Shown here in pieces: positions 1 to 64,000 of a stretch of DNA of 64,000 bases (positions are counted from its first letter, which is position 1; every line of letters starts with the position of its first letter). The translations under genes and the position numbers were made by a program. Origin of the DNA: Gammaproteobacteria bacterium (GTDB lineage Bacteria > Gemmatimonadota > Gemmatimonadetes > Longimicrobiales > Gaopeijiaceae); NCBI GenBank assembly GCA_028819075.1, contig JAPPMM010000047.1, positions 113,025 through 177,024 of the forward strand. The letters are read 5' to 3'. The notes under the pieces are model-generated. The model worked only from the letters and a program-made list of their open reading frames with translations, was not told where the DNA came from and ran no database searches.

Positions 1-573
1 CTGGAAGGACACGCCCAGGCTGATACGCGCGCTCGGATCGGCTCGGTCTTCGGATCCGACAGCGGCTTCGGTCGAGATGGTCATTCGGCGGACAGTCCAA
101 CCCACCCCCAGTCCGAATCCTGTCACGTTGTACGTGTCTCCACGCATGGACTCGGGTTCCGTCTTGATCACGCCGGTCCCGTATTCCACGAGCCCGTAGA
201 CGATCGGCCCCTCGCCCTGGCCCAGGCCCAGGCGGACCCGGCCGAGATACTGATGATCACGCCGGGTCTTGTGGTCGTACTGCACGTTCCAGCGAACCAT
301 CTGGGCCAGGAATCCCATGGACGCCCAAGCGGCGGTATCCGGGAAACGCACCACGACATCCAGATTGGCCCCCGGAGAGAACAAGCCGACGAGCTCTCCC
401 CTCATCCCAACGAGCACGTCGGGCAGCGGACGGTCCTCCTTTGAGCCGTCGCGCTCCCCGTTCACCTCCTGAGCCTCCAGGATGGACGCGGTCAACGCTC
501 CCGCGGCAAGCGCGACGATGCCAAACCTTGCTCCACGCCACTCCACGCTAGTCTTCCCCCGCGCATTCTGCAT
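1..573 (-). CDS. Outer-membrane beta-barrel protein, 5' part (runs off window)
   Basis: An open frame on the minus strand starts at an ATG (573) and stays open for 191 codons to the first base of the window, so the stop lies outside. The N-terminus is a basic stretch followed by a hydrophobic alanine-rich segment ending ...TASILEAQE, a plausible signal peptide. The rest alternates polar and hydrophobic residues with many Gly, Tyr and Trp (for example YLGRVRLGLGQGEG and FGLGVGWTVRRMTIS), as in small outer-membrane barrels. The visible end, ARISLGVSFQ, looks like a last barrel strand, so little may be missing. No specific family recognised. Codon use is GC-rich like the core genome, unlike the defence island to its right. 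Confidence 0.6.
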   Translation of the reverse strand, partial: MQNARGKTSVEWRGARFGIVALAAGALTASILEAQEVNGERDGSKEDRPLPDVLVGMRGELVGLFSPGANLDVVVRFPDTAAWASMGFLAQMVRWNVQYDHKTRRDHQYLGRVRLGLGQGEGPIVYGLVEYGTGVIKTEPESMRGDTYNVTGFGLGVGWTVRRMTISTEAAVGSEDRADPSARISLGVSFQ

Positions 574-1257
574 GCGTTCTGGAGATGCTACATCTGGAAG
601 CGTCGGACTCCGACACCTCCATCTTTCCTTATCCCCGGCGTACCTCGCAACGGTTCGAGGAGGGGATCGCCTAGCGCTCAGGATGATGGAGATGATCGAG
701 GGCTACGACCCGGAGGAGTGCGAGGGGATTAATGGGGGAGTAGGTCCTGTCCGAGGTGAGAACACACGAAGACCCGCGCCGGAGCGCGGGCCTCGGAAAG
801 GGGGCAGTGCGATGGCTTGGCCATGCGCAGGTGCGTCCCGCACCGGATGCTCGCAGCCCACTCTTGCGTGTGTCAAGGGGTCGAACCGGATGCGATGGTA
901 CTGCTGCTTGCAGACGTGCGCAATGAACGGGGAAAGCAAGCGTTGTCGCGGAGCGGTTTCTTCGATGATCCGATGTAGGAAGGGCCTGGGGAACCATCTG
1001 CGGGCGTGAGGACGCGGAATGGTCTCCGACCCTAGGCCTGTCGAATTGACGGAACGGATGACGTTAGGCATCATGGGGCTCGTATGCCCTTCGACGAGCA
1101 CGCTAGGATTTGAGAACGAAGCGAGGCACAACTCGGGCAGAATGGGAAGGGCACAACCAGCTGAAATGCGGACAACGAAGGGGATGTGACCCCACACCCG
1201 TCGCTCACGACGCCTTGCGGGTGCCTCGCAATGACCATGGAGGAGGGACAGGCCTAG
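574..1257. other. 684-bp intergenic region upstream of the defence island
   Basis: This gap separates the leftward outer-membrane gene from the rightward DISARM-like genes, so it should carry the promoters of both. The open frames here have no recognisable protein features and overlap on both strands, so none is called. The only clear structure is a GC-rich hairpin at 770-793. A purine-rich ribosome-binding site (aggaggg, 1240-1246) lies 11 bases before the ATG at 1258. No tRNA-like fold or CRISPR pattern was seen. Confidence 0.6.
770..793. terminator. GC-rich hairpin, possible terminator or attenuator
   Basis: The bases cccgcgc (773-779) and gcgcggg (784-790) form a perfect 7-bp stem with a CGGA tetraloop; two further flanking pairs are possible. 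There is no T-tract after it on the plus strand, so intrinsic termination is uncertain. It could equally be a structured 5' leader element of the defence operon. Confidence 0.3.
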
Positions 1258-3819
1258 ATGGAAGGCGCCACCTGGGAGAACCCCAGCAACGAGTCTCTGG
1301 TCACACAGAACGTCTGGAGGCACTACCCTTGGCTCAAGGACTTGTTCGTGTCCTCAGGCAACGCTGCAACTGGAGCACCTTTCCCACCCTTTCTCGGGGC
1401 ACTCCTTCACACGATGGACCGCGGCTCTCTGGCACCGAGCTGCATCGTACTACCAGCCAAGGACGGTTGCGCGTTCTCCTTGGCGCTCGCTAGCGCCTTA
1501 CATGCCATCTGGGAGCAATTTGAACACGTCGAACTGGATCAGTTGACCACTCCCTTGAAAGCTGGAATCAAGGTGAAGGTCGCCCCAGAAAACCGCGTTT
1601 GGTTAGTAGAACGCGACGGAGTTGTCCTTTTCGGCGAGCGTCGGATCGCGCTTAGGAATCCAGTTGACGACCAGATCAGCTACATGAAGGAGAGCGAAGC
1701 GTTTCGCCTCACGACCACAGAGAGCAAAGGTCCAAAGCCAAAGAAAGGCAGCAGGATCAGTCCTTGGCAGGCTTCGCCGGTCGATCAGCTGCTGGGGATC
1801 AACACTGGAGGCAATCTTGACGTCTTCGGAACCCAAACGGTATTGGTGGCTCCACAACAGAAGACCCAACTCTTGGCGGACACGACTGTCGTCTCCGGAT
1901 CCGGTCGCCTACGTCCACACGCATCTGAGCTCATTACATGGGGAAGAGTAAAGAAGAATGGTCGCACTGTTGCGAAGGACCAGTCCGTCGAGCCAATTGT
2001 TGCCGTCACGCATTCTGTTGCTCTCATGGCAGAAGCGTGTCGGCGTTTCAAGGATGACGAACGAAGAGTTGTTGTAAATGGGGCTGCCGGACTCGCTGGG
2101 GACTCTAGCGCTTTCTACGAGACGTCCGAGAGACATAAACTAATGATCCTGAGCGATCACTCGGAGCTTGATGAGGTACGACTTCTCCAAGATCGAGGTT
2201 GCGAGGTATGGGCACCGGATCCAGAAACGGTGTTGCCTCTCCTTGGAAATGTCGATCAACTGGCATCCCCGGTGACGCGAACGCATATTATGATCCGCAA
2301 CTGTCGCGATCTCGCAGTTGTACCAATCATGGTGTCTGACGAGAAGATCGAGAAACTCCATGACCTGATCGATGAAGCGTGGTCCCGCCGGCCAAGTGAG
2401 GATATGGCTAGGTTGAACAGCTTGACATGGCGGGTATTGCTCCTCGCTACGGAGTGGGTCGGAGCACCGAATAAGGCCACACTTGATGCGTTTGAAACGG
2501 TGGTTCGAACACTCCAATCAACCATTCGGGCAGAGCGAGCTTGGATGAGAGCGAGCGTTCGAAATGCCCTTGAGCGCGCTCTCGATATCGCCACAGACCT
2601 ACTTGCGATCCGCGAATCGGGTGTGGATAAGGGAAACGCACTTCTCGCCCATCTCGAAGAAGAGAGCGACACGGCGATTGTCGCCCGGAACACCGTGGCC
2701 AAGAATCAGGTAGGATGGTTCTTGGATACGGCGGACATTGAGTGTCCCGTATATCTGCCGTACAAGATGTCACACGAGACGTACGATTCCATCGTATTGT
2801 GCTCGTGGCCGGGAAGGAGTCGTATGTCGAGAATCGTGGCGCAGTATCCGAGTCGACGCATTGCTGTCCTATGCTATCCCTTCGAAGAACGCTGGCTATC
2901 TCTATATGCTAACCGGTGGATCAAGGAATGGAAGAGATTCCGAAGACCAGTGCGAGAGATCACTCGGATGACCGGACTGAACGGATGGTCAACGGCTAAG
3001 GAATTCGACCGGCCGAAAAGTGTACCAAGGGTACAGGACGGCGACAGACATCGAACTGATCCCGTATCGTCTCTCTTGGCGAGTCGCAAGAAGACGAGTC
3101 ATGAAAAAGTCGAACATTATCAGGTCCGGGAAGCACGGTACGTCGGATTCGAAGGGGATGGCTACTCGTATCTCACCGATGCACACAAGGTGCCGCTTCT
3201 GACAGACTTGATCCTGGGTTACAGGCCCGACGTGCACCGCATTCCACTGGTATCGGCCAAGGAACTCGTGGTAGGCGACTTCGTGTTGTTCAGGGAGCGT
3301 GGCGACCGTGACATGATTGCCGCGGTAGCGGAGCAAGAGATCGGAACTGGGGCCTACGCCTCTCTCCGCAACCTGGCGAAGCGTTGGCGACCAGCGGTAG
3401 CGTCACTCGGTCACAACTTCGAGGACATTTACACGGTCTTGCGTCGCGCTGGGCTCCGTCGTCAGCCGGCTACGGTACGCACTTGGTTGTACGATGATGA
3501 CCGGATCGGTCCTCAGGACAAGGCAGACTTGGAGACGATCGCAAGGGCGAGCGGGAGGAAGCAACTCCTCGGCGGGTTGGAGGACACTTGGAACGCCATC
3601 GTCAGACTGCGAACGGAACACCGCCAAGCGGGATCAACACTGAGTAGACTCCTACTGTCAGAGTTGCCTTCCTACATCGAGACCACCCTGTCAACACCCT
3701 GCCGGATCAAGCTGACTCTGGGCAACGCATGGGTCGTTGAGGTAGAGGAGGTCGCCGCTGCGATGGAGAGTCGCCCTCAATGGGAGGTGAACAGTTTCCT
3801 GTTGGACGACGAACACTAG
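1258..3819 (+). CDS. drmE: DrmE-like protein of a class 2 DISARM-type system
   Basis: 853 residues, preceded by a strong aggaggg ribosome-binding site. No catalytic signature is obvious. The protein looks like a large multi-domain soluble protein with alternating alpha/beta segments: a beta-rich N-terminal third, a helicase-like middle (VVVNGAAGLAGD and LMILSDHSELDEVRLL around residues 280-310), a long helical segment (about 380-480), then SYDSIVLCSWPG-type strands followed by VLCYPFEERWLSLYANRW. The C-terminal third is helical. Size, position directly before the drmA/drmB pair and association with a C5 methyltransferase all fit DrmE, the class 2 DISARM protein of unknown function. The identification rests mainly on synteny and length plus a general resemblance. 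It ends 8 bases before the preferred start of the next gene. Alternative: an unrelated island-specific protein. Confidence 0.55.
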   Translation: MEGATWENPSNESLVTQNVWRHYPWLKDLFVSSGNAATGAPFPPFLGALLHTMDRGSLAPSCIVLPAKDGCAFSLALASALHAIWEQFEHVELDQLTTPLKAGIKVKVAPENRVWLVERDGVVLFGERRIALRNPVDDQISYMKESEAFRLTTTESKGPKPKKGSRISPWQASPVDQLLGINTGGNLDVFGTQTVLVAPQQKTQLLADTTVVSGSGRLRPHASELITWGRVKKNGRTVAKDQSVEPIVAVTHSVALMAEACRRFKDDERRVVVNGAAGLAGDSSAFYETSERHKLMILSDHSELDEVRLLQDRGCEVWAPDPETVLPLLGNVDQLASPVTRTHIMIRNCRDLAVVPIMVSDEKIEKLHDLIDEAWSRRPSEDMARLNSLTWRVLLLATEWVGAPNKATLDAFETVVRTLQSTIRAERAWMRASVRNALERALDIATDLLAIRESGVDKGNALLAHLEEESDTAIVARNTVAKNQVGWFLDTADIECPVYLPYKMSHETYDSIVLCSWPGRSRMSRIVAQYPSRRIAVLCYPFEERWLSLYANRWIKEWKRFRRPVREITRMTGLNGWSTAKEFDRPKSVPRVQDGDRHRTDPVSSLLASRKKTSHEKVEHYQVREARYVGFEGDGYSYLTDAHKVPLLTDLILGYRPDVHRIPLVSAKELVVGDFVLFRERGDRDMIAAVAEQEIGTGAYASLRNLAKRWRPAVASLGHNFEDIYTVLRRAGLRRQPATVRTWLYDDDRIGPQDKADLETIARASGRKQLLGGLEDTWNAIVRLRTEHRQAGSTLSRLLLSELPSYIETTLSTPCRIKLTLGNAWVVEVEEVAAAMESRPQWEVNSFLLDDEH

Positions 3820-3827
3820 AGGACGCT

Positions 3828-5585
3828 ATGAGCCGCATGATCCCCCCAAGGGTGCATCCGGACACCCCTTCCTCGGAACACCAAGTCTACCGTCGCCTGA
3901 GGAACGACCCCGGCACAGAGGAGTGGACCGTGCTCCACTCACTGGGCCTAGCTCGTCGCGGGGAGAAGCCCTTTGGCGAAATCGATTTCGTGGCTCTTAT
4001 CCCCGGATCGGGCGTTGTTTGCTTGGAAGTAAAGGGTGGAGGAGTGCGTTGCCAAGATGGAATGTGGTATACTCGTGACCGGTACGGACGTGAACACCGC
4101 CTCTCGCGTTCCCCAATCGCTCAAGTGCGCGATGCCGTCTTCGGACTTCGCTCCGCGGTACGACAACAGTTCGGCAACTGGTCGGAGCTAGCTTCCCTCC
4201 TCTACAGTTCAGCGGTCGTTCTTCCTGATGTCAGCAGGTTTCCTGACAGTCCCGATCATGATTCCGAGGAAGTGATCGATGTCGACGCCCTCAGAGAACC
4301 GATCTCGCGATCGATCATGACAGCGGTCGCGAATGATGCGAGACGCCTCAAGAAGACCAAGCAAATGCGTTTGGCCACGCCGAAGAATCTCAGACTGCTA
4401 CGCAACTACTTGCGTCCCAATTTCGACGTCGCGCTTGCTCGCTCCACTGTGATTCGGCGATCCGAGGAACGCATCGTGCAGCTAACGGAAGAGCAGTACG
4501 ATGCACTCGACCTCCTTGAGCGCAATCCTCGTTGCGTCGTAGAGGGAGCTGCCGGCACAGGTAAGACTCTTCTTGCTCTCGAGTTGGCTCGCCGGGTCGT
4601 TTCAGATGTGAACAAGATTCTGCTGGTTTGCTACAACCGTCTCTTGGGTGAGTGGCTCTCGCAAAGGGTTGGCGAGATATGTCCGGAACGCACCGTGGCG
4701 GCAGGAAGCTACCATCGTCACATGAAAGACCTGATCCTGAGCAGCGCTGTGGCAGAGGAGTTTCGTGAGGCGGAGCGATCTGCAGGACAGAATAGCGAGG
4801 ACCTTTTTGATCTTGTATATCCACTCTATGGGCAACTCGCGCTGTCAGAATCACTTGGGTTATGGGATCTCTGTATCATGGATGAAGCGCAAGACCTAGT
4901 GACTGAACCCGTACTTGACGTCATCGATGAGGGCCTGACCGGTGGCCTGCGAGAGGGACGATGGGTAATGCTCGGTGACTTCAACCGGCAGGCAATTTAT
5001 TCGAGATCACACGACGACTGGGGCGAAACCCTATCGAAATATGTAGCGCCAGGGCGCTACACGATCGCACCACTTACACGCAATTGCAGAAATACCTACA
5101 GGATTGGGGAAGAGACGGCCTTGCTGTCCGGATTTGACACCTTGCCCTATAGACTAGACGATTCGGACTGTCTTCCGGTAGACTACCGCTACTGGCGGAA
5201 TCGGAAACACCAAGTATCTCGTCTGAGGGAAGTCTTGGAGGCACTCGCGAGGGACGGGGTTCCCTTGGTGGACATCGTAGTCCTTTCTCCTCGCAAGTTC
5301 GAGAATTCAGTTGCTTCAGAGCTCGGTCAACGGATCACACCCGTCGACCATCTCGGGAAGAAGAGGGATCGGATCGCATTCTCTACAATCCACGCGTTCA
5401 AGGGTCTTGAGAGTCCCGTAACGGTGGTATGCGACGTAGAGGAGATTGAGGGAGATCGCAACCGATCTCTCCTGTACGTTGGGATGTCCCGGGCGCGAAG
5501 CTACCTCATCGTCCTACTACACGAACGCCTCAAGGGCACTGCGGCCGAGGCCATGGATCGAAGGCTGAGAGGACCATTCGGATGA
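3828..5585 (+). CDS. NERD-domain nuclease fused to a UvrD-like superfamily 1 helicase
   Basis: About 585 residues. The N-terminal ~150 residues are a NERD (nuclease-related) domain with GEIDFVALIPG followed by CLEVKGG, giving the D...E-x-K nuclease signature. The C-terminal part carries SF1 helicase motifs in order: Walker A (GAAGTGKT), Walker B (MDEAQDL), motif III (GDFNRQ), motif IV (LTRNCRNTY), motif V (IHAFKGLE) and motif VI (YVGMSRAR). An upstream ATG at 3780 is in frame, but 3828 is preferred because agagga lies just before it and it does not overlap the previous gene. The stop overlaps the drmA start (ATGA), so the two are translationally coupled. Known NERD-UvrD proteins process DNA ends or structured DNA; a role in DISARM-type restriction is inferred from position. 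Confidence 0.8.
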   Translation: MSRMIPPRVHPDTPSSEHQVYRRLRNDPGTEEWTVLHSLGLARRGEKPFGEIDFVALIPGSGVVCLEVKGGGVRCQDGMWYTRDRYGREHRLSRSPIAQVRDAVFGLRSAVRQQFGNWSELASLLYSSAVVLPDVSRFPDSPDHDSEEVIDVDALREPISRSIMTAVANDARRLKKTKQMRLATPKNLRLLRNYLRPNFDVALARSTVIRRSEERIVQLTEEQYDALDLLERNPRCVVEGAAGTGKTLLALELARRVVSDVNKILLVCYNRLLGEWLSQRVGEICPERTVAAGSYHRHMKDLILSSAVAEEFREAERSAGQNSEDLFDLVYPLYGQLALSESLGLWDLCIMDEAQDLVTEPVLDVIDEGLTGGLREGRWVMLGDFNRQAIYSRSHDDWGETLSKYVAPGRYTIAPLTRNCRNTYRIGEETALLSGFDTLPYRLDDSDCLPVDYRYWRNRKHQVSRLREVLEALARDGVPLVDIVVLSPRKFENSVASELGQRITPVDHLGKKRDRIAFSTIHAFKGLESPVTVVCDVEEIEGDRNRSLLYVGMSRARSYLIVLLHERLKGTAAEAMDRRLRGPFG

Positions 5586-8500
5586 CAGACACGGCTACGG
5601 GATCGGAGGAAGTACGGAGATTCATAATTGACTCTCTAAGGGCGGAGTTGGTCGGACCGGACCCGGGTTTGCCAGCGGTCCAGACGGGAGTCGGGACCAA
5701 CAGCGTCAAGGGTGAGGAGATCTTGAGATCGGAAGACCCGCCCAGAATGCGGTACGGCGCCGGGATACTCTTCCCGCGCCAGAGTAGCATCCAAGAACAG
5801 GACGATACAGAAGTAGCTGAAGGTGAATCGGCGAAACAAGAAGATCAAGAGTATTTGGGTGGCGATTCCCGCCGGCCATCGTCGGCTCGAGAACTTAGGT
5901 CAGAAGCAGACACGGAACAGGAAATCAACAGGGCAAACGAATACCTCCCGAGTGGACTGGGATTGACGGCGGTGGTACGTCTGCCTCCCAAGCTTGTGGT
6001 CGAGATCCAAGCTGGCCGGTATGAGCCTGAGATACTGCGCGGGCAGAAGGGACGGCGAGACAAAGACGGCAACGAGCGCCCGTACCAGGCATGGCGGCGT
6101 ATCCCCATCTGCCAGACCGTCTCCTTCACCCGTGATCAACTGCTTTCCAAGAAGATACACGAGGAGAATGTCGAGACAGGGTCCGCGGTCGTCAAGATGA
6201 AATTGCACGTCTTCGTCCGAGATCCTGGTATTCACCGTACGCCACCAGACTCGCACATGATCACCTTTACCTTGATCAACGCTACAACAGCTTACGGGAC
6301 GAGAAGGAACGACACGTGCCTATTCCAGTGCAGCTTTTCTGTGAGCGGTGAGGGTGACACTTGCTTCCTGGAGTATCCGGATCGTGTCGACTCGACCCCG
6401 ACAGATCCGTCCTCGTCACGCACGCCGCACGCTGCTGACTTGGAGCGGCACACGATGCGTCTGCTGTATCGCGGACGGAGAGTCTTCGCTGTCGGCCATG
6501 GATGCGCCCCTGAATGGAACGAGACGAACTCTGACGCCACCGATCGAATTCGAACGGAGGTGATGCCCGGTTTCGAAATCAAGCCCATCTACCCAACGGA
6601 ACTCTCGTCCGTTGACCTGAATATGGAGAGACTCGCGGAGGATGAGCGGTTGTCGATTCGAAGTGGCGAACGCTTGGCGAAACTCTATGCCGCTTGGATT
6701 GATGATCTCGAACACGCGGTCGATCAAGACGACAGCATTCCGCCGGACTTGCTGCCCGCCGCAAGAACAAACATCTCCCGAGCCAACGCGTGTCTTCGTC
6801 GAATGCTCACTGGAATACAATACCTCCGAAAGAGCCGGAACGTGCGCCGTGCCTTTGCAATCATGAACCGAGCAATGCTGATGCAGCAGCTCCACTATCG
6901 CCTGTCGACGAGCCCGCGCGGTTGGAAACAACGAGGCAGAAATTTGAAATTGACTCAGCCATATGAGCCCCCTGAATACAAGGACACGACCAACAAGTGG
7001 CGCCCCTTTCAGTTTGCCTTCGTCCTTTTGAACATAGCCTCATTCTTGGACCCATCTGACGATCACCGTGCCGTTGTCGATGTCATCTGGTTTCCCACCG
7101 GTGGTGGCAAGACGGAAGCTTACCTCGGGCTCAGTGCATTTGCTATCCTCTGGCGCAGATTGCAAAGACCGAAGACCTCGGGGACGGCAGTACTGATGCG
7201 GTATACGCTCCGTCTCTTGACGACACAGCAATATCAAAGGGCATCATCACTCATCTGCGCTCTCGAGTACTTGCGTCGGCAACAGCCTCACTACTTGGGT
7301 GCCACCCCAGTGACCATTGGCCTTTGGGTCGGAGGAAGCGTAACACCAAACAACGATGCCCAAGCTAAAGCTGCGCTTTCTAGAATGGAGAGGAAGGGGA
7401 ACAACGAAAACCGCTTTGTATTGGTAGCATGTCCCTGGTGCGGCGCAGGTATGGGAGCGTACCGCTTTAACAAGGTATTTCGCGTTGTCGGCTACCAGAA
7501 GGTTCCTTCGTTGCAACGGGTCGGACATGTCTGCGCCGATCCCGACTGCGATTTTCATAACGCGCCGGGTTTGCCTGTTCTCGTCACAGATGACGCCATC
7601 TACAAGACCCCGCCCACCCTTCTCATTGGCACCGTCGACAAATTCGCCCTTCTCCCTTGGTATCCAGACGCATCAGCGATCTTTGGACTCCGAAACGGGC
7701 ATCGGGAAAACCCTCCGCCCGACTTAATCGTCCAAGACGAACTTCATCTCATCTCGGGTCCGCTTGGCTCCATGGTCGGGCACTACGAAACCGTTATCGG
7801 CGAACTCTGTACTTCAAACGCCGGGCGTACCCCGAAGATCGTCGCGTCCACCGCAACCATCGCCCGTGCACCAGATCAAGTGAGATCCTTGTACGCACGG
7901 GAGTCGTTTCTCTTTCCACCACAGGGACTTGAATGGGGTAATTCCTTCTTCGCCGAAGAGCGCCGCGATCTCTATGGGCGGTACTACTTGGGCGTTTTCG
8001 CGACCGGATTATCTTCCCAGCAGACGGCCATGGTCCGAGTCATGTCTGCTTTGCTGCAAGCTCCGCGCTTGTCTCGACCAGCCAGCATCCCCGCTGTGGA
8101 TCCCTACTGGACACTCATCACCTACTTCAACTCGATCAGGGAACTGGGCTCCGCCGCGACGCTCGTAAGCGCGGACATCAGAGAGTACATGAGGGTTCTT
8201 CATCGTCGGATGGGCCTTACAAGACAGTGGAATGCGAAAGGGACGGATGATGATCGACGTCGTTGGATTACTTCACCAACTTTAGAGCTCACTAGCAGAG
8301 TGCCGAGTGGAGAAATATCTTCGACACTTCAACGACTCTTCGATTCCTATACCGGTAACCCGGGGTCTGCCGTCGACATCTGCCTTGCAACCAATATGAT
8401 TCAGGTCGGTTTGGATGTTGGCCGCTTGGGCCTTATGATGGTCGCTGGCCAACCAAAAACGACCGCCGAGTATATTCAAGCCACTAGTCGTGTCGGGCGT

Positions 8501-9043
8501 CGGCGGGGGCAGCCAGGGTTGGTCGTTGTACTTCTGAATCCCTCCAAGCCACGCGATCGCTCTCACTACGAACATTTTCGCGCATACCACGAGCAACTGG
8601 ACAGTGCGGTAGAGCCGACCAGCGTTACGCCTTTTGCTGTGCCGGTACGCGATCGTGCGTTGCATGCTTTGATCGTTACCTTGATCCGCTATTGGGGAGA
8701 CAATAACCTCCGCCGACGCCCGGACGCGCCGCTGCAGGAAGATCTCGTTGATCGCGTTCGGTCGGTCATCCGAAAGCGGATAGAGGAAGTCGATCCAGAG
8801 GAGCTGGACGCTGCGCTAGATGATTTTTCCTATATTATTGGTCGGTGGCATGCCACCCAACCAGGACGATACGGGAGGTTTGGTCCACAGGATGAAGAGA
8901 CACCACTGATGTACCCTTTTGGGACGGAACCACTGCCAGGGTGGGATGCCGCGGCTTGTGAGCCTCCATGGCCCACCGCTTCTTCGATGAGAAGCGTTGA
9001 TGCGGATTGCGAGTTGGGCGTGATTGGTTACTACTACGATTAA
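5582..9043 (+). CDS. drmA: DISARM helicase DrmA
   Basis: 1153 residues, matching the large size of DrmA. After a ~480-residue N-terminal region there is a superfamily 2 helicase core: Walker A FPTGGGKTEAYLGL near residue 505, zinc-binding Cys pairs (CPWCGAG and CADPDCDFH, about 617-655), a DEAD-box-like QDELHLISGPLGS near 717, and a conserved helicase C-terminal domain with NMIQVGLDVGRLGLMM and YIQATSRVGRR around 936-980. In DISARM, DrmA and DrmB form the core complex that recognises incoming DNA. The ATG overlaps the stop of the NERD-helicase gene by four bases, and drmB follows 21 bases downstream. Confidence 0.85.
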   Translation: MTDTATGSEEVRRFIIDSLRAELVGPDPGLPAVQTGVGTNSVKGEEILRSEDPPRMRYGAGILFPRQSSIQEQDDTEVAEGESAKQEDQEYLGGDSRRPSSARELRSEADTEQEINRANEYLPSGLGLTAVVRLPPKLVVEIQAGRYEPEILRGQKGRRDKDGNERPYQAWRRIPICQTVSFTRDQLLSKKIHEENVETGSAVVKMKLHVFVRDPGIHRTPPDSHMITFTLINATTAYGTRRNDTCLFQCSFSVSGEGDTCFLEYPDRVDSTPTDPSSSRTPHAADLERHTMRLLYRGRRVFAVGHGCAPEWNETNSDATDRIRTEVMPGFEIKPIYPTELSSVDLNMERLAEDERLSIRSGERLAKLYAAWIDDLEHAVDQDDSIPPDLLPAARTNISRANACLRRMLTGIQYLRKSRNVRRAFAIMNRAMLMQQLHYRLSTSPRGWKQRGRNLKLTQPYEPPEYKDTTNKWRPFQFAFVLLNIASFLDPSDDHRAVVDVIWFPTGGGKTEAYLGLSAFAILWRRLQRPKTSGTAVLMRYTLRLLTTQQYQRASSLICALEYLRRQQPHYLGATPVTIGLWVGGSVTPNNDAQAKAALSRMERKGNNENRFVLVACPWCGAGMGAYRFNKVFRVVGYQKVPSLQRVGHVCADPDCDFHNAPGLPVLVTDDAIYKTPPTLLIGTVDKFALLPWYPDASAIFGLRNGHRENPPPDLIVQDELHLISGPLGSMVGHYETVIGELCTSNAGRTPKIVASTATIARAPDQVRSLYARESFLFPPQGLEWGNSFFAEERRDLYGRYYLGVFATGLSSQQTAMVRVMSALLQAPRLSRPASIPAVDPYWTLITYFNSIRELGSAATLVSADIREYMRVLHRRMGLTRQWNAKGTDDDRRRWITSPTLELTSRVPSGEISSTLQRLFDSYTGNPGSAVDICLATNMIQVGLDVGRLGLMMVAGQPKTTAEYIQATSRVGRRRGQPGLVVVLLNPSKPRDRSHYEHFRAYHEQLDSAVEPTSVTPFAVPVRDRALHALIVTLIRYWGDNNLRRRPDAPLQEDLVDRVRSVIRKRIEEVDPEELDAALDDFSYIIGRWHATQPGRYGRFGPQDEETPLMYPFGTEPLPGWDAAACEPPWPTASSMRSVDADCELGVIGYYYD

Positions 9044-9064
9044 TGCGCAAGGGAGTTTTGAAAA

Positions 9065-10939
9065 ATGAGCGGCTATCGACCTGTTCGACGAGCACAACTA
9101 ATCGGTACCTTCGGTGTTGGAGCGATGGTTGATCTGCCGAATGATGAATCACTGATGGTGGCGGGTCTTGATGTTTGGCCATTCGCGAACGAGACGGTTC
9201 CCCCACAATGGGCCGTCATGGAGGAGCGCTTGGCGACTCGACTCGGCGTGAAGGAACTTCGATTGCCACCGGACTATCGGACCGGGAAGGGAACCGCGTA
9301 CCGGGAAAAGCGCATTCCATCGGTGCGCTTTCCAGGATGGCACTATTGCCCAAGATGCGGTGACATGAAGCGCCTTCCTCTTTTTGCGATGGGACCTAGG
9401 CGATGTTCAGGAATCGGAGATTCCGCGTGTTCCAAGATCGTCGAAAAACGGCGGCCATTCTTGATTCCAGTGCGGATAGTATCGGCCTGCGTGCAGGGGC
9501 ACATTCAAGATTTTCCGTTCGATGAATGGGCGCATGGCGGTGATACGACGGGTCATCGTCTCCGGTATCAGGCTTTCGGGTCATCCGCGTCGCTGAGTGG
9601 CGTGCAGATTCGGTGCCTCGAGTGTGGCAAAAAGCGGAGCTTGGCGGGGTCCTTTGAGTACGCATCGGCGTCGGGGGGCGCCTTGAGTGAGATGGGTCAA
9701 CTCTGTCGGCGTGGTCGTCCTTGGCTGGGGGAAACAGGGAGGAAGGGAGCGTGTGGCCTACACCTGAGGACACTCCAACGGGGCGCCTCCAACGTGTACT
9801 TTCCGTACACCGTGAGTTCGATTTATCTACCGCTGTGGGGGAAGGGAGCGGGAAGGCAGGTGATGCGGGTATTGGAAGACTCCTTCTACTGGGAGCTCCT
9901 GACCGGAGGTCTCATTGATGGGAAGCGCATTGACCCGTTGCGAGTCGACACAATCGCCAAACGTACCGGCGTCGATCCGGTAGCGTTGCGCCAAGCCGCG
10001 GAACAGAAACTCCAAAACAATGCACCGGCGGTACCGACGGAGGAAGATTACCGTAGGGCGGAATACGACGCCTTCATCGCCGGGGAGGGCGGGCGAGATC
10101 GCGACCTACTCGTGGACGTTCTCGACGACGCCCTCCTTTCTAACTGGTGTAAGCGGTACATCCGCCGGGTGTGTCTGGTCCGAAAGCTAAGGGAGACACG
10201 AGCTCTCGCGGGCTTCACTCGTGTTCTTCCCGCAGAAGGCGGGACAGATCCCAGGCTACAACGTCCCAGCGCGTCGGCTAGGCGATGGCTTCCGGCCACC
10301 GTCGTGAGAGGAGAGGGGATCTTCCTAGAGATTCGGCGACGCTCTATCAAGGAATGGCTTGACCGAAAGCCGGAAGCGGAGGAGCGAGCTAAACGATTGG
10401 CGGATGCTTACAACGCAAAACGGTTGGAACGAGGGCAGGCTCCTAGAGTGATTTCGGCCAAGTATCTCTTTCTACACACTCTTGCTCATCTCTTGATCAA
10501 GCAGTTGAGCTTCGACTGTGGCTATGGAAGCGCATCGCTTAGGGAAAGACTCTATTGTGAAACCGCGGAGGGATCAAGACCGATGCAAGGCTTACTGATA
10601 TATACAGCATCGGGTGATTCCGAGGGAACTATGGGGGGACTTGTACGCCAAGGTAAACCAGACCGACTCGAACCGGTACTCCTCGAGACAGTTCGCACAG
10701 CTTCTTGGTGCTCTGCCGACCCGGTGTGCATCGAGAGTCCAGGGCAGGGTACAGACAGTTCGAACTTGGCGGCTTGCCACAGCTGCGCACTAGTTTCGGA
10801 GACCTCATGCGAAGAGGGAAATCGGTTACTGGACAGAGGCATGGTTGTTGGCACCATCAGCGACCCTTCCTTGGGACTGCTTTCCTCTCTTGTTGGCCTG
10901 GGGACACCGAACGACATACAGAGGCGAGATGGCTCCTGA
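9065..10939 (+). CDS. drmB: DISARM protein DrmB (DUF1998)
   Basis: 624 residues. It opens with the typical DrmB start YRPVRRAQLIGTFGVGAMVD. Two zinc-ribbon-like Cys clusters follow (CPRCGDMKR near residue 95 and CLECGKKRS near 184). The C-terminal DUF1998 region contains HTLAHLLIKQLSFDCGYG and GLLIYTASGDSEGTMGGL (about 470-535), and the end has a Cys-rich NLAACHSCALVSETSCEEG. DrmB is the universal partner of DrmA in DISARM. A gggag ribosome-binding site lies about 10 bases upstream of the start. The vsr gene follows after 14 bases. Confidence 0.88.
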   Translation: MSGYRPVRRAQLIGTFGVGAMVDLPNDESLMVAGLDVWPFANETVPPQWAVMEERLATRLGVKELRLPPDYRTGKGTAYREKRIPSVRFPGWHYCPRCGDMKRLPLFAMGPRRCSGIGDSACSKIVEKRRPFLIPVRIVSACVQGHIQDFPFDEWAHGGDTTGHRLRYQAFGSSASLSGVQIRCLECGKKRSLAGSFEYASASGGALSEMGQLCRRGRPWLGETGRKGACGLHLRTLQRGASNVYFPYTVSSIYLPLWGKGAGRQVMRVLEDSFYWELLTGGLIDGKRIDPLRVDTIAKRTGVDPVALRQAAEQKLQNNAPAVPTEEDYRRAEYDAFIAGEGGRDRDLLVDVLDDALLSNWCKRYIRRVCLVRKLRETRALAGFTRVLPAEGGTDPRLQRPSASARRWLPATVVRGEGIFLEIRRRSIKEWLDRKPEAEERAKRLADAYNAKRLERGQAPRVISAKYLFLHTLAHLLIKQLSFDCGYGSASLRERLYCETAEGSRPMQGLLIYTASGDSEGTMGGLVRQGKPDRLEPVLLETVRTASWCSADPVCIESPGQGTDSSNLAACHSCALVSETSCEEGNRLLDRGMVVGTISDPSLGLLSSLVGLGTPNDIQRRDGS

Positions 10940-10953
10940 CCACGGGACACAGG

Positions 10954-11373
10954 ATGGCTGATATATTCGACGCTGAAAAAAGAAGTGAAATCATGTCCAG
11001 CATTCGCGGCCGTGACACCAAACCCGAGCTAGTCGTTCGTCGGATCGCCCACAGGCTTGGGTTTCGGTTCAGGCTTCACCGGAAGGATCTCCCCGGTTGT
11101 CCCGACATCGTGTTTCCTAGGTATCAAGCTGTGATCATGGTACACGGATGTTTCTGGCACCGACACCAGAATTGCAAATTCGCCTACAGCCCCAAGTCCC
11201 GTATTCAATTCTGGGAGAAGAAGTTCGAAGACAACGTTTCCAGGGACCGCCGGAATGAGGGGGCCTTGAATGATCTCGGCTGGAGGACGCTGGTAATCTG
11301 GGAATGCGAAACCAAGGATCCAGCGGCCGTGGCGGCACGAATCGTAGCCTACTTGCGGGAATCGAACCGTTGA
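10954..11373 (+). CDS. vsr: Very short patch repair (Vsr) endonuclease
   Basis: 139 residues, normal for the family. It shows the Vsr core: RSEIMSSIRGRDTKPELVVR at the start, LPGCPDIVFPRY with the catalytic Asp, and VHGCFWHRHQNC with the conserved HGCFWH and zinc-ligand residues. A longer frame opens further upstream inside drmB, but only the ATG at 10954 places the conserved start correctly. Vsr nicks next to the T of T:G mismatches produced by deamination of 5-methylcytosine, so it fits the neighbouring C5 methyltransferase. It is the last gene of the plus-strand defence operon and faces the methyltransferase. A direct restriction role is possible but unproven. Confidence 0.88.
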   Translation: MADIFDAEKRSEIMSSIRGRDTKPELVVRRIAHRLGFRFRLHRKDLPGCPDIVFPRYQAVIMVHGCFWHRHQNCKFAYSPKSRIQFWEKKFEDNVSRDRRNEGALNDLGWRTLVIWECETKDPAAVAARIVAYLRESNR

Positions 11374-11388
11374 CGGCTAGGCGTCAAC
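11369..11388. terminator. Hairpin between convergent vsr and methyltransferase genes
   Basis: The bases gttgacg (11369-11375) and cgtcaac (11382-11388) form a perfect 7-bp stem with a 6-base loop that covers the vsr stop codon. Its place between convergent genes suggests a terminator, but neither strand has a clear T-tract. Confidence 0.35.
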
Positions 11389-11462
11389 TATCTCGGAACA
11401 TCCCTCAGGCGGCTGGTTGCCCGGTGGAAATATCAATCGACTTCGCTTCCGTCACTGTTGGA

Positions 11463-13067
11463 TCAACGGGGCCACCCGTTACTTGTTGCAAACCGCTTTG
11501 CTGACCTGCGGCATTCGTCAAATACCGCCGATACCCTTCCAGCAATCTGCTGTGCAAGATACGGTGGTACCGCATTCCCGACCTGCACATATTGCTGCGT
11601 CCGTCCGCCGCAGAAGAAGTAGTTGTCCGGAAAAGTCTGCAGACGAGCAGCCTCTCGAACCGTGAGGCTGCGGCATTGAGCGGGATCTGGGTGAATGAAG
11701 TAGTGGCCATCCTTCGAGATGTGACTCGTGACGGTCCGGGAAGGCAGTTCGCGGACCTGCACTCGGAACCGATCAGCGAACTTCCCGGTTGCCCAGTTGA
11801 CGTGATTGGGCGCAAGCTCCATCGGGAAATCCGCGGACTTCGGTGATCGCCCCTTCGCTCGTGCGAAAGCTGCGGCGAAAAGATAGCGTGCCAAGTCCTC
11901 GGCCATATGTCCCCTGGCTTGGTTGTTTGGAAGCCTGCATAGCTTAGTATCGACAATCCAATCGCGAAGACTGCTCGGGCACGACAAGGACTCCGTATCT
12001 CCAACCGCGTCACCGTACGGTGGCAGTGGCCCTCGTGTCGTTCTGAGTGCGCTCGCGAGCGCATCATCGAACAGCGACTCATGCTCCTTTGTCATGGCCG
12101 GCCAAGGAATGCTCCGAATCAATCTGCACGCCGATGCCACGGCAGCCTTCCATCCCTCACCACTATCACCACGGCTGAGACGGCTGCGAAGTACAGGCAT
12201 GCCGCCGATCACATCGTCCACCGGAACAGTTCTCGTACCTTTCTGGAGGCGTAGGAGATCAGTCGGAAAAAGGTCCGCGACATCTCTCCTGACACACACT
12301 ACGAAGACCCGATGTCGCGCCTGCGGCACCCCGTGTTCTTCGGCACGAACGAGGAAGTCCTTGGGATCTTGGTCCTGTTCCCACAGACAGCCACCATTCC
12401 GCGGAGTCAAAGCAAATAGCCGATAGCGGAGGGTGGCACCTGCATCCCGCAGACTTGCCATCACGTACCGGAAAATCGGCTGGCCCTGGTGCCGTGCAGA
12501 GAGCATCCCCTTCACATTCTCCATGATGGCAACGGCGGGTTGAAGCCTTTCGAGTACGTTCACATAATCACGATACAGGAACTGGCGTTCATCCTTGTTC
12601 GGATCATAGGCCGCATTCCCAGCATTGCGAGCTCTCCCGACGAGCGAATATGACTGACAAGGCGGTCCACCAAGAAGCACAGTCCTCCCGCCGTGCCGTC
12701 GTCGAATCCGCTGCACCCGCGCCATGACGACACTGGTTGCCTCGGAAGTTCCAAGTTTCAGCCGAAGGGTCTCGTTACCAGCATCGAGCCATTTCTCGGG
12801 ATAGAGTTTCTTCCAGTTTGGTTCATCCTTGGCTCCGCGGTTCAGGAAATCATAGTATTCGATAGGGAGTTCTGCCGATGGGAACTTCCGTAGGAACGCG
12901 CGCAGGACCAGCGTCCGGTGTGCCGATGGCTCCGTCTCGACCGAGAGTGCGATGCGGAAGCGGGGGTGTCCGCCGGACTCCCGATACCCAGCAAACCCTT
13001 CGGCAAGCCCACCGGGGCCGGAGAACAGGTCGATGACGGGAACCTCGGGCGTCACCTTTGGTTTCAC
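11463..13067 (-). CDS. drmMII: DNA cytosine-C5 methyltransferase, DISARM DrmMII-like
   Basis: 534 residues from a GTG start. The C5-methyltransferase motifs are all present: I (DLFSGPGGLAEGF, residues 13-25), IV (GGPPCQSYS with catalytic Cys137), VI (MENVKG, 182-187), VIII (QARHRVFVV, about 249-257), then a target-recognition region of about 180 residues, IX (LTVREAARLQTFP) and X (QVGNAVPPYLAQQI). In class 2 DISARM this enzyme marks host DNA as self. Here it is transcribed toward the rest of the system rather than with it. Presence of Vsr next door supports 5mC, not N4mC, as its product. The recognition sequence cannot be read from the protein. Confidence 0.88.
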   Translation of the reverse strand: MKPKVTPEVPVIDLFSGPGGLAEGFAGYRESGGHPRFRIALSVETEPSAHRTLVLRAFLRKFPSAELPIEYYDFLNRGAKDEPNWKKLYPEKWLDAGNETLRLKLGTSEATSVVMARVQRIRRRHGGRTVLLGGPPCQSYSLVGRARNAGNAAYDPNKDERQFLYRDYVNVLERLQPAVAIMENVKGMLSARHQGQPIFRYVMASLRDAGATLRYRLFALTPRNGGCLWEQDQDPKDFLVRAEEHGVPQARHRVFVVCVRRDVADLFPTDLLRLQKGTRTVPVDDVIGGMPVLRSRLSRGDSGEGWKAAVASACRLIRSIPWPAMTKEHESLFDDALASALRTTRGPLPPYGDAVGDTESLSCPSSLRDWIVDTKLCRLPNNQARGHMAEDLARYLFAAAFARAKGRSPKSADFPMELAPNHVNWATGKFADRFRVQVRELPSRTVTSHISKDGHYFIHPDPAQCRSLTVREAARLQTFPDNYFFCGGRTQQYVQVGNAVPPYLAQQIAGRVSAVFDECRRSAKRFATSNGWPR

Positions 13068-13195
13068 TCGACCTCGGCGCGTTTCACCGGTAGAGGTCTC
13101 CTACACAGATAGGACACGTCATCCACAGCATGGTCGAGTGAATACTGTTCTGGACGGGGCTCGCAGGCAACTCGGCGACTCATGACGGCCGGCTC

Positions 13196-14323
13196 TCACC
13201 ACCTCCCCTCCCCCAACCCGAACCCCTCCACCCCCCACTTCCCTGCCTCCCCCAAACAAAAGTCCGCCATCACCCGCCCGATCACGCTGCAGAACTTGTA
13301 GCCGTGGCCGGAGAAGCCGGCGGCGATGAACGCGTCGTCCACGGTCGGGTGGCGGTCCAGGATGAAGTGCTCGTCGGGGCTGGTGGTGAACATGCACGCC
13401 ACCATACGGCGGGTGGGGCCGTTCGCCTCCGGGAAGTAGGCCGCGACTCCCTCGCGTACGCCGGCTTCGTCCTCCGGGGAAATTTCCCGGTCCAGGCGGT
13501 CCGGGTCGGGTACGGGCTGCACGCGAAGATGATACTTGCCGATCTTGAACCCCTCGCCGCGGTCGCTGGGGAAGCCGTAGTAGCGTCCCAGCGGGGCCTG
13601 CAGCACGAAGATCGGGAACCGCTCCGGCTCGAACGGCGCCGCGTTCAGGGGCTCCGTCCAGAGCATCGTCTGGCGCTCGGGCCGGCACAGGGGCGCGAGT
13701 TCCGGCACCAGTCGGCCCGCCCACGCGCCGGCGGTGAACACCAGCTTCCTGGCCTCGTAGGTGCCGCTTGCCGTCTCCACGCGGAAGCCCGACGCGCGCT
13801 TCTCCCACCCGCGCACCGGCGACTCGGTCACGATCTCGGCGCCCAGGTCGCGCGCCGCGGCGGCATGCGCCCGGATCGCCACCTCCGAGCGCACGTAGCC
13901 GGCGTCCGCCTGGTAGATGGCCCGCAGCGATTCGGGGACCCGGTAGCCGGGGAAGCGCCGGTTGACCTCCGCGCCGTCGAGCTCCTCGAAGGGGATGCCG
14001 TGCTCGAGGCACGAGCGCCGGGAGTTCTCGACCTTGGGGCTGTCGGGCGGTCCGATGTCGAGACCGCCGGTCACCACCAGGATCGACTCGCCCGTGGCCT
14101 CCTCCAGCTCCCGCCAGTATCGATACGCGGCCCGGAGCAGCGGCACGTACTGCGGTCCCTCGGAGTACGCCAGGCGGATGATGCGCGTGGACCCGTGCGA
14201 GGAGCCGAACGCGTGCGGGACCGTGAACTGCTCCAGGCCCAGCACCCTGCGGCCGCTCCGCGCGAGCTGGTAGACCGTGGCGCTGCCCATCCCGCCCACG
14301 CCGATCACGATGACGTCGTACAT
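13196..14323 (-). CDS. Monomeric sarcosine oxidase / N-methyltryptophan oxidase-like FAD enzyme
   Basis: 375 residues, the usual size for this family. N-terminal dinucleotide-binding motif VIVIGVGGMGS, then EQFTVPHAFGSSHGSTRIIR as in MSOX/SolA proteins. Near the C-terminus MVACMFTTSPDEHFILDRHP holds Cys310, the position of the covalent FAD attachment, and AAGFSGHGYKF is the substrate-site loop. Members oxidise N-methylated amino acids to the demethylated amino acid, formaldehyde and peroxide; the exact substrate is not predictable. It is divergent from the SDR gene with a 53-bp gap. Codon use is strongly GC-biased, marking the return to core sequence after the island. Confidence 0.8.
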   Translation of the reverse strand: MYDVIVIGVGGMGSATVYQLARSGRRVLGLEQFTVPHAFGSSHGSTRIIRLAYSEGPQYVPLLRAAYRYWRELEEATGESILVVTGGLDIGPPDSPKVENSRRSCLEHGIPFEELDGAEVNRRFPGYRVPESLRAIYQADAGYVRSEVAIRAHAAAARDLGAEIVTESPVRGWEKRASGFRVETASGTYEARKLVFTAGAWAGRLVPELAPLCRPERQTMLWTEPLNAAPFEPERFPIFVLQAPLGRYYGFPSDRGEGFKIGKYHLRVQPVPDPDRLDREISPEDEAGVREGVAAYFPEANGPTRRMVACMFTTSPDEHFILDRHPTVDDAFIAAGFSGHGYKFCSVIGRVMADFCLGEAGKWGVEGFGLGEGRW

Positions 14324-14376
14324 TCTTTCCCTTTCCCCTCATCGGGGCTCCGAGACGCGCACGGTACGCGAAACTG

Positions 14377-15525
14377 ATGATGGCGAAGATGCACTCCCCT
14401 CCGCGGCGGCAACAGTCCGGCGAACCCATCCCGGGTCCGGCCCTGGTCACGGGCGCCAACGGCTACGTCGCGTCGTGGGTGGTCAGGCGGCTCCTCGAAC
14501 GCGGCTTCGACGTCCGCGCCACCGTGCGCGATCCCGCAGATCCCCGGAAGACGGAACACCTGCTGGCGATGGCCGGGGAGCTTCCCGGCACGCCGTCGCT
14601 CTTCCGGGCGGATCTGATGGAGCGCGGCGGGTTCGACCGGGCCATGGCGGGATGCGCCCTCGTCTTCCACATCGCCTCGCCCGTCGTCGTGCGCGGAGTC
14701 GAGGATCCGGTGCGCCAGCTCATCGAGCCCGCGACCCGGGGCACCCGCCACGTGCTGGAGGCGGCCAACGGGACCCCGTCGGTGCGGCGCGTCGTCCTCA
14801 CCTCCAGCGTCTCGGCCATCTATGGAGACACGAGGGACCTCGGGCGCATCGAGGCGGACCGCTTCGACGAGAGCCACTGGAACGAGACCAGCAGCGAGCG
14901 CCATCTGCCGTACTCGTACGCCAAGACCGAGGCCGAGCGCCTGGCTTGGCGCATCGCCGGGAAGCAGGACCGATGGGACCTGGTCGTCGTCAATCCCGGG
15001 CTGGTGCTCGGGCCCTCCCTCGACCCGCACTCAAGCCCGGAGAGCGTCCAGCTCATGCGCGAACTCGGCAACGGCAGCCTGCGCCTGGGCGTGGCCCACG
15101 TCGAATTCGGGATCGTCGACGTGCGCGACGTCGCCGAGGGCCACCTGCGCGCGGGACTGATCCCGGAAGCGAGCGGGCGCCACATCCTGGTCAGCGAGAC
15201 GATGGGCCTCCCCGAAGTCGTCCGGGTCCTGCGGAGCCATTTCGGCAGCCGCTTCCCCTTCCCGCGCTTCACCGCTCCCAAGCTGGTGGCCACGCTGTTC
15301 TCGCCTCTGCTGGGGGTGCCGCGGAGGCTGGTCTGGCGCAACGCGGGGCATCCGCTGTGCTTCGACAACGGATACGCGAAGTCGGATCTGGGGATGAGCT
15401 TTCGGCCGGCCGCGGAAGCGATCGTGGATCACTTCCAGCAGTTGCTGGATGATGGGTTGGTGGAGGAGCCGGGGCGGTGCCTTTCCATTCACGGTGTGAA
15501 TGATTATCATTCGCGCTATGAATAA
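14377..15525 (+). CDS. Extended short-chain dehydrogenase (dihydroflavonol-4-reductase-like)
   Basis: 382 residues at most. The NAD(P)-binding motif TGANGYVASWVVRRLLERG is near the N-terminus, DLMERGGFDRAMAGCALVFH follows, and the catalytic YSYAK (Tyr-x-x-x-Lys) is preceded by LTSSVSAIYGD. This pattern matches the NAD-dependent epimerase/dihydroflavonol reductase group of extended SDRs. In-frame ATGs at 14380 and 14389 are alternative starts. The 3' end contains the palindrome at 15498-15512 and overlaps the start of the following ATPase gene. Substrate unknown. Confidence 0.75.
   Translation: MMAKMHSPPRRQQSGEPIPGPALVTGANGYVASWVVRRLLERGFDVRATVRDPADPRKTEHLLAMAGELPGTPSLFRADLMERGGFDRAMAGCALVFHIASPVVVRGVEDPVRQLIEPATRGTRHVLEAANGTPSVRRVVLTSSVSAIYGDTRDLGRIEADRFDESHWNETSSERHLPYSYAKTEAERLAWRIAGKQDRWDLVVVNPGLVLGPSLDPHSSPESVQLMRELGNGSLRLGVAHVEFGIVDVRDVAEGHLRAGLIPEASGRHILVSETMGLPEVVRVLRSHFGSRFPFPRFTAPKLVATLFSPLLGVPRRLVWRNAGHPLCFDNGYAKSDLGMSFRPAAEAIVDHFQQLLDDGLVEEPGRCLSIHGVNDYHSRYE
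15498..15512. promoter_or_regulatory. Perfect 7-1-7 palindrome resembling a Fur box
   Basis: The 15 bases gaatgattatcattc are a perfect inverted repeat around one central base. The inner 13 match the centre of the classical Fur consensus (AATGAT-N-ATCATT). It sits in the last codons of the SDR gene and just before the preferred start of the DUF4143 ATPase (15518), where a repressor could act on the ATPase. It could also be chance within coding sequence. Confidence 0.35.
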
Positions 15526-16777
15526 TCTCCCGCTCCCCCGCGCTGTTTCCGGCACCCTCGACAGCATGATGCGCGTCATGCCAGCCGTCGTCGTGGCGGG
15601 AGCCCGCCAGACGGGAAAGAGCACGCTCGCCCGCGCGTTAGACCGATCACCACAGGCTGACGGGTCCGTACAAGCGGCGGGCGATAGCCGCCGATACCTG
15701 TCGCTCGACGATCTGGACGTTCTCGACCTGGCGCGCCGCGACCCCGATGCGCTGGTGCGAGGCAGCCAGCCGGTGACCCTCGACGAGGTTCAGCGCGAGC
15801 CGGACCTCCTGAGCGCCGTCAAGCGAGAGATCGACCGGGAGCGTCGACCGGGACGGTTCCTACTCACCGGGTCCGCCAATCTGCTTCTGATGCGGCGGGT
15901 ATCGGAGTCATTGGCGGGCCGCGCCAGCTATCTCACCCTCTGGCCGATGACGCGCCGAGAGCAACTGGGACTTGGCCGGTGCGGTATCTGGGAGAACCTG
16001 GTCAAGTCTCCTGACCAGGATTGGCTCGATGTAGTGACGGAGCATCCCGCGGATCCCGAGGACTGGCGGGCGCTCGCGCGACGCGGCGGTTTCCCCGTTC
16101 CCGCCGTCCATCTCGATGCTCCGGCCGAGCGGGCGATCTGGTTCGATGGATACGTGCGGACCTATCTGGAGCGGGATCTGCAGGCTCTTTCGTCGATCGC
16201 GGCTCTTCCGGACTTTCGGCGGCTCATGCGCGCGGCGGCCCTGCGCCTTGGTGCGTTGCTCAATCAGACCGAGTTGGGCCGGGATATCGGCGTTCCGCAG
16301 CCGACGGTTCACCGCTGGCTGAACCTGCTCGAAACCTCGTACCTGCTCGCGCGGATCCCCGCCTATTCGGTGAATCGCACCAAGAGGCTGATCAAGTCTC
16401 CGAAGCTGTACTGGAGCGACACGGGTCTGGCGATGTACCTGTCCCAGGAGGACGGGCCCCGGGGAGCCCACCTGGAGAACCTGGTGCTTCAGGATCTGCT
16501 GGCATGGCGAGACTCCCGGCCCCGGCGCGCCGAAGTGTTGCACTGGCGCACGACCACCGGTGAGGAGGTGGACTTCGTGATCGAGGTGGACGGGTCGGTG
16601 CTACCCATTGAGGTGAAGGCCACCAGGCGCCCTCGCCTCGGCGACACCGCAGGTCTGCGTGCGTTCCGTGCGGAGTACCACCGGACCACGCGAGCCGGCC
16701 TGCTGCTACACGGCGGGGACTCGGTGGAGTGGATCACTCCCGGGGTGCTGGCAGTGCCGTGGTGGAGGGTGATCTGA
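15518..16777 (+). CDS. AAA-type ATPase with DUF4143 domain
   Basis: About 419 residues. P-loop AGARQTGKST near residue 30, a Walker B-like VTLDEVQREPDLL and sensor-like FLLTGSANLLLM, typical of the AAA_14/DUF4143 ATPases. The C-terminal DUF4143 part has YLERDLQAL, a winged-helix-like QTELGRDIGVPQPTVHRWLN, KLYWSDTGLAMYL and the restriction-enzyme-fold motif EVDFVIEVDG...IEVKAT. An in-frame ATG at 15500 is an alternative start lying inside the Fur-like palindrome; neither has a clear Shine-Dalgarno. The cellular role of this widespread family is not established. The gene overlaps the end of the SDR gene. Confidence 0.8.
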   Translation: MNNLPLPRAVSGTLDSMMRVMPAVVVAGARQTGKSTLARALDRSPQADGSVQAAGDSRRYLSLDDLDVLDLARRDPDALVRGSQPVTLDEVQREPDLLSAVKREIDRERRPGRFLLTGSANLLLMRRVSESLAGRASYLTLWPMTRREQLGLGRCGIWENLVKSPDQDWLDVVTEHPADPEDWRALARRGGFPVPAVHLDAPAERAIWFDGYVRTYLERDLQALSSIAALPDFRRLMRAAALRLGALLNQTELGRDIGVPQPTVHRWLNLLETSYLLARIPAYSVNRTKRLIKSPKLYWSDTGLAMYLSQEDGPRGAHLENLVLQDLLAWRDSRPRRAEVLHWRTTTGEEVDFVIEVDGSVLPIEVKATRRPRLGDTAGLRAFRAEYHRTTRAGLLLHGGDSVEWITPGVLAVPWWRVI

Positions 16778-16787
16778 TCCGGCCAAT

Positions 16788-16856
16788 TGTCGGTTAGACG
16801 TGCGGCTATGTGTCGGTTAGGCACGCGTCCATGTGTCGGTTAGGCGAGGCCGGTCA
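16788..16856. repeat. Three tandem 23-bp repeats (tgtcggttag units)
   Basis: The 10-mer tgtcggttag recurs at 16788, 16811 and 16834, exactly 23 bases apart; the remaining 13 bases of each unit are partly conserved. Multiple short direct repeats of this size are typical of the ends of IS21-family elements, so this may be a leftover transposon end, but no transposase is nearby. Confidence 0.55.
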
Positions 16857-16890
16857 TGAGCAAGGTAGGTATCGCCGGGGCTGATGTGGC

Positions 16891-17094
16891 TCAAAACGGG
16901 TTTTCTGCGGCCCAGTCGGCGCGGGCAGAGGCCGCCAGGTCAGCCCAGCCCTCGTCCTCGGCAGAGCCCTCCTCGTCAACATGGGCGACGGATGGTCGGT
17001 CGACAGGCTTCCGGTCCCCGTGCCGCTCATGGAGACGTTCGCTGGCGCAAGACTCTTGACGCTCGCCGGCCCCCGGCGAGGTTGATGACTTCAT
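16891..17094 (-). CDS. Doubtful small ORF, possible decayed antitoxin
   Basis: 67 residues from ATG 17094, with agaggga a few bases upstream. The acidic C-terminal half (HVDEEGSAEDEGWADL, then AASARADWAAENPF) resembles the tails of some toxin-antitoxin antitoxins. The N-terminal half looks like a shifted frame, so this may be a remnant. It lies between the tandem repeats and the BNR gene within a 334-bp stretch that otherwise holds no gene. Not recognised with any confidence. Confidence 0.25.
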   Translation of the reverse strand: MKSSTSPGAGERQESCASERLHERHGDRKPVDRPSVAHVDEEGSAEDEGWADLAASARADWAAENPF

Positions 17095-17111
17095 TCGGAT
17101 TCCCTCTTCCC

Positions 17112-20100
17112 CTACCTCCCCGGCATCTCCACCGCATCCCCCGCATCCGGCCGCACGCCCTCCGCGTACAGTTGCGCGTTGAGCGCGGGCACCCGCGTCT
17201 CGATCAGCTCGTTCAGCTCGGGGACGGTCTCGCCCATCACCTCCCAGGCGTGGTCGACCTGCCACAGGTGATCCTCGGTCGGATGCGTCGATGCCTGCTG
17301 GATGGCTCTGGCCACGCCTGCGTTCTGGCGGGCCTCCGACACGTCGTCCTCGATCTCCTCCAGCGCTTCGCGGATGGCCTCCAGCTCCTCCTCGATGCCC
17401 TCGGGAGGATCGTCGGCGCCGTCGATGAGTTCCTCGGCGTCGTCAAGCTGGCCTTCCAGGCGGCGGATGGCCTGGGTCGCGTCGTTGATCGGCACCGCCA
17501 GACGGTGCAGGCTCATAAGAGCGTCCTGGCGCGCCGTGCGGTCGGCCATAGTCATGGGGCGCCGCGGGTCGGCCTGGATCTCGATCGTTGACGAGAAAGA
17601 CTCACCGCCGACGTCCATGCTCACCGTGTAGACGCCGGGGAGCGCGACCGGGCCCTGGGGCGTGCCGCCTCCGAAGAATCCGCCACCTCCCCCGCCCTGC
17701 TGGCCATCGGCCTCGTACGGAGCGTCGAAACGCCAGTCCCACACGACCTCGTTGACGCCGGGCTCGCTCGGGGCTTCGAGGGTGCGGACATGGTTGCCCT
17801 GGGCGTCGCTGATGGTCAGGGCGAAGGTGTCTGAATCTTCATCCGAGCGCCCGGCACCGTCGGCGTCCTGATCCGCATCCTGTCCCGAATCCACATCCCC
17901 GGACCCATTGCCGTTCCCGTTCCCCCCTTCCTCCTCGTCCTCAGCCGCCATCGGCGCTTCCCACTCATCGCGCAGGTAGTACCGGATCAGCGACCCGCGC
18001 GGCGGATTGGGGGCCGAGTAGGTCGCGCCCTGGAACGGCCAGTCGCCCCGCTCCGCCCACATGATCGTAGGCCGCGCCTCCGGGAACACCCGGCCGGCCT
18101 CCGCGAGCATCGTCTCGGACAGGTGCTCCAGCGGGGTCACGTCCGCCAGGATGTAGAACGAGCGGCCGTGGGTGCCCACCAGCAGATCGTTGTCGCGCGG
18201 GTGCACGAGGATGTCGTCCACCGGCACCGTGGGCAGGTTGTTCTTGAGCTGGACCCACTCCTCGCCCCGGTCCACGGACACGAACACGCCCACCTCGTTG
18301 CCCACGAAGAGCAGGTTGGGGGCGCGGTGATGCTCGGTTACGACGTTCACCGACCAGCCGTCGGGCAGCCCGTCGGTGATTCGGGACCAGTTCTGCCCGT
18401 AGTCCTCGCTCACGTACACATAGGCCGCGTAGTCGGCGTTGCGGTGGCCGTCGAAACTTGCATAGACGCGCCCCTCGACGTGATGCGAAGGCTCGACCCG
18501 GCTCACGTACGTGCGCTCGGGCAGCCCCGGGATGCGGTCGGCCACGTTGGTCCAGGTCGCGCCGTCGTCCCGGCTCACCTGCAGGTTGCCATCGTCCGTG
18601 CCCACGTAGAGCAGCCCGGGCGCCAGCGTCGACTCCGCGAAGCTGGTCAGATTGCCGTAGTTGGCGATGCCGTCGTTCGCCGACATCTGCGGCTCGGAGC
18701 CGAGAACGCCCATGATCTCGAGCTCCTCGCGGTCGATCTGCTTCGTGAGATCGACGCCCCCGACCTCCTCCCACGACATCCCGTAGTCCCGCGAGCGCAT
18801 GAGATAGTTGGCGCCGAGGTAGACCGTCGCCGGATCGTGCGGCGAGAGCTGCAGCGGCGAGTTCCAGTTGTAGCGGTAGGTCTTGGCGGTGTCGCCGTTC
18901 TCGCGCGGGCCGGTGATGGGCCGCATGGGGATCTTCTCGCCGGTGTTGAGGTCGTACCGGTTCATGTTCCCGCCCTGCGACTCGGCGTAGACGATGGTCG
19001 AGTCGGTGGGATCCACGATGGCGAAGAAGCCGTCCCCGTACGCCACCTCGTACCAGTCCTGGTGGCGGATGCCGTGGAACGAACGCGTGTTGGAGGGCCC
19101 GCACCACGCGTCGTTGTCCTGCAGTCCACCGCACACGAAGTACGGATCGCGCATGTCGTGTCCGATGGCGTAGAACTGGCCGAGCGGGATGTTGTCGAAC
19201 ATGCGCCAGTGCCCGGTGCCGTCCCAGCTCGCGGCCACGCCGCCGTCGCTCCCCAGAATCAGGTGGTCCGGGTCCGCCGGGTTGATCCAGAGGTCGTGAT
19301 GATCGACGTGCACCTGGGTGGCGCCGTCACCGCGGAAGGTGCGCCCACCGTCGTCCGACACCATCAGAGCGCTCCCGAGCACGTAGATGCGGTCCACGTT
19401 GGTCGGGTCGATGCGCACGTGCGAGTAGTACATCGGGCGCGGGTTGGTGTCCGACATCTTCTCCCATGTGTTCCCGCGGTCGAGCGAACGGAAAAGGCCG
19501 TTCCGCGACGGGCCTCCGCCCCCTCCGAAGCCCTGGCCCGGGGTCCTCGGCTGCGCCTCGATCAGCGCGTACACGATGTTCCCGTCTCCGCGGAAGACAT
19601 CCACCCCGATGCGTCCCTTGTCGCCATCGGGGAGTCCCTCGGTCAGTTCCGTCCAGGTGTCGCCCCCGTCCAGGGTGCGGTAGAGCCCGCTCCCCGGGCC
19701 TCCCCCGTTGAAGCCCCAGCCGGTGCGCCGCCGCTGGTACATCCCCGCGAAGATGGTGTTGGGATCGCTCGGGTCCATCGCCATATCGATGGCGCCGGTG
19801 TCCTCATCGATGTAGAGGACCTTCTCCCAGCTCTCGCCCCCGTCCTGCGTCCGGAAGACCCCGCGCTCCTCGTTGGGCCCCCACAGATCGCCGACCGCCG
19901 CGACGTACACGACATCGGGATTGCGCGGATGGATGAGGATGCGCCCGACGTGCTTGCTCCCCTCGAGCCCCATGTGCTGCCACGTCCCGCCCCCGTCGAC
20001 CGATTTGTACACGCCGTTGCCCCAGCCCGACGACTGCCGGTTCTGCGGCTCCCCGGTGCCGACCCAGACCAGGTTCGGATTCGACTGGTCGAGCGTGACG

Positions 20101-20426
20101 GCTCCGATGGAGCTCGTGGGCTGGTCGTCGAAGACCGGCGTCCACGAGGTGCCGTGGTTCTCGGTCTTCCACACGCCTCCCGTGCCGGTGCCGATGTAGA
20201 AGATCTGCGGTTTCGATTCCACCACCGCGAGGTCCGCGATGCGCCCGCCCATGAGCGCGGGCCCGAGCTCGCGATACTGCAGATGCGAGATGGCCGTCTC
20301 AAGCGCGGATTGGGCATGCGCGTGCCCGGGGGCGAACAGGGCGGCTCCCGCGATCATGGCGCTGGTGAGCGGGTAGGAGAGGAGGCCGCGTCGGCCTCTC
20401 GTGGTTGAGCTGCGCTGGGTCTTCAT
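17112..20426 (-). CDS. Secreted sortilin/VPS10-like BNR-repeat protein ('glycosyl hydrolase')
   Basis: About 1104 residues. The start at 20426 (MKTQRSSTTRG) is preferred because it gives a signal peptide ending ...GHAHAQS; a longer frame begins at 20537. The body is a long series of BNR/WD40-like blades with Asp-box motifs such as VFRTQDGGESWEKVL, LYRTLDGGDTWTEL, VSRDDGATWTNVA and VSEDYGQNWSRI, forming beta-propellers as in VPS10/sortilin proteins. After the propellers comes an Asp/Gly-rich linker (about 17830-17950), a FlgD-like immunoglobulin-type domain and a C-terminal helical segment rich in Glu. Such proteins are often labelled glycosyl hydrolase, though no activity is visible. Likely exported, perhaps for binding or degrading polymers. 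Divergent from the P450 gene. Confidence 0.75.
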   Translation of the reverse strand: MKTQRSSTTRGRRGLLSYPLTSAMIAGAALFAPGHAHAQSALETAISHLQYRELGPALMGGRIADLAVVESKPQIFYIGTGTGGVWKTENHGTSWTPVFDDQPTSSIGAVTLDQSNPNLVWVGTGEPQNRQSSGWGNGVYKSVDGGGTWQHMGLEGSKHVGRILIHPRNPDVVYVAAVGDLWGPNEERGVFRTQDGGESWEKVLYIDEDTGAIDMAMDPSDPNTIFAGMYQRRRTGWGFNGGGPGSGLYRTLDGGDTWTELTEGLPDGDKGRIGVDVFRGDGNIVYALIEAQPRTPGQGFGGGGGPSRNGLFRSLDRGNTWEKMSDTNPRPMYYSHVRIDPTNVDRIYVLGSALMVSDDGGRTFRGDGATQVHVDHHDLWINPADPDHLILGSDGGVAASWDGTGHWRMFDNIPLGQFYAIGHDMRDPYFVCGGLQDNDAWCGPSNTRSFHGIRHQDWYEVAYGDGFFAIVDPTDSTIVYAESQGGNMNRYDLNTGEKIPMRPITGPRENGDTAKTYRYNWNSPLQLSPHDPATVYLGANYLMRSRDYGMSWEEVGGVDLTKQIDREELEIMGVLGSEPQMSANDGIANYGNLTSFAESTLAPGLLYVGTDDGNLQVSRDDGATWTNVADRIPGLPERTYVSRVEPSHHVEGRVYASFDGHRNADYAAYVYVSEDYGQNWSRITDGLPDGWSVNVVTEHHRAPNLLFVGNEVGVFVSVDRGEEWVQLKNNLPTVPVDDILVHPRDNDLLVGTHGRSFYILADVTPLEHLSETMLAEAGRVFPEARPTIMWAERGDWPFQGATYSAPNPPRGSLIRYYLRDEWEAPMAAEDEEEGGNGNGNGSGDVDSGQDADQDADGAGRSDEDSDTFALTISDAQGNHVRTLEAPSEPGVNEVVWDWRFDAPYEADGQQGGGGGGFFGGGTPQGPVALPGVYTVSMDVGGESFSSTIEIQADPRRPMTMADRTARQDALMSLHRLAVPINDATQAIRRLEGQLDDAEELIDGADDPPEGIEEELEAIREALEEIEDDVSEARQNAGVARAIQQASTHPTEDHLWQVDHAWEVMGETVPELNELIETRVPALNAQLYAEGVRPDAGDAVEMPGR

Positions 20427-20484
20427 GACTGGCGTTCCGGCTACTGGGAGATACGGCAGACAACGGGGAGAGAGAAGGTACGGA

Positions 20485-21798
20485 ATGGTGCCTCGCAACG
20501 CGATTGGACGGGCCATCTGGGTGGCCCATATGTACATCCGGCTGGCCGGGGAGTGGCTGCGAACCGGGGTCGCGTACCGCCCGCTCTCACGCGGCTTCGT
20601 CGCCGATCCCTACCCGCTGTACCGCACGCTCCGCGAACGCGACCCGATTCACCGCAGCATCTTCGCCAACCAGGTCGTGGTGTCCCGCTACGCCGACGTC
20701 GACCGCATCCTCCGGGATCACAGGACCTTCGGTAACGACTTCAGCAAGGTGACCTCCTCGGAGGGCTCCATTGCGACCCGGAAGAAGCTCACGCCGAGCA
20801 TGCTCGCGCAGGACCCGCCCGACCACACGCGCCTGCGCGCGCTCGTCAACCGGGCATTCACGCCCCGCCAGGTGGCAAGGATGGAGGATTACATCCGCGC
20901 CACCGCGCATACACTCCTCGACAAGGTCGGAGACGCCCGCGAATTCGACCTCATGAAGGCCTTCGCGGTGCCGCTTCCCACCATCGTGATCGCCAGGATG
21001 ATCGGCGTTCCGGAACGCGATCTCGCGCGCTTCAAGGTCTGGTCCGACGATCTGGCGCGCGCTCTGGAGCCTTTCCTTTCTCCGGAAGAGGAAGAGAGGG
21101 TGTATCGTGCCGCTCGGCAGTTCGCGGAGTACTTCACCGCCATCATCGAGCAGCGCCGCCGCGAGCCCCGCGACGATCTCGTCTCGCGCCTGGTCGAGGC
21201 CGAGGACGCCGGCGACAAGCTGACCGCCGAGGAAACGAGGGTGATGCTGCGCCTTCTCCTAACGGCCGGCAACGAGACCACTACTAACCTCATCGGGAAC
21301 GGAATCCGGGCCCTCCTGCGGCACCCCGATCAGCTCGCCCTGCTGCGGGAGCGGCCCGAACTGATCCCTACGGCGGTGGAGGAGCTCCTCCGCTACGACC
21401 CGCCGGTCCAACTGGACATGCGCGTAGCACTCCGGGACATGGAACTCGGGGGTCTGGCCGTCAAGGAGGGTACCATGATCACCCTCCTCATCGGATCCGC
21501 CAATCACGATCCCCAACGATTCCCCGAGCCGGAGCGACTGGACATCACGCGGTCGGGCCAGGCGAACATCTCGTTCGGGCGCGGCATCCACCATTGCCTC
21601 GGCGCGCCGCTCGCCCGGCTGGAGGGACGGATCGCGCTGGAGGTGCTGCTGGAGCGATTCCCCCGGGCTCGGCTTCGGCAGGCGCCCGGCGAGGTACCGG
21701 CCAAGCATCGTCCTGAGGGGGCTGGAGCACCTCGACGTGCGGGTGGGCTGAGCGGGCCTGGAGTAGACCGGAGGTGGGCTAGAGTATCGTCTGTCTGA
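20485..21798 (+). CDS. Cytochrome P450 with a C-terminal frameshift
   Basis: Bacterial class I-type P450. I-helix oxygen-activating motif TAGNETTTN (near residue 260), ExxR helix (VEELLRYDPP) and heme loop FGRGIHHCLGAPLARLEG with the ligand Cys371. The start at 20485 has ggagagagaagg upstream and gives about 437 residues; a longer frame opens at 20401. The last ~35 residues of the frame are atypical. The +1 frame immediately after position 21696 encodes RPSIVLRGLEHLDVRV and a stop at 21749-21751, the normal P450 ending. Omitting one base (the A at 21696) restores it exactly. Either a recent frameshift or an assembly error. Substrate unknown; no ferredoxin partner is nearby. Confidence 0.82.
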   Translation: MVPRNAIGRAIWVAHMYIRLAGEWLRTGVAYRPLSRGFVADPYPLYRTLRERDPIHRSIFANQVVVSRYADVDRILRDHRTFGNDFSKVTSSEGSIATRKKLTPSMLAQDPPDHTRLRALVNRAFTPRQVARMEDYIRATAHTLLDKVGDAREFDLMKAFAVPLPTIVIARMIGVPERDLARFKVWSDDLARALEPFLSPEEEERVYRAARQFAEYFTAIIEQRRREPRDDLVSRLVEAEDAGDKLTAEETRVMLRLLLTAGNETTTNLIGNGIRALLRHPDQLALLRERPELIPTAVEELLRYDPPVQLDMRVALRDMELGGLAVKEGTMITLLIGSANHDPQRFPEPERLDITRSGQANISFGRGIHHCLGAPLARLEGRIALEVLLERFPRARLRQAPGEVPAKHRPEGAGAPRRAGGLSGPGVDRRWARVSSV

Positions 21799-21812
21799 CC
21801 CCTCCGTGGCGT

Positions 21813-21883
21813 GTTGCAAAACGCAAAATGCAACAATATGTTGCCTTTTCGATTTGGCAACGCTCTGCAGACGGGCTCGCAAC
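21813..21883. promoter_or_regulatory. Cluster of GTTGC/GCAAC operator-like repeats
   Basis: Five copies of GCAAC or its complement lie in 71 bases (starting about 21813, 21830, 21840, 21857 and 21879). They include a 6-3-6 palindrome, gcaaca-ata-tgttgc at 21830-21844, and an overlapping inverted repeat gttgca...tgcaac at 21813-21834. The stretch is A/T-rich compared with its surroundings. It lies directly before the preferred start of the XRE/ImmA-like regulator, so it is a good candidate autoregulatory operator and promoter region. Confidence 0.45.
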
Positions 21884-21966
21884 ACAAGAAGAGGCAGCAC
21901 GGCACCGGCGGCGGATCGGCTGCTCCGAGCCCGGCTACAACCGATCACCAGCCTCCTCGCATCCGC

Positions 21967-23241
21967 ATGCGACCAACTGTCCGGATTCCCCGCCTGACCT
22001 CCCGGATTGCCGCCCGCCTGAGGGCGGCCCGAAAACGAGCCGGGCTGACGCAGTACCGACTGGCGGGAGACCTGGGGCTCAACCATCGCCAGGACGTCAC
22101 CCGCATCGAAGATGGGCAACGCTCCCTCACCGCAGAGCAGCTCATCCTGGCGATGGACCTTCTCGGCGTCGATCTGGACTACTTCACCGACCCGTTCCGC
22201 CTGGAGGGTGAAGGAGAATTCACGTTCCGGACGGGTCCGGAGGTGGCGAGCGCGGCCGTCGACGAATTCGAAAGCAGAGCGGGGCGGTGGATCGCGATGT
22301 ATCGGGAGCTGTCCCGGGAGCACGAGCGGAAGCCTCGATGGCTTGAACCGAAACTGGCCCTGGCGCGCCACTCCTCCCTGGAGGACGCGAGCGAGGCGGG
22401 TGAGGCGTTCAGCGAACGCATGGGACTCGGAGATTGCCCAGCGGCGGCGCTGCGGTCGGTGCTGGAAGACCGTCTGGACATCCTGGTGCTCGAGGTGGAT
22501 GCGCCGCCTGGAATCGCGAGTGCCGCTGTCCGCGCTCAAGGAATAAAGTGCGTGCTCGTCAACCACCGTGAGCCCGAGGGGCAGCGGAACTACGGCATGG
22601 CTCACGGCCTGTTCCACCTGTTGACCTGGGATGCAATCCCGCCCGCCCGAGTAGAATCCGTTCGCCTGCCGCGCCGCGGGAAGCGATGGCTGGTTGCCCG
22701 AGTAGCCGAGAGGTTTGCCACCGCCCTCCTGATGCCCTGGCCCGTTCTGCGGCGGCAGTTGGGATTCGAGCAGGAGCGGAAGGGCATCGTGAGCCCGGGA
22801 GAGCCGATGCGCATGACCGCAGAGGACATGATCGCAGCGGACAGGGGTCAGCGGGAGTGGAGTCGCGTGAGGCGATCGCCCGATCTCCCCGCTCGTCTGA
22901 TCGAGGGTGCCGACGAGCTGCGGGTTTCAGTGGAGACGTACGTACGCCGCCTCCGCCGCCTCTACCTGCTGTCCCGGGAGGAGGTCGACGCGCTCGATGG
23001 CCAGCGCCTGGTCGCGAGTCGCCCTGCGCCGGGCAGGGAAGCGGCGATTCCTGCGTTCAGCGCGCAATTCGTCCGATGTGTCGCCGATGCCCTCGACGCG
23101 GGGAATCTCTCCGTGAGGCGAGCCGCCTCCGTGCTCGATCTCTCGCTTCCGGAACTGGCATCGCTGCTCACGCGCTACGGTCACGAGGCTGATTTCGAGC
23201 CCGCTCCTGATCGGATCGGGAGGACGATGGCGGACGGGTAG
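21967..23241 (+). CDS. XRE-family regulator with ImmA/IrrE-like domain lacking the HExxH glutamate
   Basis: 424 residues from ATG 21967. The frame is open upstream to 21811, but that part lacks domain character and covers the operator-like repeats. An XRE helix-turn-helix occupies residues ~12-66 (LRAARKRAGLTQYRLAGDLG, then RIEDGQRSLTAEQL). The middle is ImmA/IrrE-like, with MAHGLFHLLTWD at the protease position and RFATALLMPW downstream. The expected His-Glu-x-x-His reads H213-G-L-F-H217: the catalytic Glu is Gly, so peptidase activity is unlikely. The C-terminal ~120 residues are helical. Relatives cleave repressors of mobile elements or stress genes; this one may only sense. It overlaps the convergent CocE-type gene by 61 bases at their 3' ends. 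Confidence 0.72.
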   Translation: MRPTVRIPRLTSRIAARLRAARKRAGLTQYRLAGDLGLNHRQDVTRIEDGQRSLTAEQLILAMDLLGVDLDYFTDPFRLEGEGEFTFRTGPEVASAAVDEFESRAGRWIAMYRELSREHERKPRWLEPKLALARHSSLEDASEAGEAFSERMGLGDCPAAALRSVLEDRLDILVLEVDAPPGIASAAVRAQGIKCVLVNHREPEGQRNYGMAHGLFHLLTWDAIPPARVESVRLPRRGKRWLVARVAERFATALLMPWPVLRRQLGFEQERKGIVSPGEPMRMTAEDMIAADRGQREWSRVRRSPDLPARLIEGADELRVSVETYVRRLRRLYLLSREEVDALDGQRLVASRPAPGREAAIPAFSAQFVRCVADALDAGNLSVRRAASVLDLSLPELASLLTRYGHEADFEPAPDRIGRTMADG

Positions 23242-25115
23242 GTCGCGTTCCGCTGAACCGAGAGAACCGGCACCCTCCCGTCCCGCGGATAGCGCAGGAA
23301 GGTGTCGGCGTCCGCGCCCGCGATGGCGACGCGGATCCGGTGCCCTTCCCGAATCAGCACGGATGTGGCCCAGAGGTCGAAGCTGATTTCGGCGACTTCC
23401 CCGGGCACGAACGGCATCGCGTCGGCGCGCAGTTCGGAGCGGTGTGGGCCGTACTTGCGGTAGAGCGGCGGATCGTCCGTGACCGCGCGCATCACGGCGC
23501 GCAGCTGCCCTTCGGTGATGTAGCGAACGGTGCCGTCCGGAGCGACATCCTCCAGGTAGACGATGAACGCGCCGTCGGACTCGGTCGAGGCGACGTGCAG
23601 GGTGACGACCGGGTGGCCCGTGATCTCCGTGTCGACCTCCATCGGGGCGCTGGTGTAGGTGAGCAGCTTCGCGTCCTCCTCGCGCCGGTCCCCGTAGACC
23701 ACATCGCCGCCCCCGCCGTTGGTGTACCAGCGGTTGCGTGTGCCCGTGGTGGCGGTGAAGTCCACGGTGTAGCTGTCTTCGGCGTCGGCGGCGGACGGGG
23801 CCTCGCGGGTCAGTGTCCCCTCGGCGCCGAAGTACCAGGTGACGTCCTCGAACCCTTCGGGCGGCCAGATTTCCGTACGGGTCCACCGGTCCGCGCCGAG
23901 CGTGTAGTAGTTGATTTCGCTGGGCGTCTGTTCGGACCCGCCCTCCTTGAGGTGCGCGTCGAAGAAGGCGACGAGCTCGGTGAACCGCGCGGCCGCGTCG
24001 GGAGCGACCGGGGCGTCGTCCGGCCGGAAGGGGTCGGCGTCGTTGCGCGCCCCGTGGTCCCACGGCCCGATGAAGACGTGCTGCGCGTTGGAGATGGTGT
24101 TGTAGCGCCCCAGCGTGCCGTTCACGGTGGCGGCGTCCTGCCACCCGGCCCGAATGAACATCGCGGCGCCCGACTCCTCGATCTGCGGGAGGTGGCCGGA
24201 GGGGCTCCGCCGGTGCCCGACGTTTGTCTCGTCGTAGCGGCCGAACGGGTCGTCGCGGAATTCGTATTCCAGCGCCGCCCCGAAGGGCACGGTGTTGGCC
24301 TCGTGCTCGGTCACCGCCGCGGCGAGGAGGGCGCCGTCCAGGTCCGCGTCCACGGGTTTGACGCCCGTCACCTGGCTGCGACGCAGTTCATCGCACTCCG
24401 AACCGTCCACGGCCGAGAGCCCGCAGATGTCGTTCAGGTCCTGCATGCGCGTCCGGTTCGACCAGCTCTCCAGGAAGCCGACGGTGAGGACGCCGCCCGG
24501 AAAGACGAGGTGCCCGAAGTTGTCGAAGTCGTTGAAGAGCGGCGCGACCGCCTTGACCGCCGGGTGCCGGTTGACCGCGAGCATCTCCGCGGTATTGCCC
24601 GCGTACGACACCCCGTAGGCCCCGACCCGTCCGTTCGACCAGGGCTGCGCCACGATCCAGTCGACGACCTCCCCGTAGTCGCGCACCTCGTCCTCGGCGA
24701 GCTCGAAGCGCCGGATGCCGAAGGAGGCCCCGCTCCCGCGCGCGTCGATGAGCACCAGCGCGTACCCTGCCCCGTTCCAGCGCTCGGCCTCGTCGAAGTT
24801 GGACGCGAGCTCGAGCGGGACATCGACCAGCCCGCGCGCCCGCCAGTATCGAGTGGCCCGGACCATCGTGGGCAGGCGGGTGCCCGGCTCGATCCCTTCC
24901 GGCAGCCAGACATCGACCGCGATCCGCACGTCGTCGCGCATGGGGATGTGGAGCGCCTGGTTGCGCTCGAGGGTGCTTACCGGGCCGATCGCCCCCGCCC
25001 CGGTGGACCGGGCGTCGCCGCAGGACGCGGTGAGTGCGAACAGAGCCAGGGCGAGCATCGAAGAAGCTGCGGTCCGCGCTGGAAAGGCTGCGGTTGAATC
25101 GTGTCGGCGTTTCAT
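23181..25115 (-). CDS. CocE/NonD family alpha/beta hydrolase (X-Pro dipeptidyl-peptidase S15-like), lipoprotein
   Basis: About 644 residues from the ATG at 25115, which has cgggag upstream. A signal with lipobox LTASC indicates a lipoprotein. The alpha/beta-hydrolase part carries ALVLIDARGSGASFG, the nucleophile elbow GAYGVSYAGNTAEM (Ser) and the later FIGPWDHGAR with the catalytic His, and is followed by the jelly-roll XPP_PepC C-terminal domain (ITGHPVVTLHVAS, DLWATSVLIREGHRIRVAI). This is the architecture of CocE esterases and X-Pro dipeptidyl peptidases; the substrate cannot be told. Convergent with the XRE regulator and divergent from the NCS2 permease. Confidence 0.8.
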   Translation of the reverse strand: MKRRHDSTAAFPARTAASSMLALALFALTASCGDARSTGAGAIGPVSTLERNQALHIPMRDDVRIAVDVWLPEGIEPGTRLPTMVRATRYWRARGLVDVPLELASNFDEAERWNGAGYALVLIDARGSGASFGIRRFELAEDEVRDYGEVVDWIVAQPWSNGRVGAYGVSYAGNTAEMLAVNRHPAVKAVAPLFNDFDNFGHLVFPGGVLTVGFLESWSNRTRMQDLNDICGLSAVDGSECDELRRSQVTGVKPVDADLDGALLAAAVTEHEANTVPFGAALEYEFRDDPFGRYDETNVGHRRSPSGHLPQIEESGAAMFIRAGWQDAATVNGTLGRYNTISNAQHVFIGPWDHGARNDADPFRPDDAPVAPDAAARFTELVAFFDAHLKEGGSEQTPSEINYYTLGADRWTRTEIWPPEGFEDVTWYFGAEGTLTREAPSAADAEDSYTVDFTATTGTRNRWYTNGGGGDVVYGDRREEDAKLLTYTSAPMEVDTEITGHPVVTLHVASTESDGAFIVYLEDVAPDGTVRYITEGQLRAVMRAVTDDPPLYRKYGPHRSELRADAMPFVPGEVAEISFDLWATSVLIREGHRIRVAIAGADADTFLRYPRDGRVPVLSVQRNATYPSAIVLPIRSGAGSKSAS

Positions 25116-25309
25116 GAGTGGACTCCCGAGTTCCGGCATGATGTTCTAAGCGGTAGCACATCGCCTTGAATCCGGGCAATGCCCCGCCTTGCCATCCCCG
25201 CGCCCGCGCCCCGATTATGCCCCCCGTCTATCCTCCCCGTCGCGACCCTGCGGCGCGCCGCTTGCTACGTGCCGGGGCCAGTCCCCCACAACCCTGAGCG
25301 CAACCTCCC

Positions 25310-27055
25310 ATGCCTCCCTCCTCTACGCGGCAGGACCTCCGCTATCAGGCTGACGAAACCCCCGGCTGGGGCGTGTCCTTCGGGCTCGGGTTCCAGTACA
25401 TCCTGCTCAACATCGCCGGCATCGTCATCACGGTGGCGATCGTGGTGCGGGCCGGGGGCGGGAGCGAGACCTATCTGACCTGGGCAGCGTTCGCGGCGCT
25501 GATCGTCTGTGGCATCTCGACGATGATCCAGGCGAGGCCGCTGGGCAGGATCGGGGCGGGATACGTCCTGCTGATGGGCACCTCGGGCGTTTTCATAGCC
25601 GTTTCGGTCGCGGCCCTGCAATTGGGCGGACCCGCGCTGCTGGCCACCCTGATCGTGGCCTCGTCGCTCTTCCAGTTTCTGATCTCCTCGCGCCTGTCGC
25701 TGCTGCGGCGCTTCATTACGCCGACGGTGGCGGGCACGGTGATCATGCTGATCGCGGTCACGGTCATGCCCATCGGCTTCGACCTGCTCTTCGTGGCGCC
25801 GGAGGGAGCCGCGCCGGCGGCCGCTCCCCTGACCGCCCTCACGACCATCGTGATCACGGTCGTCATCATCCTCCGCGCCAGGGGGGCGCTCCGCCTCTGG
25901 GGGTCGGTGATCGGCGCGGTGGGCGGCTGCCTGGTCGCCGCCGGGTTCGGCACCTACAACATGGAAATCGTGGGCGAGGCGCTCTGGTTCGGAGTGCCGG
26001 CGGCGGGATGGCCCGGCTTCGACCTGAGCCTGAGCGCCGGCTTCTGGGCCATGCTTCCGGCGTTCATCTTCGTCACGCTGGTCGGCGCCATCGAGACGAT
26101 CGGCGACGGCATGGCGATCCAGCGGGTGTCGTGGCGCGAGCGCCGGGCGACGGACTTCCGCGCGGTGCAGGGCGCGGTCGCGGCGGACGGGGTCGGCAAC
26201 CTGCTGTCGGGTCTGCTGGCCACGGTACCGAACACCACCTACTCGAACAGCGTCTCGATCGTCGACATCACCGGGATCGCCGCGCGCCGGGTGGGCATGT
26301 GCATCGGGCTCATCTTCATCGCGCTGGCGTTCTTCCCCAAGGCCACGGCGGTGCTGCTCGCCATTCCGGACCCGGTCGTGGGCGCGTACATCATCGTCCT
26401 CATCGCGATCCTCTTCGTGCTGGGCGTCGAGATGGTCACGCAGGAGGGCATCGACTACCGCAAGGCCACGATCATCGGCGTCTCGTTCTGGATCGGCTCC
26501 GGCTTCCAGAGCGGCGGCATCCCCGCCGAGTACTTCGGATGGGCGGGTTCGCTTCTGGAGAACGGGATGACCTCGGGCGGGCTGACCGCGATCCTGCTCT
26601 CGGTCTTCATGGAGCTGACCGGACCGCCGCGCCGGCGCATGCAGACGAGTCTCGATGTCGAGGCGCTGCCGAAGATCCAGGACTTCCTGGGGCGGTTCGC
26701 GTCCCGTGCCGGAATGGACGCGGAGATCGGGCAGCGGCTGGACCTCGCCGCCGAAGAGACCCTGCTGCTCCTGGTCGAGCAGGCGAAGGACGACGACGCG
26801 CCGGGCGAGCGGCGGCTGCGCGTCACGGCCCGGGCCGACGCCGGCGGCGCCGAACTCGAGTTTCTGGCGGTGACCGGCGAGGGCAACCTCGAAGATCGCC
26901 TGGCGCTGCTCGGGGGGCTCTCGACGGAGCTTCCGGTTGAGCGCGACGTCTCGCTCAGGCTGCTGCGCCATCTCGCCACGTCGGTGCGGCACCAGAAGTA
27001 TCACGACACGGACATCGTGACCGTGCGGGTGGACCCTGTGGGGGCCAAGGCCTGA
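25310..27055 (+). CDS. NCS2-family purine/pyrimidine permease fused to an HATPase-like domain
   Basis: 581 residues. Residues 1 to about 445 form a polytopic NCS2 (SLC23) transporter with the expected repeats: FQYILLNIAGIVITVAIVV, LLRRFITPTVAGTVIMLIA, AIETIGDGMAIQRVS and TYSNSVSIVDITGIAARRVG. These carriers import xanthine, uracil or related bases with protons or sodium. The last ~135 residues are cytosolic and resemble anti-sigma-factor/HATPase_c_2 domains (AGMDAEIGQRLDLAAEETLLL, ...LRLLRHLATSVRHQKYHDTD). The ATP-contact Asn usually found three residues after the Glu is not there, so nucleotide binding is doubtful. The fusion is a single uninterrupted frame. Confidence 0.75.
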   Translation: MPPSSTRQDLRYQADETPGWGVSFGLGFQYILLNIAGIVITVAIVVRAGGGSETYLTWAAFAALIVCGISTMIQARPLGRIGAGYVLLMGTSGVFIAVSVAALQLGGPALLATLIVASSLFQFLISSRLSLLRRFITPTVAGTVIMLIAVTVMPIGFDLLFVAPEGAAPAAAPLTALTTIVITVVIILRARGALRLWGSVIGAVGGCLVAAGFGTYNMEIVGEALWFGVPAAGWPGFDLSLSAGFWAMLPAFIFVTLVGAIETIGDGMAIQRVSWRERRATDFRAVQGAVAADGVGNLLSGLLATVPNTTYSNSVSIVDITGIAARRVGMCIGLIFIALAFFPKATAVLLAIPDPVVGAYIIVLIAILFVLGVEMVTQEGIDYRKATIIGVSFWIGSGFQSGGIPAEYFGWAGSLLENGMTSGGLTAILLSVFMELTGPPRRRMQTSLDVEALPKIQDFLGRFASRAGMDAEIGQRLDLAAEETLLLLVEQAKDDDAPGERRLRVTARADAGGAELEFLAVTGEGNLEDRLALLGGLSTELPVERDVSLRLLRHLATSVRHQKYHDTDIVTVRVDPVGAKA

Positions 27056-27111
27056 TTACAGCAGGCTGTTCAACCTGGCGGTGTAGGGGTCCGGGTTCGT
27101 AGCCCGGCCCA

Positions 27112-28557
27112 TCACCAGGCGGCCGACACCCGCAGATGGGCGCCCTCGAACCGATCCCGCCCGAAGTGGTCCAGGTCCCAGCGGAGCCCGGCCGTCACCT
27201 CGAAGCCCGACCGGAACCGGTGGCCCGCTTCCGTGATCAGTCCCTGATTCTGCGCGGTGAGCCAGGGCGCCCGGGAGCCCGCATCGCGGTCCAGAAGGAC
27301 ATAGGCCAGGCGGCTCGTCCATCCCGCCTCCGGGTACCGGACGAGGGCCGCCCGGGCGAAAACCCCGCGATCTCGGTGCTCGCGGCGAGCGCCCCCGGCC
27401 GGCGTGTGCCATTCAGGTCGCCGCACCCGTGCCAGCTCCGTCTCGACCGCCCACAGCGGGTTCAGGCGGGTCCGTGCGCGGGCGCCCACGGTCACCGTCT
27501 GCTCGCGCAGAGTGAAGCCGAGCCCGCTCGCGGGGGCCCGCCGCTCGGTGTCCGCCCTCGCCCAGGTGCCGTACAGCGCCAACGCCACGCGCTCGAGCGG
27601 CGCGACCTGGAAGAGTGCTCCCAGGAACGCGACCTGTTCGAGCTGGGTGAACGGGGCCCGGCCGGTTGCCGGAAAGGTCACCTGTACCTCGCTTCTTCGG
27701 CTCGATCCCGCGTGCAGCTCCGCTCGCCAGCCTGACGCCGCGGCCCTCAGGGTCGTGCGAGCGGCGAGGGGAGCCCCCGCGTAGTCGTAGTGGGCGTCCA
27801 CGTCGTCCGCCCTCACTCCCAGGCCCTGGAAGATCGCTTCGTTGAAGGCGTCGAGCGCTGCGAGGCGCACCTCCAGCGCCCAGCTCCGGTCTTCCCTGTC
27901 TCTCCAGGAGCGTGCCAGCGCGACCTCCACGTCTGCGGACGGCTTGAAGAAGTGGACGCCGAGCCCCACCTGCACGGTCCACGGCGTCCCGAGCATGTCG
28001 CGCCAGCGCACGCCGACCCACGGGTAGTCGCGCCGTGCCGAGAGCGATCGCTCTCGGCGGTAGCGTGCCATCAGGTCCACGGGGCCGGAAATGTGGGTCT
28101 CCTGGCGCCAGTCCACGACGTTGAGGATGTGCGGATTGTTGAGCGAGGCCCCGGCAACCCGAAAGCCGTTGGGCAGCTCGGCCCAGCGCGCGTCTTCACC
28201 GGGATCGAAGAGGCCCGAGCGGACATCCAGCTCGTACTCGTGGTCCATTTCAGGGTTGAACCGCTGGAAGATGCCCTCCTCTGCCAGACGGCCGTAGTAG
28301 GAACCATCACGGTCGAGCAAGGACAGCCACACCTGATCCGCCCACACCGCAAGAGTCGCGATGGCCGCCGAGTCGGGGTCGCCCGCGGGGGAAGTCGCGG
28401 ATCGCTCTGCGTCCGATTGGGCGTGGAGCGACGGCACGGCCAGGAGGGAAACTCCGGCCAGTACGGCGGCCAGACCCAACGCCCCCCAACCACCCAATCC
28501 CGGAGGAGGGCCCGCGTCCCTGGCTTCGCCGCGGCGCATGCTCGTCGGAGTCCACAT
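27112..28557 (-). CDS. Predicted outer-membrane beta-barrel protein
   Basis: 481 residues, with an N-terminal signal (GLAAVLAGVSLLAVPSLHAQS) and a barrel-type body rich in amphipathic strands (WTVQVGLGVHFFKPSADVEV, VGARARTRLNPLWAVETELA). It ends with the C-terminal aromatic typical of BAM substrates (HLRVSAAW). No known family recognised. It begins 6 bases after the stop of the deacylase-like gene, so both are in one minus-strand operon; an in-frame ATG at 28539 is an alternative start. Its work may be linked to uptake or release of the deacylase substrates. Confidence 0.65.
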   Translation of the reverse strand: MWTPTSMRRGEARDAGPPPGLGGWGALGLAAVLAGVSLLAVPSLHAQSDAERSATSPAGDPDSAAIATLAVWADQVWLSLLDRDGSYYGRLAEEGIFQRFNPEMDHEYELDVRSGLFDPGEDARWAELPNGFRVAGASLNNPHILNVVDWRQETHISGPVDLMARYRRERSLSARRDYPWVGVRWRDMLGTPWTVQVGLGVHFFKPSADVEVALARSWRDREDRSWALEVRLAALDAFNEAIFQGLGVRADDVDAHYDYAGAPLAARTTLRAAASGWRAELHAGSSRRSEVQVTFPATGRAPFTQLEQVAFLGALFQVAPLERVALALYGTWARADTERRAPASGLGFTLREQTVTVGARARTRLNPLWAVETELARVRRPEWHTPAGGARREHRDRGVFARAALVRYPEAGWTSRLAYVLLDRDAGSRAPWLTAQNQGLITEAGHRFRSGFEVTAGLRWDLDHFGRDRFEGAHLRVSAAW

Positions 28558-28563
28558 CGGGAC

Positions 28564-30264
28564 CTACCCCGCACGCTTGAGCAGCCTCCCCGGCCGCGCG
28601 TCGGTCATCTCCCCCTCGTCGATGACCAGCGTACCGTTCACGAACAGGAAGTCGACCCCCTCCGCATAGCGCATCGCGTTCGAGCCGAATTCGGCCATGT
28701 CGCGGAGCTCGGCCGGGTCGAAGACCACCAGGTCGGCGGCCATGCCGGGCGCCACGATGCCGCGGTCGTACAGGCCCAGCCTGCGGGCGGCCAGCGAAGT
28801 CATGCGGCGTATGGCCTCCTCCAGGGTGATGACCCCGTCCTCGCGCACGTACTTGGCGATGACGCGCGGGAAGGCCCCGAAGGCGCGCGGGTGCGAGCTG
28901 GCGGTGGATGCCGGATTCACCGGCGAGGCGTCCGTGTCGATCATCACGAACGGGGCTCGGAACGCCGCCCACTTCTGCTCCTCGTTCATGCTGAGCGGGT
29001 TTACGCTTACGCCCCCGGCCTGCACCAGGTCGAAGAAGGCGTTCCAGGGATCCGTTCCCAGCACCTCCGCGGCCTCGGCCACGGACCGGTTGATGACGTC
29101 CGGATTCACTTCGTCCGACGCGGCCACGATGAGGACGTTGTTCCAGTCCATCCCCACGTGCTGATACCAGTTCTCCCACTCGGAGTCGGTTTCGACCTCG
29201 TTCCTCAACTGCGCGCGCAGATCGGGGTCGGAGAGCGTCTCCAGGAAGGCCTGGGTGCCGCGGGCGTAGTGCCGCGGATGCAGGAATGACCCCAGCCCGA
29301 TCCCGTTTCTCACATAGGGATAGATGTCGGCCGTGACGTCCATGCCCGCGGTGCGCACGGAGTCGATGAGGGCAAGCGCCTCATCCATCAGCGGCCAGTT
29401 GCGCTGGCCCGCCGCCTTCAGGTGGTAGATGTGCACGGGCACGCCCGCGCCTTCGCCGATGGTGATGGCTTCGCGGATGGCTTCGAGCACCGCGTGGCTT
29501 TCGTTGCGCATGTGCGTGAAGTAGACGCCGCCGTATTCGCCCGCGACCGAAGTCAGGGCGATGAGCTCCTCGGTGCTCGCATAGATGGCGGGCGGATAGA
29601 TGAGAGAAGTGGACACCCCGACGGCCCCGTCCTCCATCCCCTCGCGCACCAGCTCCCGCATTTCCTCGAGCTGCTCGGGCGTCGGCGCGACATCCTCCAC
29701 GCCCAGGACCACCCGCCGCACCTGGGTGAGGCCGACGTCGTGCACCACGTTGATGGGGATGCCGTAGCTCTCCATGATCGTGAAGTACTCGGAGTACCTG
29801 CGCCAGCGCAGCGTGTCGCCGTCGATGACGGGCGGACTCTGCTGGGTTTCGGCGCTCTGGGGCGCGGGCGAGCCCCCCTCGCCGGAGAGGTAGGTGGTGA
29901 TGCCCTGGCGGAGCTTGCTCTCGGCGCTCGGAGGATCGGTGATGAGCACCAGGCTGCCCTGGCCCATCATGTCGACGAAACCGGGGGTGACGACGCGATC
30001 GCCCGCGTCGATGGTCCGTGCGGCGGCGCGGCCCGAGAGCCGGCCCACGGCGGCGATGCGGTCCCCGCGCACCCCCACGTCCGCCCGGAACCAGGGGTTG
30101 CCGGCGCCGTCCACTACGCGCGCGTTGGTGATGAGGACATCGAAGGGAGCGTCGGCGGAGGAGGACCCGTCCCCGGCTTGCAAGCAGGCGCCCGCCGCGA
30201 TGCTCAGAACCGCGACAAGGGAGGCCCGGCAACGGGATGAAAAGCGTTGGCGGCGTTCTTCCAT
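28564..30264 (-). CDS. N-acyl-D-amino-acid deacylase-like amidohydrolase, lipoprotein
   Basis: 566 residues. The N-terminus ends in a lipobox-like IAAGAC (Cys27). The amidohydrolase fold follows: VLITNARVVDGAGNPWFRAD, then VTPGFVDMMGQGSL at residues 93-105. Normal D-aminoacylases have a metal-binding His-x-His here; this protein reads MMGQG. Other active-site segments are kept: VYFTHMRNES, VHIYHLKAAGQ (the carboxylated-Lys/His region) and FVMIDTDASP, and the C-terminus is the usual RRLGLYDRGIVAPGMAADLVVFDP. This subgroup of D-aminoacylase/dihydroorotase-like enzymes is therefore either single-metal or altered in function. Operon with the barrel gene downstream; divergent from the ECF sigma gene. 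Confidence 0.75.
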   Translation of the reverse strand: MEERRQRFSSRCRASLVAVLSIAAGACLQAGDGSSSADAPFDVLITNARVVDGAGNPWFRADVGVRGDRIAAVGRLSGRAAARTIDAGDRVVTPGFVDMMGQGSLVLITDPPSAESKLRQGITTYLSGEGGSPAPQSAETQQSPPVIDGDTLRWRRYSEYFTIMESYGIPINVVHDVGLTQVRRVVLGVEDVAPTPEQLEEMRELVREGMEDGAVGVSTSLIYPPAIYASTEELIALTSVAGEYGGVYFTHMRNESHAVLEAIREAITIGEGAGVPVHIYHLKAAGQRNWPLMDEALALIDSVRTAGMDVTADIYPYVRNGIGLGSFLHPRHYARGTQAFLETLSDPDLRAQLRNEVETDSEWENWYQHVGMDWNNVLIVAASDEVNPDVINRSVAEAAEVLGTDPWNAFFDLVQAGGVSVNPLSMNEEQKWAAFRAPFVMIDTDASPVNPASTASSHPRAFGAFPRVIAKYVREDGVITLEEAIRRMTSLAARRLGLYDRGIVAPGMAADLVVFDPAELRDMAEFGSNAMRYAEGVDFLFVNGTLVIDEGEMTDARPGRLLKRAG

Positions 30265-30386
30265 CGGATGCCTCCGGCTCGATTGCGTGACCCGGACATC
30301 GTAGAGAACGGGCGCGGAGCCAGCCAGACCGGCACGTTGTAGTAGATATCGCTGCGCCGTGCGCTACTTCTGCAGGAGTCGCCAGC

Positions 30387-31007
30387 GTGGCCGACCCCCA
30401 AGTCGACACTATTCAACACCAGATGTCAGTACCCAACCCTAACCCGGATTCGGCGCATAACGACGTCCTGACGTCGCTTATGGACGAGATCCGCGGGGGA
30501 TCCGAGCCCGCCCTGGGCCGGTTGATGGACCTGTGCTGGCCCGAGCTCGTGCGCTACGCGGCGAGCCAAGTGGGCGATGCCGACCTGGCGCGCGACATGG
30601 CCCAGGAGGCGTTCATCCAGGTCTGGGAACGGCGGCGCGGATGGCGTCCGCGGGGCTCCGCGCGGGTCTACCTGTACCGCATCGTACGTCATCTGGTCAT
30701 CGACGAGAAACGCAGGCGGGCGGTGCGGCGGCGCTGGCAGGACCGGCAGGGGCGCGACGATGCGATGCGGGGCGGACAGGCCGCGACACCAGCCGACGTG
30801 CTCGACGCCAGGCTCCTGGCCGACAGGTTCCGGGCCGCGGTGGCGTCACTGCCCGGCCGCCGGCGCGAAGTGTTCGAGCTCGTCTTCCAGCGGGGCCTTT
30901 CCCACGCGGAAGCGGCCGCCGTGATGAACGTTTCGGCGCAGACGGTGGCGAACCAGATGTCGACCGCGCTCAGGACGGTTCGCCGGGCGGTGGCGGCCGA
31001 TGGCTGA
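30387..31007 (+). CDS. ECF-family RNA polymerase sigma factor
   Basis: 206 residues from a GTG start with caggag 8 bases upstream; an ATG at 30423 is a weaker alternative. Sigma region 2 is seen in DLARDMAQEAFIQVWERRRG and YLYRIVRHLVIDEKRRR, and region 4 in LPGRRREVFELVFQRGLSHA followed by a helix-turn-helix VMNVSAQTVANQMSTALRTV. It is followed by a FecR-type anti-sigma gene and an STN-containing TonB receptor, the FecI-FecR-FecA arrangement, so it should respond to a substrate sensed at the outer membrane and activate the operon downstream. Confidence 0.85.
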   Translation: MADPQVDTIQHQMSVPNPNPDSAHNDVLTSLMDEIRGGSEPALGRLMDLCWPELVRYAASQVGDADLARDMAQEAFIQVWERRRGWRPRGSARVYLYRIVRHLVIDEKRRRAVRRRWQDRQGRDDAMRGGQAATPADVLDARLLADRFRAAVASLPGRRREVFELVFQRGLSHAEAAAVMNVSAQTVANQMSTALRTVRRAVAADG

Positions 31008-31109
31008 GGCGAGCTCGTGTCTCGTTCGGATAGTAGCTGGCGGCGCGCCGTGCGCTTGTCCGGTGTAGGACAACGGTTCCCGGTGGGAACCCCGGGAGGA
31101 TCGAGAGAG

Positions 31110-32129
31110 ATGGACGAACTGCTGCTACAGTATCTGCGCGGCCGGACAACCGCCGACGAAAACCGGTCGGTCGAGGCGTGGCTCCGCGAGACCCCGGACG
31201 CCGAGGCGGAAGTGAACGACCTCCGCTTACTGGTGGAAGCCGCGCGCGCAGACGACCTGGAGGTGGAGCCCGGCGCCCCGCCCTCGACCGACATGGTGGT
31301 CCGCGAGGCAGAAGCCCGGAGAGCCGCCGCCATCCGGCGCGCAGACGACCGGGCGCGCAGACGACCCGCGCGCTCCCGTTTCGGCCTGTTCGCGGGCTGG
31401 GCCACCGCGGGCGTCTTCGCGGCGGCGGCCCTGGTCATCTGGGACGCGCGGGAACCGGCCGCGAGCGGCACCGGCGGGGGCAGTCTGGCGTCCCAGGAGT
31501 TCATCACGGCGCCCGGCGAGACCGCGATGGTCCGCCTGGGTGACGGCAGCGTGATCCGCCTGGGTCCGGGCAGCCGGATGCGTAACGTGGACGGATCCGC
31601 CCGGGCCGTCGTCCTCGAGGGCGAGGCGTTCTTCTCCATCGCCAGCAATCCGGCACAGCCGTTCCGGGTCACCACCGCGGCGGGCACCGCGCGCGTCCTC
31701 GGAACGCGCTTTCATCTGACCGCCCAGCTCGACGAGCTCCGATTGGTCGTCGTCGAAGGAACCGTCGCGCTCGGAACCGCGACCGAGGAAGTCCAGGTCG
31801 GCGCCGGGCAGGCGGCGAGCATCATCGAAGGCCGCCCCGGCCCCGTTACCGCCGCGCCCCCGATCGAGGAGGCGGCCGCGTGGCTGGAGGGCTTCATCAT
31901 CTTCCAGGACACGCCGTTGGCCCTCGCCATTCGGGAGGTCGAGCAACGATACGGCGCGGAAGTTGCGGTCGAGGATGCCGTCCTGCTGGAGCGGACGCTG
32001 ACCATGTGGTTCACTTCCAGGTCTCTGGACGAGGTCATGACCGTCATCTGCAACGTCATCGATGCCCAATGCAGCATCGGTGACGAGGGAGTTCGGATGC
32101 GGCTGCGCAACACGGACGAGGGTCGATGA
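31110..32129 (+). CDS. FecR-type anti-sigma factor
   Basis: 339 residues from ATG 31110, preceded by gggagga. A short cytoplasmic N-terminal domain (MDELLLQYLRGRTTADENRS...) is followed by a transmembrane segment (LFAGWATAGVFAAAALVIW), the periplasmic FecR domain (VRLGDGSVIRLGPGSRMRN, VLEGEAFFSIASNPAQPF, ARVLGTRFHLTAQ) and a C-terminal STN/DUF4974-like domain (FQDTPLALAIREVEQRYGAE). It holds or activates the upstream sigma factor on a signal from the receptor's STN domain. The stop overlaps the receptor ATG by four bases. Confidence 0.85.
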   Translation: MDELLLQYLRGRTTADENRSVEAWLRETPDAEAEVNDLRLLVEAARADDLEVEPGAPPSTDMVVREAEARRAAAIRRADDRARRRPARSRFGLFAGWATAGVFAAAALVIWDAREPAASGTGGGSLASQEFITAPGETAMVRLGDGSVIRLGPGSRMRNVDGSARAVVLEGEAFFSIASNPAQPFRVTTAAGTARVLGTRFHLTAQLDELRLVVVEGTVALGTATEEVQVGAGQAASIIEGRPGPVTAAPPIEEAAAWLEGFIIFQDTPLALAIREVEQRYGAEVAVEDAVLLERTLTMWFTSRSLDEVMTVICNVIDAQCSIGDEGVRMRLRNTDEGR

Positions 32130-34864
32130 TTCCGGAACGGAAGCGCACGATCCGCCGGATCATCTCCCCATCGATCGCGGGCGCGCCCATGCTGATCGCC
32201 GCCGTCATCCTCAGCCCCGCAACTGCCACCGCCCAGGACACCGAGCTGACCGCACTCAGGGGCGAGATCGGAGTCGATCCCGAGCCCGGAACCCTGCTCG
32301 CCGCCGCCGCCCGCCTCTCCATCGACCGGATGCCTCTGTCCGAAGCCCTGGTCCAGCTCGCGCAGAGTTCCCGGATCCAGATCGCCTTCAGCCCCAGCCT
32401 CCTCCCGCCGGACCGCGTCGTCGACTGCGCCTGCGCAACACGGAACGTTGCGCGCACCCTGGACCGGCTGCTCGACGGCACGGAGCTGGGGTACGTGGAA
32501 CTGGGCGCCCAGGTCATCATCGTGCCCCGGGCGGCACGGGCAGCGTTGCCCCTGGATGCGACCCTCAGCGGCCGGGTGCGCTCCGAGGTCGAGGTCCCGG
32601 TAGCCAGCGCGACCGCCCGCCTCAGGCTGGCGGCGGACTCCACCGTCGAGAGCGTGACCGGCACCGACGCCCTCGGCTTTTTCGCCTTCCGCGACCTCAT
32701 GGCCGGCCGCTACCGCCTGACCATCGGGCGCATCGGCTACGCCCTCCACGATGAGGTGATCGAGCTGGCGCCGGACACGGACCTCGAGCTTGAGATCTCG
32801 CTCGCGGAGGAGGCGATCGAGCTGGATCCCGTGGTCGTCGAGGCCCGCCGCAGCCGCCAGCGGGCGCGCTTCGAGGAATCGGCGGGTATCACGGTTCAGG
32901 AACTGAGCGGGGAGGAGCTCAGGAACCTGCCGGGGCTGGCAGAGCCGGATCCGGTGCGGGCCGTGAGCATCCTCCCCGGCGTGACCCGGGTGTCCGATTT
33001 CACCGCCGTCCTGAACGTGCGGGGTGGTTCGGGCGATCAGAACCTCTTCCTGATGGACCGCGTGCCGTTGTTTCATCCCTACCATCTGATGGGGATATTC
33101 TCGGTCTTCAATCCGGACATGGTCGAGCGCGCCGAGCTCCGGTCCGGAGGCTTTCCCGCGGAGTTCGGAGGACGGACATCGTCGGTGCTGCTCGTGGAGT
33201 CCGACGTGGGGGACGGCACCCTGGGCGTCGACGCCGGCCTCGGCCTGATCTCGTCGCGCGTGGCGGTGCGGGGCGGTCTCGCGCCCGGGATCCGGGACGG
33301 CCTGGGGCTCGCCGCCGCGCGCTGGAAGGTCTCGGCGCGCCGCAGCTACTGGGACCTGGTGACCAGGCTGACCGACTCCGCATTCCCATACACCCTTGCG
33401 GACCTCCAAGCCGTCTTCGAGGGCTGGACCAAGGGGGGCGACCGGGTGCGCATCAACGCGTATTCCGGCCGGGACCGGATCGATCTTCGGGAACTCGAGT
33501 TCCTGTTCACGAGCATCGAATCCGTCGTGGACGATGTTGGGGACAATCAGGACCCGGGCTGGAACGTCCGATGGCCCTGGGGCAACGATGCCGTCGGCGC
33601 ATCCTGGACCCATCTCATGCCCGGCGGAGGGACGCTCGAGGTCCACGGCGCATACTCCCGCTTCGGAGCCCGCTTCAACTTCACCGAATACGAAGACACG
33701 CGGATCGATACGGAGATCGGCCAGTCTTCGGTCGGGGCCGATCTTGAACTCCGTCCTACGTCGCGCATGCGATGGAAGTCGGGAGTAGCGGCCGCCCATC
33801 GGGAAAGCCGCAACGTGTCCGAGGGCGTTCCCCCCAACTTCCAGAACAGCGAGAGCAGCGGCTGGGAGTCGAGCGCGTACACGCAGTTGGCCTGGACCCC
33901 GAGCCGCCCGTGGCTGCTCGAGGCCGGGCTCCGATGGGACGGCTGGAGACCGCGGGCGGGCCCGGCCGAAGCCGTGCCGTCGCCGCGCGTCGCCGTCAAG
34001 CGTTTCCTGGGCGGCGGCCGCTGGGCGGTGCGCGTGGCCGGAGGACGCCAGACGCAGTTCCTGCACTCGCTGCGCGACGAGCGGCTGCCGATCGGCATGG
34101 ACGCGTGGGTGCTGTCGGGCGAACACGTGCCGGCCGTGATCTCCGACCAGGTCCAGGCGGGCGTGGAGGGCTTCTTCGGCAGCGACCGCGAGTGGTTCGC
34201 GTCCGCCGAGGGCTACGTCCGCACCTTCGACGGCGTGGTCGCTCAGAACTGGGCCGACGATCCGACGGATCCGGCGGACGATCTGCTGACGGGCGACGGC
34301 CGCTCCATCGGGATCGACGCCCTGCTGCGCAAGGACGCGGGAAGGACGCGAGGGTGGGTGTCCGTATCGTTTCTGAAAGCCACGCGGTCGTTCGTGGACA
34401 CGGATTCGGGCCTGCTGCCCCCGCCGATCATCGAATTCCCGCCGATCTTCGACCGGCGCCTCGAGATCGACGTGGCCATCCAGCGCGATCTGCCCTGGGG
34501 CGTGGAGGCCGGCCTGCGCTGGAACCTGGGCACGGGCACGCCCTACACGGCCCAACTGGCGAGATTCCGCAAGTACGAGCAGCGGCTGACCGACCTGCGC
34601 TATGACTATGCGAGCGTCAGGACCGCGCTGCTCGGACCCAGAAACGGGGCCCGACTTCCCGCCTACCACCGGCTGGACGTCAGTTTGCGCAAGACGCTGC
34701 ACCCAGGCTGGGGCACCCTGTCGCCCTACGTGAGCGTGATCAACCTCTACAACCGCAACAACGTGTTGTGGCGTCAGCGCCACTACAACCGGGGGAACCT
34801 GACGGCCCTGGATAACCACATGCTCCCGATCCTGCCCACCCTCGGCGTGGAGGTGTCGTTCTGA
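32126..34864 (+). CDS. TonB-dependent receptor with N-terminal STN signalling domain
   Basis: 912 residues with a signal peptide ending ...SPATATAQD. Domains in order: STN (about 45-145, PLSEALVQLAQSSRIQIAFS), carboxypeptidase-like regulatory repeat (LSGRVRSEVEVPVASATARL... about 150-235), plug (LPGLAEPDPVRAVSILPGV and VLNVRGGSGDQNLFLMDRVP), then the barrel, ending in VEVSF with a terminal Phe. The STN domain links it to the FecR protein encoded just upstream. Ligand unknown. It is co-translated with the FecR gene and overlaps the next lipoprotein gene by one base. Confidence 0.85.
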   Translation: MIPERKRTIRRIISPSIAGAPMLIAAVILSPATATAQDTELTALRGEIGVDPEPGTLLAAAARLSIDRMPLSEALVQLAQSSRIQIAFSPSLLPPDRVVDCACATRNVARTLDRLLDGTELGYVELGAQVIIVPRAARAALPLDATLSGRVRSEVEVPVASATARLRLAADSTVESVTGTDALGFFAFRDLMAGRYRLTIGRIGYALHDEVIELAPDTDLELEISLAEEAIELDPVVVEARRSRQRARFEESAGITVQELSGEELRNLPGLAEPDPVRAVSILPGVTRVSDFTAVLNVRGGSGDQNLFLMDRVPLFHPYHLMGIFSVFNPDMVERAELRSGGFPAEFGGRTSSVLLVESDVGDGTLGVDAGLGLISSRVAVRGGLAPGIRDGLGLAAARWKVSARRSYWDLVTRLTDSAFPYTLADLQAVFEGWTKGGDRVRINAYSGRDRIDLRELEFLFTSIESVVDDVGDNQDPGWNVRWPWGNDAVGASWTHLMPGGGTLEVHGAYSRFGARFNFTEYEDTRIDTEIGQSSVGADLELRPTSRMRWKSGVAAAHRESRNVSEGVPPNFQNSESSGWESSAYTQLAWTPSRPWLLEAGLRWDGWRPRAGPAEAVPSPRVAVKRFLGGGRWAVRVAGGRQTQFLHSLRDERLPIGMDAWVLSGEHVPAVISDQVQAGVEGFFGSDREWFASAEGYVRTFDGVVAQNWADDPTDPADDLLTGDGRSIGIDALLRKDAGRTRGWVSVSFLKATRSFVDTDSGLLPPPIIEFPPIFDRRLEIDVAIQRDLPWGVEAGLRWNLGTGTPYTAQLARFRKYEQRLTDLRYDYASVRTALLGPRNGARLPAYHRLDVSLRKTLHPGWGTLSPYVSVINLYNRNNVLWRQRHYNRGNLTALDNHMLPILPTLGVEVSF

Positions 34865-35931
34865 TGGGCGCCGGGGCGCGGGATCACGATGCGGGCCGGG
34901 CGGCACTCCCGCGGTCGCGGATGCGGACCGGGCGGTCCCGGATGGGCCCTGCCGGGATACGTCTCCTGCTGACGCTGCTGGGGATGATGGTCGGTGCTGC
35001 TGGCTGCGACGTGACCGACGTCCCGACGGGTTCGGGACAGAAGACGCTGGTCGTCCTGGCCACGGTCGTGCTCACCATCGACCCTGCCGAGCCCTCTCGG
35101 ATCGACACCCGGGCGGTCGTGGTGGTCAGCGAGGCGTATCAGCAACTGCTGACGGAAGTGCCGGGCGCTGCCGTGCGCATAACCGGCGCGTCCGGGCGCT
35201 CCCTGTCGCTTGCGGCGGAAGAGGATCCGTTGGGGGCGTGCACGGTGCTGCCCGAGGATCTGTATGGGGAGGACGGGCCCCTGGGCACAGTCGGTTCCTG
35301 CCATACCGCCGCTGCGCCGTCCGCGGTATTCGCGCCCGGCGAAGTGCTCACCCTCGCCGTGACGACGCCGGACGGCGCCGTGTTGAAGGGGACCAGCCGC
35401 ATGCCCGACGCGTTCGTACCGCAGGGTCTCTCGGTCGAGGACGGACGCTGCCGGGTGGAGCCCGGCTCCGGCTATCGCTTCGCGTGGGCCCCCGTCGACG
35501 GCGCCTGGGCCCATGTCGGCGAGGCGGAGATCACCGGCCTGAGCCCGAGCCTCTGGTCGTCGTCGGATCCACTGTACCTGCCGGTCACCGTGCTCGGCCG
35601 GGGACGCGACGTGACCGACATGGTCTTCCCCGGGGACTTCCTGCTCGAGTTGCTGTCCGACGTCGACAACGTGGAGCTGCATCGCACGCTGGACGCGGGG
35701 CTTCCCGGCGGCGCACGCGCCGAGGTCACCATCGCGGCCCTGGACCGCAACTGGGCCAACTGGATCCGGGAGGGCCGGCTGAACATCAACGGCGAGACCG
35801 TGGTTCCCTCGGTTTTCGGCGACGGCACCGGGATGTTCGGAACTTCGGTGCGCTGGAAGGTCGAGGTGGAGTCGCGCGCGGCGGAAGGGGCGGGGGACGT
35901 GCCCCTGTGCGGGTCGGGAGTGGCGGGCTGA
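34864..35931 (+). CDS. DUF4249-like lipoprotein accompanying the TonB receptor
   Basis: 355 residues, or fewer if an internal ATG is used. A hydrophobic segment ends in the lipobox GAAGC, so a lipoprotein is likely. The body is beta-rich (VVVVSEAYQQLLTEVPGAAV, RITGASGRSLSLA) with two Cys that may form a disulfide (ACTVLPEDLYG...GSCHTA). Position behind a TonB receptor resembles the DUF4249 partners of Bacteroidota receptors, but sequence support for that family is modest. Its stop overlaps the next start by one base. Confidence 0.5.
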   Translation: MGAGARDHDAGRAALPRSRMRTGRSRMGPAGIRLLLTLLGMMVGAAGCDVTDVPTGSGQKTLVVLATVVLTIDPAEPSRIDTRAVVVVSEAYQQLLTEVPGAAVRITGASGRSLSLAAEEDPLGACTVLPEDLYGEDGPLGTVGSCHTAAAPSAVFAPGEVLTLAVTTPDGAVLKGTSRMPDAFVPQGLSVEDGRCRVEPGSGYRFAWAPVDGAWAHVGEAEITGLSPSLWSSSDPLYLPVTVLGRGRDVTDMVFPGDFLLELLSDVDNVELHRTLDAGLPGGARAEVTIAALDRNWANWIREGRLNINGETVVPSVFGDGTGMFGTSVRWKVEVESRAAEGAGDVPLCGSGVAG

Positions 35932-36005
35932 TGCGCGGCGGGGGCAGGGTGATGCGCGGCGGGGGCAGTCGCCTGATGCATGGCGGGGGCGCGCTGATGC
36001 GATGC
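35928..36005 (+). repeat. Tandem GC-rich repeats, each with an in-frame ATG
   Basis: Four imperfect units built on tgatgcgcggcgggggc occur in a row. Their ATGs (35931, 35952, 35976, 35997) are spaced 21, 24 and 21 bases, so all are in frame with the STN protein. Copy changes would alter the N-terminus without breaking the frame. Which ATG is used cannot be decided from sequence. Confidence 0.55.
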
Positions 36006-38693
36006 GGGGTCCAGTTCGCGCCGATGCTGCTCGCCGCCTGGCTCGCGGGAGCCTCTCCCCCGGGGCTCGTTGCGCAGGACACTCACGACGTGGCGCGCCT
36101 CACGGGCGAAATCGGCGTCGACCCCGAGCCCGGCAGCCTCCTCGCCACCACCGCCCGGCTCTCCATCGAGCAACTGCCGCTCGCCGAAGCCCTCGTCCGA
36201 CTCGCGGAGCATTCACGGGTGCAGATCGCCTTCAGCCCCAGCCTTCTCCCGCCGGACCGCGTCGTCGACTGCGACTGCGCAACAAAGAACGTTGCGCGCA
36301 CGCTCGACGAGCTGCTTGCCCGCACCGACCTGGGCTACGTGGAGCTGGGATCCCAGGTCATCATCGTGCCCCGGGCCCCGCGGGATGTGCTGCCCATGGA
36401 TGCTACCCTCGGTGGCCTGAGGGGAGCGGGGGTCGCGGTCGCGGCCGCGGATGAGCCGACCGCTGCCCCGGCGCCGGAAGAGGCAGCCGCCTCGGACGCC
36501 TACCTCGACGAGACCGCCCGCCGGCTGATCGTGGGTGCGCGCGCCGCCCGCGAGGCGGCCTTGTCGGACATCGCGTCCTATACGGCCGTCGTCAGGGAGC
36601 GCAATTCCTTCGAATTTTCGATGCTGGTTCGCGACCGGCCCATCGTGCGGCGGGAGTCGGCCACCCGCGTTCGCTGGTCGAGGAACGAGCCCACGGTTCT
36701 GCGGGTGCTGGGATCCCGCATGGAAGTCGGTGGGCAGCGCTTCAAGTCCGGCCGGCCCGAAGGGCTTGCGGCACGGTTTGCCGCCGATCCGGCCCGCGAT
36801 CCGTTCAGCCTGTTCATCGTTTCCGGCCTGGGTCCACGCGCCGCCGAGTCGTGGTTCGTACCCACGGTGACCCCGCTCGACGAGGGCGCGGAGCGCTTCT
36901 ACCGGTTCCGCTCGGGAGACACGATTTCGGTGCACTTCGCGGGACGTTCCGTACAGGCGGTGAGCGTGACCGCGCACCCCCGCGCCCAACACCTCGGGCT
37001 GGTCTTCGCAGTGCTGTGGATCGACCCGGAGACCTCCGGGGTGGTGCGGACCGCCTACCGCCCCGCCAAGCCCATCGATTCCGAGTTGAGTTTTCGCCGC
37101 GGGAGCGGCTCCCTGCTGGACATCGAAGAGGTATATCGCGGCACCGCGCTGGGCGATGTCGAGGTGCCTTCCCCGCCCCGTCCGGGATTGTTCGGCCGGA
37201 TATTGAACTACGGTCTCAACGCGGCAATGGGCCCGGGGCTGGAAATCGGCGTGGCGGTAGCGGTTGTCGACTATTCCATGTGGAACCTCCGCTACTGGCT
37301 TCCGAGGCGCGCGACTTTTGCACATTACATCACCAGCGGAGACCAATGGGATGCCGAGGACTCCGATAGGGTCACGGTGCGGGGGTTTCACGACTGGGAG
37401 TTCGACATCGAGCAAGTCTCAACGGGCGCCGCGGATCCACCGGATCCCGCGCGGGCGACCGCGGAGTTGGTCGAGTCCTGGCGCGAGGAGGGAGACACGG
37501 TCGTGGTAAAGGACGGTTCGCAACCCGACTCGGGGACCGTGGTGATCGTGGGGCGCGACTGGCGGGCGCTCGGCGCAAGCGCCCATCTGCCTCCATCAAT
37601 CTGGGAGGATCGCGAAGACGGACTGTATGGGAGCATGGTCGACGAGGCCGGCGAAGTCCTGGATTCCATCGGCATCGCCCCCGGTGCCGGCGACCTGGAA
37701 GGCGCCGGGACGGATCCGGACATCCGCCAATGGTATTTTGAAGCGCCGGTATTGACCCCGAGGCTCATGCGCTACAATCCGATAGAGGGTCTGTCGGTGG
37801 GCAGCCGGCTGATCCGCGATTTCCCGTGGGGACGGGGCGCGCTGACGGTACGGACGGGAACGCGGCGGCGCGAACCCAGCATCGACCTGGCCGCGGAGTA
37901 CGGCCGGACCGGTCCCCGCGTGCGATTCTCGCTCTACCATGCGCTTCGGGAATCGGGAGGAACCGTGACCTCGCAGCGTTCGCCACGTTGGGCGTACGTG
38001 GCCGATCCTTCCGACTACTACGTCGTCCGCGGAGCCGCCATCCACCTGCTCCCTCCGAGGAGCGACCGATCCTGGACCTCGCTGAGCCTGTTCTCCGAGA
38101 CGAACACCACGCTGGACGGCGACGCGCGCAGGCGTCACGGAGTCGATCTGTTCTGGAGGCCCTGGTGGGGCGGCCTCACCGGACGCAGGGTGAACGGGGG
38201 CGCCGACATATCGCTGCGGGGACTGGTCGGCGACTATCCCAACGTCCGCCTGTCGGTCACGGGCATGCTGGTCCTGCCCCTGCCGGCCGACCTGTCGATG
38301 GCGCTCGAGGCCGGTGGCGCGCGCGTCGCTGGAGACCCCGCTCCGGAAGAGATCTGGAGGCTGGGGAGTTCCGGTGACTGGCTGCGCGGCTATCCCCAGA
38401 CCGTGCTGAGGGGAAGACAGGTCTGGAGGAGCCGGATCGAGCTGCAGCGCAAGGTCAGCCTGGTTGCCCTCTCGGTCTTCCACGACTGGGCGAGGGTGGA
38501 CGGCGGAAGCCTGCAGTCCGCGGGGCTTGGCGTGTCGGTGTTCAACGGCTTTCTGCGCGTGGATGTGGCACGGCCGCTTGCGCCCTGGTGGTACCCGCAC
38601 GGAACCCGGGTCCCCGGGAGGCCGCGGGCGGGCGTTGACTGGGCACATGAGCCCGCGTGGCAATGGCATTTTCGTACGACGGCGCCGTTCTGA
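35931..38693 (+). CDS. STN-domain protein with DUF5686-like outer-membrane barrel
   Basis: Up to 920 residues. A signal-type segment (FAPMLLAAWLAGASPPGLVAQ) follows the repetitive start region. The STN domain (LPLAEALVRLAEHSRVQIAF) is almost the same as in the TonB receptor upstream, including the segment FSPSLLPPDRVVDC. There is no TonB plug. A periplasmic region (YTAVVRERNSFEFSMLVRD...) and a barrel with many Trp/Tyr-rich strands follow, ending in WQWHFRTTAPF with terminal Phe, similar in plan to DUF5686 proteins. A signalling or assembly accessory to the receptor seems likely. An open frame extends upstream to 35238, but that overlaps the lipoprotein gene. Confidence 0.6.
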   Translation: MRGGGRVMRGGGSRLMHGGGALMRCGVQFAPMLLAAWLAGASPPGLVAQDTHDVARLTGEIGVDPEPGSLLATTARLSIEQLPLAEALVRLAEHSRVQIAFSPSLLPPDRVVDCDCATKNVARTLDELLARTDLGYVELGSQVIIVPRAPRDVLPMDATLGGLRGAGVAVAAADEPTAAPAPEEAAASDAYLDETARRLIVGARAAREAALSDIASYTAVVRERNSFEFSMLVRDRPIVRRESATRVRWSRNEPTVLRVLGSRMEVGGQRFKSGRPEGLAARFAADPARDPFSLFIVSGLGPRAAESWFVPTVTPLDEGAERFYRFRSGDTISVHFAGRSVQAVSVTAHPRAQHLGLVFAVLWIDPETSGVVRTAYRPAKPIDSELSFRRGSGSLLDIEEVYRGTALGDVEVPSPPRPGLFGRILNYGLNAAMGPGLEIGVAVAVVDYSMWNLRYWLPRRATFAHYITSGDQWDAEDSDRVTVRGFHDWEFDIEQVSTGAADPPDPARATAELVESWREEGDTVVVKDGSQPDSGTVVIVGRDWRALGASAHLPPSIWEDREDGLYGSMVDEAGEVLDSIGIAPGAGDLEGAGTDPDIRQWYFEAPVLTPRLMRYNPIEGLSVGSRLIRDFPWGRGALTVRTGTRRREPSIDLAAEYGRTGPRVRFSLYHALRESGGTVTSQRSPRWAYVADPSDYYVVRGAAIHLLPPRSDRSWTSLSLFSETNTTLDGDARRRHGVDLFWRPWWGGLTGRRVNGGADISLRGLVGDYPNVRLSVTGMLVLPLPADLSMALEAGGARVAGDPAPEEIWRLGSSGDWLRGYPQTVLRGRQVWRSRIELQRKVSLVALSVFHDWARVDGGSLQSAGLGVSVFNGFLRVDVARPLAPWWYPHGTRVPGRPRAGVDWAHEPAWQWHFRTTAPF
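36085..36412 (+). repeat. Duplicated STN-domain coding segment (copy of 32249-32570)
   Basis: The STN-coding parts of the TonB receptor and of this barrel protein are close copies at DNA level. Best conserved is a block of about 75 bases (roughly 32387-32457 against 36226-36300) with only a few differences, which suggests a recent duplication or gene conversion. The remainder of the two genes is unrelated. Confidence 0.6.
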
Positions 38694-39520
38694 TGAGGTT
38701 CGCACCCGGGGGATCCGTGTCGCTCAGGATGACGGTGCTGGCCGGCGTGATTCTCATCTGCGGGTATGCACTGGTGCGGTGGATGGGCTTCTTCAACGAC
38801 GGTCACGGCGATGTCGCCACCCGTCCGCCTTCGGGGCCCGGTGTCGTCGACCCGCTGAACCGGGCGATTCTGATCGAGGGCGGCACATTCATAAGCGGCA
38901 GCGACGACTGGGACACGATCGTCGCGCCGGGCAGTCCGTACTCGAAACGGGACGAGTATCCGCGTCCGCGCACGGTCCGGAGCTTCTGGATGCAGGAGCA
39001 CGAGGTAACGAACGAGGAGTATCGGCGATTCGACGCGGGGCACGCGTTCTCGAGCGGGGAGGAGCGCCATCCGGTCGTCAATGTCACCTGGCGGGAAGCC
39101 ATGGCCTACGCCATCTCCGTTGGTGGAAGTCTGCCAACCGAAGCACAGTGGGAGTTTGCGGCGAGAGGCTCCGAGAGACGGAAGTACCCGTGGGGCAACT
39201 CGGAGCCTGCGTGCGACCGGGTGCACTACGGCTCCTGCGACCCGAGGGGCCCGATCGAGGTGATGGCCCGGCGGGAGGGCGCAACGCCGGAAGGCATCTA
39301 CGACCTGGCGGGCAACGTGGCGGAGTGGGTAACGCCCATCTGGTTCGATCCGGGGCGAACGCCCGTGAATGACGACTCGCGCAGATTGCGGGGCGGCTCG
39401 TTTCTTTCCCCGCCGTTCGCCCTTCGCGCCGCGGACCGCGTCAGGTACCTGCGCTCCGGCTTCGAGTCGGAGGACATAGGGTTTCGCGTGGTGTGGCCGT
39501 TGGAGGGCGCGCGGGACTGA
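38693..39520 (+). CDS. Membrane-anchored SUMF1/FGE-sulfatase-domain protein
   Basis: 275 residues; the ATG overlaps the preceding stop by one base. A single N-terminal membrane segment (MTVLAGVILICGYALVRWMG) is followed by an FGE/SUMF1 fold: LIEGGTFISGSDDW, FWMQEHEVTNEEYRRF, NVTWREAMAYAISVGGSLPT, EAQWEFAARG, YDLAGNVAEWV, LRGGSFLSPPFALRAADR and GFRVVWPL. The copper-binding catalytic Cys pair of true formylglycine-generating enzymes is not seen at its usual place near the C-terminus, so a non-catalytic or binding role is likely. Last gene of the surface-signalling operon. Confidence 0.75.
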   Translation: MRFAPGGSVSLRMTVLAGVILICGYALVRWMGFFNDGHGDVATRPPSGPGVVDPLNRAILIEGGTFISGSDDWDTIVAPGSPYSKRDEYPRPRTVRSFWMQEHEVTNEEYRRFDAGHAFSSGEERHPVVNVTWREAMAYAISVGGSLPTEAQWEFAARGSERRKYPWGNSEPACDRVHYGSCDPRGPIEVMARREGATPEGIYDLAGNVAEWVTPIWFDPGRTPVNDDSRRLRGGSFLSPPFALRAADRVRYLRSGFESEDIGFRVVWPLEGARD

Positions 39521-39643
39521 CGCTGCCGTTGGCGATGCGCACGCAGCTCAGCTCGTACGGGTTCGACGGGCCCGGGCGCGCGGATGGGCTGATGGGAACC
39601 GCGGGTCTTGGCGATGCCGTCCCGGTGAGGCATGTTGGAGCCC

Positions 39644-40612
39644 ATGGACCAGAGCACCGCCGTCCGCCCACCCGCCCACGCCGCCGCCTACGGGGGCCCG
39701 AGCTGGCCCGCCCGTGAAGCCTCCCTCGCCGATGAGTTGGGGTCGGTGTGGTCCCGGTGCGGCATCGACAGCGAGTACGCGACCCTGCAGGCGGTGTTGC
39801 TGCATCGCCCGGGTGCGGAGCTCTTCGAGGTCGAAGACGCCGACGAGCACCTCATGCTGGAGGCCCCGGACGCCGCGCTGTGCGGCGCGCAGCACGATGC
39901 CATGGCGGATGCCTACCGGGCGAACGGCGTGCAGGTCGTGTACGTGGATCCGGGCAGCGCGCCCCCCAACCAGATGTTCTGCGCCGACCTGTTCGTGATG
40001 ACGCCCTCGGGGGCCATCGTGGGGCGTCCGGCATCGACCGTGCGGGCGGGCGAGGAGCGCTGGATCGCTCGCCGGCTGGCCGACTGCGGAGTGCCGATCC
40101 TGCGCAGCGTGGGCGGCACGGGCACCTTCGAAGGGGCCGACCTTTGCTGGCTGTCGCCGGGCGCGGCGATGATCGGGCGGGGCCTGCGCACCAACGGCGA
40201 GGGCGCGGCGCAGGTGGCGGCAACCCTGGCGGAGATCGGCGTCGAGACGCTGGTGGTGGACCTGCCGCACACCTCCATGCACCTGATGGGCGAGGTCCGC
40301 TTCGCCGACCGCGACCTGGCCTTCGGCCGTCCCGGCCGGATTCCGTGGACGGCGCTGGAGGCGCTCCGCAAGCACGGCTACCAGGTGCGCTTCTTTCCCG
40401 ACGACCACGAGATGGTGCGCGGTTTCGGGCACAATTTCGTGACTTTGGGACCGCGCAGGATACTGATGCCGGAAGGATGCCCCATCCTGCAGGCGGCCTA
40501 CGAGGACGCGGGAATCGAGTGCGTCACTGTGGAACTGGGAGAGATCCACAAGTGCGCCGGCGGGATCGGGTGTCTCAGCGGGGTGGTCACGCGGGCGCGG
40601 GTCGCGGGGTGA
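39644..40612 (+). CDS. Arginine deiminase-family (amidinotransferase fold) hydrolase
   Basis: 322 residues from ATG 39644 (an ATG at 39632 is possible). Motifs of the guanidino-group-modifying superfamily are present: a substrate-binding CADLFVMTPSGAIVG, GTFEGADLCWL, the catalytic His/Asp segment DLPHTSMHLMGEVRFAD, GFGHNFVTLGPRR, and near the C-terminus HKCAGGIGCLSG with the nucleophile Cys. Members hydrolyse arginine, dimethylarginine or related guanidines. It overlaps the APC permease start by four bases, which suggests that the permease supplies substrate or removes product. Confidence 0.78.
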   Translation: MDQSTAVRPPAHAAAYGGPSWPAREASLADELGSVWSRCGIDSEYATLQAVLLHRPGAELFEVEDADEHLMLEAPDAALCGAQHDAMADAYRANGVQVVYVDPGSAPPNQMFCADLFVMTPSGAIVGRPASTVRAGEERWIARRLADCGVPILRSVGGTGTFEGADLCWLSPGAAMIGRGLRTNGEGAAQVAATLAEIGVETLVVDLPHTSMHLMGEVRFADRDLAFGRPGRIPWTALEALRKHGYQVRFFPDDHEMVRGFGHNFVTLGPRRILMPEGCPILQAAYEDAGIECVTVELGEIHKCAGGIGCLSGVVTRARVAG

Positions 40613-41931
40613 CGGAGGGGTCGCCTGGGCCCGCCACCCTCAAGCGCCAGCTCGGGGTCTGGAGCGCGGGCGCGATCCTGGTCGGCGCCATCATCGGCAG
40701 CGGCATCTTCGGGGTTCCCGCCGAGATCGCCCGCGAGGCCGGTTCGGTAGGCGCGATCACGCTGCTCTGGCTGCTCGGCTCGGCCATCACCGTGTGCGCC
40801 GCGCTCAGCATGTCCGAGCTGGCGGTCATGTTCCCCCGTTCGGGCGGCACCTACGTGTACCTGCGCGAGGCGTACGGTCCCATGCCGGCGTTCGTCTTCG
40901 GATGGACGCGGCTGCTGCTCATCCAACCGGCCGTGCTGGGCGGCATCGCGCTCATCTTCGCGGCCTACGTGGACGCGCTCTTTCCCCTCACCGAGGCCGG
41001 CGTGCGCGTCGTGGCCGCCCTCGCCATCGTCGTGCTGGGCGCCACCAACGCCCGCTCGGTGCTCTGGGGCGCGGCCGTCCAGAACGTGACCACCTGGGCG
41101 AAGGTGCTCGCCATCGTGGGCCTGTCGCTCGCGATCTTCCTGTTCGGCGACGGGAGCACCGGGGCGCTCGCCGGCGCGGCCGCCTTCGCGCCCGCCTCCT
41201 GGAGCGGTGCAGGGGTCGCGCTGATCGCCGTGCTGTGGGCGTACGACGGGTGGGGCGAACTGCTCTACGCGGCCGGCGAGGTCAAGGACCCCGGGCACAA
41301 CCTCCCGCGCGCCCTGATCGGCGGCTCGCTGGTGGTGGCGGCCGTCTACATCCTCGTGAACGCCTCCTACCTGTGGGCCATGCCGGTCGCGGAGCTGGCG
41401 GTCTCGGAGCACGTCGCCTCGGACGCGGCCATCCGCATCTTCGGGCCGGTGGGGGCGTCCCTGGTGGCGGGACTGGTGGTGGTGTCGACCTTCGGGGCGC
41501 TCAACGCCACGCTGCTCGGCGGGCCGCGGGTGTTCTACGCGCTCGCCGAGGACGGCCTTTTCTTCCGGCCGGTCGGGCGCATCCATGCTCGGTGGGGAAC
41601 CCCGGCGGCGGCCATCGCGCTGGTGACGGTGCTGGGGGTGGGGTACGTCTCGGTCAGAACCTTCGCCGAGCTGGTCCAGGTCTTCATCCTGGGACTCTGG
41701 CCGTTCTACATCCTGGTGGTCTGGGGCGTCTTCCGCCTGCGGAGGCTCAAGCCCGATCACCCCCGGCCCTACCGCACCTTCGGCTATCCCTGGGTCCCCT
41801 GGATCTTTCTTCTCGCCTCGATGGCGATGCTGATCAGCGCGTTCGTCGGCGCGCCCGGCTCGACACTCTTCAGCTTCGGCATCATCGCGGCGGGCGCGCC
41901 GGTGTACTATCTCTGGCGCCGCGGGGCATGA
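40609..41931 (+). CDS. APC-family amino-acid permease
   Basis: 440 residues from a GTG that overlaps the preceding stop (GTGA); a longer open frame upstream is a shadow of the deiminase gene. Start VWSAGAILVGAIIGSGIFGV is the classic TM1 of APC transporters, followed by eleven further hydrophobic segments and the family motif WAYDGWGELLYAAGEVKDP. Likely imports or exchanges an amino acid or guanidino compound related to the deiminase. Translationally coupled at both ends. Confidence 0.83.
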   Translation: MTEGSPGPATLKRQLGVWSAGAILVGAIIGSGIFGVPAEIAREAGSVGAITLLWLLGSAITVCAALSMSELAVMFPRSGGTYVYLREAYGPMPAFVFGWTRLLLIQPAVLGGIALIFAAYVDALFPLTEAGVRVVAALAIVVLGATNARSVLWGAAVQNVTTWAKVLAIVGLSLAIFLFGDGSTGALAGAAAFAPASWSGAGVALIAVLWAYDGWGELLYAAGEVKDPGHNLPRALIGGSLVVAAVYILVNASYLWAMPVAELAVSEHVASDAAIRIFGPVGASLVAGLVVVSTFGALNATLLGGPRVFYALAEDGLFFRPVGRIHARWGTPAAAIALVTVLGVGYVSVRTFAELVQVFILGLWPFYILVVWGVFRLRRLKPDHPRPYRTFGYPWVPWIFLLASMAMLISAFVGAPGSTLFSFGIIAAGAPVYYLWRRGA

Positions 41932-42956
41932 GCGACGCCGACACACGCCGCTCGGAGCACCTGCCTGAAGGAAAGATCCCACCCCGCGTGCTCCGCGAGG
42001 TGCTGCGCCGGCTCGGCGGTGGCGCCGGTCTCGATCCGGGGCCCGCATCCGGCGAGGATGCCGCGGTTGCCGCCGCCGGGAGCGAGCCGCGCATCGTGTT
42101 GGCGGCCGATCCGATCACCTTCCCGAGCGCCGACCCCGGCTGGCACGCCGTCATCGTGAACGCCAACGACGTGGCCGCGACCGGGGGAGAACCCCGCTGG
42201 TTCCTGTCCTCGATTCTCGTACCCCCCGGGACCGATGCGGCGCGGGTCGTACGGATTGCCGACGGCATCCGGACGGGCTGCCGCGAAGTCGGCGCGATCC
42301 CCGCCGGTGGCCACACCGAAGTCACCGCCGCCGTGCGTCACGAGGTCGTCGCCGGGGCCATGATCGGGGTGGCCACCCCGGAGCACGTGAAGCCGAGCGG
42401 CGGGGCTCGCGAAGGCGACCTGCTCGTCATCACCAAGGGCATCGCCATCGAGGCCACCGCCATCATCGCAACCGAATTCGCGGAGGATGTGAGCCGGAGA
42501 CTCGGTGCCGAGTTCCAGGCTCGATCGGCCCGCTTTCTGCGGGATCCCGGGATCAGCGTCGTACCCGAAGCCCACATCGCCGCGCGCACGCCGGGCGTCC
42601 ACGCGATGCACGATGTGACGGAAGGAGGCGTAGCGACGGCCATCCGAGAGATGGTCGAGGCGGCGGGGCTCGGGGCGATCGTCGAGGAGGCGAAGATCCC
42701 CCACTTCGACGAATCAGCGCGATTGATGCGTCGCTACGGCCTCGACATCCTCGGCGCCATCGGCTCCGGAGCACTCCTCGTCGCCTGCTCGGAGGCCGGC
42801 ACGGACGGCCTCCTGCACCGCCTGGAGGACGCTGGCATCCCCGGACGAGTCGTCGGCCGGTTCGTCCCGCCCGCGCAGGGGATCGTGCTGGACCTCGGGT
42901 CGTCGCGGCGAGAGCTGCCGCGCTTCGAGGCCGACGAGATCACGCGTCTGCCCTGA
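41928..42956 (+). CDS. AIR synthase-related (HypE/PurM-like) protein
   Basis: 342 residues; the ATG overlaps the permease stop. The N-terminal AIRS domain has IVLAADPITFPSADPGWHAV and NANDVAATGGEPRWFL, the acidic/Asn loop that binds ATP-Mg in PurM and HypE, and the C-terminal domain has VHAMHDVTEGGVATAIREM. There is no C-terminal Cys as used by HypE for thiocyanate transfer, and no other hyp genes are near, so a hydrogenase role is unlikely. Co-expressed with a deiminase and a permease; substrate unknown. Confidence 0.72.
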   Translation: MSDADTRRSEHLPEGKIPPRVLREVLRRLGGGAGLDPGPASGEDAAVAAAGSEPRIVLAADPITFPSADPGWHAVIVNANDVAATGGEPRWFLSSILVPPGTDAARVVRIADGIRTGCREVGAIPAGGHTEVTAAVRHEVVAGAMIGVATPEHVKPSGGAREGDLLVITKGIAIEATAIIATEFAEDVSRRLGAEFQARSARFLRDPGISVVPEAHIAARTPGVHAMHDVTEGGVATAIREMVEAAGLGAIVEEAKIPHFDESARLMRRYGLDILGAIGSGALLVACSEAGTDGLLHRLEDAGIPGRVVGRFVPPAQGIVLDLGSSRRELPRFEADEITRLP

Positions 42957-43114
42957 CGGCCGCTGTCAGGTGGGTCCGACTCTCTCGCGGTACGGCCGCG
43001 CCACCCTATCTTGAACCCACGCGGCCCAACCGCGGACCCCATGCCATCCCTGACCCCCGTGGGGCTCCGAGGCATGACACGGCCGCGCCCCTCCGGACGC
43101 CAAGGAGTTCTGCG

Positions 43115-44449
43115 ATGACGACCCCTCGATCCATCACCCGCCGACTCGCCCTCCTGGCCACCCTCGCCACCGTCGCGTGCACCGGCACCAGCGACGACCC
43201 CGCCCCCGCAGCCTCCGCCGAATCCGAGGAAGAGATGATCGCCCGAGCCAGCGCGATTCACGAGCGCGTGATCACGCTCGACACACACGTTGACATCAAC
43301 ACATCAAACTTCACCGCCGAGCGCAACTACATAATGGACCTCCCGACGCAGGTCACCCTGCCGAAGATGGAGGCGGGCGGGCTGGACGTGGCGTGGTTCG
43401 TCGTCTTCACCGGACAGGGCCCTCTCGACGACGAGGGGTACGCGGCCGCCTACGACAACGCCATGGACAAGTTCAACTCGATCCATCGCCTGGTGGAGGA
43501 ATACGCCCCGGACCGCATCGAGCTGGCGCTGACTTCGGACGACGTGCGCCGCATCGCGGCCTCCGGAGAGCTGGTGGCGATGATCGGCGTCGAAAACGCG
43601 TATTCCCTCGGTCTCGACCTGTCGCACATCGAACAGTTCCATGCACTCGGCACCCGCTACATGTCCCTCGCCCACACCGGTCCGAGCCAGTTATCGGACG
43701 CGCACTCCGGCGAGCAGGACGGCAACTTCCTGCACGGCGGCCTGAGTGAGATCGGACGCGAGGCGATCGCGGAGATGAACCGCCTCGGGATCATGATCGA
43801 TATCTCGCATCCCTCCAAGCCCTCGATCATGCAGACGCTCGAGCTGACCCGCGCACCCGTGATGGCGTCCCATTCGGCGGCCCGCGCGCTCAGCGACGTG
43901 AGTCGAAACCTCGACGATGAGCAACTTCTGGCCGTGGGGGAGAACGGGGGTGTGGTGCAGACCGTCGCGCTTCGTCGCTTCACCAACCGCGATAAGGCCG
44001 AAACGCGCCAGCAGGCCATAGGGGCGCTTGCACGCGAGATGGCCGCAGAGATGGGCGTCGAGCTCATGGACGACGACGAACTCGCCGAGCGTTCGCAGGT
44101 GGAACAGGTCACGTACGCCGAAGCCATGGCCATGGCGCGGCGCCAGGCCACCGAGCGTGTCGACGAGTCCGGAACGGCACCCGACGTCGACGTCTCCGAC
44201 TTCGTCGACCACATCGACTACCTGGTCGACATGATCGGCCTCGAGCACGTCGGCATCAGCTCCGACTTCGACGGGGGCGGCGGCGTGGAGGGCTGGGACG
44301 ACGCCTCCGAGACCTTCAACGTCACCCTGGAACTGGTGCGGCGCGGCTACTCCGAGGAGGAAATCGGGATGCTCTGGAGCGGCAACCTGCTCCGGGTGCT
44401 CGACGAAGTGCAGGCCATCGCGGCGGAGATTCAGGCGGGAGAGGGATGA
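43115..44449 (+). CDS. Membrane dipeptidase (peptidase M19), lipoprotein
   Basis: 444 residues with aaggag upstream of the ATG. Signal ending in TVACTG gives a lipobox Cys. The M19 zinc ligands are visible: LDTHVDIN (His-x-Asp), IGVENAYSLG (bridging Glu), IDISHPS and ASHSAARAL (His), and GISSDFDGGG (Asp). Renal-dipeptidase-type enzymes cleave dipeptides, often with D-residues. The gene stands alone between two operons; it may work with the neighbouring M28 peptidase in peptide turnover. Confidence 0.85.
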   Translation: MTTPRSITRRLALLATLATVACTGTSDDPAPAASAESEEEMIARASAIHERVITLDTHVDINTSNFTAERNYIMDLPTQVTLPKMEAGGLDVAWFVVFTGQGPLDDEGYAAAYDNAMDKFNSIHRLVEEYAPDRIELALTSDDVRRIAASGELVAMIGVENAYSLGLDLSHIEQFHALGTRYMSLAHTGPSQLSDAHSGEQDGNFLHGGLSEIGREAIAEMNRLGIMIDISHPSKPSIMQTLELTRAPVMASHSAARALSDVSRNLDDEQLLAVGENGGVVQTVALRRFTNRDKAETRQQAIGALAREMAAEMGVELMDDDELAERSQVEQVTYAEAMAMARRQATERVDESGTAPDVDVSDFVDHIDYLVDMIGLEHVGISSDFDGGGGVEGWDDASETFNVTLELVRRGYSEEEIGMLWSGNLLRVLDEVQAIAAEIQAGEG

Positions 44450-44512
44450 TCACCACGCGGGCGCGCAGCCTGCCCGGATCTCATGACAGGCGCCAGGAGA
44501 ACCCGGGACCGG

Positions 44513-46246
44513 TTACCGCTCGCTGATTCGCGCGGGCCCCTCGGGCCGCCGGGCCAGACTCCAGCTGGTCTGGTACACCAGCCTCACAACCTTCTCCAGC
44601 TTCTCCCAGTTGATGCGCTCCGGCACGTCGTCGCGCCGGTGATAGTCGGGATGGAGCCCGGTGTGGTAGAAGAGCGCGGGCACGCCTGCCTGCATGAAGG
44701 GCCAGTGGTCGCTCCGGCGCAGCAACTGGATGGGGTGGTTGTCGTAACGGAAGCGCATCTCGAGTCCGACGACCGCGTTCGCCTGCTCGACCTCGGACCT
44801 GAGATCCGCGCTGCGCGTCGTGCCCATGATGTTGATGGCGTTGGCGTTGGACTCGCCAGACTGGACGTCCAGTCCCCGGAAGCGATTGCCGCCGCCCACC
44901 ACCACTTCCTCGTTCCGCCCGATCATGTCCATGTTGAGGACGGCCACGGTCTGCTCCAGGGGATGAAGCGGGTTCTCGACCCAGGCCCAGGCGCCCAGCA
45001 GGCCCCTCTCCTCGAAGTCCCACGCGGCGAGCAGCACCGAGCGCCGGGGACTCTCGCCCCTCTGCGCGGCCTCCTGATAGGCCTCGGCGATCTCGATCAG
45101 CCCCACCGTGCCGGATCCGTCGTCGTCGGCACCGTTGTAGACCACGGCGCCGTCGGTGCCTTCATGGTCGAAGTGCGCGCAGATGATGATCCATTCGTCG
45201 CGCAGCTCCGGGTCGGAGCCCTCGATCAGCCCCACGACGTTGCGCTCGGTGCGCGTCTCCCGGCGCACATCCGCGGAAATGTCGACTCGCACGCCCGGCA
45301 GCATCACGGGCTGGATTCCGCCCGCCGCCTCGGCCGAACGGGAGAGCTCCTCGAGGGTGCGCCCCGTGCCCGAGACCAGATTCTCCGCCAGCGCGGGGGA
45401 GATGCGCAGGGCCGGGATGCTGATGCGGTCGAGGCGGCTCGCGAGCGTGTAGCGGCCGATGCGCCGGGGGGTCGACGGCCAGTAGCCTTCGGCCTGGGCG
45501 CTGAAGTTGACCGGGCCGGGGTGGTTGTGGACGTCGGTGACCAGCAGCACGCCCAGCGCGCCCGCCGCCTCGGCCGCAGCGATCTTGCGGTACGCGGCCG
45601 CGGCTTCGGAGTTCACGAGGCCGTCGAAGGCGCTCCCGGGATCCGATTCGGCGGGTTCGTGGTCGACGATGAGGACGATCCGGCCCGCCACCCCGCGATA
45701 GTCGTCGTGCCCGAGCCCGGGCGCCGAGATGCCGAAGCCGGCGAACACCACTTCCCCTCCGGCGGTGCCGGTGCCGCTTTCGCGCAAGGGGTAGAAGTCC
45801 TGCCCGCGCTCCCGGGAGAGCGTGACCCCGCGGTCGAGCATCACCGTGAGGCGGTTGTCTTCGCCAACCTCCGTCTGCACGACGTTGAAGGAGTGGTAGT
45901 AGGAGCCCCCGTCGCCGACCGGCGTGAGCCCCAGCCGCTCGAAGCGCGACTTGATGAACGCGCTCGCGATCCGGCCCTCGGGGGACCCGGCCAGCCGGCC
46001 GCCCATCTCGTCTCCGGCGAGGAAGGACAGGTCGGCCCTCAGGTCGGACTGCCGGATCGTCTCGATGGCGGGCGCGGCTTCCTGCGCCACCAGTGCGGGA
46101 GAAGACGCCGCAAGGACCAGGCCGGCAAGCGGGCCGAAGGTCAGGATCGGGACAATGGACAGGATCGCCGCAATGGACGGGATCGGGGCGGCCGCGCGAC
46201 GACCGGCGGCGGCGGATCGGAACCGGCGGAGAGTCGTGCTCGGCAT
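44513..46246 (-). CDS. Secreted M28-family zinc aminopeptidase with PA domain
   Basis: 577 residues from ATG 46246; the frame stays open further upstream only as a shadow of the DUF5916 gene. Signal peptide (LAGLVLAASSPALVAQ). A protease-associated insert (GVLLVTDVHNHPGP...) precedes the M28 catalytic part. Zinc ligands can be followed in order: IICAHFDHEG, YNGADDDGSGTVGL, WDFEERGLLGAW, LNMDMIGRNEEV and LFYHTGLHPDYHRRDD. It is downstream of, and on the same strand as, the DUF5916 gene, 29 bases away. Likely a periplasmic or outer-surface aminopeptidase. Confidence 0.85.
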   Translation of the reverse strand: MPSTTLRRFRSAAAGRRAAAPIPSIAAILSIVPILTFGPLAGLVLAASSPALVAQEAAPAIETIRQSDLRADLSFLAGDEMGGRLAGSPEGRIASAFIKSRFERLGLTPVGDGGSYYHSFNVVQTEVGEDNRLTVMLDRGVTLSRERGQDFYPLRESGTGTAGGEVVFAGFGISAPGLGHDDYRGVAGRIVLIVDHEPAESDPGSAFDGLVNSEAAAAYRKIAAAEAAGALGVLLVTDVHNHPGPVNFSAQAEGYWPSTPRRIGRYTLASRLDRISIPALRISPALAENLVSGTGRTLEELSRSAEAAGGIQPVMLPGVRVDISADVRRETRTERNVVGLIEGSDPELRDEWIIICAHFDHEGTDGAVVYNGADDDGSGTVGLIEIAEAYQEAAQRGESPRRSVLLAAWDFEERGLLGAWAWVENPLHPLEQTVAVLNMDMIGRNEEVVVGGGNRFRGLDVQSGESNANAINIMGTTRSADLRSEVEQANAVVGLEMRFRYDNHPIQLLRRSDHWPFMQAGVPALFYHTGLHPDYHRRDDVPERINWEKLEKVVRLVYQTSWSLARRPEGPARISER

Positions 46247-46275
46247 CGGGCGAAGCCTCCCGTTGATGACGCCCC

Positions 46276-48597
46276 CTATCCCCCCAGCACGTTGAACTGC
46301 CGGGTGAACTTGACGATGACGGAACGGGCCAGCGCGCCGCTCTCGACGAAGCGCCCGCCACCGTGGTTCAGCCCCGCCGGGTAGTCGAAGCCCTGCACGT
46401 CGTTGTACACGATGAACAGGCCGGTCCCGGCCGTGTTCAGCCACCCGAAGCGCAGGTTGGCGGACCAGCTGTCCACCTGGTTCGAGTACTGCACCAGCGA
46501 CTGCAGGTAGACGCGCGGGGTGAAGAAGTAGCCGAAGTTCAGCCCCAGCAGCACGGTCTCGAAGTTCCCCTCGGCAAGGCTCACGTCGAAGTAGTTGACG
46601 CGCGCCGATGTGCTGAACGACGCGTTCGGCCTGAACGTGACCGAACCGTCGCCGCCCCACCGGCTGCCGCTCAGGAAGCTGCCGATGTTGACGCTCGACG
46701 ACATCGACAGCCGGGCCGAAGCGTTCGTGTTGAAGACCAGATTGGTCTCCCAGCCCCGGTACGTCCCCTCGGGCACGACCACATCCGTGCCGCGAATCCG
46801 GAACGGCTCGTAGAGCCCCTCCGTGACCAGGTTCATGCCGGTGTTGATCTGCGCCCCCGAGGGCCATTCCCAGTGCGTGTCGACGTGGAGGAAGGCCGAC
46901 TCCTGGAAGCCCCGGTCAACGCCGGTCTTGCGGCTGTGGTAGGTGTTGTACATGACGTGGGGCCGGACTTCGCGGAGCCACGAGGGCCGGATCTTGTACA
47001 TCACGAAAGCCTGGTAGTAGCGATACCCCCGGCGCGGCAGGAACCCCACCTCCGGGTTGAACCCCTCCCCGATCTCGCGGACGTTGGCGTTGATCTCGAG
47101 GTCCCGGCTGGTCCAGCCGGTGGAGAGATCCCAGCCATACTCGCTGCCTGCGGTTCCCGGTCCGTCGGTTCTCGACGCGAAGCTCGAGAAGGTGAGCGCC
47201 TCCCCGATGCCCAGCGCGCCGTCCATCGCCCAGGTGCGGTTGAAGTTGCCTTCAGGTCCGCCCTTGTTGATGAACAGGCCGCCGATCCTGGAACGATTGG
47301 GCAGCTCCCTGGCCAGCCGCGCCACCGAATACCCCTGCGGGTCCTGGAGCCCCTCGGCTCCACCGGTCTCGATGTGCAGCAGCCCCACGTTCAGCCCCGC
47401 GGCCCGGCCGGAGAGCCGCGCGCCCCCCCTGATCGGCACCGGCTGGCCCTCGGCGATGCCGATGGCGCGGCTGAAGAAGAGGTCCGCGCCTCCTCCGCCG
47501 ACGTTGAAAAACCCGGCATTCTCGAGGAAGAACGGGCGCTTCTCCGGGAAGTTGAGACGGAAGCGCGTCAGGTTGAGCTGCTGGTCGTCGACCTCGACCT
47601 GCGCGAAATCGGTGTTGTAGGTCACGTCCAGGGTGAGCCCCTGGGTGACCTGGAACTTGACGTCGCCCCCTACGTTGCCGTCCTGGCCGAAGCCGGTCTC
47701 GGTGGCGCTGGTGTAGTCTCGAGCGGTCGAGCCCAGCACGTAGGGGGTCATGGTCGCCAGGCGCTGGAACGGAGGCCGCAGTCCTTCGAGATCGCCGGCG
47801 TAGTTGAGGCGGTAGAGGTTGAATTCGCGCGGCACCGGGGTCCAGAACGACTCTTCGTTGAGGCGCCGGATGCGCCGGGCCACGTTGAAGCCCCAGGCCT
47901 CCGCGTCGTTCCCGTACCGCAGCGTGTTGAAGGGGATGCGGAACTCGGCATACCAGCCTTCCCCGTCGGTCGTGGTCGCGACGGTCCAGCTGCCGTCCCA
48001 GTTCTTGTTGAAGCCGCCGCCGGAGCCCGACTGGAAGCGCTGGCGGGAGTTGAATCCGAATCCGCCGCCCCCGAAGCGGCCGCCGCCGCGCCCTTCGTTC
48101 GCAACCTGGCCGTCGTACTCGATGCCGGTCGGGGTGGTGCCGAAGATGAAGCCGTTCTGGTCGTCGTTGTACGTGTCCAGCACGAAGACGATGGCATCGC
48201 TCTCGGTCACTTCGAAGTCGCGGATGCGCTCGCCGTAGGTGATGTTTTCGGGCTGGCTGTCGAACGCCCACACGCCGACGTAGAGAGCCTCGGCGTCGAA
48301 CACGACGCGGACCTCGGTGCGCTCACTGGCGGGCTGCCCGTCCATGGGCTCGCGCTGCGTGAAGCCGGTCATGACGGAGGCCTGCTGCCAGGCGGCATCG
48401 TCCAGGCGGCCGTTGACGATGGGCGCCTCGGTAACCTCGGTGGCGGTGGCGATCACCGGCAGCGGGGCCCCCGAGCCCGCGTTGCCATCCGACTGCGCGT
48501 TCTGGGCAAGCAGCGGCCCGGCTGCCAGAAAGGCGGCAACGCCGAGTGGAACCATGATGCCCGCACGGCGCCCTGCTCGTGTGGTTCGAGTGATCAT
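46276..48597 (-). CDS. DUF5916 protein with family 9 carbohydrate-binding-like domain (paralogue 1)
   Basis: 773 residues from ATG 48597, which follows a purine-rich ggggga; the frame opens earlier at 48678 but that would overlap doxX. Signal peptide ends ...LLAQNAQ. N-terminal CBM9-like domain (IVNGRLDDAAWQQASVMTGF, VRVVFDAEALYVGVWAFD), then the DUF5916 region with QVEVDDQQLNLTRFRLNFPE and KRPFFLENAGFFNVGGGG and a barrel ending ...FTRQFNVLGG. Such proteins are abundant in Gemmatimonadota and Bacteroidota, at the outer membrane, without proven function. It shares most of its sequence with the gene at 50401-52698. Confidence 0.82.
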   Translation of the reverse strand: MITRTTRAGRRAGIMVPLGVAAFLAAGPLLAQNAQSDGNAGSGAPLPVIATATEVTEAPIVNGRLDDAAWQQASVMTGFTQREPMDGQPASERTEVRVVFDAEALYVGVWAFDSQPENITYGERIRDFEVTESDAIVFVLDTYNDDQNGFIFGTTPTGIEYDGQVANEGRGGGRFGGGGFGFNSRQRFQSGSGGGFNKNWDGSWTVATTTDGEGWYAEFRIPFNTLRYGNDAEAWGFNVARRIRRLNEESFWTPVPREFNLYRLNYAGDLEGLRPPFQRLATMTPYVLGSTARDYTSATETGFGQDGNVGGDVKFQVTQGLTLDVTYNTDFAQVEVDDQQLNLTRFRLNFPEKRPFFLENAGFFNVGGGGADLFFSRAIGIAEGQPVPIRGGARLSGRAAGLNVGLLHIETGGAEGLQDPQGYSVARLARELPNRSRIGGLFINKGGPEGNFNRTWAMDGALGIGEALTFSSFASRTDGPGTAGSEYGWDLSTGWTSRDLEINANVREIGEGFNPEVGFLPRRGYRYYQAFVMYKIRPSWLREVRPHVMYNTYHSRKTGVDRGFQESAFLHVDTHWEWPSGAQINTGMNLVTEGLYEPFRIRGTDVVVPEGTYRGWETNLVFNTNASARLSMSSSVNIGSFLSGSRWGGDGSVTFRPNASFSTSARVNYFDVSLAEGNFETVLLGLNFGYFFTPRVYLQSLVQYSNQVDSWSANLRFGWLNTAGTGLFIVYNDVQGFDYPAGLNHGGGRFVESGALARSVIVKFTRQFNVLGG

Positions 48598-48643
48598 CCG
48601 TTTCCCCCGGATTCCTGCGATGCCAGTGCCCCTGCCCCTGCCT

Positions 48644-49057
48644 TCAGCCATCCTGCGACCCTCCGCCGCGACCGCCACGCCACGCGTCCAGCGAGTACCT
48701 GCCCGGCCCGTTGGCGAAGAGGAAGAGCCACGTGAAGCAGTAGAACATCGCCAGCTCGCCCTGGTTCATGATGGGCCAGAACCCCTGCGGCAGGTGGGCG
48801 GTAAAGTAGGCCACGGCCATCTCACCCGCGAGAATGAACGCCACCGGGCGGGTGAAGAGCCCCATCGCCAGCAGCAACCCTCCCCCGAACTCAAGGATGC
48901 CGGCGACGCCGAATCGGCTCATCAGCGACTCCACCTGGTTGCCCCCGAGCGCCCCGAACAGCTTCTGGACTCCGTGCTGCATGAACAGCAGCGCCGCTAC
49001 GATCCGGAGGACGTTGAGGGTCAACTCGTTGAATCCGCCGCGATTGGTGCCGCTCAT
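48644..49057 (-). CDS. DoxX-family membrane protein
   Basis: 137 residues with four hydrophobic segments. Family features are VLRIVAALLFMQHGVQKLFG at the N-terminus, then FGVAGILEFGGGLLLAMGLF and ILAGEMAVAYFTAHLPQGF, followed by a last transmembrane segment. DoxX/DoxD-like proteins are found with thiosulfate or redox-stress systems, but most have no known role. It lies between the copper genes and the first DUF5916 gene, all transcribed leftward. Confidence 0.8.
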   Translation of the reverse strand: MSGTNRGGFNELTLNVLRIVAALLFMQHGVQKLFGALGGNQVESLMSRFGVAGILEFGGGLLLAMGLFTRPVAFILAGEMAVAYFTAHLPQGFWPIMNQGELAMFYCFTWLFLFANGPGRYSLDAWRGGRGGGSQDG

Positions 49058-49082
49058 CGTCTCCTCCGCCTTACAGTTGTCA

Positions 49083-50012
49083 TCAGCCCTCGAGTGGCGA
49101 CGTCTGCGCCAGCAACGCCGCGATCAGAATGACCACATGAGCGACGGTCAGCTCCCGGATCGCGTTGCGGCGCAGAGGCCTTGCCCCGCCGACGCCCCAC
49201 AGCTTCGGCGTGAGAACTCTCCAGTTCACGGCCCCCAGGATCATGACGATCACCACAAGCCCGATCTTGGTGAGCAGGATGCGCCCATATCTCGTCGAGA
49301 CCATGGCATCCAGCGATGCAACATGAAGCCAGGACGCCAGCGCGCCCGTCCCGACGAGCAGGGCGCCCGAGATGAGCGCGACTTGGGAAAAGAGCGGCAG
49401 GACCTCGGCAAGCAGGGCGTTTCCCCGACCGGTTTGTCGGCGTTCCCTGAGTTCGGCGATGAGCACGAAGAACAGTCCCCCGATCCAGCTTCCCGCGGCG
49501 AGGACGTGGACGATGTCCGCGGGAATCGAGATCCAGCGCAGGCCCTCCGTGGCCGCCGCGTGTCCGTTGAACGCGGGGAACGCGCACATCAGCCCCGCGA
49601 GCGAGCTTGCCACGATCCAGGCTGCGCGCCGGAACTCCGAACCCCGGCCGTCCGATGCCGCGCAGGCGAAGGCAGCGACCGTCACCAGCGCCCCGATCGC
49701 CATCAATCGCCAGCTCAACCCCCAGTCCGTCGACAGGAGCACCGAAGTGTCTTCCTGCCAGGGCACGAGCGGATCGCGAAAGCCGCGGAGCTGCCGCCAG
49801 AAGAGGAACCCGACACCCGCCACGAGCGCCGTCGAACCCACCAGCCCCACGGTGCGGGCCGCCGCAATGACGGAGTGACGTCGCCGCCCCAGAACCCGGG
49901 GCGCAATGAGCCAGCGGCTGGACGCCGCCCCCCAGGTGGTAATGAGCCCGGCAAAGAACAGCCAGCCGACGAGAGCGTCGGCGATGGGCAGAACCTCGAG
50001 ACCGGCGCCTAT
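49083..50012 (-). CDS. copD: CopD-like copper-resistance membrane protein with non-ATG start
   Basis: 309 residues if translation begins at the ATA overlapping the copC stop (ccATAGgc). No ATG, GTG or TTG exists in frame before TM1, while the first one (GTG at 49850) would remove the first membrane segment, WLFFAGLITTWGAA. The rest has several membrane helices, with HAAATEGLRWISIPADIVHVLAAGSWIGGL holding the His residues of CopD/YcnJ. CopD takes copper across the inner membrane. Translational coupling to copC through an unusual start codon is the likely explanation; CTG at the LPIADAL position is another option. Confidence 0.7.
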   Translation of the reverse strand: MGAGLEVLPIADALVGWLFFAGLITTWGAASSRWLIAPRVLGRRRHSVIAAARTVGLVGSTALVAGVGFLFWRQLRGFRDPLVPWQEDTSVLLSTDWGLSWRLMAIGALVTVAAFACAASDGRGSEFRRAAWIVASSLAGLMCAFPAFNGHAAATEGLRWISIPADIVHVLAAGSWIGGLFFVLIAELRERRQTGRGNALLAEVLPLFSQVALISGALLVGTGALASWLHVASLDAMVSTRYGRILLTKIGLVVIVMILGAVNWRVLTPKLWGVGGARPLRRNAIRELTVAHVVILIAALLAQTSPLEG

Positions 50013-50398
50013 GGAACCTGGACGGTAAAGGGGATTTGTCCGCGCACGACGTGACCGTCCGCGGCCATGGCGCGCCAGGAGATCATGTAGCCGCCTTCTT
50101 CAAGGGTCCGCCCTACCGCCGCGCTGTACACCTTGTCGTCCTCGGAATCGGGGATCGGCGGCCCGGTCTCGACCATGGCATCTCCCGTCATCAGCCGAAT
50201 CAACATGGAGTTGTCCTGGGGTGCCTGCGTGAACCACAGGCGCAACGCCTCGGGCGGCGATACCGTCGCCTCCGCGGCCGGCTCGGACTTGCTGAGCGCG
50301 AAGTGGACCGCGAGGTGATCCAGGGCACCCGTCAGAATGAGCACCAGCAGCAGCGTGCATCCTGCAAGGGACGCAGCGGCGGACCGGCTGAATCTCAT
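50009..50398 (-). CDS. copC: CopC-domain periplasmic copper-binding protein
   Basis: 129 residues. An N-terminal signal/anchor segment (AGCTLLLVLILTGALDHLAV) is followed by the CopC fold: HFALSKSEPAAEATVSPPEA with the N-terminal His, LRLWFTQAPQ and the C-terminal YMISWRAMAADGHVVRGQIP with the DGH copper-site motif. CopC hands copper to CopD, whose gene follows and overlaps. It starts 2 bases before the stop-side neighbour ends, placing it in the DUF5916 operon. Confidence 0.78.
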   Translation of the reverse strand: MRFSRSAAASLAGCTLLLVLILTGALDHLAVHFALSKSEPAAEATVSPPEALRLWFTQAPQDNSMLIRLMTGDAMVETGPPIPDSEDDKVYSAAVGRTLEEGGYMISWRAMAADGHVVRGQIPFTVQVP

Positions 50399-50400
50399 CC

Positions 50401-52698
50401 CTACCCTCCCAGAACGTTGAACTGCCGCGTGAACTTGACGATGAACGACCGGGCCAGCGTCCCGCTCTCGACGAAGCGCCCCGCGCCGTCGTGGTTGAGC
50501 CCGGCCGGATAGTCGAAGCCCTGCACGTCGTTGTAGACGATGAACAGCCCCGTGCCCGCGGTATTGAGCCAGCCGAAGCGCAGGTTGGCTGACCAGCTGT
50601 CGACCTGGTTCGAGTACTGCACCAGCGACTGCAGGTAGATGCGCGGGGTGAAGAAGTAGCCGAAGTTCATCCCCAGCAGCACCGTCTCGAACTTCCCCTC
50701 CGGCAGGCTCACGTCATAGTAGGTGACGCGCCCGGAGGTGCTGAACGACGCATTGGGCCGGAAGGTGACGGAGCCGCTTCCGCCCCAGCGGCTGCCGGTC
50801 AGGAAGCTGCCGAAGTTGATCCGCGACGTGGCCGACAGCCGGGCGGCGGCGTTGCTGTTGAAGACCAGCTGGGATTCCCAGCCGCGGTAGGTCCCCACCG
50901 GGACGGTCACCTCGGTGCCCCGGATTGTGAAGGGCTGGTAGATGCCTTCCGTGACGAGGTTGGCGCCCGTATGGATCTGCGCCCCCGAGGGCCACTCCCA
51001 GTGGGAGTCGACATGCAGCCGGGCCGATTCCTGAAAGCCCGTCTCGACGCCGCTCTTGCGGCTGTGGTAGGTGAAGTAGGAGACGTGCGGCCGGATCTCG
51101 CGAAGCCACGTGGGACGGATCTTGTACATCACGTGGTACTGGTAGTAGCGGTATCCGCGCCGGGGCAGGAAGCCCACTTCCGGGTTGAATCCCTCGCCAA
51201 TCTCGCGGACCTGACCGGTCAGCGAAAAGCTCCGCATGTTCAGGTTTCCGGAAAAGTCCCAGGCGTACTCGTTGGCGCCGGCTTCCGGGCCGTCGGTCCT
51301 CGCCACGAAGCTGCCGAAGGTGACCGCCTCTCCCACGCCCACGGCGGCGTCCACCGCCTGCGTACGGTTGAAGTCGCCCGCGGGGCCGCTCTTGTTGATG
51401 AACAAGCCCCCGACGCGCGAGCGATTGGGCAGCTCCCTGGCGAGGCGGGCGACCGAGTAGCCGTGAGCGTCCGCCCCCAGGTCGCTGACGCCGTCGGCTT
51501 CGATGTGCAGCAGCCCGACGTTCAGGCCCGCGGCCCGGCCCGACAGCCGCGCGCCGCCCTTGATGGGCACCGGTTGGCCCCGGTGGATGCCTATCGCACG
51601 GCTGAAGAACAGGTCCGCGCCCCCGCCCCCCACGTTGAAGAAGCCCGCGTTCTCGAGGAAGAAGGGCCTCTTCTCGGGGAAATTGAGGGCGAAGCGGGTG
51701 AGGTTGAGCTGCTGATCGTCGACCTCGACCTGGGCGAAGTCGGTGTTGTAGGTGAGGTCGAGGGTCAGACCCTGGGTGACCTGGAACTTGACCTCGCCGC
51801 CGACGTTGCCGTCCTGGCCGAAACCGGTCTCGCTGGCGTTGGTGTAGTCGCGGGCGCTGGACCCCAGCACATAAGGGGTGACCGTCGCAAGGCGCTGGAA
51901 GGGAGGACGCAATCCCTCGAGGTCTCCGGCGTAGTTGAGGCGATAGAGGCTGAATTCGCGAGGAACCGGGGTCCAGAAGGACTCCTCGTTCAAACGCCGG
52001 ATGCGGCGGGCGACGTTGAAGCCCCAGTTCTCGACATCGTTGCCGTAGCGCAGCGTGTTGAAGGGGATGCGGAACTCCGCATACCAGCCCTGGTCGTCGG
52101 TCGTGGTGGCGACCGTCCAGCTGCCGTCCCAGTTCTTGTTGAAGCCGCCGCCGGAGCCCGACTGAAAGCGCTGCCGGGTGTTGAAGCCGCCCCCCTGGAA
52201 GCGGCCGCCGCCACGGCCCTCGTTCGCCACCTGCCCGTCGTATTCGATGCCGGTCGGGGTGGTGCCGAAGACGAAGCCGTTCTGGTCGTCGTTGTAGGTG
52301 TCCAGCACGAACACGACGTTGTCGCTCTGGCGCACCTCGTAGTCCCGGATGCGCTCGCCGTAGGTGATGTTGTCGGGCTGGCTGTCGAATGCCCACACAC
52401 CCACGTAGAGGGCTTCCGCATCGAATACGACCCGGACCTCGGTTTGCTCGGTGGCGGGCTGCCCGTCCATGGGCTCGCGCTGGGTGAAGCCGGTCATGAC
52501 CGGGGCCTGCTGCCACACTGCCTCGTCGAGAAAGCCGTCGATGCTCGGGCTTTCCACGACTTCAGTGGCGGTGGCGACCGTCGGAAGAGCCCCTCCTGCC
52601 GCGCCGTTCGCGGGCCCGGATTGCGAGTTCTGGGCGAACAGCGGACCGGCGGCAAGAAAGGCCAGGATACATGCGGTCGGAGCGGGACAGGATTTCAT
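50401..52698 (-). CDS. DUF5916 protein with family 9 carbohydrate-binding-like domain (paralogue 2)
   Basis: 765 residues from ATG 52698, with signal peptide ILAFLAAGPLFAQ. Same layout as the gene at 46276-48597: CBM9-like domain (IDGFLDEAVWQQAPVMTGF), QVEVDDQQLNLTRFALNFPE, KRPFFLENAGFFNVGGGG and C-terminal FTRQFNVLGG. The two are alignable over nearly the full length with long identical stretches, so they arose by duplication, now separated by doxX, copD and copC. A further upstream open frame is a shadow of the MATE-like gene. Function unknown. Confidence 0.82.
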   Translation of the reverse strand: MKSCPAPTACILAFLAAGPLFAQNSQSGPANGAAGGALPTVATATEVVESPSIDGFLDEAVWQQAPVMTGFTQREPMDGQPATEQTEVRVVFDAEALYVGVWAFDSQPDNITYGERIRDYEVRQSDNVVFVLDTYNDDQNGFVFGTTPTGIEYDGQVANEGRGGGRFQGGGFNTRQRFQSGSGGGFNKNWDGSWTVATTTDDQGWYAEFRIPFNTLRYGNDVENWGFNVARRIRRLNEESFWTPVPREFSLYRLNYAGDLEGLRPPFQRLATVTPYVLGSSARDYTNASETGFGQDGNVGGEVKFQVTQGLTLDLTYNTDFAQVEVDDQQLNLTRFALNFPEKRPFFLENAGFFNVGGGGADLFFSRAIGIHRGQPVPIKGGARLSGRAAGLNVGLLHIEADGVSDLGADAHGYSVARLARELPNRSRVGGLFINKSGPAGDFNRTQAVDAAVGVGEAVTFGSFVARTDGPEAGANEYAWDFSGNLNMRSFSLTGQVREIGEGFNPEVGFLPRRGYRYYQYHVMYKIRPTWLREIRPHVSYFTYHSRKSGVETGFQESARLHVDSHWEWPSGAQIHTGANLVTEGIYQPFTIRGTEVTVPVGTYRGWESQLVFNSNAAARLSATSRINFGSFLTGSRWGGSGSVTFRPNASFSTSGRVTYYDVSLPEGKFETVLLGMNFGYFFTPRIYLQSLVQYSNQVDSWSANLRFGWLNTAGTGLFIVYNDVQGFDYPAGLNHDGAGRFVESGTLARSFIVKFTRQFNVLGG

Positions 52699-52811
52699 GA
52701 CGTTCCCTTGCCGAATTGGTGGCTGCGCAGTCCTGTAATTTCGCAGAAACGGCGGGCCTTCGCCAGAGATGGGCGGCGGCGTCTGGGCGCGCCACCCTCT
52801 CGGAGGTGTCG

Positions 52812-54125
52812 TCAGCGGGAAGCCCGGCGCACTACTCGGACAACCGACGGAACCAGAATGCTCACCGCGGCGACCCGGCCGGCGAGCGACGCGGCGGCCG
52901 CGGCGGTGACGCCTACCAGTCCGAAGGCCTGCACGAGCAGCGGAAAACCCACCGCGATGCACACCACCTCGGTGGCGGTGGCGAGAGTGACGGGCCGGGT
53001 GCGGCGGCCCTTGATCAGGATTCCGCGCTCGAGCGAGAGGAAGGCCGACAGGAACGGCAGGGGGATGAAGAGGATGGTGGGCAGGATGGCGAAGGCGGCC
53101 AGGTCGGGCGTGAGCCCGGAAATGGTCTCGAACCAGACGCCGGAGAAGGGGGTGAGCCCGAAGACGGCGAGACAGGCGGTGGTGGCGAGCCCCAGCGACA
53201 CGGCGAACGTCCGCAGCGGTACGAGCTGCTCGTGCCGCGGGCCCAGCAGGGCGATGGTGACTTCCTGATACGCCAGGCACACCGCGCGGAAGACGAAGGT
53301 GAGCGAGCCCACCACCGGAAAGACCGCCAGCGACTCGACCGGAGCGGGCGCCCGCCCCATGAAGAAGGTGAGCAGCGGCTGGGCCGCGAAGCCCAGCAGC
53401 GAGGTGAGCGCGAGCGGGTAGTAGAAGCGGGAGATGACGCCGTAGTTGAGGGTGTCCGGACCGGCCGGCGACGTGTAGGCGAGGATCCGCGCCACCGATC
53501 CGCGCGCCATCCAGCGGCTGGCCGCGGCCTCGGTGCACACCCCGGCGGTCATGGCGCCGGCCGCCACGAGCGTGCCCGGGATGCCCAGCCGGGCAAGCAC
53601 CAGCGCCGTCAGCGCGATGGCGGAGATGCGGGTCACCGTCCCCGCGGCGACCAGGCGCGGGCGCCCGTCGCGGATGAGCAGTCCCTGGTAGAAGCGCCGG
53701 TAGCCGATGGCCGCCGGCCACGGCACAAGCAGCCATAGGGCATCCTCGACGAGCAGCGCCACCTCCCCGGGCAGCGCGAGCACCTGGAGCGCAAGAAGGT
53801 CGAACACCGGGGGCAGGAGCACGAACAGCAGCACCCCCGTGGTGCCCGCGTTCAGAAGGAGGGCGAAGCGCCTCAGCTTGCGGAAGCTGTGCGCGTCCTC
53901 GGCGAGAGCCGTGGAGGTGGTCATCAGCATGACCACCGGGGACTCCACCAGCATCGCGATGGCGAAGGCGACGCCGTAGGCCGCGAGGTTGATCTTGGCC
54001 TCGGGCAGGCGGGCGATGACCGCGGCGAGGAAGGGCCCTTCGACCGCCATCATCAGCCACGTGGCGGCGAGGGGCGCCCAGAAGAGCAGGATGGACCGCT
54101 GGGACAGCGGCGCGGGAGCGGTCAA
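52812..54125 (-). CDS. MATE-like polytopic transporter
   Basis: 437 residues from a TTG that overlaps the leuD stop (TTGA); the frame continues upstream only inside leuD. About 12 hydrophobic segments, starting LLFWAPLAATWLMMAVEGPF, with a MATE/ANK-type internal symmetry (FAAQPLLTFFMGRAPAPVES). Substrate not identifiable. Because it is the last gene of the leucine/isoleucine/valine operon and is translationally coupled, export of a branched-chain amino acid or keto-acid intermediate is an attractive guess. Confidence 0.65.
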   Translation of the reverse strand: MTAPAPLSQRSILLFWAPLAATWLMMAVEGPFLAAVIARLPEAKINLAAYGVAFAIAMLVESPVVMLMTTSTALAEDAHSFRKLRRFALLLNAGTTGVLLFVLLPPVFDLLALQVLALPGEVALLVEDALWLLVPWPAAIGYRRFYQGLLIRDGRPRLVAAGTVTRISAIALTALVLARLGIPGTLVAAGAMTAGVCTEAAASRWMARGSVARILAYTSPAGPDTLNYGVISRFYYPLALTSLLGFAAQPLLTFFMGRAPAPVESLAVFPVVGSLTFVFRAVCLAYQEVTIALLGPRHEQLVPLRTFAVSLGLATTACLAVFGLTPFSGVWFETISGLTPDLAAFAILPTILFIPLPFLSAFLSLERGILIKGRRTRPVTLATATEVVCIAVGFPLLVQAFGLVGVTAAAAASLAGRVAAVSILVPSVVRVVRRASR

Positions 54126-54724
54126 CGGGTCTCGAAGCGGGTGATCTCGCTTTCGTATTGCAGCGTGAGGCCGATGTCGTCGAGGCCTTCGAGCAGGCAC
54201 CGGCGCCGGAAGTCGTCGATCTCGAACCCGAGGCGCCATCCGGCTGCGTCGGCGACGGTGCACGCTTCCAGGTCGACGGTGAGCGCGTAGCCGGGATGCG
54301 CGATGGCGCGGGCCAGCACCCCAGCTGCTTCCTGTTCAGGCAGCGCCAGCGGCAGGATGCCGTTCTGGTAGCAGTTGGCCTGGAAGATGTCCGCGAAGCT
54401 GGGCGCGATCACGACCCGGAAGCCGTAGTCGGCGATCGACCAGGCGGCATGTTCGCGCGAGGAGCCGCAGCCGAAGTTCCGCCCCGCCGCGAGGATGGCG
54501 GCCCCGGCGTGTCCGGGCTGGTTGAGGACGAAATCGGCGCGCGGGGAGCCGTCGGGGTGGAAGCGCCAGTCGTTGAAGAGGAACTGCCCGTAGCCCGCAC
54601 GCTCGACGCGCTTCAGGAACTGCTTGGGGATGATCTGGTCGGTGTCGACGTCGGCGCGGTCCAGCGGGGCCACGATGCCCTCGACGCGGCGGAGCGGCTG
54701 GATGGCGTGGGTGGTGGTGCTCAC
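54122..54724 (-). CDS. leuD: 3-isopropylmalate dehydratase small subunit
   Basis: 200 residues from a GTG that overlaps the leuC stop (GTGA). Typical LeuD sequence: [49 protein letters not shown] and [19 protein letters not shown]. With LeuC it isomerises 2-isopropylmalate to 3-isopropylmalate in leucine synthesis. Length is normal. Confidence 0.93.
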
Positions 54725-56130
54725 GCCTGGCTCCTCACGTCGGTGAAGCGGCCCGCCACGGCGGCGGCCGCAGCCATCGCTGGACTCACCAGGTGGGTGC
54801 GCGCCCCCCTGCCCTGCCGGCCCTCGAAGTTGCGGTTGGAGGTGGAGGCGCAGCGTTCGCCGGGCCCCGCGATGTCGTCGTTCATCCCCAGGCACATGGA
54901 GCAGCCGGACTCGCGCCACTCGAAGCCGGCGTCGCGGAAGACGCGGTCGAGGCCCTCGGCTTCGGCGGCCGCCTTCACCGCGGTGGAGCCGGGCACCACC
55001 AGGGCCTGCACGCGCGGGCTCACCTTGCTTCCGCGCGCGACCCGCGCCGCCTCGCGCAGGTCCTCGATGCGGGAGTTGGTGCACGAGCCGATGAAGACGC
55101 GGTCGAGCTCGATGTCCTGCATGGGCGTGCCGGGCTCGAGCCCCATGTACGAGAGCGCTCGCTCGGCGGTGGCCCGGCTGTCCGGGTCGGTGAGGTCGGC
55201 CGGGTCGGGGACCCGCCCGGAGACGGGGACCACCATGCCGGGGTTGGTCCCCCACGTCACCTGCGGCTCCAGGCCGGCCAGGTCGACCTCCACCACCCGG
55301 TCGAAGCGCGCGCCCCGGTCGGTGCGCAGGGTCGACCAGCGCGCCACCGCCTGGTCGAAGGCCTCGCCCGCAGGCGCGCGCGGGCGCCCGCGCAGATACT
55401 CAAAGGTGGTCTGGTCGGGCGCGATCATGCCGGCGCGCGCACCCGCCTCGATGGACATGTTGCACACGGTCATGCGGCCCTCCATGGAGAGCGCGCGGAT
55501 CGCCTCGCCGCGGTATTCCACCACGTGGCCCGCACCCCCCGCCACCCCGATGCGGCCGATGGTGTGGAGGATCAGGTCCTTGGCGGTGAGTCCCGGCCCC
55601 AGGCGCCCGCGGTAGCGCACCTCCATGCTGCGCGGGCGCTCCATGAGCAGGCACTGGGTGGCGAGCACGTGCTCGACCTGCGAGGTGCCGATCCCGAAGG
55701 CGATCGCCCCGAAGGCGCCGTGGGTGGAGGTGTGGCTATCGCCGCACACGATGGTCATGCCGGGCTGGGTCGCGCCCAGTTCGGGGCCGATCACGTGCAC
55801 GATGCCCTGCCGCTCGTGGCCCATGTCGTACAGGGTGATCCCGTGCTCGGCGGCGTTCTCGCGGAGCGCCTCGATCTGGCGGGTCGCCACCGGGTCGGCG
55901 ACCGGGAGGGAGCGGTGGGTGGTGGGCACGTTGTGGTCGACGGTGGCCAGGGTGCGCTCCGGGCGGCGAACCGCGCGGCCGGCCGCGTTCAGCCCCGCGA
56001 AGGCCTGCGGCGACGTGACCTCGTGCACCAGGTGCAGGTCGATGTAGATGAGGTCGGGGCGCCCCTCTTCCCGGCGCACGACGTGCTGCTCCCAGACCTT
56101 CTCGAACAGGGTGGTGGGTCGGGCGTTCAT
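54721..56130 (-). CDS. leuC: 3-isopropylmalate dehydratase large subunit
   Basis: 469 residues, normal length. Shows [21 protein letters not shown] start ([19 protein letters not shown]), [29 protein letters not shown], and the iron-sulfur ligands in [13 protein letters not shown] and [11 protein letters not shown]. Catalyses the isopropylmalate isomerase step together with LeuD. It lies 25 bases downstream of ilvD on the same strand. Confidence 0.94.
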
Positions 56131-56155
56131 GCTCGCTCGCCGGTGCGTGTCTCGC

Positions 56156-57847
56156 TCATGCCCGGTTGGTGACCGCGCCCTCGGACGCGGAGGCGACCAG
56201 GCGCGCGTACTTGCGCATGACCCCGGTGGCGGAGCCGTTGGCCGACTGCGCGGACGGGCGCCAGGCGCTGGCCCGCTCGCGGATCTCGTTGTCGGTCAGG
56301 TCCACCGACAGGGTGCGCGCCGCCACGTCGAAAGTGACGGTGTCGCCGTCCCGCACGGCCGCGATGGGTCCGCCGTCCACCGCCTCGGGCGCGACGTGGC
56401 CGACCATCAGCCCGTGGGTGGCGCCCGAGAAGCGGCCGTCGGTGAGCAGCCCCACCGAGGGCCCCAGCCCCGCCCCGGTGAGCGCCGCCGTGACCGCCAG
56501 CATCTCCCGCATGCCGGGCCCGCCGCGCGGCCCCTCCCCCCGGATCACCACGACGTCCCCGGCGGATATTCCACCCGCCTGCACCGCCTCGAACGCGTCC
56601 TCCTCACAGTCGAACACCCGCGCCGGGCCGCTGTGGTGGCCGCGCTCGGGGCCGGCCACCTTCAGCACGCAGCCGTCGGGCGCCAGGTTGCCCTTCAGGA
56701 TGAGCAGCCCACCGTGCGGCTTCACCGGGTCCTCCACGGACGAAACCACCTCCTGCCCGACCGCCTCGGCCGCCAGCGCCGCCTCCTCCGCCACCGTGCG
56801 CCCGGTGACCGTAGCCGCGCCGCCGTCGAGCAGCCCCGCGCCCAGCAGGCGGGCCGCCAGCAGCCGCACCCCGCCGGCCGCGTGCATGTCGGTCGCGACG
56901 AAGCGGCCCCACGGCTTCATGTCCGCGATCACCGGCGTGCGCGCGCTGATGCGGTCGAAGTCCTCCAGCTCGAGCTCCACCCCGGCCTCGCGCGCGACCG
57001 CCAGCAGGTGCAGCACCGCGTTGGTCGACCCGCCGGTGGCCACCGCCAGGGTGACCCCGTTGGTCATCGCCTCGCGCGTGAGGATGTCGCGGGCCGTCAC
57101 CCCGCGCCGCACCAGGTCGACCGCCAGACGGCCGCAGTCGCGCGCGACCCCCGCCTTGGCCGGATCGGTGGCCGGCACCGAGCCGCTCCCCATCGGCGAG
57201 ATGCCCATCGCCTCGAAGACGGTCGCCATGGTGTTGGCGGTGAACTGCCCGCCGCACGAGCCCGCGCCCGGGCACGCCGCGCGCTCCAGCTCGTCCAGGT
57301 CCTCCTCGCTGATGCGGCCGGCCGCGCACGCCCCGATCCCCTCGAACACGTCCTGGATGGTGACGTCGCGCCCCCGGTAGCGGCCCGGTTGGATCGACCC
57401 TCCGTAGAGCATCAGGCTGGGCAGATCCAGGCGCGCCAGCGCCATCACCGTGCCCGGGATGGTCTTGTCGCATCCGGAGATGGCCACCACGCCGTCGAAC
57501 CCGTAGGCGTCCCCCACCAGCTCGATCGAATCCGCGACCAGCTCCCGGCTCACCAGCGAGGCCTTCATGCCCTCGGTCCCCATCGTGATCCCGTCCGAGA
57601 TGGCGATGGTGTTGACCTCGAGCGGCATCCCCCCCGCCTCGCGGATCCCCTGCCGCACGGAGTCGGCCAGGTCGCGCAGGTGGGCGTTGCACGGCGTGGT
57701 GTCGGTCCAGGTGTTGGCGATCGCGATCAGCGGCCTGGAGAAGTCGTCGTCCTCCATGCCGACCGCGCGCAGCATGGAGCGCGCCGCCGCGCGGTCCCGC
57801 CCGGCGACCAGCGCCTGGCTGCGGAGGGGCAGTTGCCGCGGCTTCAT
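56156..57847 (-). CDS. ilvD: Dihydroxy-acid dehydratase
   Basis: 563 residues from the ATG at 57847; a longer frame opens upstream within ilvC. Family motifs: [48 protein letters not shown] (cluster Cys residues), [14 protein letters not shown] and [11 protein letters not shown]. Converts dihydroxyisovalerate and dihydroxymethylvalerate to the 2-keto acids of valine and isoleucine. It lies 7 bases after ilvC. Confidence 0.94.
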
Positions 57848-57854
57848 CCCCGGA

Positions 57855-58844
57855 CTAAAGCCAGGCCATGTGCGACCGCAGCTTTCTGCCCACCGTCTCG
57901 ATGGGATGCTCGGCGCCTTCCACCCGCATGCGGTCGAACGCCTCGCGTCCGCCGCGCGCTTCCTCGATCCACTGGCGCGCAAAGGCTCCGGACTGGACAT
58001 CCGCCAGGATCTCCTTCATCGCCGCCCGCGAGGCATCGCCCACGACCCGCGGACCGCTGACGTAGTCGCCGTACTCGGCGGTGTCGCTGACCTCGCGGCG
58101 CATCCCCGAGATGCCGTGCGCGTACGCCAGATCCACGATCAGCTTCAGCTCGTGCAGGCACTCGAAGTAGGCGAGGGCGGGGTCGTAGCCGGCTTCCACC
58201 AGCGTCTCGAAGCCGGCCTGCACCAGCGCGGTGAAGCCCCCGCACAGTACCGCCTGCTCCCCGAACAGATCGGTCTCGGTTTCCGCCGCGAAGGTGGTCT
58301 CGAGGATGCCCGCGCGCGCGCATCCCAGCCCCGCCGCATACGCCCGCGCGAATTCGGTCGCGCCGCCGGTGGCATCCTGATGGACCCCGTAGAGCGCCGG
58401 CACCCCGCGCCCCGCGACGAACTCCTCGCGCACGCGGTTCCCCGGCGACTTGGGCGCGATGAGGATGACGTCGGTATGCTCCGGCGCCACGATCTCGCCG
58501 TAGTGCACGTTGAAGCCGTGGGCGAAGACGAGGGTATCCCCGGCGTTCAGGTGCCCTTCGATCTCGGCCTCGTACACGTCCCGCTGGATCGTGTCGGGAA
58601 TGAGAATCGAGACGACCGTGGCCCCGGCCGCGGCGTCGGCGACGGAGGCCACCCCGAGCCCGTCGGCCCGCGCCTTGTCCGCGGACGAACTTCCCTCGTA
58701 GAGACCCACCACGACGTCGGCTCCCGAGTCCCGCAGGTTCAGGGCGTGCGCATGCCCCTGGCTGCCGTAGCCGATGACGGCCACGGACCGTCCCTGAAGG
58801 AGTTCGGTGGAAGCCCCGTTGCTTCCCATCGTCGCCTCGCTCAT
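57855..58844 (-). CDS. ilvC: Ketol-acid reductoisomerase (class I)
   Basis: 329 residues, the short class I form. N-terminal NADPH-binding [48 protein letters not shown] and the C-terminal knotted domain with [16 protein letters not shown] and [13 protein letters not shown]. Converts acetolactate or acetohydroxybutyrate in the isoleucine/valine pathway. It starts 99 bases downstream of leuA. Confidence 0.94.
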
Positions 58845-58943
58845 CTGCCGGTATCCTCGTTCTGGGCGCGCGCCCGTGCGCGCGATTGCTCTAATGGTGG
58901 AAAAAGGTCCGGTGACCCGGAGGGATCATCCGGATGCGCCGGG

Positions 58944-60149
58944 CTACCTGTAGGCCCGGTCCGCCGATCTGCCCTGGACCCGCGACTCGCCCTCCTCGCC
59001 CTTGATCCTGCGCAGGATCGAAAGCAGGGCTTCGTCGGTCACGTCGATGCGGCGCTCCGCGAGATCGGTGCAGTAGCGGGACGCCTCGGCCATCTCCTCG
59101 TCGGTAAGGTCGTGCCCGAGCTTCTCGTAGCGGTGGCGCAGCGCGTGCCGCCCTGAGTGCTTGCCCAGCACGAGCTGCGTCGGAGGCGCGCCCACCGTTT
59201 CCGGGGTCATGATCTCGTAGGTGGCCCGGTCGCTCAGCATGCCGTGCTGGTGGATGCCCGCGGCGTGCGCGAAGGCGTTGTCGCCCACGATCGCCTTGTT
59301 GGGCTGCGGCATGACGCCGATGGTCTCGCTCAGCAGGCGGCTTGTCGGATAGAGCTTCTCGGCGTTGACCTCGGTGAAGTGCTCGTTGATGTCGGCGCGC
59401 ACCTTGAGCGCCATCACGATCTCCTCGAGCGATGCGTTGCCCGCGCGCTCGCCGATGCCGTTGATGGTGCACTCGATCTGCCGCGCCCCGGCGTCGAGCC
59501 CCGCCAGGCTGTTGGCCACCGCGAGCCCCAGGTCGTCGTGGCAGTGCACCGAGAGCACCACCTCGTCGCCCAGGCCGGGCACCCTGGCCACCAGCTCGCG
59601 CAGGGTGTCGCGGAACTCGGCCGGGAAGGTGTAGCCGACCGTGTCCGGGATGTTCACCGTGGTGGCGCCCGCCTCCACCGCCGCGGTGATCACGGCGCAC
59701 AGGAAGTCGAGATCGGTGCGGGTGGCGTCCTCGGCGCTGAACTCCACGTCGTCGGTGAAGCGGCAGGCGCGCTCGACCGCCGCCGCCGCCCGCTCCAGGC
59801 ACTCCTCGCGCCCGATGCCGAGCTTGCGCTCGAGATGGATGTCCGATGTCGCGATGAAGGTGTGGATGCGCGACCGGCGTGCTCCCTTCACCGCGTGCCC
59901 GGCCCGGTCGATGTCGCCCGCGGTGGCCCGCGCCAGCGCGGCGATCACCGGCTCGCGGATCTCGCGTGCGATGGTCCCGACCGCGTCGAAATCGGTGTCG
60001 GAGGCGATCGGGAACCCCGCCTCGATCACATCCACGCCCAACTCCTCGAGCTGGTGCGCCATGCGAAGCTTCTCGGACGGGGTCATGGTACAGCCCGGGG
60101 ACTGTTCGCCGTCTCTCAGAGTGGTGTCGAAGACCGTGATCCTGGCCAT
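58944..60149 (-). CDS. leuA: 2-isopropylmalate synthase lacking the C-terminal regulatory domain
   Basis: 401 residues, about 100 fewer than full LeuA. The catalytic barrel is complete: [48 protein letters not shown] (metal His-x-His), [18 protein letters not shown], and GIHQHGML in the lid/linker. It ends within the linker region; only 99 bases lie before ilvC, so the leucine-binding LeuA dimerisation domain is not encoded. Perfect ribosome-binding site (gaggag) upstream. First gene of the minus-strand operon. Citramalate synthase or homocitrate synthase are alternatives, but operon context favours LeuA. Confidence 0.88.
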
Positions 60150-60273
60150 GTGTACTCCTCGGTAATCGGTACTGCCCGGAGAAATGGTAACAGCTTATGC
60201 CCGGGACAGGGGACCTGCGATCGCTTCCCGCCGGCGTCGCGCCGCTACGCCGACTGCTCCGGTACGTGAGGGA

Positions 60274-60741
60274 TCAGTGCCAGTGCGTGAGGATGATCGC
60301 GAAAATCAGAAGCCGGACCAGGTCGAACCCGGAGTTGATGGCGACCAGCCCCCACTTCTTCCCTTCCCACGCGACCCGCCCCATCTGAAGCGGAAGGAAG
60401 AAGCCCAGCCAGGGCCAGAACGCGCCGTTCCAGGCGTAGACCCAGGGCGCCTGATCGGGACCCACTCCCCACGCGGAGGGCCGCACCAGAGCGACGTAGT
60501 GGGCGAGCACGAACACGAGAAGGAATGAGCCCAGGGCATAGATGACCATGGCCTTGGCCATCCCTCCCTGGGCGTCTTCACCCTCCATCCCCATGTGCCG
60601 GGCCCACATCTTGCCGAAGAGCGGCCCGAACCACAGGAATCCAAGCGGCATCGCGACGACGACACAGACGAGGATGGCCAGGTAGTTGACCGAGACCGTC
60701 GGTTCCATTGCGCTGTCCTCGCTCGTGCCCGTGCCCATCAA
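60274..60741 (-). CDS. DUF1761 family membrane protein
   Basis: 155 residues, or 144 from the internal ATG at 60708 (MEPTVSVNYLAIL). Four hydrophobic segments and the family signature NYLAILVCVVVAMPLGFLWF near the N-terminus, GPLFGKMWARHMG, and a C-terminal AINSGFDLVRLLIFAIIL. No known role. It is 124 bases upstream of leuA on the same strand, but the gap suggests leuA has its own promoter. Divergent from the YchF-like gene. Confidence 0.78.
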   Translation of the reverse strand: MMGTGTSEDSAMEPTVSVNYLAILVCVVVAMPLGFLWFGPLFGKMWARHMGMEGEDAQGGMAKAMVIYALGSFLLVFVLAHYVALVRPSAWGVGPDQAPWVYAWNGAFWPWLGFFLPLQMGRVAWEGKKWGLVAINSGFDLVRLLIFAIILTHWH

Positions 60742-60853
60742 TCGGTAGAACCTTGCAAGGGATCACGCTTGCGCCGACTTCGCAAGGCTGGCAGGCAAGG
60801 AATGTCAGAAGCAGATTCCTTGACTCAGCCACGAGAATGGAGGGAACGACAGC

Positions 60854-61894
60854 GTGAAGGTTGGCCTGGTGGGCTTCCCGGGTTCCGGGAAGACGACCGT
60901 GTTCAATGCGATGACCGGTCAGGACGCCCCGGTCGGATACGGGGGCGAGGTGCGCCGCGCCGTAGTGGACGTGCCCGATCCCCGGGTGGAGTGGCTCTCG
61001 GCCCTCTACCGGCCGAAGAAGACCACCTTCGCCAGCATCGTCTTCTGCGACATCCCCGGAGAACACGGTTCCGAACAGCGCGGGCTCTCGACCGCGGCGC
61101 TGCAGCAGGTGCGCGACCAGGACGCCCTCTGCCTCGTTCTGCGCGGCTTCGACAACCCGGCGCTCGAGCACGCCCCCGCTCCCGCCGCCGAGCTCGAGGC
61201 GTTCCACGCCGAATGCGTCCTCGCCGATCTGGTGTTCGTCGAACGCTGGCTGGAGCGGGCGCGCAAGGAGGCGAAGCGCGGGCTCGAGGTGGCGGCCTTC
61301 GAGCGCATGCGGGAGACGCTGGAATCGGAACGGCCGCTGCGCGTGCTTCCCGAATCGGAGCTCGATCGTTCGCTCCTGCGCGGCTATTCGCTGGTCACCG
61401 ACGCGCCGCTGCTGGCCGTGCTCAACCGCGAGGAAGACGACGCAGGGGAGTCGCTGGCGGATGAACTCGAAGGCGCGCTGGCCCGCATGGGCGCCGCGGG
61501 CATGACCCTTTCGGCCAGCCTCGAGGCGGAGATCGCGATGCTCGAGCCCGCGGACCAGCAGGAGTTTCTGCGCGACATGGGGCTGGCCGAGCCCGCCCTC
61601 GACCGCTTCATTCGCGCGGCCTACCAGCTGCAGGACCTGATCTCCTTCTTCACTGTGGCGGGGCCGGAGGTGCGAGCCTGGACCATCCGCGCGGGCACCG
61701 ACGCGCGCCGAGCCGCCGGGAAGATCCACTCGGACATGGAGCGGGGCTTCATCCGGGCGGAGGTCATCCCCTGCGATGTCCTGGAGGAATACGGATCGGA
61801 GCAGGCGGTGAAGGCGGCCGGGCGGCTGCGGGTGGAAGGAAGGGACTACGTCGTGCAGGACGGGGATGTCCTGCGGGTGCTCTTTAACGTGTAG
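60854..61894 (+). CDS. YchF/OLA1-like P-loop ATPase
   Basis: 346 residues. G1 motif GLVGFPGSGKTTVFNAM, G3 FCDIPGE, and LLAVLNREED at the G4 position, with N-x-x-E instead of N-K-x-D as in the ATP-specific YchF family. The central helical coiled-coil part (ERWLERARKEAKRGLEVAAF) and the C-terminal TGS domain (YQLQDLISFFTVAGPEVRAW, IHSDMERGFIRAEVI, VLRVLFNV) complete the family layout. YchF proteins act with ribosomes and in stress response; this looks like a divergent paralogue. Confidence 0.8.
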   Translation: MKVGLVGFPGSGKTTVFNAMTGQDAPVGYGGEVRRAVVDVPDPRVEWLSALYRPKKTTFASIVFCDIPGEHGSEQRGLSTAALQQVRDQDALCLVLRGFDNPALEHAPAPAAELEAFHAECVLADLVFVERWLERARKEAKRGLEVAAFERMRETLESERPLRVLPESELDRSLLRGYSLVTDAPLLAVLNREEDDAGESLADELEGALARMGAAGMTLSASLEAEIAMLEPADQQEFLRDMGLAEPALDRFIRAAYQLQDLISFFTVAGPEVRAWTIRAGTDARRAAGKIHSDMERGFIRAEVIPCDVLEEYGSEQAVKAAGRLRVEGRDYVVQDGDVLRVLFNV

Positions 61895-61928
61895 CAGAAC
61901 GTCTGAAGTGAGGGCTGGAATACGTAGA

Positions 61929-62792
61929 ATGCGTAAATTATGCAAAACACGTAGAACGGGCGCGCGCCTCGTGATGGCTCCGCTGGTCGCGGCGTGGATG
62001 GCCCCGCAGGCCGTGGCAGCTTGGATGACCCCGCTGGTCGCGGCGTGGATGGCCTCGCTGGCCGTCGCGGGCTCGGCTGGCGCCCAGACGCCGTCGCGCG
62101 CCGAACTGCTCGGGGTCGCGCGCGAGGTGGTGGAAGGGGCGGCGTTCGTGTCGCTGGCGACGCTGGACGAGGAGGGCTTTCCGGCCGTACGCGCCATGGA
62201 CCCGCTCCCGCCGAACGAGAACTGGGTCGTCTGGCTGGCCACCAACCCCGGCAGCCGCAAGGTGGAGCAATTGCGCGCCAATCCCCGGGTGGCGCTCCAC
62301 TATCTCGCGGAAGGCGTGCCGGCGTACGTCACTGTCATCGGCCGGGCGCGCCTGGTCGACGACCCGGAGATGAAGGCCCGTCACTGGAAGGAGTCGTGGA
62401 CGCCGTTCTACCCGGACCGGGACGAGAGCGTGCTGCTGATCGAGGTGACGCCGATTCGGCTCGAGGTGGTGTCGGAGGCGCACGGAGCGCCGGGCGATCC
62501 CGAGACGTGGCGGGCGCATGTGGTGGAGTTCGGGTCCCGCGGGGGGAGCCGACGGGCGGGCCGGGCGCCAGCCAGGCAGCTTGCGCGGCAGCTTCTCGCA
62601 GATGGCATCCATCTGCCTCCGGTGGACCGCTCCGACGATGGCGAGCAGAACACCGGAGACAGGTGGCGGCCAGTTGACGCCGCCTCCGCCGCACGCCGAA
62701 TATCCGGCTCGAGGTCGCCCCGAGCCCCTCAATTGTCGACGGCTTCCCGAGCAGCGGCCTCGATCTCCCATGGGATCTCCGAATCGCGATAG
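61929..62792 (+). CDS. Secreted pyridoxamine-5'-phosphate-oxidase-like (PPOX) protein
   Basis: 287 residues. The signal segment has an internal repeat (PLVAAWMA... twice, about 48 bases apart) and ends AGSAGAQT. The FMN-binding split-barrel follows: REVVEGAAFVSLATLDEEG, ENWVVWLATNPGSRKVEQLR, VTVIGRARLVDDPEMKARHW, with the recognisable domain ending near EVVSEAHGAP. The last ~85 residues are Arg/Ser/Ala-rich without domain character and run into the end of the convergent HNH gene, so the original stop may have been lost. Alternative start at 61974. Confidence 0.65.
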   Translation: MRKLCKTRRTGARLVMAPLVAAWMAPQAVAAWMTPLVAAWMASLAVAGSAGAQTPSRAELLGVAREVVEGAAFVSLATLDEEGFPAVRAMDPLPPNENWVVWLATNPGSRKVEQLRANPRVALHYLAEGVPAYVTVIGRARLVDDPEMKARHWKESWTPFYPDRDESVLLIEVTPIRLEVVSEAHGAPGDPETWRAHVVEFGSRGGSRRAGRAPARQLARQLLADGIHLPPVDRSDDGEQNTGDRWRPVDAASAARRISGSRSPRAPQLSTASRAAASISHGISESR

Positions 62793-63190
62793 AGCGCAGC
62801 CCCGTTCGAGAGCGTGAGACCGTCGCCTTTCCCCGGGGCGGCAGGATGCACCGATGGGACCGGGGCCAAATCCCTCCAGACCTGTCTCGGCGCGTCGGCC
62901 AGCATCTTCCCCCCGCGCGTGAAGAACACCACCGTCCCGTCCGTGGCCACCGATACCTTCACCTGCCCCTCGTGAACCGCGCGATGATGCCGCCGGCATA
63001 GCAGCATCGTGTTTCTCAGGCTGGTCTCGCCCCCGTCGGCCCAGTGCTTCACGTGATGCGCCTCGGTGAACCGGCAGCCACACGCGGGAAAGCGGCATCC
63101 CCGGTCGCGTTCCTCCAACGCCCGCCGGATGTGCGGTGGAATCGTCCGATCCGATAATTCTGTAACTGACATGACCACAACATAATACAA
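62729..63190 (-). pseudogene. HNH endonuclease, N-terminally truncated remnant
   Basis: 153 residues at most; ATG 63172 is an alternative start. From RTIPPHIRRALEERDRGCRF onward it matches the C-terminal HNH part of DUF222/13E12-type endonucleases: CRFPACGCRFTEAHHVKHWA, GGETSLRNTMLLCRRHHRAV, HEG. The whole ~250-residue DUF222 N-terminal domain expected before it is missing, and upstream sequence is A/T-rich and unrelated. Hence probably a remnant, though the HNH motif itself is intact. Confidence 0.65.
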
Positions 63191-63768
63191 CGACTAGCCA
63201 GCGCAGGTTATCACTATCGGTATCCACATCCTGAGCTAGGAATCCATTGGATCTCATGAGAGGTCTGTGGACGAGTGCGAGACCGACTCGAAGCCGTTCC
63301 CTTTGCCTCGGGGAGGCGGACGCTAACGAGCACTGACGGGTAGGAGAACGGCGTTGGCGGAGGAGCCGTTGATGGCGACGGTACCCTCCGAAGACTCCGG
63401 GGAGGAGGACGTTCTCGGCGACTGCGGGTCCCGAGTCTTCCGCGCTTGCGGACGATCGGGCTGCGCCGGGTTGAGAAGGGGCTCGACCCCGGCGTAGGGA
63501 CGGGCGGAGTCCGTCCCGGAGGCCGGGGGGACCGGCGCCGAAGCGGTGGTAACGCCGAGCACGCCGCCCGCCGGTCGCGACGCAGGAGTCGCCCGCGAAA
63601 TCGACGGCCTCGACCGGCGGTGATCCGTGGTCGGCGGGAGAAACGCGGCGACCGGCCGCATGGAACCTTCGGCCAGGCGGAAGGGAGGGCGAACAACCTC
63701 AACCGCGAACGCTTCCGGAGCGGAGTTTTTCTGGGGGGTCGAGGGGGGGCGGAGCACCCCTCGCCAGT

Positions 63769-63787
63769 CGCGATGTTCAACATCGCG
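63769..63787. repeat. Perfect 19-bp palindrome
   Basis: The bases cgcgatgtt and aacatcgcg flank a single central C with no mismatch. It could be a protein-binding site or form a very stable hairpin; no T-tract follows. Confidence 0.6.
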
Positions 63788-63935
63788 TGTGCGGAATGGT
63801 AAGGGTCTGAATCCCGGCAGGAAATCACGTAAGTCTAATCAGGGCTGCACGATCTGCGTTCCCTGCCGTTTCTCTGGACCTTGCTGGACCGACCGGCGAG
63901 GGCGGGAAAATCGGAGCTGAATGGCGGGACTGTCA

Positions 63936-63983
63936 ATCGGCACGTAAAATGTCCCGGTTATCGGCATGGAAAATGTCCCGGTT
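63936..63983. repeat. Tandem 24-bp repeat, transposon-end-like
   Basis: Two adjacent units begin at 63936 and 63960, each atcggca... followed by aaaatgtcccggtt, differing at about three positions. Repeated short direct units near a terminus are typical of IS21-type elements. The rest of any element would lie beyond the right edge. Confidence 0.55.
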
Positions 63984-64000
63984 CTGCGGCTGCCCCGCGG

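What the first reader, a model, noticed from the sequence alone, without database searches (positions are those of the whole stretch)
1258..13067. DISARM-like defence island without DrmC, carrying a NERD-UvrD helicase and Vsr
The sequence shows DrmA and DrmB in order with a DrmE-sized protein before them and a C5 methyltransferase after them, the class 2 DISARM set. The phospholipase-D protein DrmC is absent, and a NERD-nuclease/SF1-helicase fusion and a Vsr endonuclease are built into the same plus-strand run with overlaps or gaps of 8-21 bases. This could be a DISARM variant in which effector nucleases have been exchanged.
Basis: partly seen in the sequence, partly recalled or inferred. Interest (0 to 1): 0.85.

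Follow-up and report, generated by a model that had tools for sequence, protein, structure and literature searches.

The report
DISARM variant with nuclease-helicase replacing DrmC
This bacterial gene island is a variant of the DISARM phage-defence gene set that lacks the usual DrmC nuclease gene and carries a predicted nuclease-helicase beside its core genes, as do 44 of 75 related loci examined, and that enzyme would likely be what destroys phage DNA in DISARM systems without DrmC.

Summary
At 1258-13067 lie a DrmE-family gene, a NERD-nuclease/SF1-helicase fusion, DrmA, DrmB and Vsr (one plus-strand run), then a DrmMII-type C5 methyltransferase on the minus strand. No DrmC is in the window; the genome's only above-cut-off DrmC lies in a separate class 1 DISARM on another contig.

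This is a widespread lineage. Of the 80 nearest DrmA loci, 75 have enough upstream DNA; 44, from 15 phyla, carry the NERD-helicase directly upstream of DrmA. Only 2 of those 44 genomes have an above-cut-off DrmC anywhere. In a 48-row DrmA tree the seven DrmC rows form one clade (99) and the window sits in a ten-row all-NERD clade (99).

The Vsr idea fares worse. Vsr follows the methyltransferase, not the NERD-helicase, and is more likely its mismatch-repair partner than an effector. At the same chromosomal site a sister genome holds Vsr (79% identical) and methyltransferase (74%) with an unrelated cassette, MzaBCDE.

Best reading: DrmAB senses unmodified DNA, the NERD-helicase would degrade it, and the methyltransferase marks self. 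All functional steps are inferred. Novelty: new variant of a known kind.

The parts
1258..3819 (+). DrmE-family protein, 853 aa; predicted SF2-helicase-like fold without Walker A or DEAD-box motif (pseudo-helicase)
3828..5585 (+). NERD nuclease fused to SF1 (UvrD-like) helicase; predicted effector in place of DrmC
5582..9043 (+). DrmA, SF2 helicase core subunit, 1153 aa
   Evidence: NF038325 933 bits; PADLOC DrmA 712 bits; relative of solved DrmA 7s9v; motif of the base-contacting valine kept
9065..10939 (+). DrmB, DUF1998/MZB core subunit, 624 aa
   Evidence: NF038324 455 bits; PDB 7s9v_B E 8.5e-80
10954..11373 (+). Vsr very-short-patch-repair endonuclease, 139 aa
   Evidence: TIGR00632 1.4e-40; Pfam Vsr 2.7e-29; D of CPDIVF and last H of HGCFWH in 41 of 41 rows, first H in 14 of 41
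11463..13067 (-). C5 cytosine DNA methyltransferase, DrmMII type, 534 aa
   Evidence: PADLOC DrmMII 1.2e-81; Pfam DNA_methylase 1.4e-38; 74% identical to the methyltransferase of a Mza locus at the same site in a sister genome
268..13200 (.). Variable island between conserved flanks (defence hotspot); right edge at 13199-13201, at the 3' end of a FAD oxidoreductase gene
   Evidence: blastn against three same-genus genomes: right flank resumes at window 13201 (G098), 13199 (G161) and 13201 (G077); left flank shared up to 267 in G098 and up to -962 in G161, not seen on the G077 contig

Best explanation
The island encodes a DISARM-type gene set without DrmC that likely defends against phage DNA, with a NERD nuclease fused to an SF1 helicase as the predicted DNA-destroying part in DrmC's stead. 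Shown by sequence: the gene set and order, catalytic motifs kept, absence of DrmC from the window, and recurrence of the NERD-helicase beside DrmA in many phyla. Inferred steps: (1) the C5 methyltransferase marks the host's DNA; (2) Vsr repairs the T:G mismatches left when 5-methylcytosine deaminates, as the vsr partner of dcm does (recalled, established for that family); (3) DrmAB loads on 5'-overhang or single-stranded unmodified DNA and is held back by methylation, as reported for Serratia DrmAB; (4) active DrmAB hands the strand to the NERD-SF1 enzyme, which unwinds and cuts it; (5) DrmE, a predicted catalytically dead helicase-like protein, would serve as sensor or scaffold.
For: Gene set and motifs. 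NERD-helicase directly upstream of DrmA in 44 of 75 nearest loci with at least 2.5 kb upstream, in 15 phyla; elsewhere in the locus in 6 more. Of 68 loci with both flanks, 40 have NERD upstream, 1 has DrmC adjacent, 0 have both. Whole-genome search: 2 of the 44 genomes have an above-cut-off DrmC, both far from the NERD locus or on another contig. In the window's own phylum, of 14 DrmB loci (13 of 298 genomes, window's own included): 7 with a DrmC-like gene adjacent, 3 with NERD upstream, 2 with a NERD-like gene downstream, 2 with neither, none with both. DrmA tree of 48 rows: the 7 DrmC rows form one clade (99), the window lies in a 10-row all-NERD clade (99). The base-contacting valine proposed to sense methylation (Serratia V1296) corresponds to V1139 in SMRSV; S[MLF]R.[VIT] is near the C-terminus of 93 of 97 DrmA. 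DrmC was reported dispensable and often missing, leaving degradation unexplained (PMC9142583, passages read). Same six-gene order in a Bradyrhizobium MAG, L010.
Against: No activity was measured. The window's own NERD part does not reach Pfam's NERD model; it rests on relatives and the conserved D/E/K. This very genome carries an above-cut-off DrmC in a class 1 DISARM, which could act in trans. Weaker PLD-type matches, below the DrmC cut-off, are in 28 more of the 44 genomes at E 0.001, as in most of the 14 control genomes (10 match, 1 above cut-off), so a stand-in PLD nuclease is not excluded. Of the 75 loci, 25 have no NERD-helicase at E 1e-10, so it is not required; of the upstream genes I scanned in five of these, two (L051, L045) are other UvrD-type helicases, while those of L022 and L040 show only DrmE_C and that of L061 a FokI domain. 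Four actinobacterial NERD rows fall outside the main NERD branch and the NERD label needs 7 changes in the larger tree, so it was gained or lost more than once. In that larger tree the 9 DrmC rows are not one group (4 changes). DrmE hits occur in 23 of 44 NERD loci.
Confidence: 0.62

Rival explanations
1. DrmC-less DISARM that works by DrmAB translocation alone, or with a housekeeping or trans-acting nuclease (for example the DrmC of the second DISARM on contig C23); the NERD-helicase is an accessory, such as a recycling or DNA-end processing factor. (The rivals are not all mutually exclusive with the best explanation.)
For: DrmC is reported dispensable and other PLD nucleases of the host are proposed as stand-ins (PMC9142583, passage). 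25 of 75 loci have no NERD-helicase, and only one of them (L064) an adjacent DrmC hit. The window's genome has DrmC elsewhere; weaker PLD matches are common.
Against: Only 2 of 44 genomes with the NERD arrangement have an above-cut-off DrmC. NERD and DrmA matches on one strand lie within 300 bases in 49 of 60 pairs, and the nuclease residues do not vary in 55 rows, which an idle accessory would not need.
Confidence: 0.22
2. Vsr is the effector nuclease, as the Vsr-type domain fused to ARMADA helicases may be; DrmAB recruits Vsr to cut phage DNA.
For: Vsr is 14 bases downstream of drmB here, and DrmB is its nearest annotated neighbour in 9 of 44 cases; predicted active Vsr-type domains end the YprA helicases of ARMADA (PMC12458937, section 8 read).
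Against: Vsr tracks the C5 methyltransferase (27 of 27) and not the NERD gene; its nearest annotated neighbour is the methyltransferase in 30 of 44 cases, 26 of 38 without the Mza-only loci; it pairs with Mza too; only 22 of 44 NERD loci have it in the DNA held.
Confidence: 0.12
3. Two independent units side by side: a DrmE-NERD-DrmAB defence operon and a stand-alone Vsr/C5 methyltransferase pair that belongs to the hotspot or to a past Mza or R-M system and has no functional link to DrmAB.
For: Methyltransferase on the other strand; its closest relatives here are Mza-associated (74, 69 and 52%) rather than DISARM-associated (49% and less). Its G+C (0.586) is only slightly above that of the other genes (0.54-0.58).
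Against: 38 of 44 NERD loci have a C5 methyltransferase in the DNA held; Bradyrhizobium L010 and Salinarimonas L075 carry it on the same strand after DrmB, and L008, L009, L011, L012 and L014 before DrmE; the ATPase of Serratia DrmAB is lowered by 5-methylcytosine (PMC9142583, passage).
Confidence: 0.2

Closest known systems
DISARM class 2 (DrmE, DrmA, DrmB, DrmC, DrmMII)
   Same: DrmA and DrmB cores, a DrmE-family gene first, a C5 methyltransferase of DrmMII type
   Different: No DrmC; NERD-SF1 helicase between DrmE and DrmA; Vsr; DrmE only of the wider subfamily; DrmA on a branch apart from the DrmC-associated DrmA sampled
DISARM class 1 (DrmD, DrmMI, DrmA, DrmB, DrmC), e.g. contig C23 of the same genome
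   Same: DrmA/DrmB core
   Different: No DrmD, DrmMI or DrmC profile hit in the first 20 kb of the window
[not shown]
   Same: Vsr and a closely related C5 methyltransferase; same chromosomal site in a sister genome
   Different: Effector cassette unrelated: no DrmA, DrmB or NERD-helicase hit in the sister's stretch; no MzaB match in the window's genome
ARMADA and TALON (Bell et al. 2025, PMC12458937; section 8 and passages read)
   Same: [quoted passage not shown] TALON: a NERD nuclease
   Different: Here Vsr and NERD are in separate genes beside split DrmA/DrmB; no BrxHII/PglX gene and no TPR-CSD or TBP among the island's proteins in the hits shown
Gabija GajB and other UvrD-type defence helicases
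   Same: SF1 helicase core (weak PADLOC GajB hits)
   Different: N-terminal NERD nuclease; partner is DrmAB, not GajA

Membership tests
DISARM class 2 (PADLOC definition: DrmA, DrmB, DrmC, DrmE, DrmMII; PMC9252829, passage read) | DrmA | tested here: met
   PADLOC DrmA 712 bits; NF038325 933 bits, 17 bits under the equivalog cut-off
DISARM class 2 | DrmB | tested here: met
   DrmB_fam 455 bits over cut-off 240
DISARM class 2 | DrmC (PLD nuclease) | tested here: not met
   NF038319 search of the whole genome, six frames: no match in the window, one above cut-off on another contig
DISARM class 2 | DrmE | tested here: inconclusive
   DrmE_fam subfamily met (180 bits, cut-off 80), DISARM_DrmE equivalog not met (21 of 250); PADLOC none
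DISARM class 2 | DrmMII C5 methyltransferase | tested here: met
   PADLOC DrmMII 1.2e-81, TIGR00675 122 bits over 101
DISARM (wide sense: DrmAB core) | DrmA and DrmB as separate adjacent genes, base-contacting valine | tested here: met
DISARM (wide sense) | anti-phage activity | not testable with these tools
   needs phage challenge
[quoted passage not shown]
   no such gene among the island's proteins in the PADLOC hits shown (for the methyltransferase 25 of 55 are shown); DrmA itself has a 1.4e-5 BrxH tail hit
TALON | TPR-CSD and TBP genes | tested here: not met
   no such Pfam hit at E 0.001 in the 8 proteins of the island and its edges; further flanks not scanned for it
Mza | MzaB-type ATPase | tested here: not met
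   no MzaB match at E 0.001 in the window's genome
Vsr endonuclease | family profile and conserved D and H (catalytic role recalled) | tested here: met
   TIGR00632 1.4e-40; D and last H in 41 of 41 rows

The most novel reading that the evidence does not exclude
The Vsr plus C5 methyltransferase pair is a portable self-marking chassis to which unrelated DNA-destroying cassettes, DrmE-NERD-DrmAB or MzaBCDE, are coupled interchangeably, so that two mechanistically different defence systems read the same methylation mark; and the NERD-SF1 helicase is the dedicated effector of an old, DrmC-free DISARM lineage.
Probability: 0.35. Interest if true: 0.78.

Novelty: new variant of a known kind. Interest (0 to 1): 0.62.

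Why it matters
DrmC has been reported dispensable and often missing, and how DISARM then destroys DNA was called a mystery (PMC9142583, passage). A nuclease-helicase encoded next to DrmA in loci of 15 phyla, with an above-cut-off DrmC in only 2 of those 44 genomes, makes that question directly testable. The methyltransferase/Vsr pair shared with Mza suggests that self-marking and destruction are separable modules that bacteria recombine.

Tried and rejected
DrmE alignment A1 as query for the genome scan failed for lack of conserved stretches, so DrmA (A2) was used; that samples loci by nearness of DrmA, which favours the window's own lineage. DrmE against plasmids: no match. NERD-helicase against PDB sequences: no match. 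Samples from other phyla could not be drawn with a locus as centre. A direct empty site in the same-species genome could not be shown: its contig ends near the left edge and it has no close match to the right flank.

Literature searches. Among the held open-licence papers two hold both DISARM and NERD as whole words: PMC12458937, of which I saw the abstract, outline, section 8 and search passages, and PMC10952713, passages. The parts seen describe no DISARM operon with a NERD-helicase. Seen as passages only: PMC9142583, PMC9252829, PMC11090510, PMC5379612; the other papers as listings. Ofir 2018 is not held. Figures and supplements were not seen, so prior description is possible; NCBI already has DrmE_fam and DrmB_fam models and PADLOC a NERD+UvrD model, C3a187. 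Considered and rejected: chance adjacency (gaps of 8 to 21 bases or overlap, and recurrence across phyla); frameshifted DrmC hidden in the window (six-frame profile search); TALON or ARMADA membership.

Rows dropped before counts: duplicates L001, L002, L004, L005, L006; four short DrmA (L087, L094, L095, L096) from the tree; C5 methyltransferase pieces under 280 aa; NERD pieces under 400 aa. One search used 48 of the 95 rows, chosen by me to span the groups; it leaves out two of the nine DrmC rows (L127, very divergent, and L128, identical to L092), and its 'none' group includes L048, L073 and L078, which have a NERD-type helicase elsewhere in the locus. The Vsr test uses the 62 of 80 loci with at least 5 kb upstream of DrmA and 3 kb downstream of DrmB; L042, with a Vsr fragment and no methyltransferase hit, lacks the flank and is not in it; its NERD-up label is at E 1e-4, where L054 and L072 also count. 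In the own-phylum sample L125 and L126 have under 2 kb upstream of DrmA, so a NERD gene there could be missed.
Full report
What is there. The window holds six defence-type genes at 1258-13067: a DrmE-family gene, a NERD/SF1-helicase gene, drmA, drmB and vsr on the plus strand with gaps of 8, -4, 21 and 14 bases, and a C5 methyltransferase of DrmMII type on the minus strand, 89 bases beyond vsr. The NCBI DrmC model finds one above-cut-off match in the genome, on another contig, inside a class 1 DISARM (DrmD, DrmMI, DrmA, DrmB, DrmC). That second system is also present in a same-species genome, G224, which shows no match to the DrmE family.

The arrangement is conserved. Of 75 loci with at least 2.5 kb upstream of DrmA, 44 carry the NERD-helicase directly upstream (profile E at most 1e-10), 6 elsewhere in the locus and 25 not at all. 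Of the 6, four (L056, L063, L073, L078) have it just after DrmB, where DrmC would sit. The 44 come from 15 phyla by record name. Of 68 loci with both flanks, 40 have NERD upstream, one (L064, a Bacillaceae locus with DrmA, DrmB, DrmC and a C5 methyltransferase) has DrmC after DrmB, and none has both. A whole-genome search of the 44 genomes with the curated DrmC model finds an above-cut-off DrmC in 2 (those of L074 and L030, not at the NERD loci) and only weaker PLD-type matches in 28 more; of 14 control genomes 10 match, 1 above the cut-off. In the window's own phylum 13 of 298 genomes, the window's own included, have DrmB, in 14 loci: 7 with a DrmC-like gene adjacent, 3 with NERD upstream, 2 with a NERD-like gene downstream (upstream cut short), 2 with neither. 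Among the 44, a methyltransferase is in the DNA held in 38, Vsr in 22, a DrmE hit in 23, and all of DrmE, NERD, methyltransferase and Vsr in 9. The order of the window's six genes recurs in a Bradyrhizobium MAG (L010), there all on one strand.

It is an old lineage. On a FastTree DrmA tree of 95 rows the label 'NERD upstream' (49 rows) needs 7 changes against 31.9 in shuffles, none of 500 as low; the 9 DrmC rows need 4 changes. With a mixture model on 48 of these rows, the 7 DrmC rows kept form one clade (99) and the window lies in a 10-row clade, all NERD (99), inside a 28-row branch with 24 NERD rows (98). Against a single origin: four actinobacterial NERD rows lie on the other side of the tree, and Bacillota, cyanobacterial and myxobacterial rows inside the NERD branch lack the gene.

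DrmAB. The proteins are relatives of solved Serratia DrmA and DrmB (7s9v). Alignment of a class 1 DrmA (L090) to 7s9v places residue 1296 of the chain, counted from the alignment's end, on the V of SMREV; the window has SMRSV (V1139), and 93 of 97 DrmA have S[MLF]R.[VIT] near the C-terminus. Bravo et al. (PMC9142583, passages read) report that V1296 contacts the base, that DrmAB prefers 5'-overhang DNA, that 5-methylcytosine lowers its ATPase, and that DrmC is dispensable and often missing.

Vsr. In 62 loci with wide flanks, all 27 with Vsr have a C5 methyltransferase, against 21 of 35 without Vsr (Fisher p 0.0001); Vsr is not associated with NERD upstream (19 of 27 against 18 of 35, p 0.19). 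Its nearest annotated neighbour is the methyltransferase in 30 of 44 cases and DrmB in 9, the window among the 9. This is what a dcm/vsr-like repair pair would give. It does not exclude an effector role, since here vsr follows drmB by 14 bases.

The site is a hotspot. The right edge of the island is at 13199-13201 in three same-genus genomes, at the 3' end of an oxidoreductase gene; the left flank is shared to 267 with G098. Between the flanks G098 has Vsr, MzaB-E and a C5 methyltransferase and G161 a type IIG R-M gene; beyond the right flank G077 has RmrA/RmrT genes near a contig end. G098's Vsr and methyltransferase are 79% and 74% identical to the window's in protein but 75% and 70% in DNA, while the nearest flanks are 95%, so they probably arrived separately. 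The window's methyltransferase is nearer to three Mza-associated ones (74, 69, 52%) than to any DISARM-associated one in the set (49% and less); with two of them it forms one set (100), inside a set of 8 NERD-DISARM rows (window included) and 3 Mza rows (100); the other 2 Mza rows sit elsewhere, next to a NERD-DISARM row (FastTree of 72 rows with long-branch warnings). In a zone I cut between motifs VIII and IX, where C5 enzymes read their target (recalled), it shares 119 of 179 residues with G098's and 55 of 179 with L008's. Of 7 phylum loci with an MzaB match that I looked at (16 of 298 genomes had one), 5 hold at least two Mza genes and all 5 hold both Vsr and a C5 methyltransferase, one methyltransferase cut by a contig end; the other 2 have only a weaker MzaB match and neither gene. 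An Agrobacterium plasmid shows the same Vsr-methyltransferase-Mza set, and a Shinella replicon has the pair next to NERD-helicase, DrmB and DrmA.

Verdict. A DISARM-family gene set of a lineage marked by a NERD-helicase and mostly without DrmC. By the PADLOC definition it is not class 2 DISARM, since DrmC was tested and not met. It probably works like DISARM, with the NERD-helicase as nuclease. The function of every part is inferred.

Noticed in passing
G000 contig C23:40000-59000 (L092): Second, class 1 DISARM (DrmD, DrmMI, DrmA in two ORFs, DrmB, DrmC) in the same genome, also in the same-species genome G224 (L128).
   Followed up: partly
L129, L130, L131 versus window 268-13200: Same chromosomal site carries Mza+Vsr+methyltransferase, a type IIG R-M gene, or (right side only seen) RmrA/RmrT in three same-genus genomes: a defence hotspot beside a FAD oxidoreductase gene.
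   Followed up: yes
L129:12598-12921 and 13894-14216: A 324-base partial copy (96%) of the oxidoreductase 3' end flanks about 1 kb beside the Mza island, which may be a trace of integration.
   Followed up: no
[not shown]
   Followed up: no
L051:7980-9881, L045:8104-9951: In two actinobacterial DrmA loci without NERD or adjacent DrmC, a different UvrD-type helicase (GajB-like by PADLOC for L051) sits directly upstream of DrmA.
   Followed up: partly
L061:5227-6855: A protein with a FokI cleavage domain lies between the C5 methyltransferase and Vsr next to DrmE-DrmA-DrmB.
   Followed up: no
L091:15901-19760 (Rhodococcus plasmid pROB02): NaeI-family restriction enzyme and HNH nuclease between Vsr and the C5 methyltransferase beside NERD-DrmA-DrmB.
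   Followed up: no
L091:6776-8299 and the same position in other NERD loci: A protein of about 500 aa without Pfam or NCBIfam match stands where DrmE stands in the window; in some relatives its C-terminal part matches DrmE.
   Followed up: partly
window 759-882 and 6363-6484 bases before the window start: 124-base direct repeat, 91% identical, near the left edge of the island.
   Followed up: no
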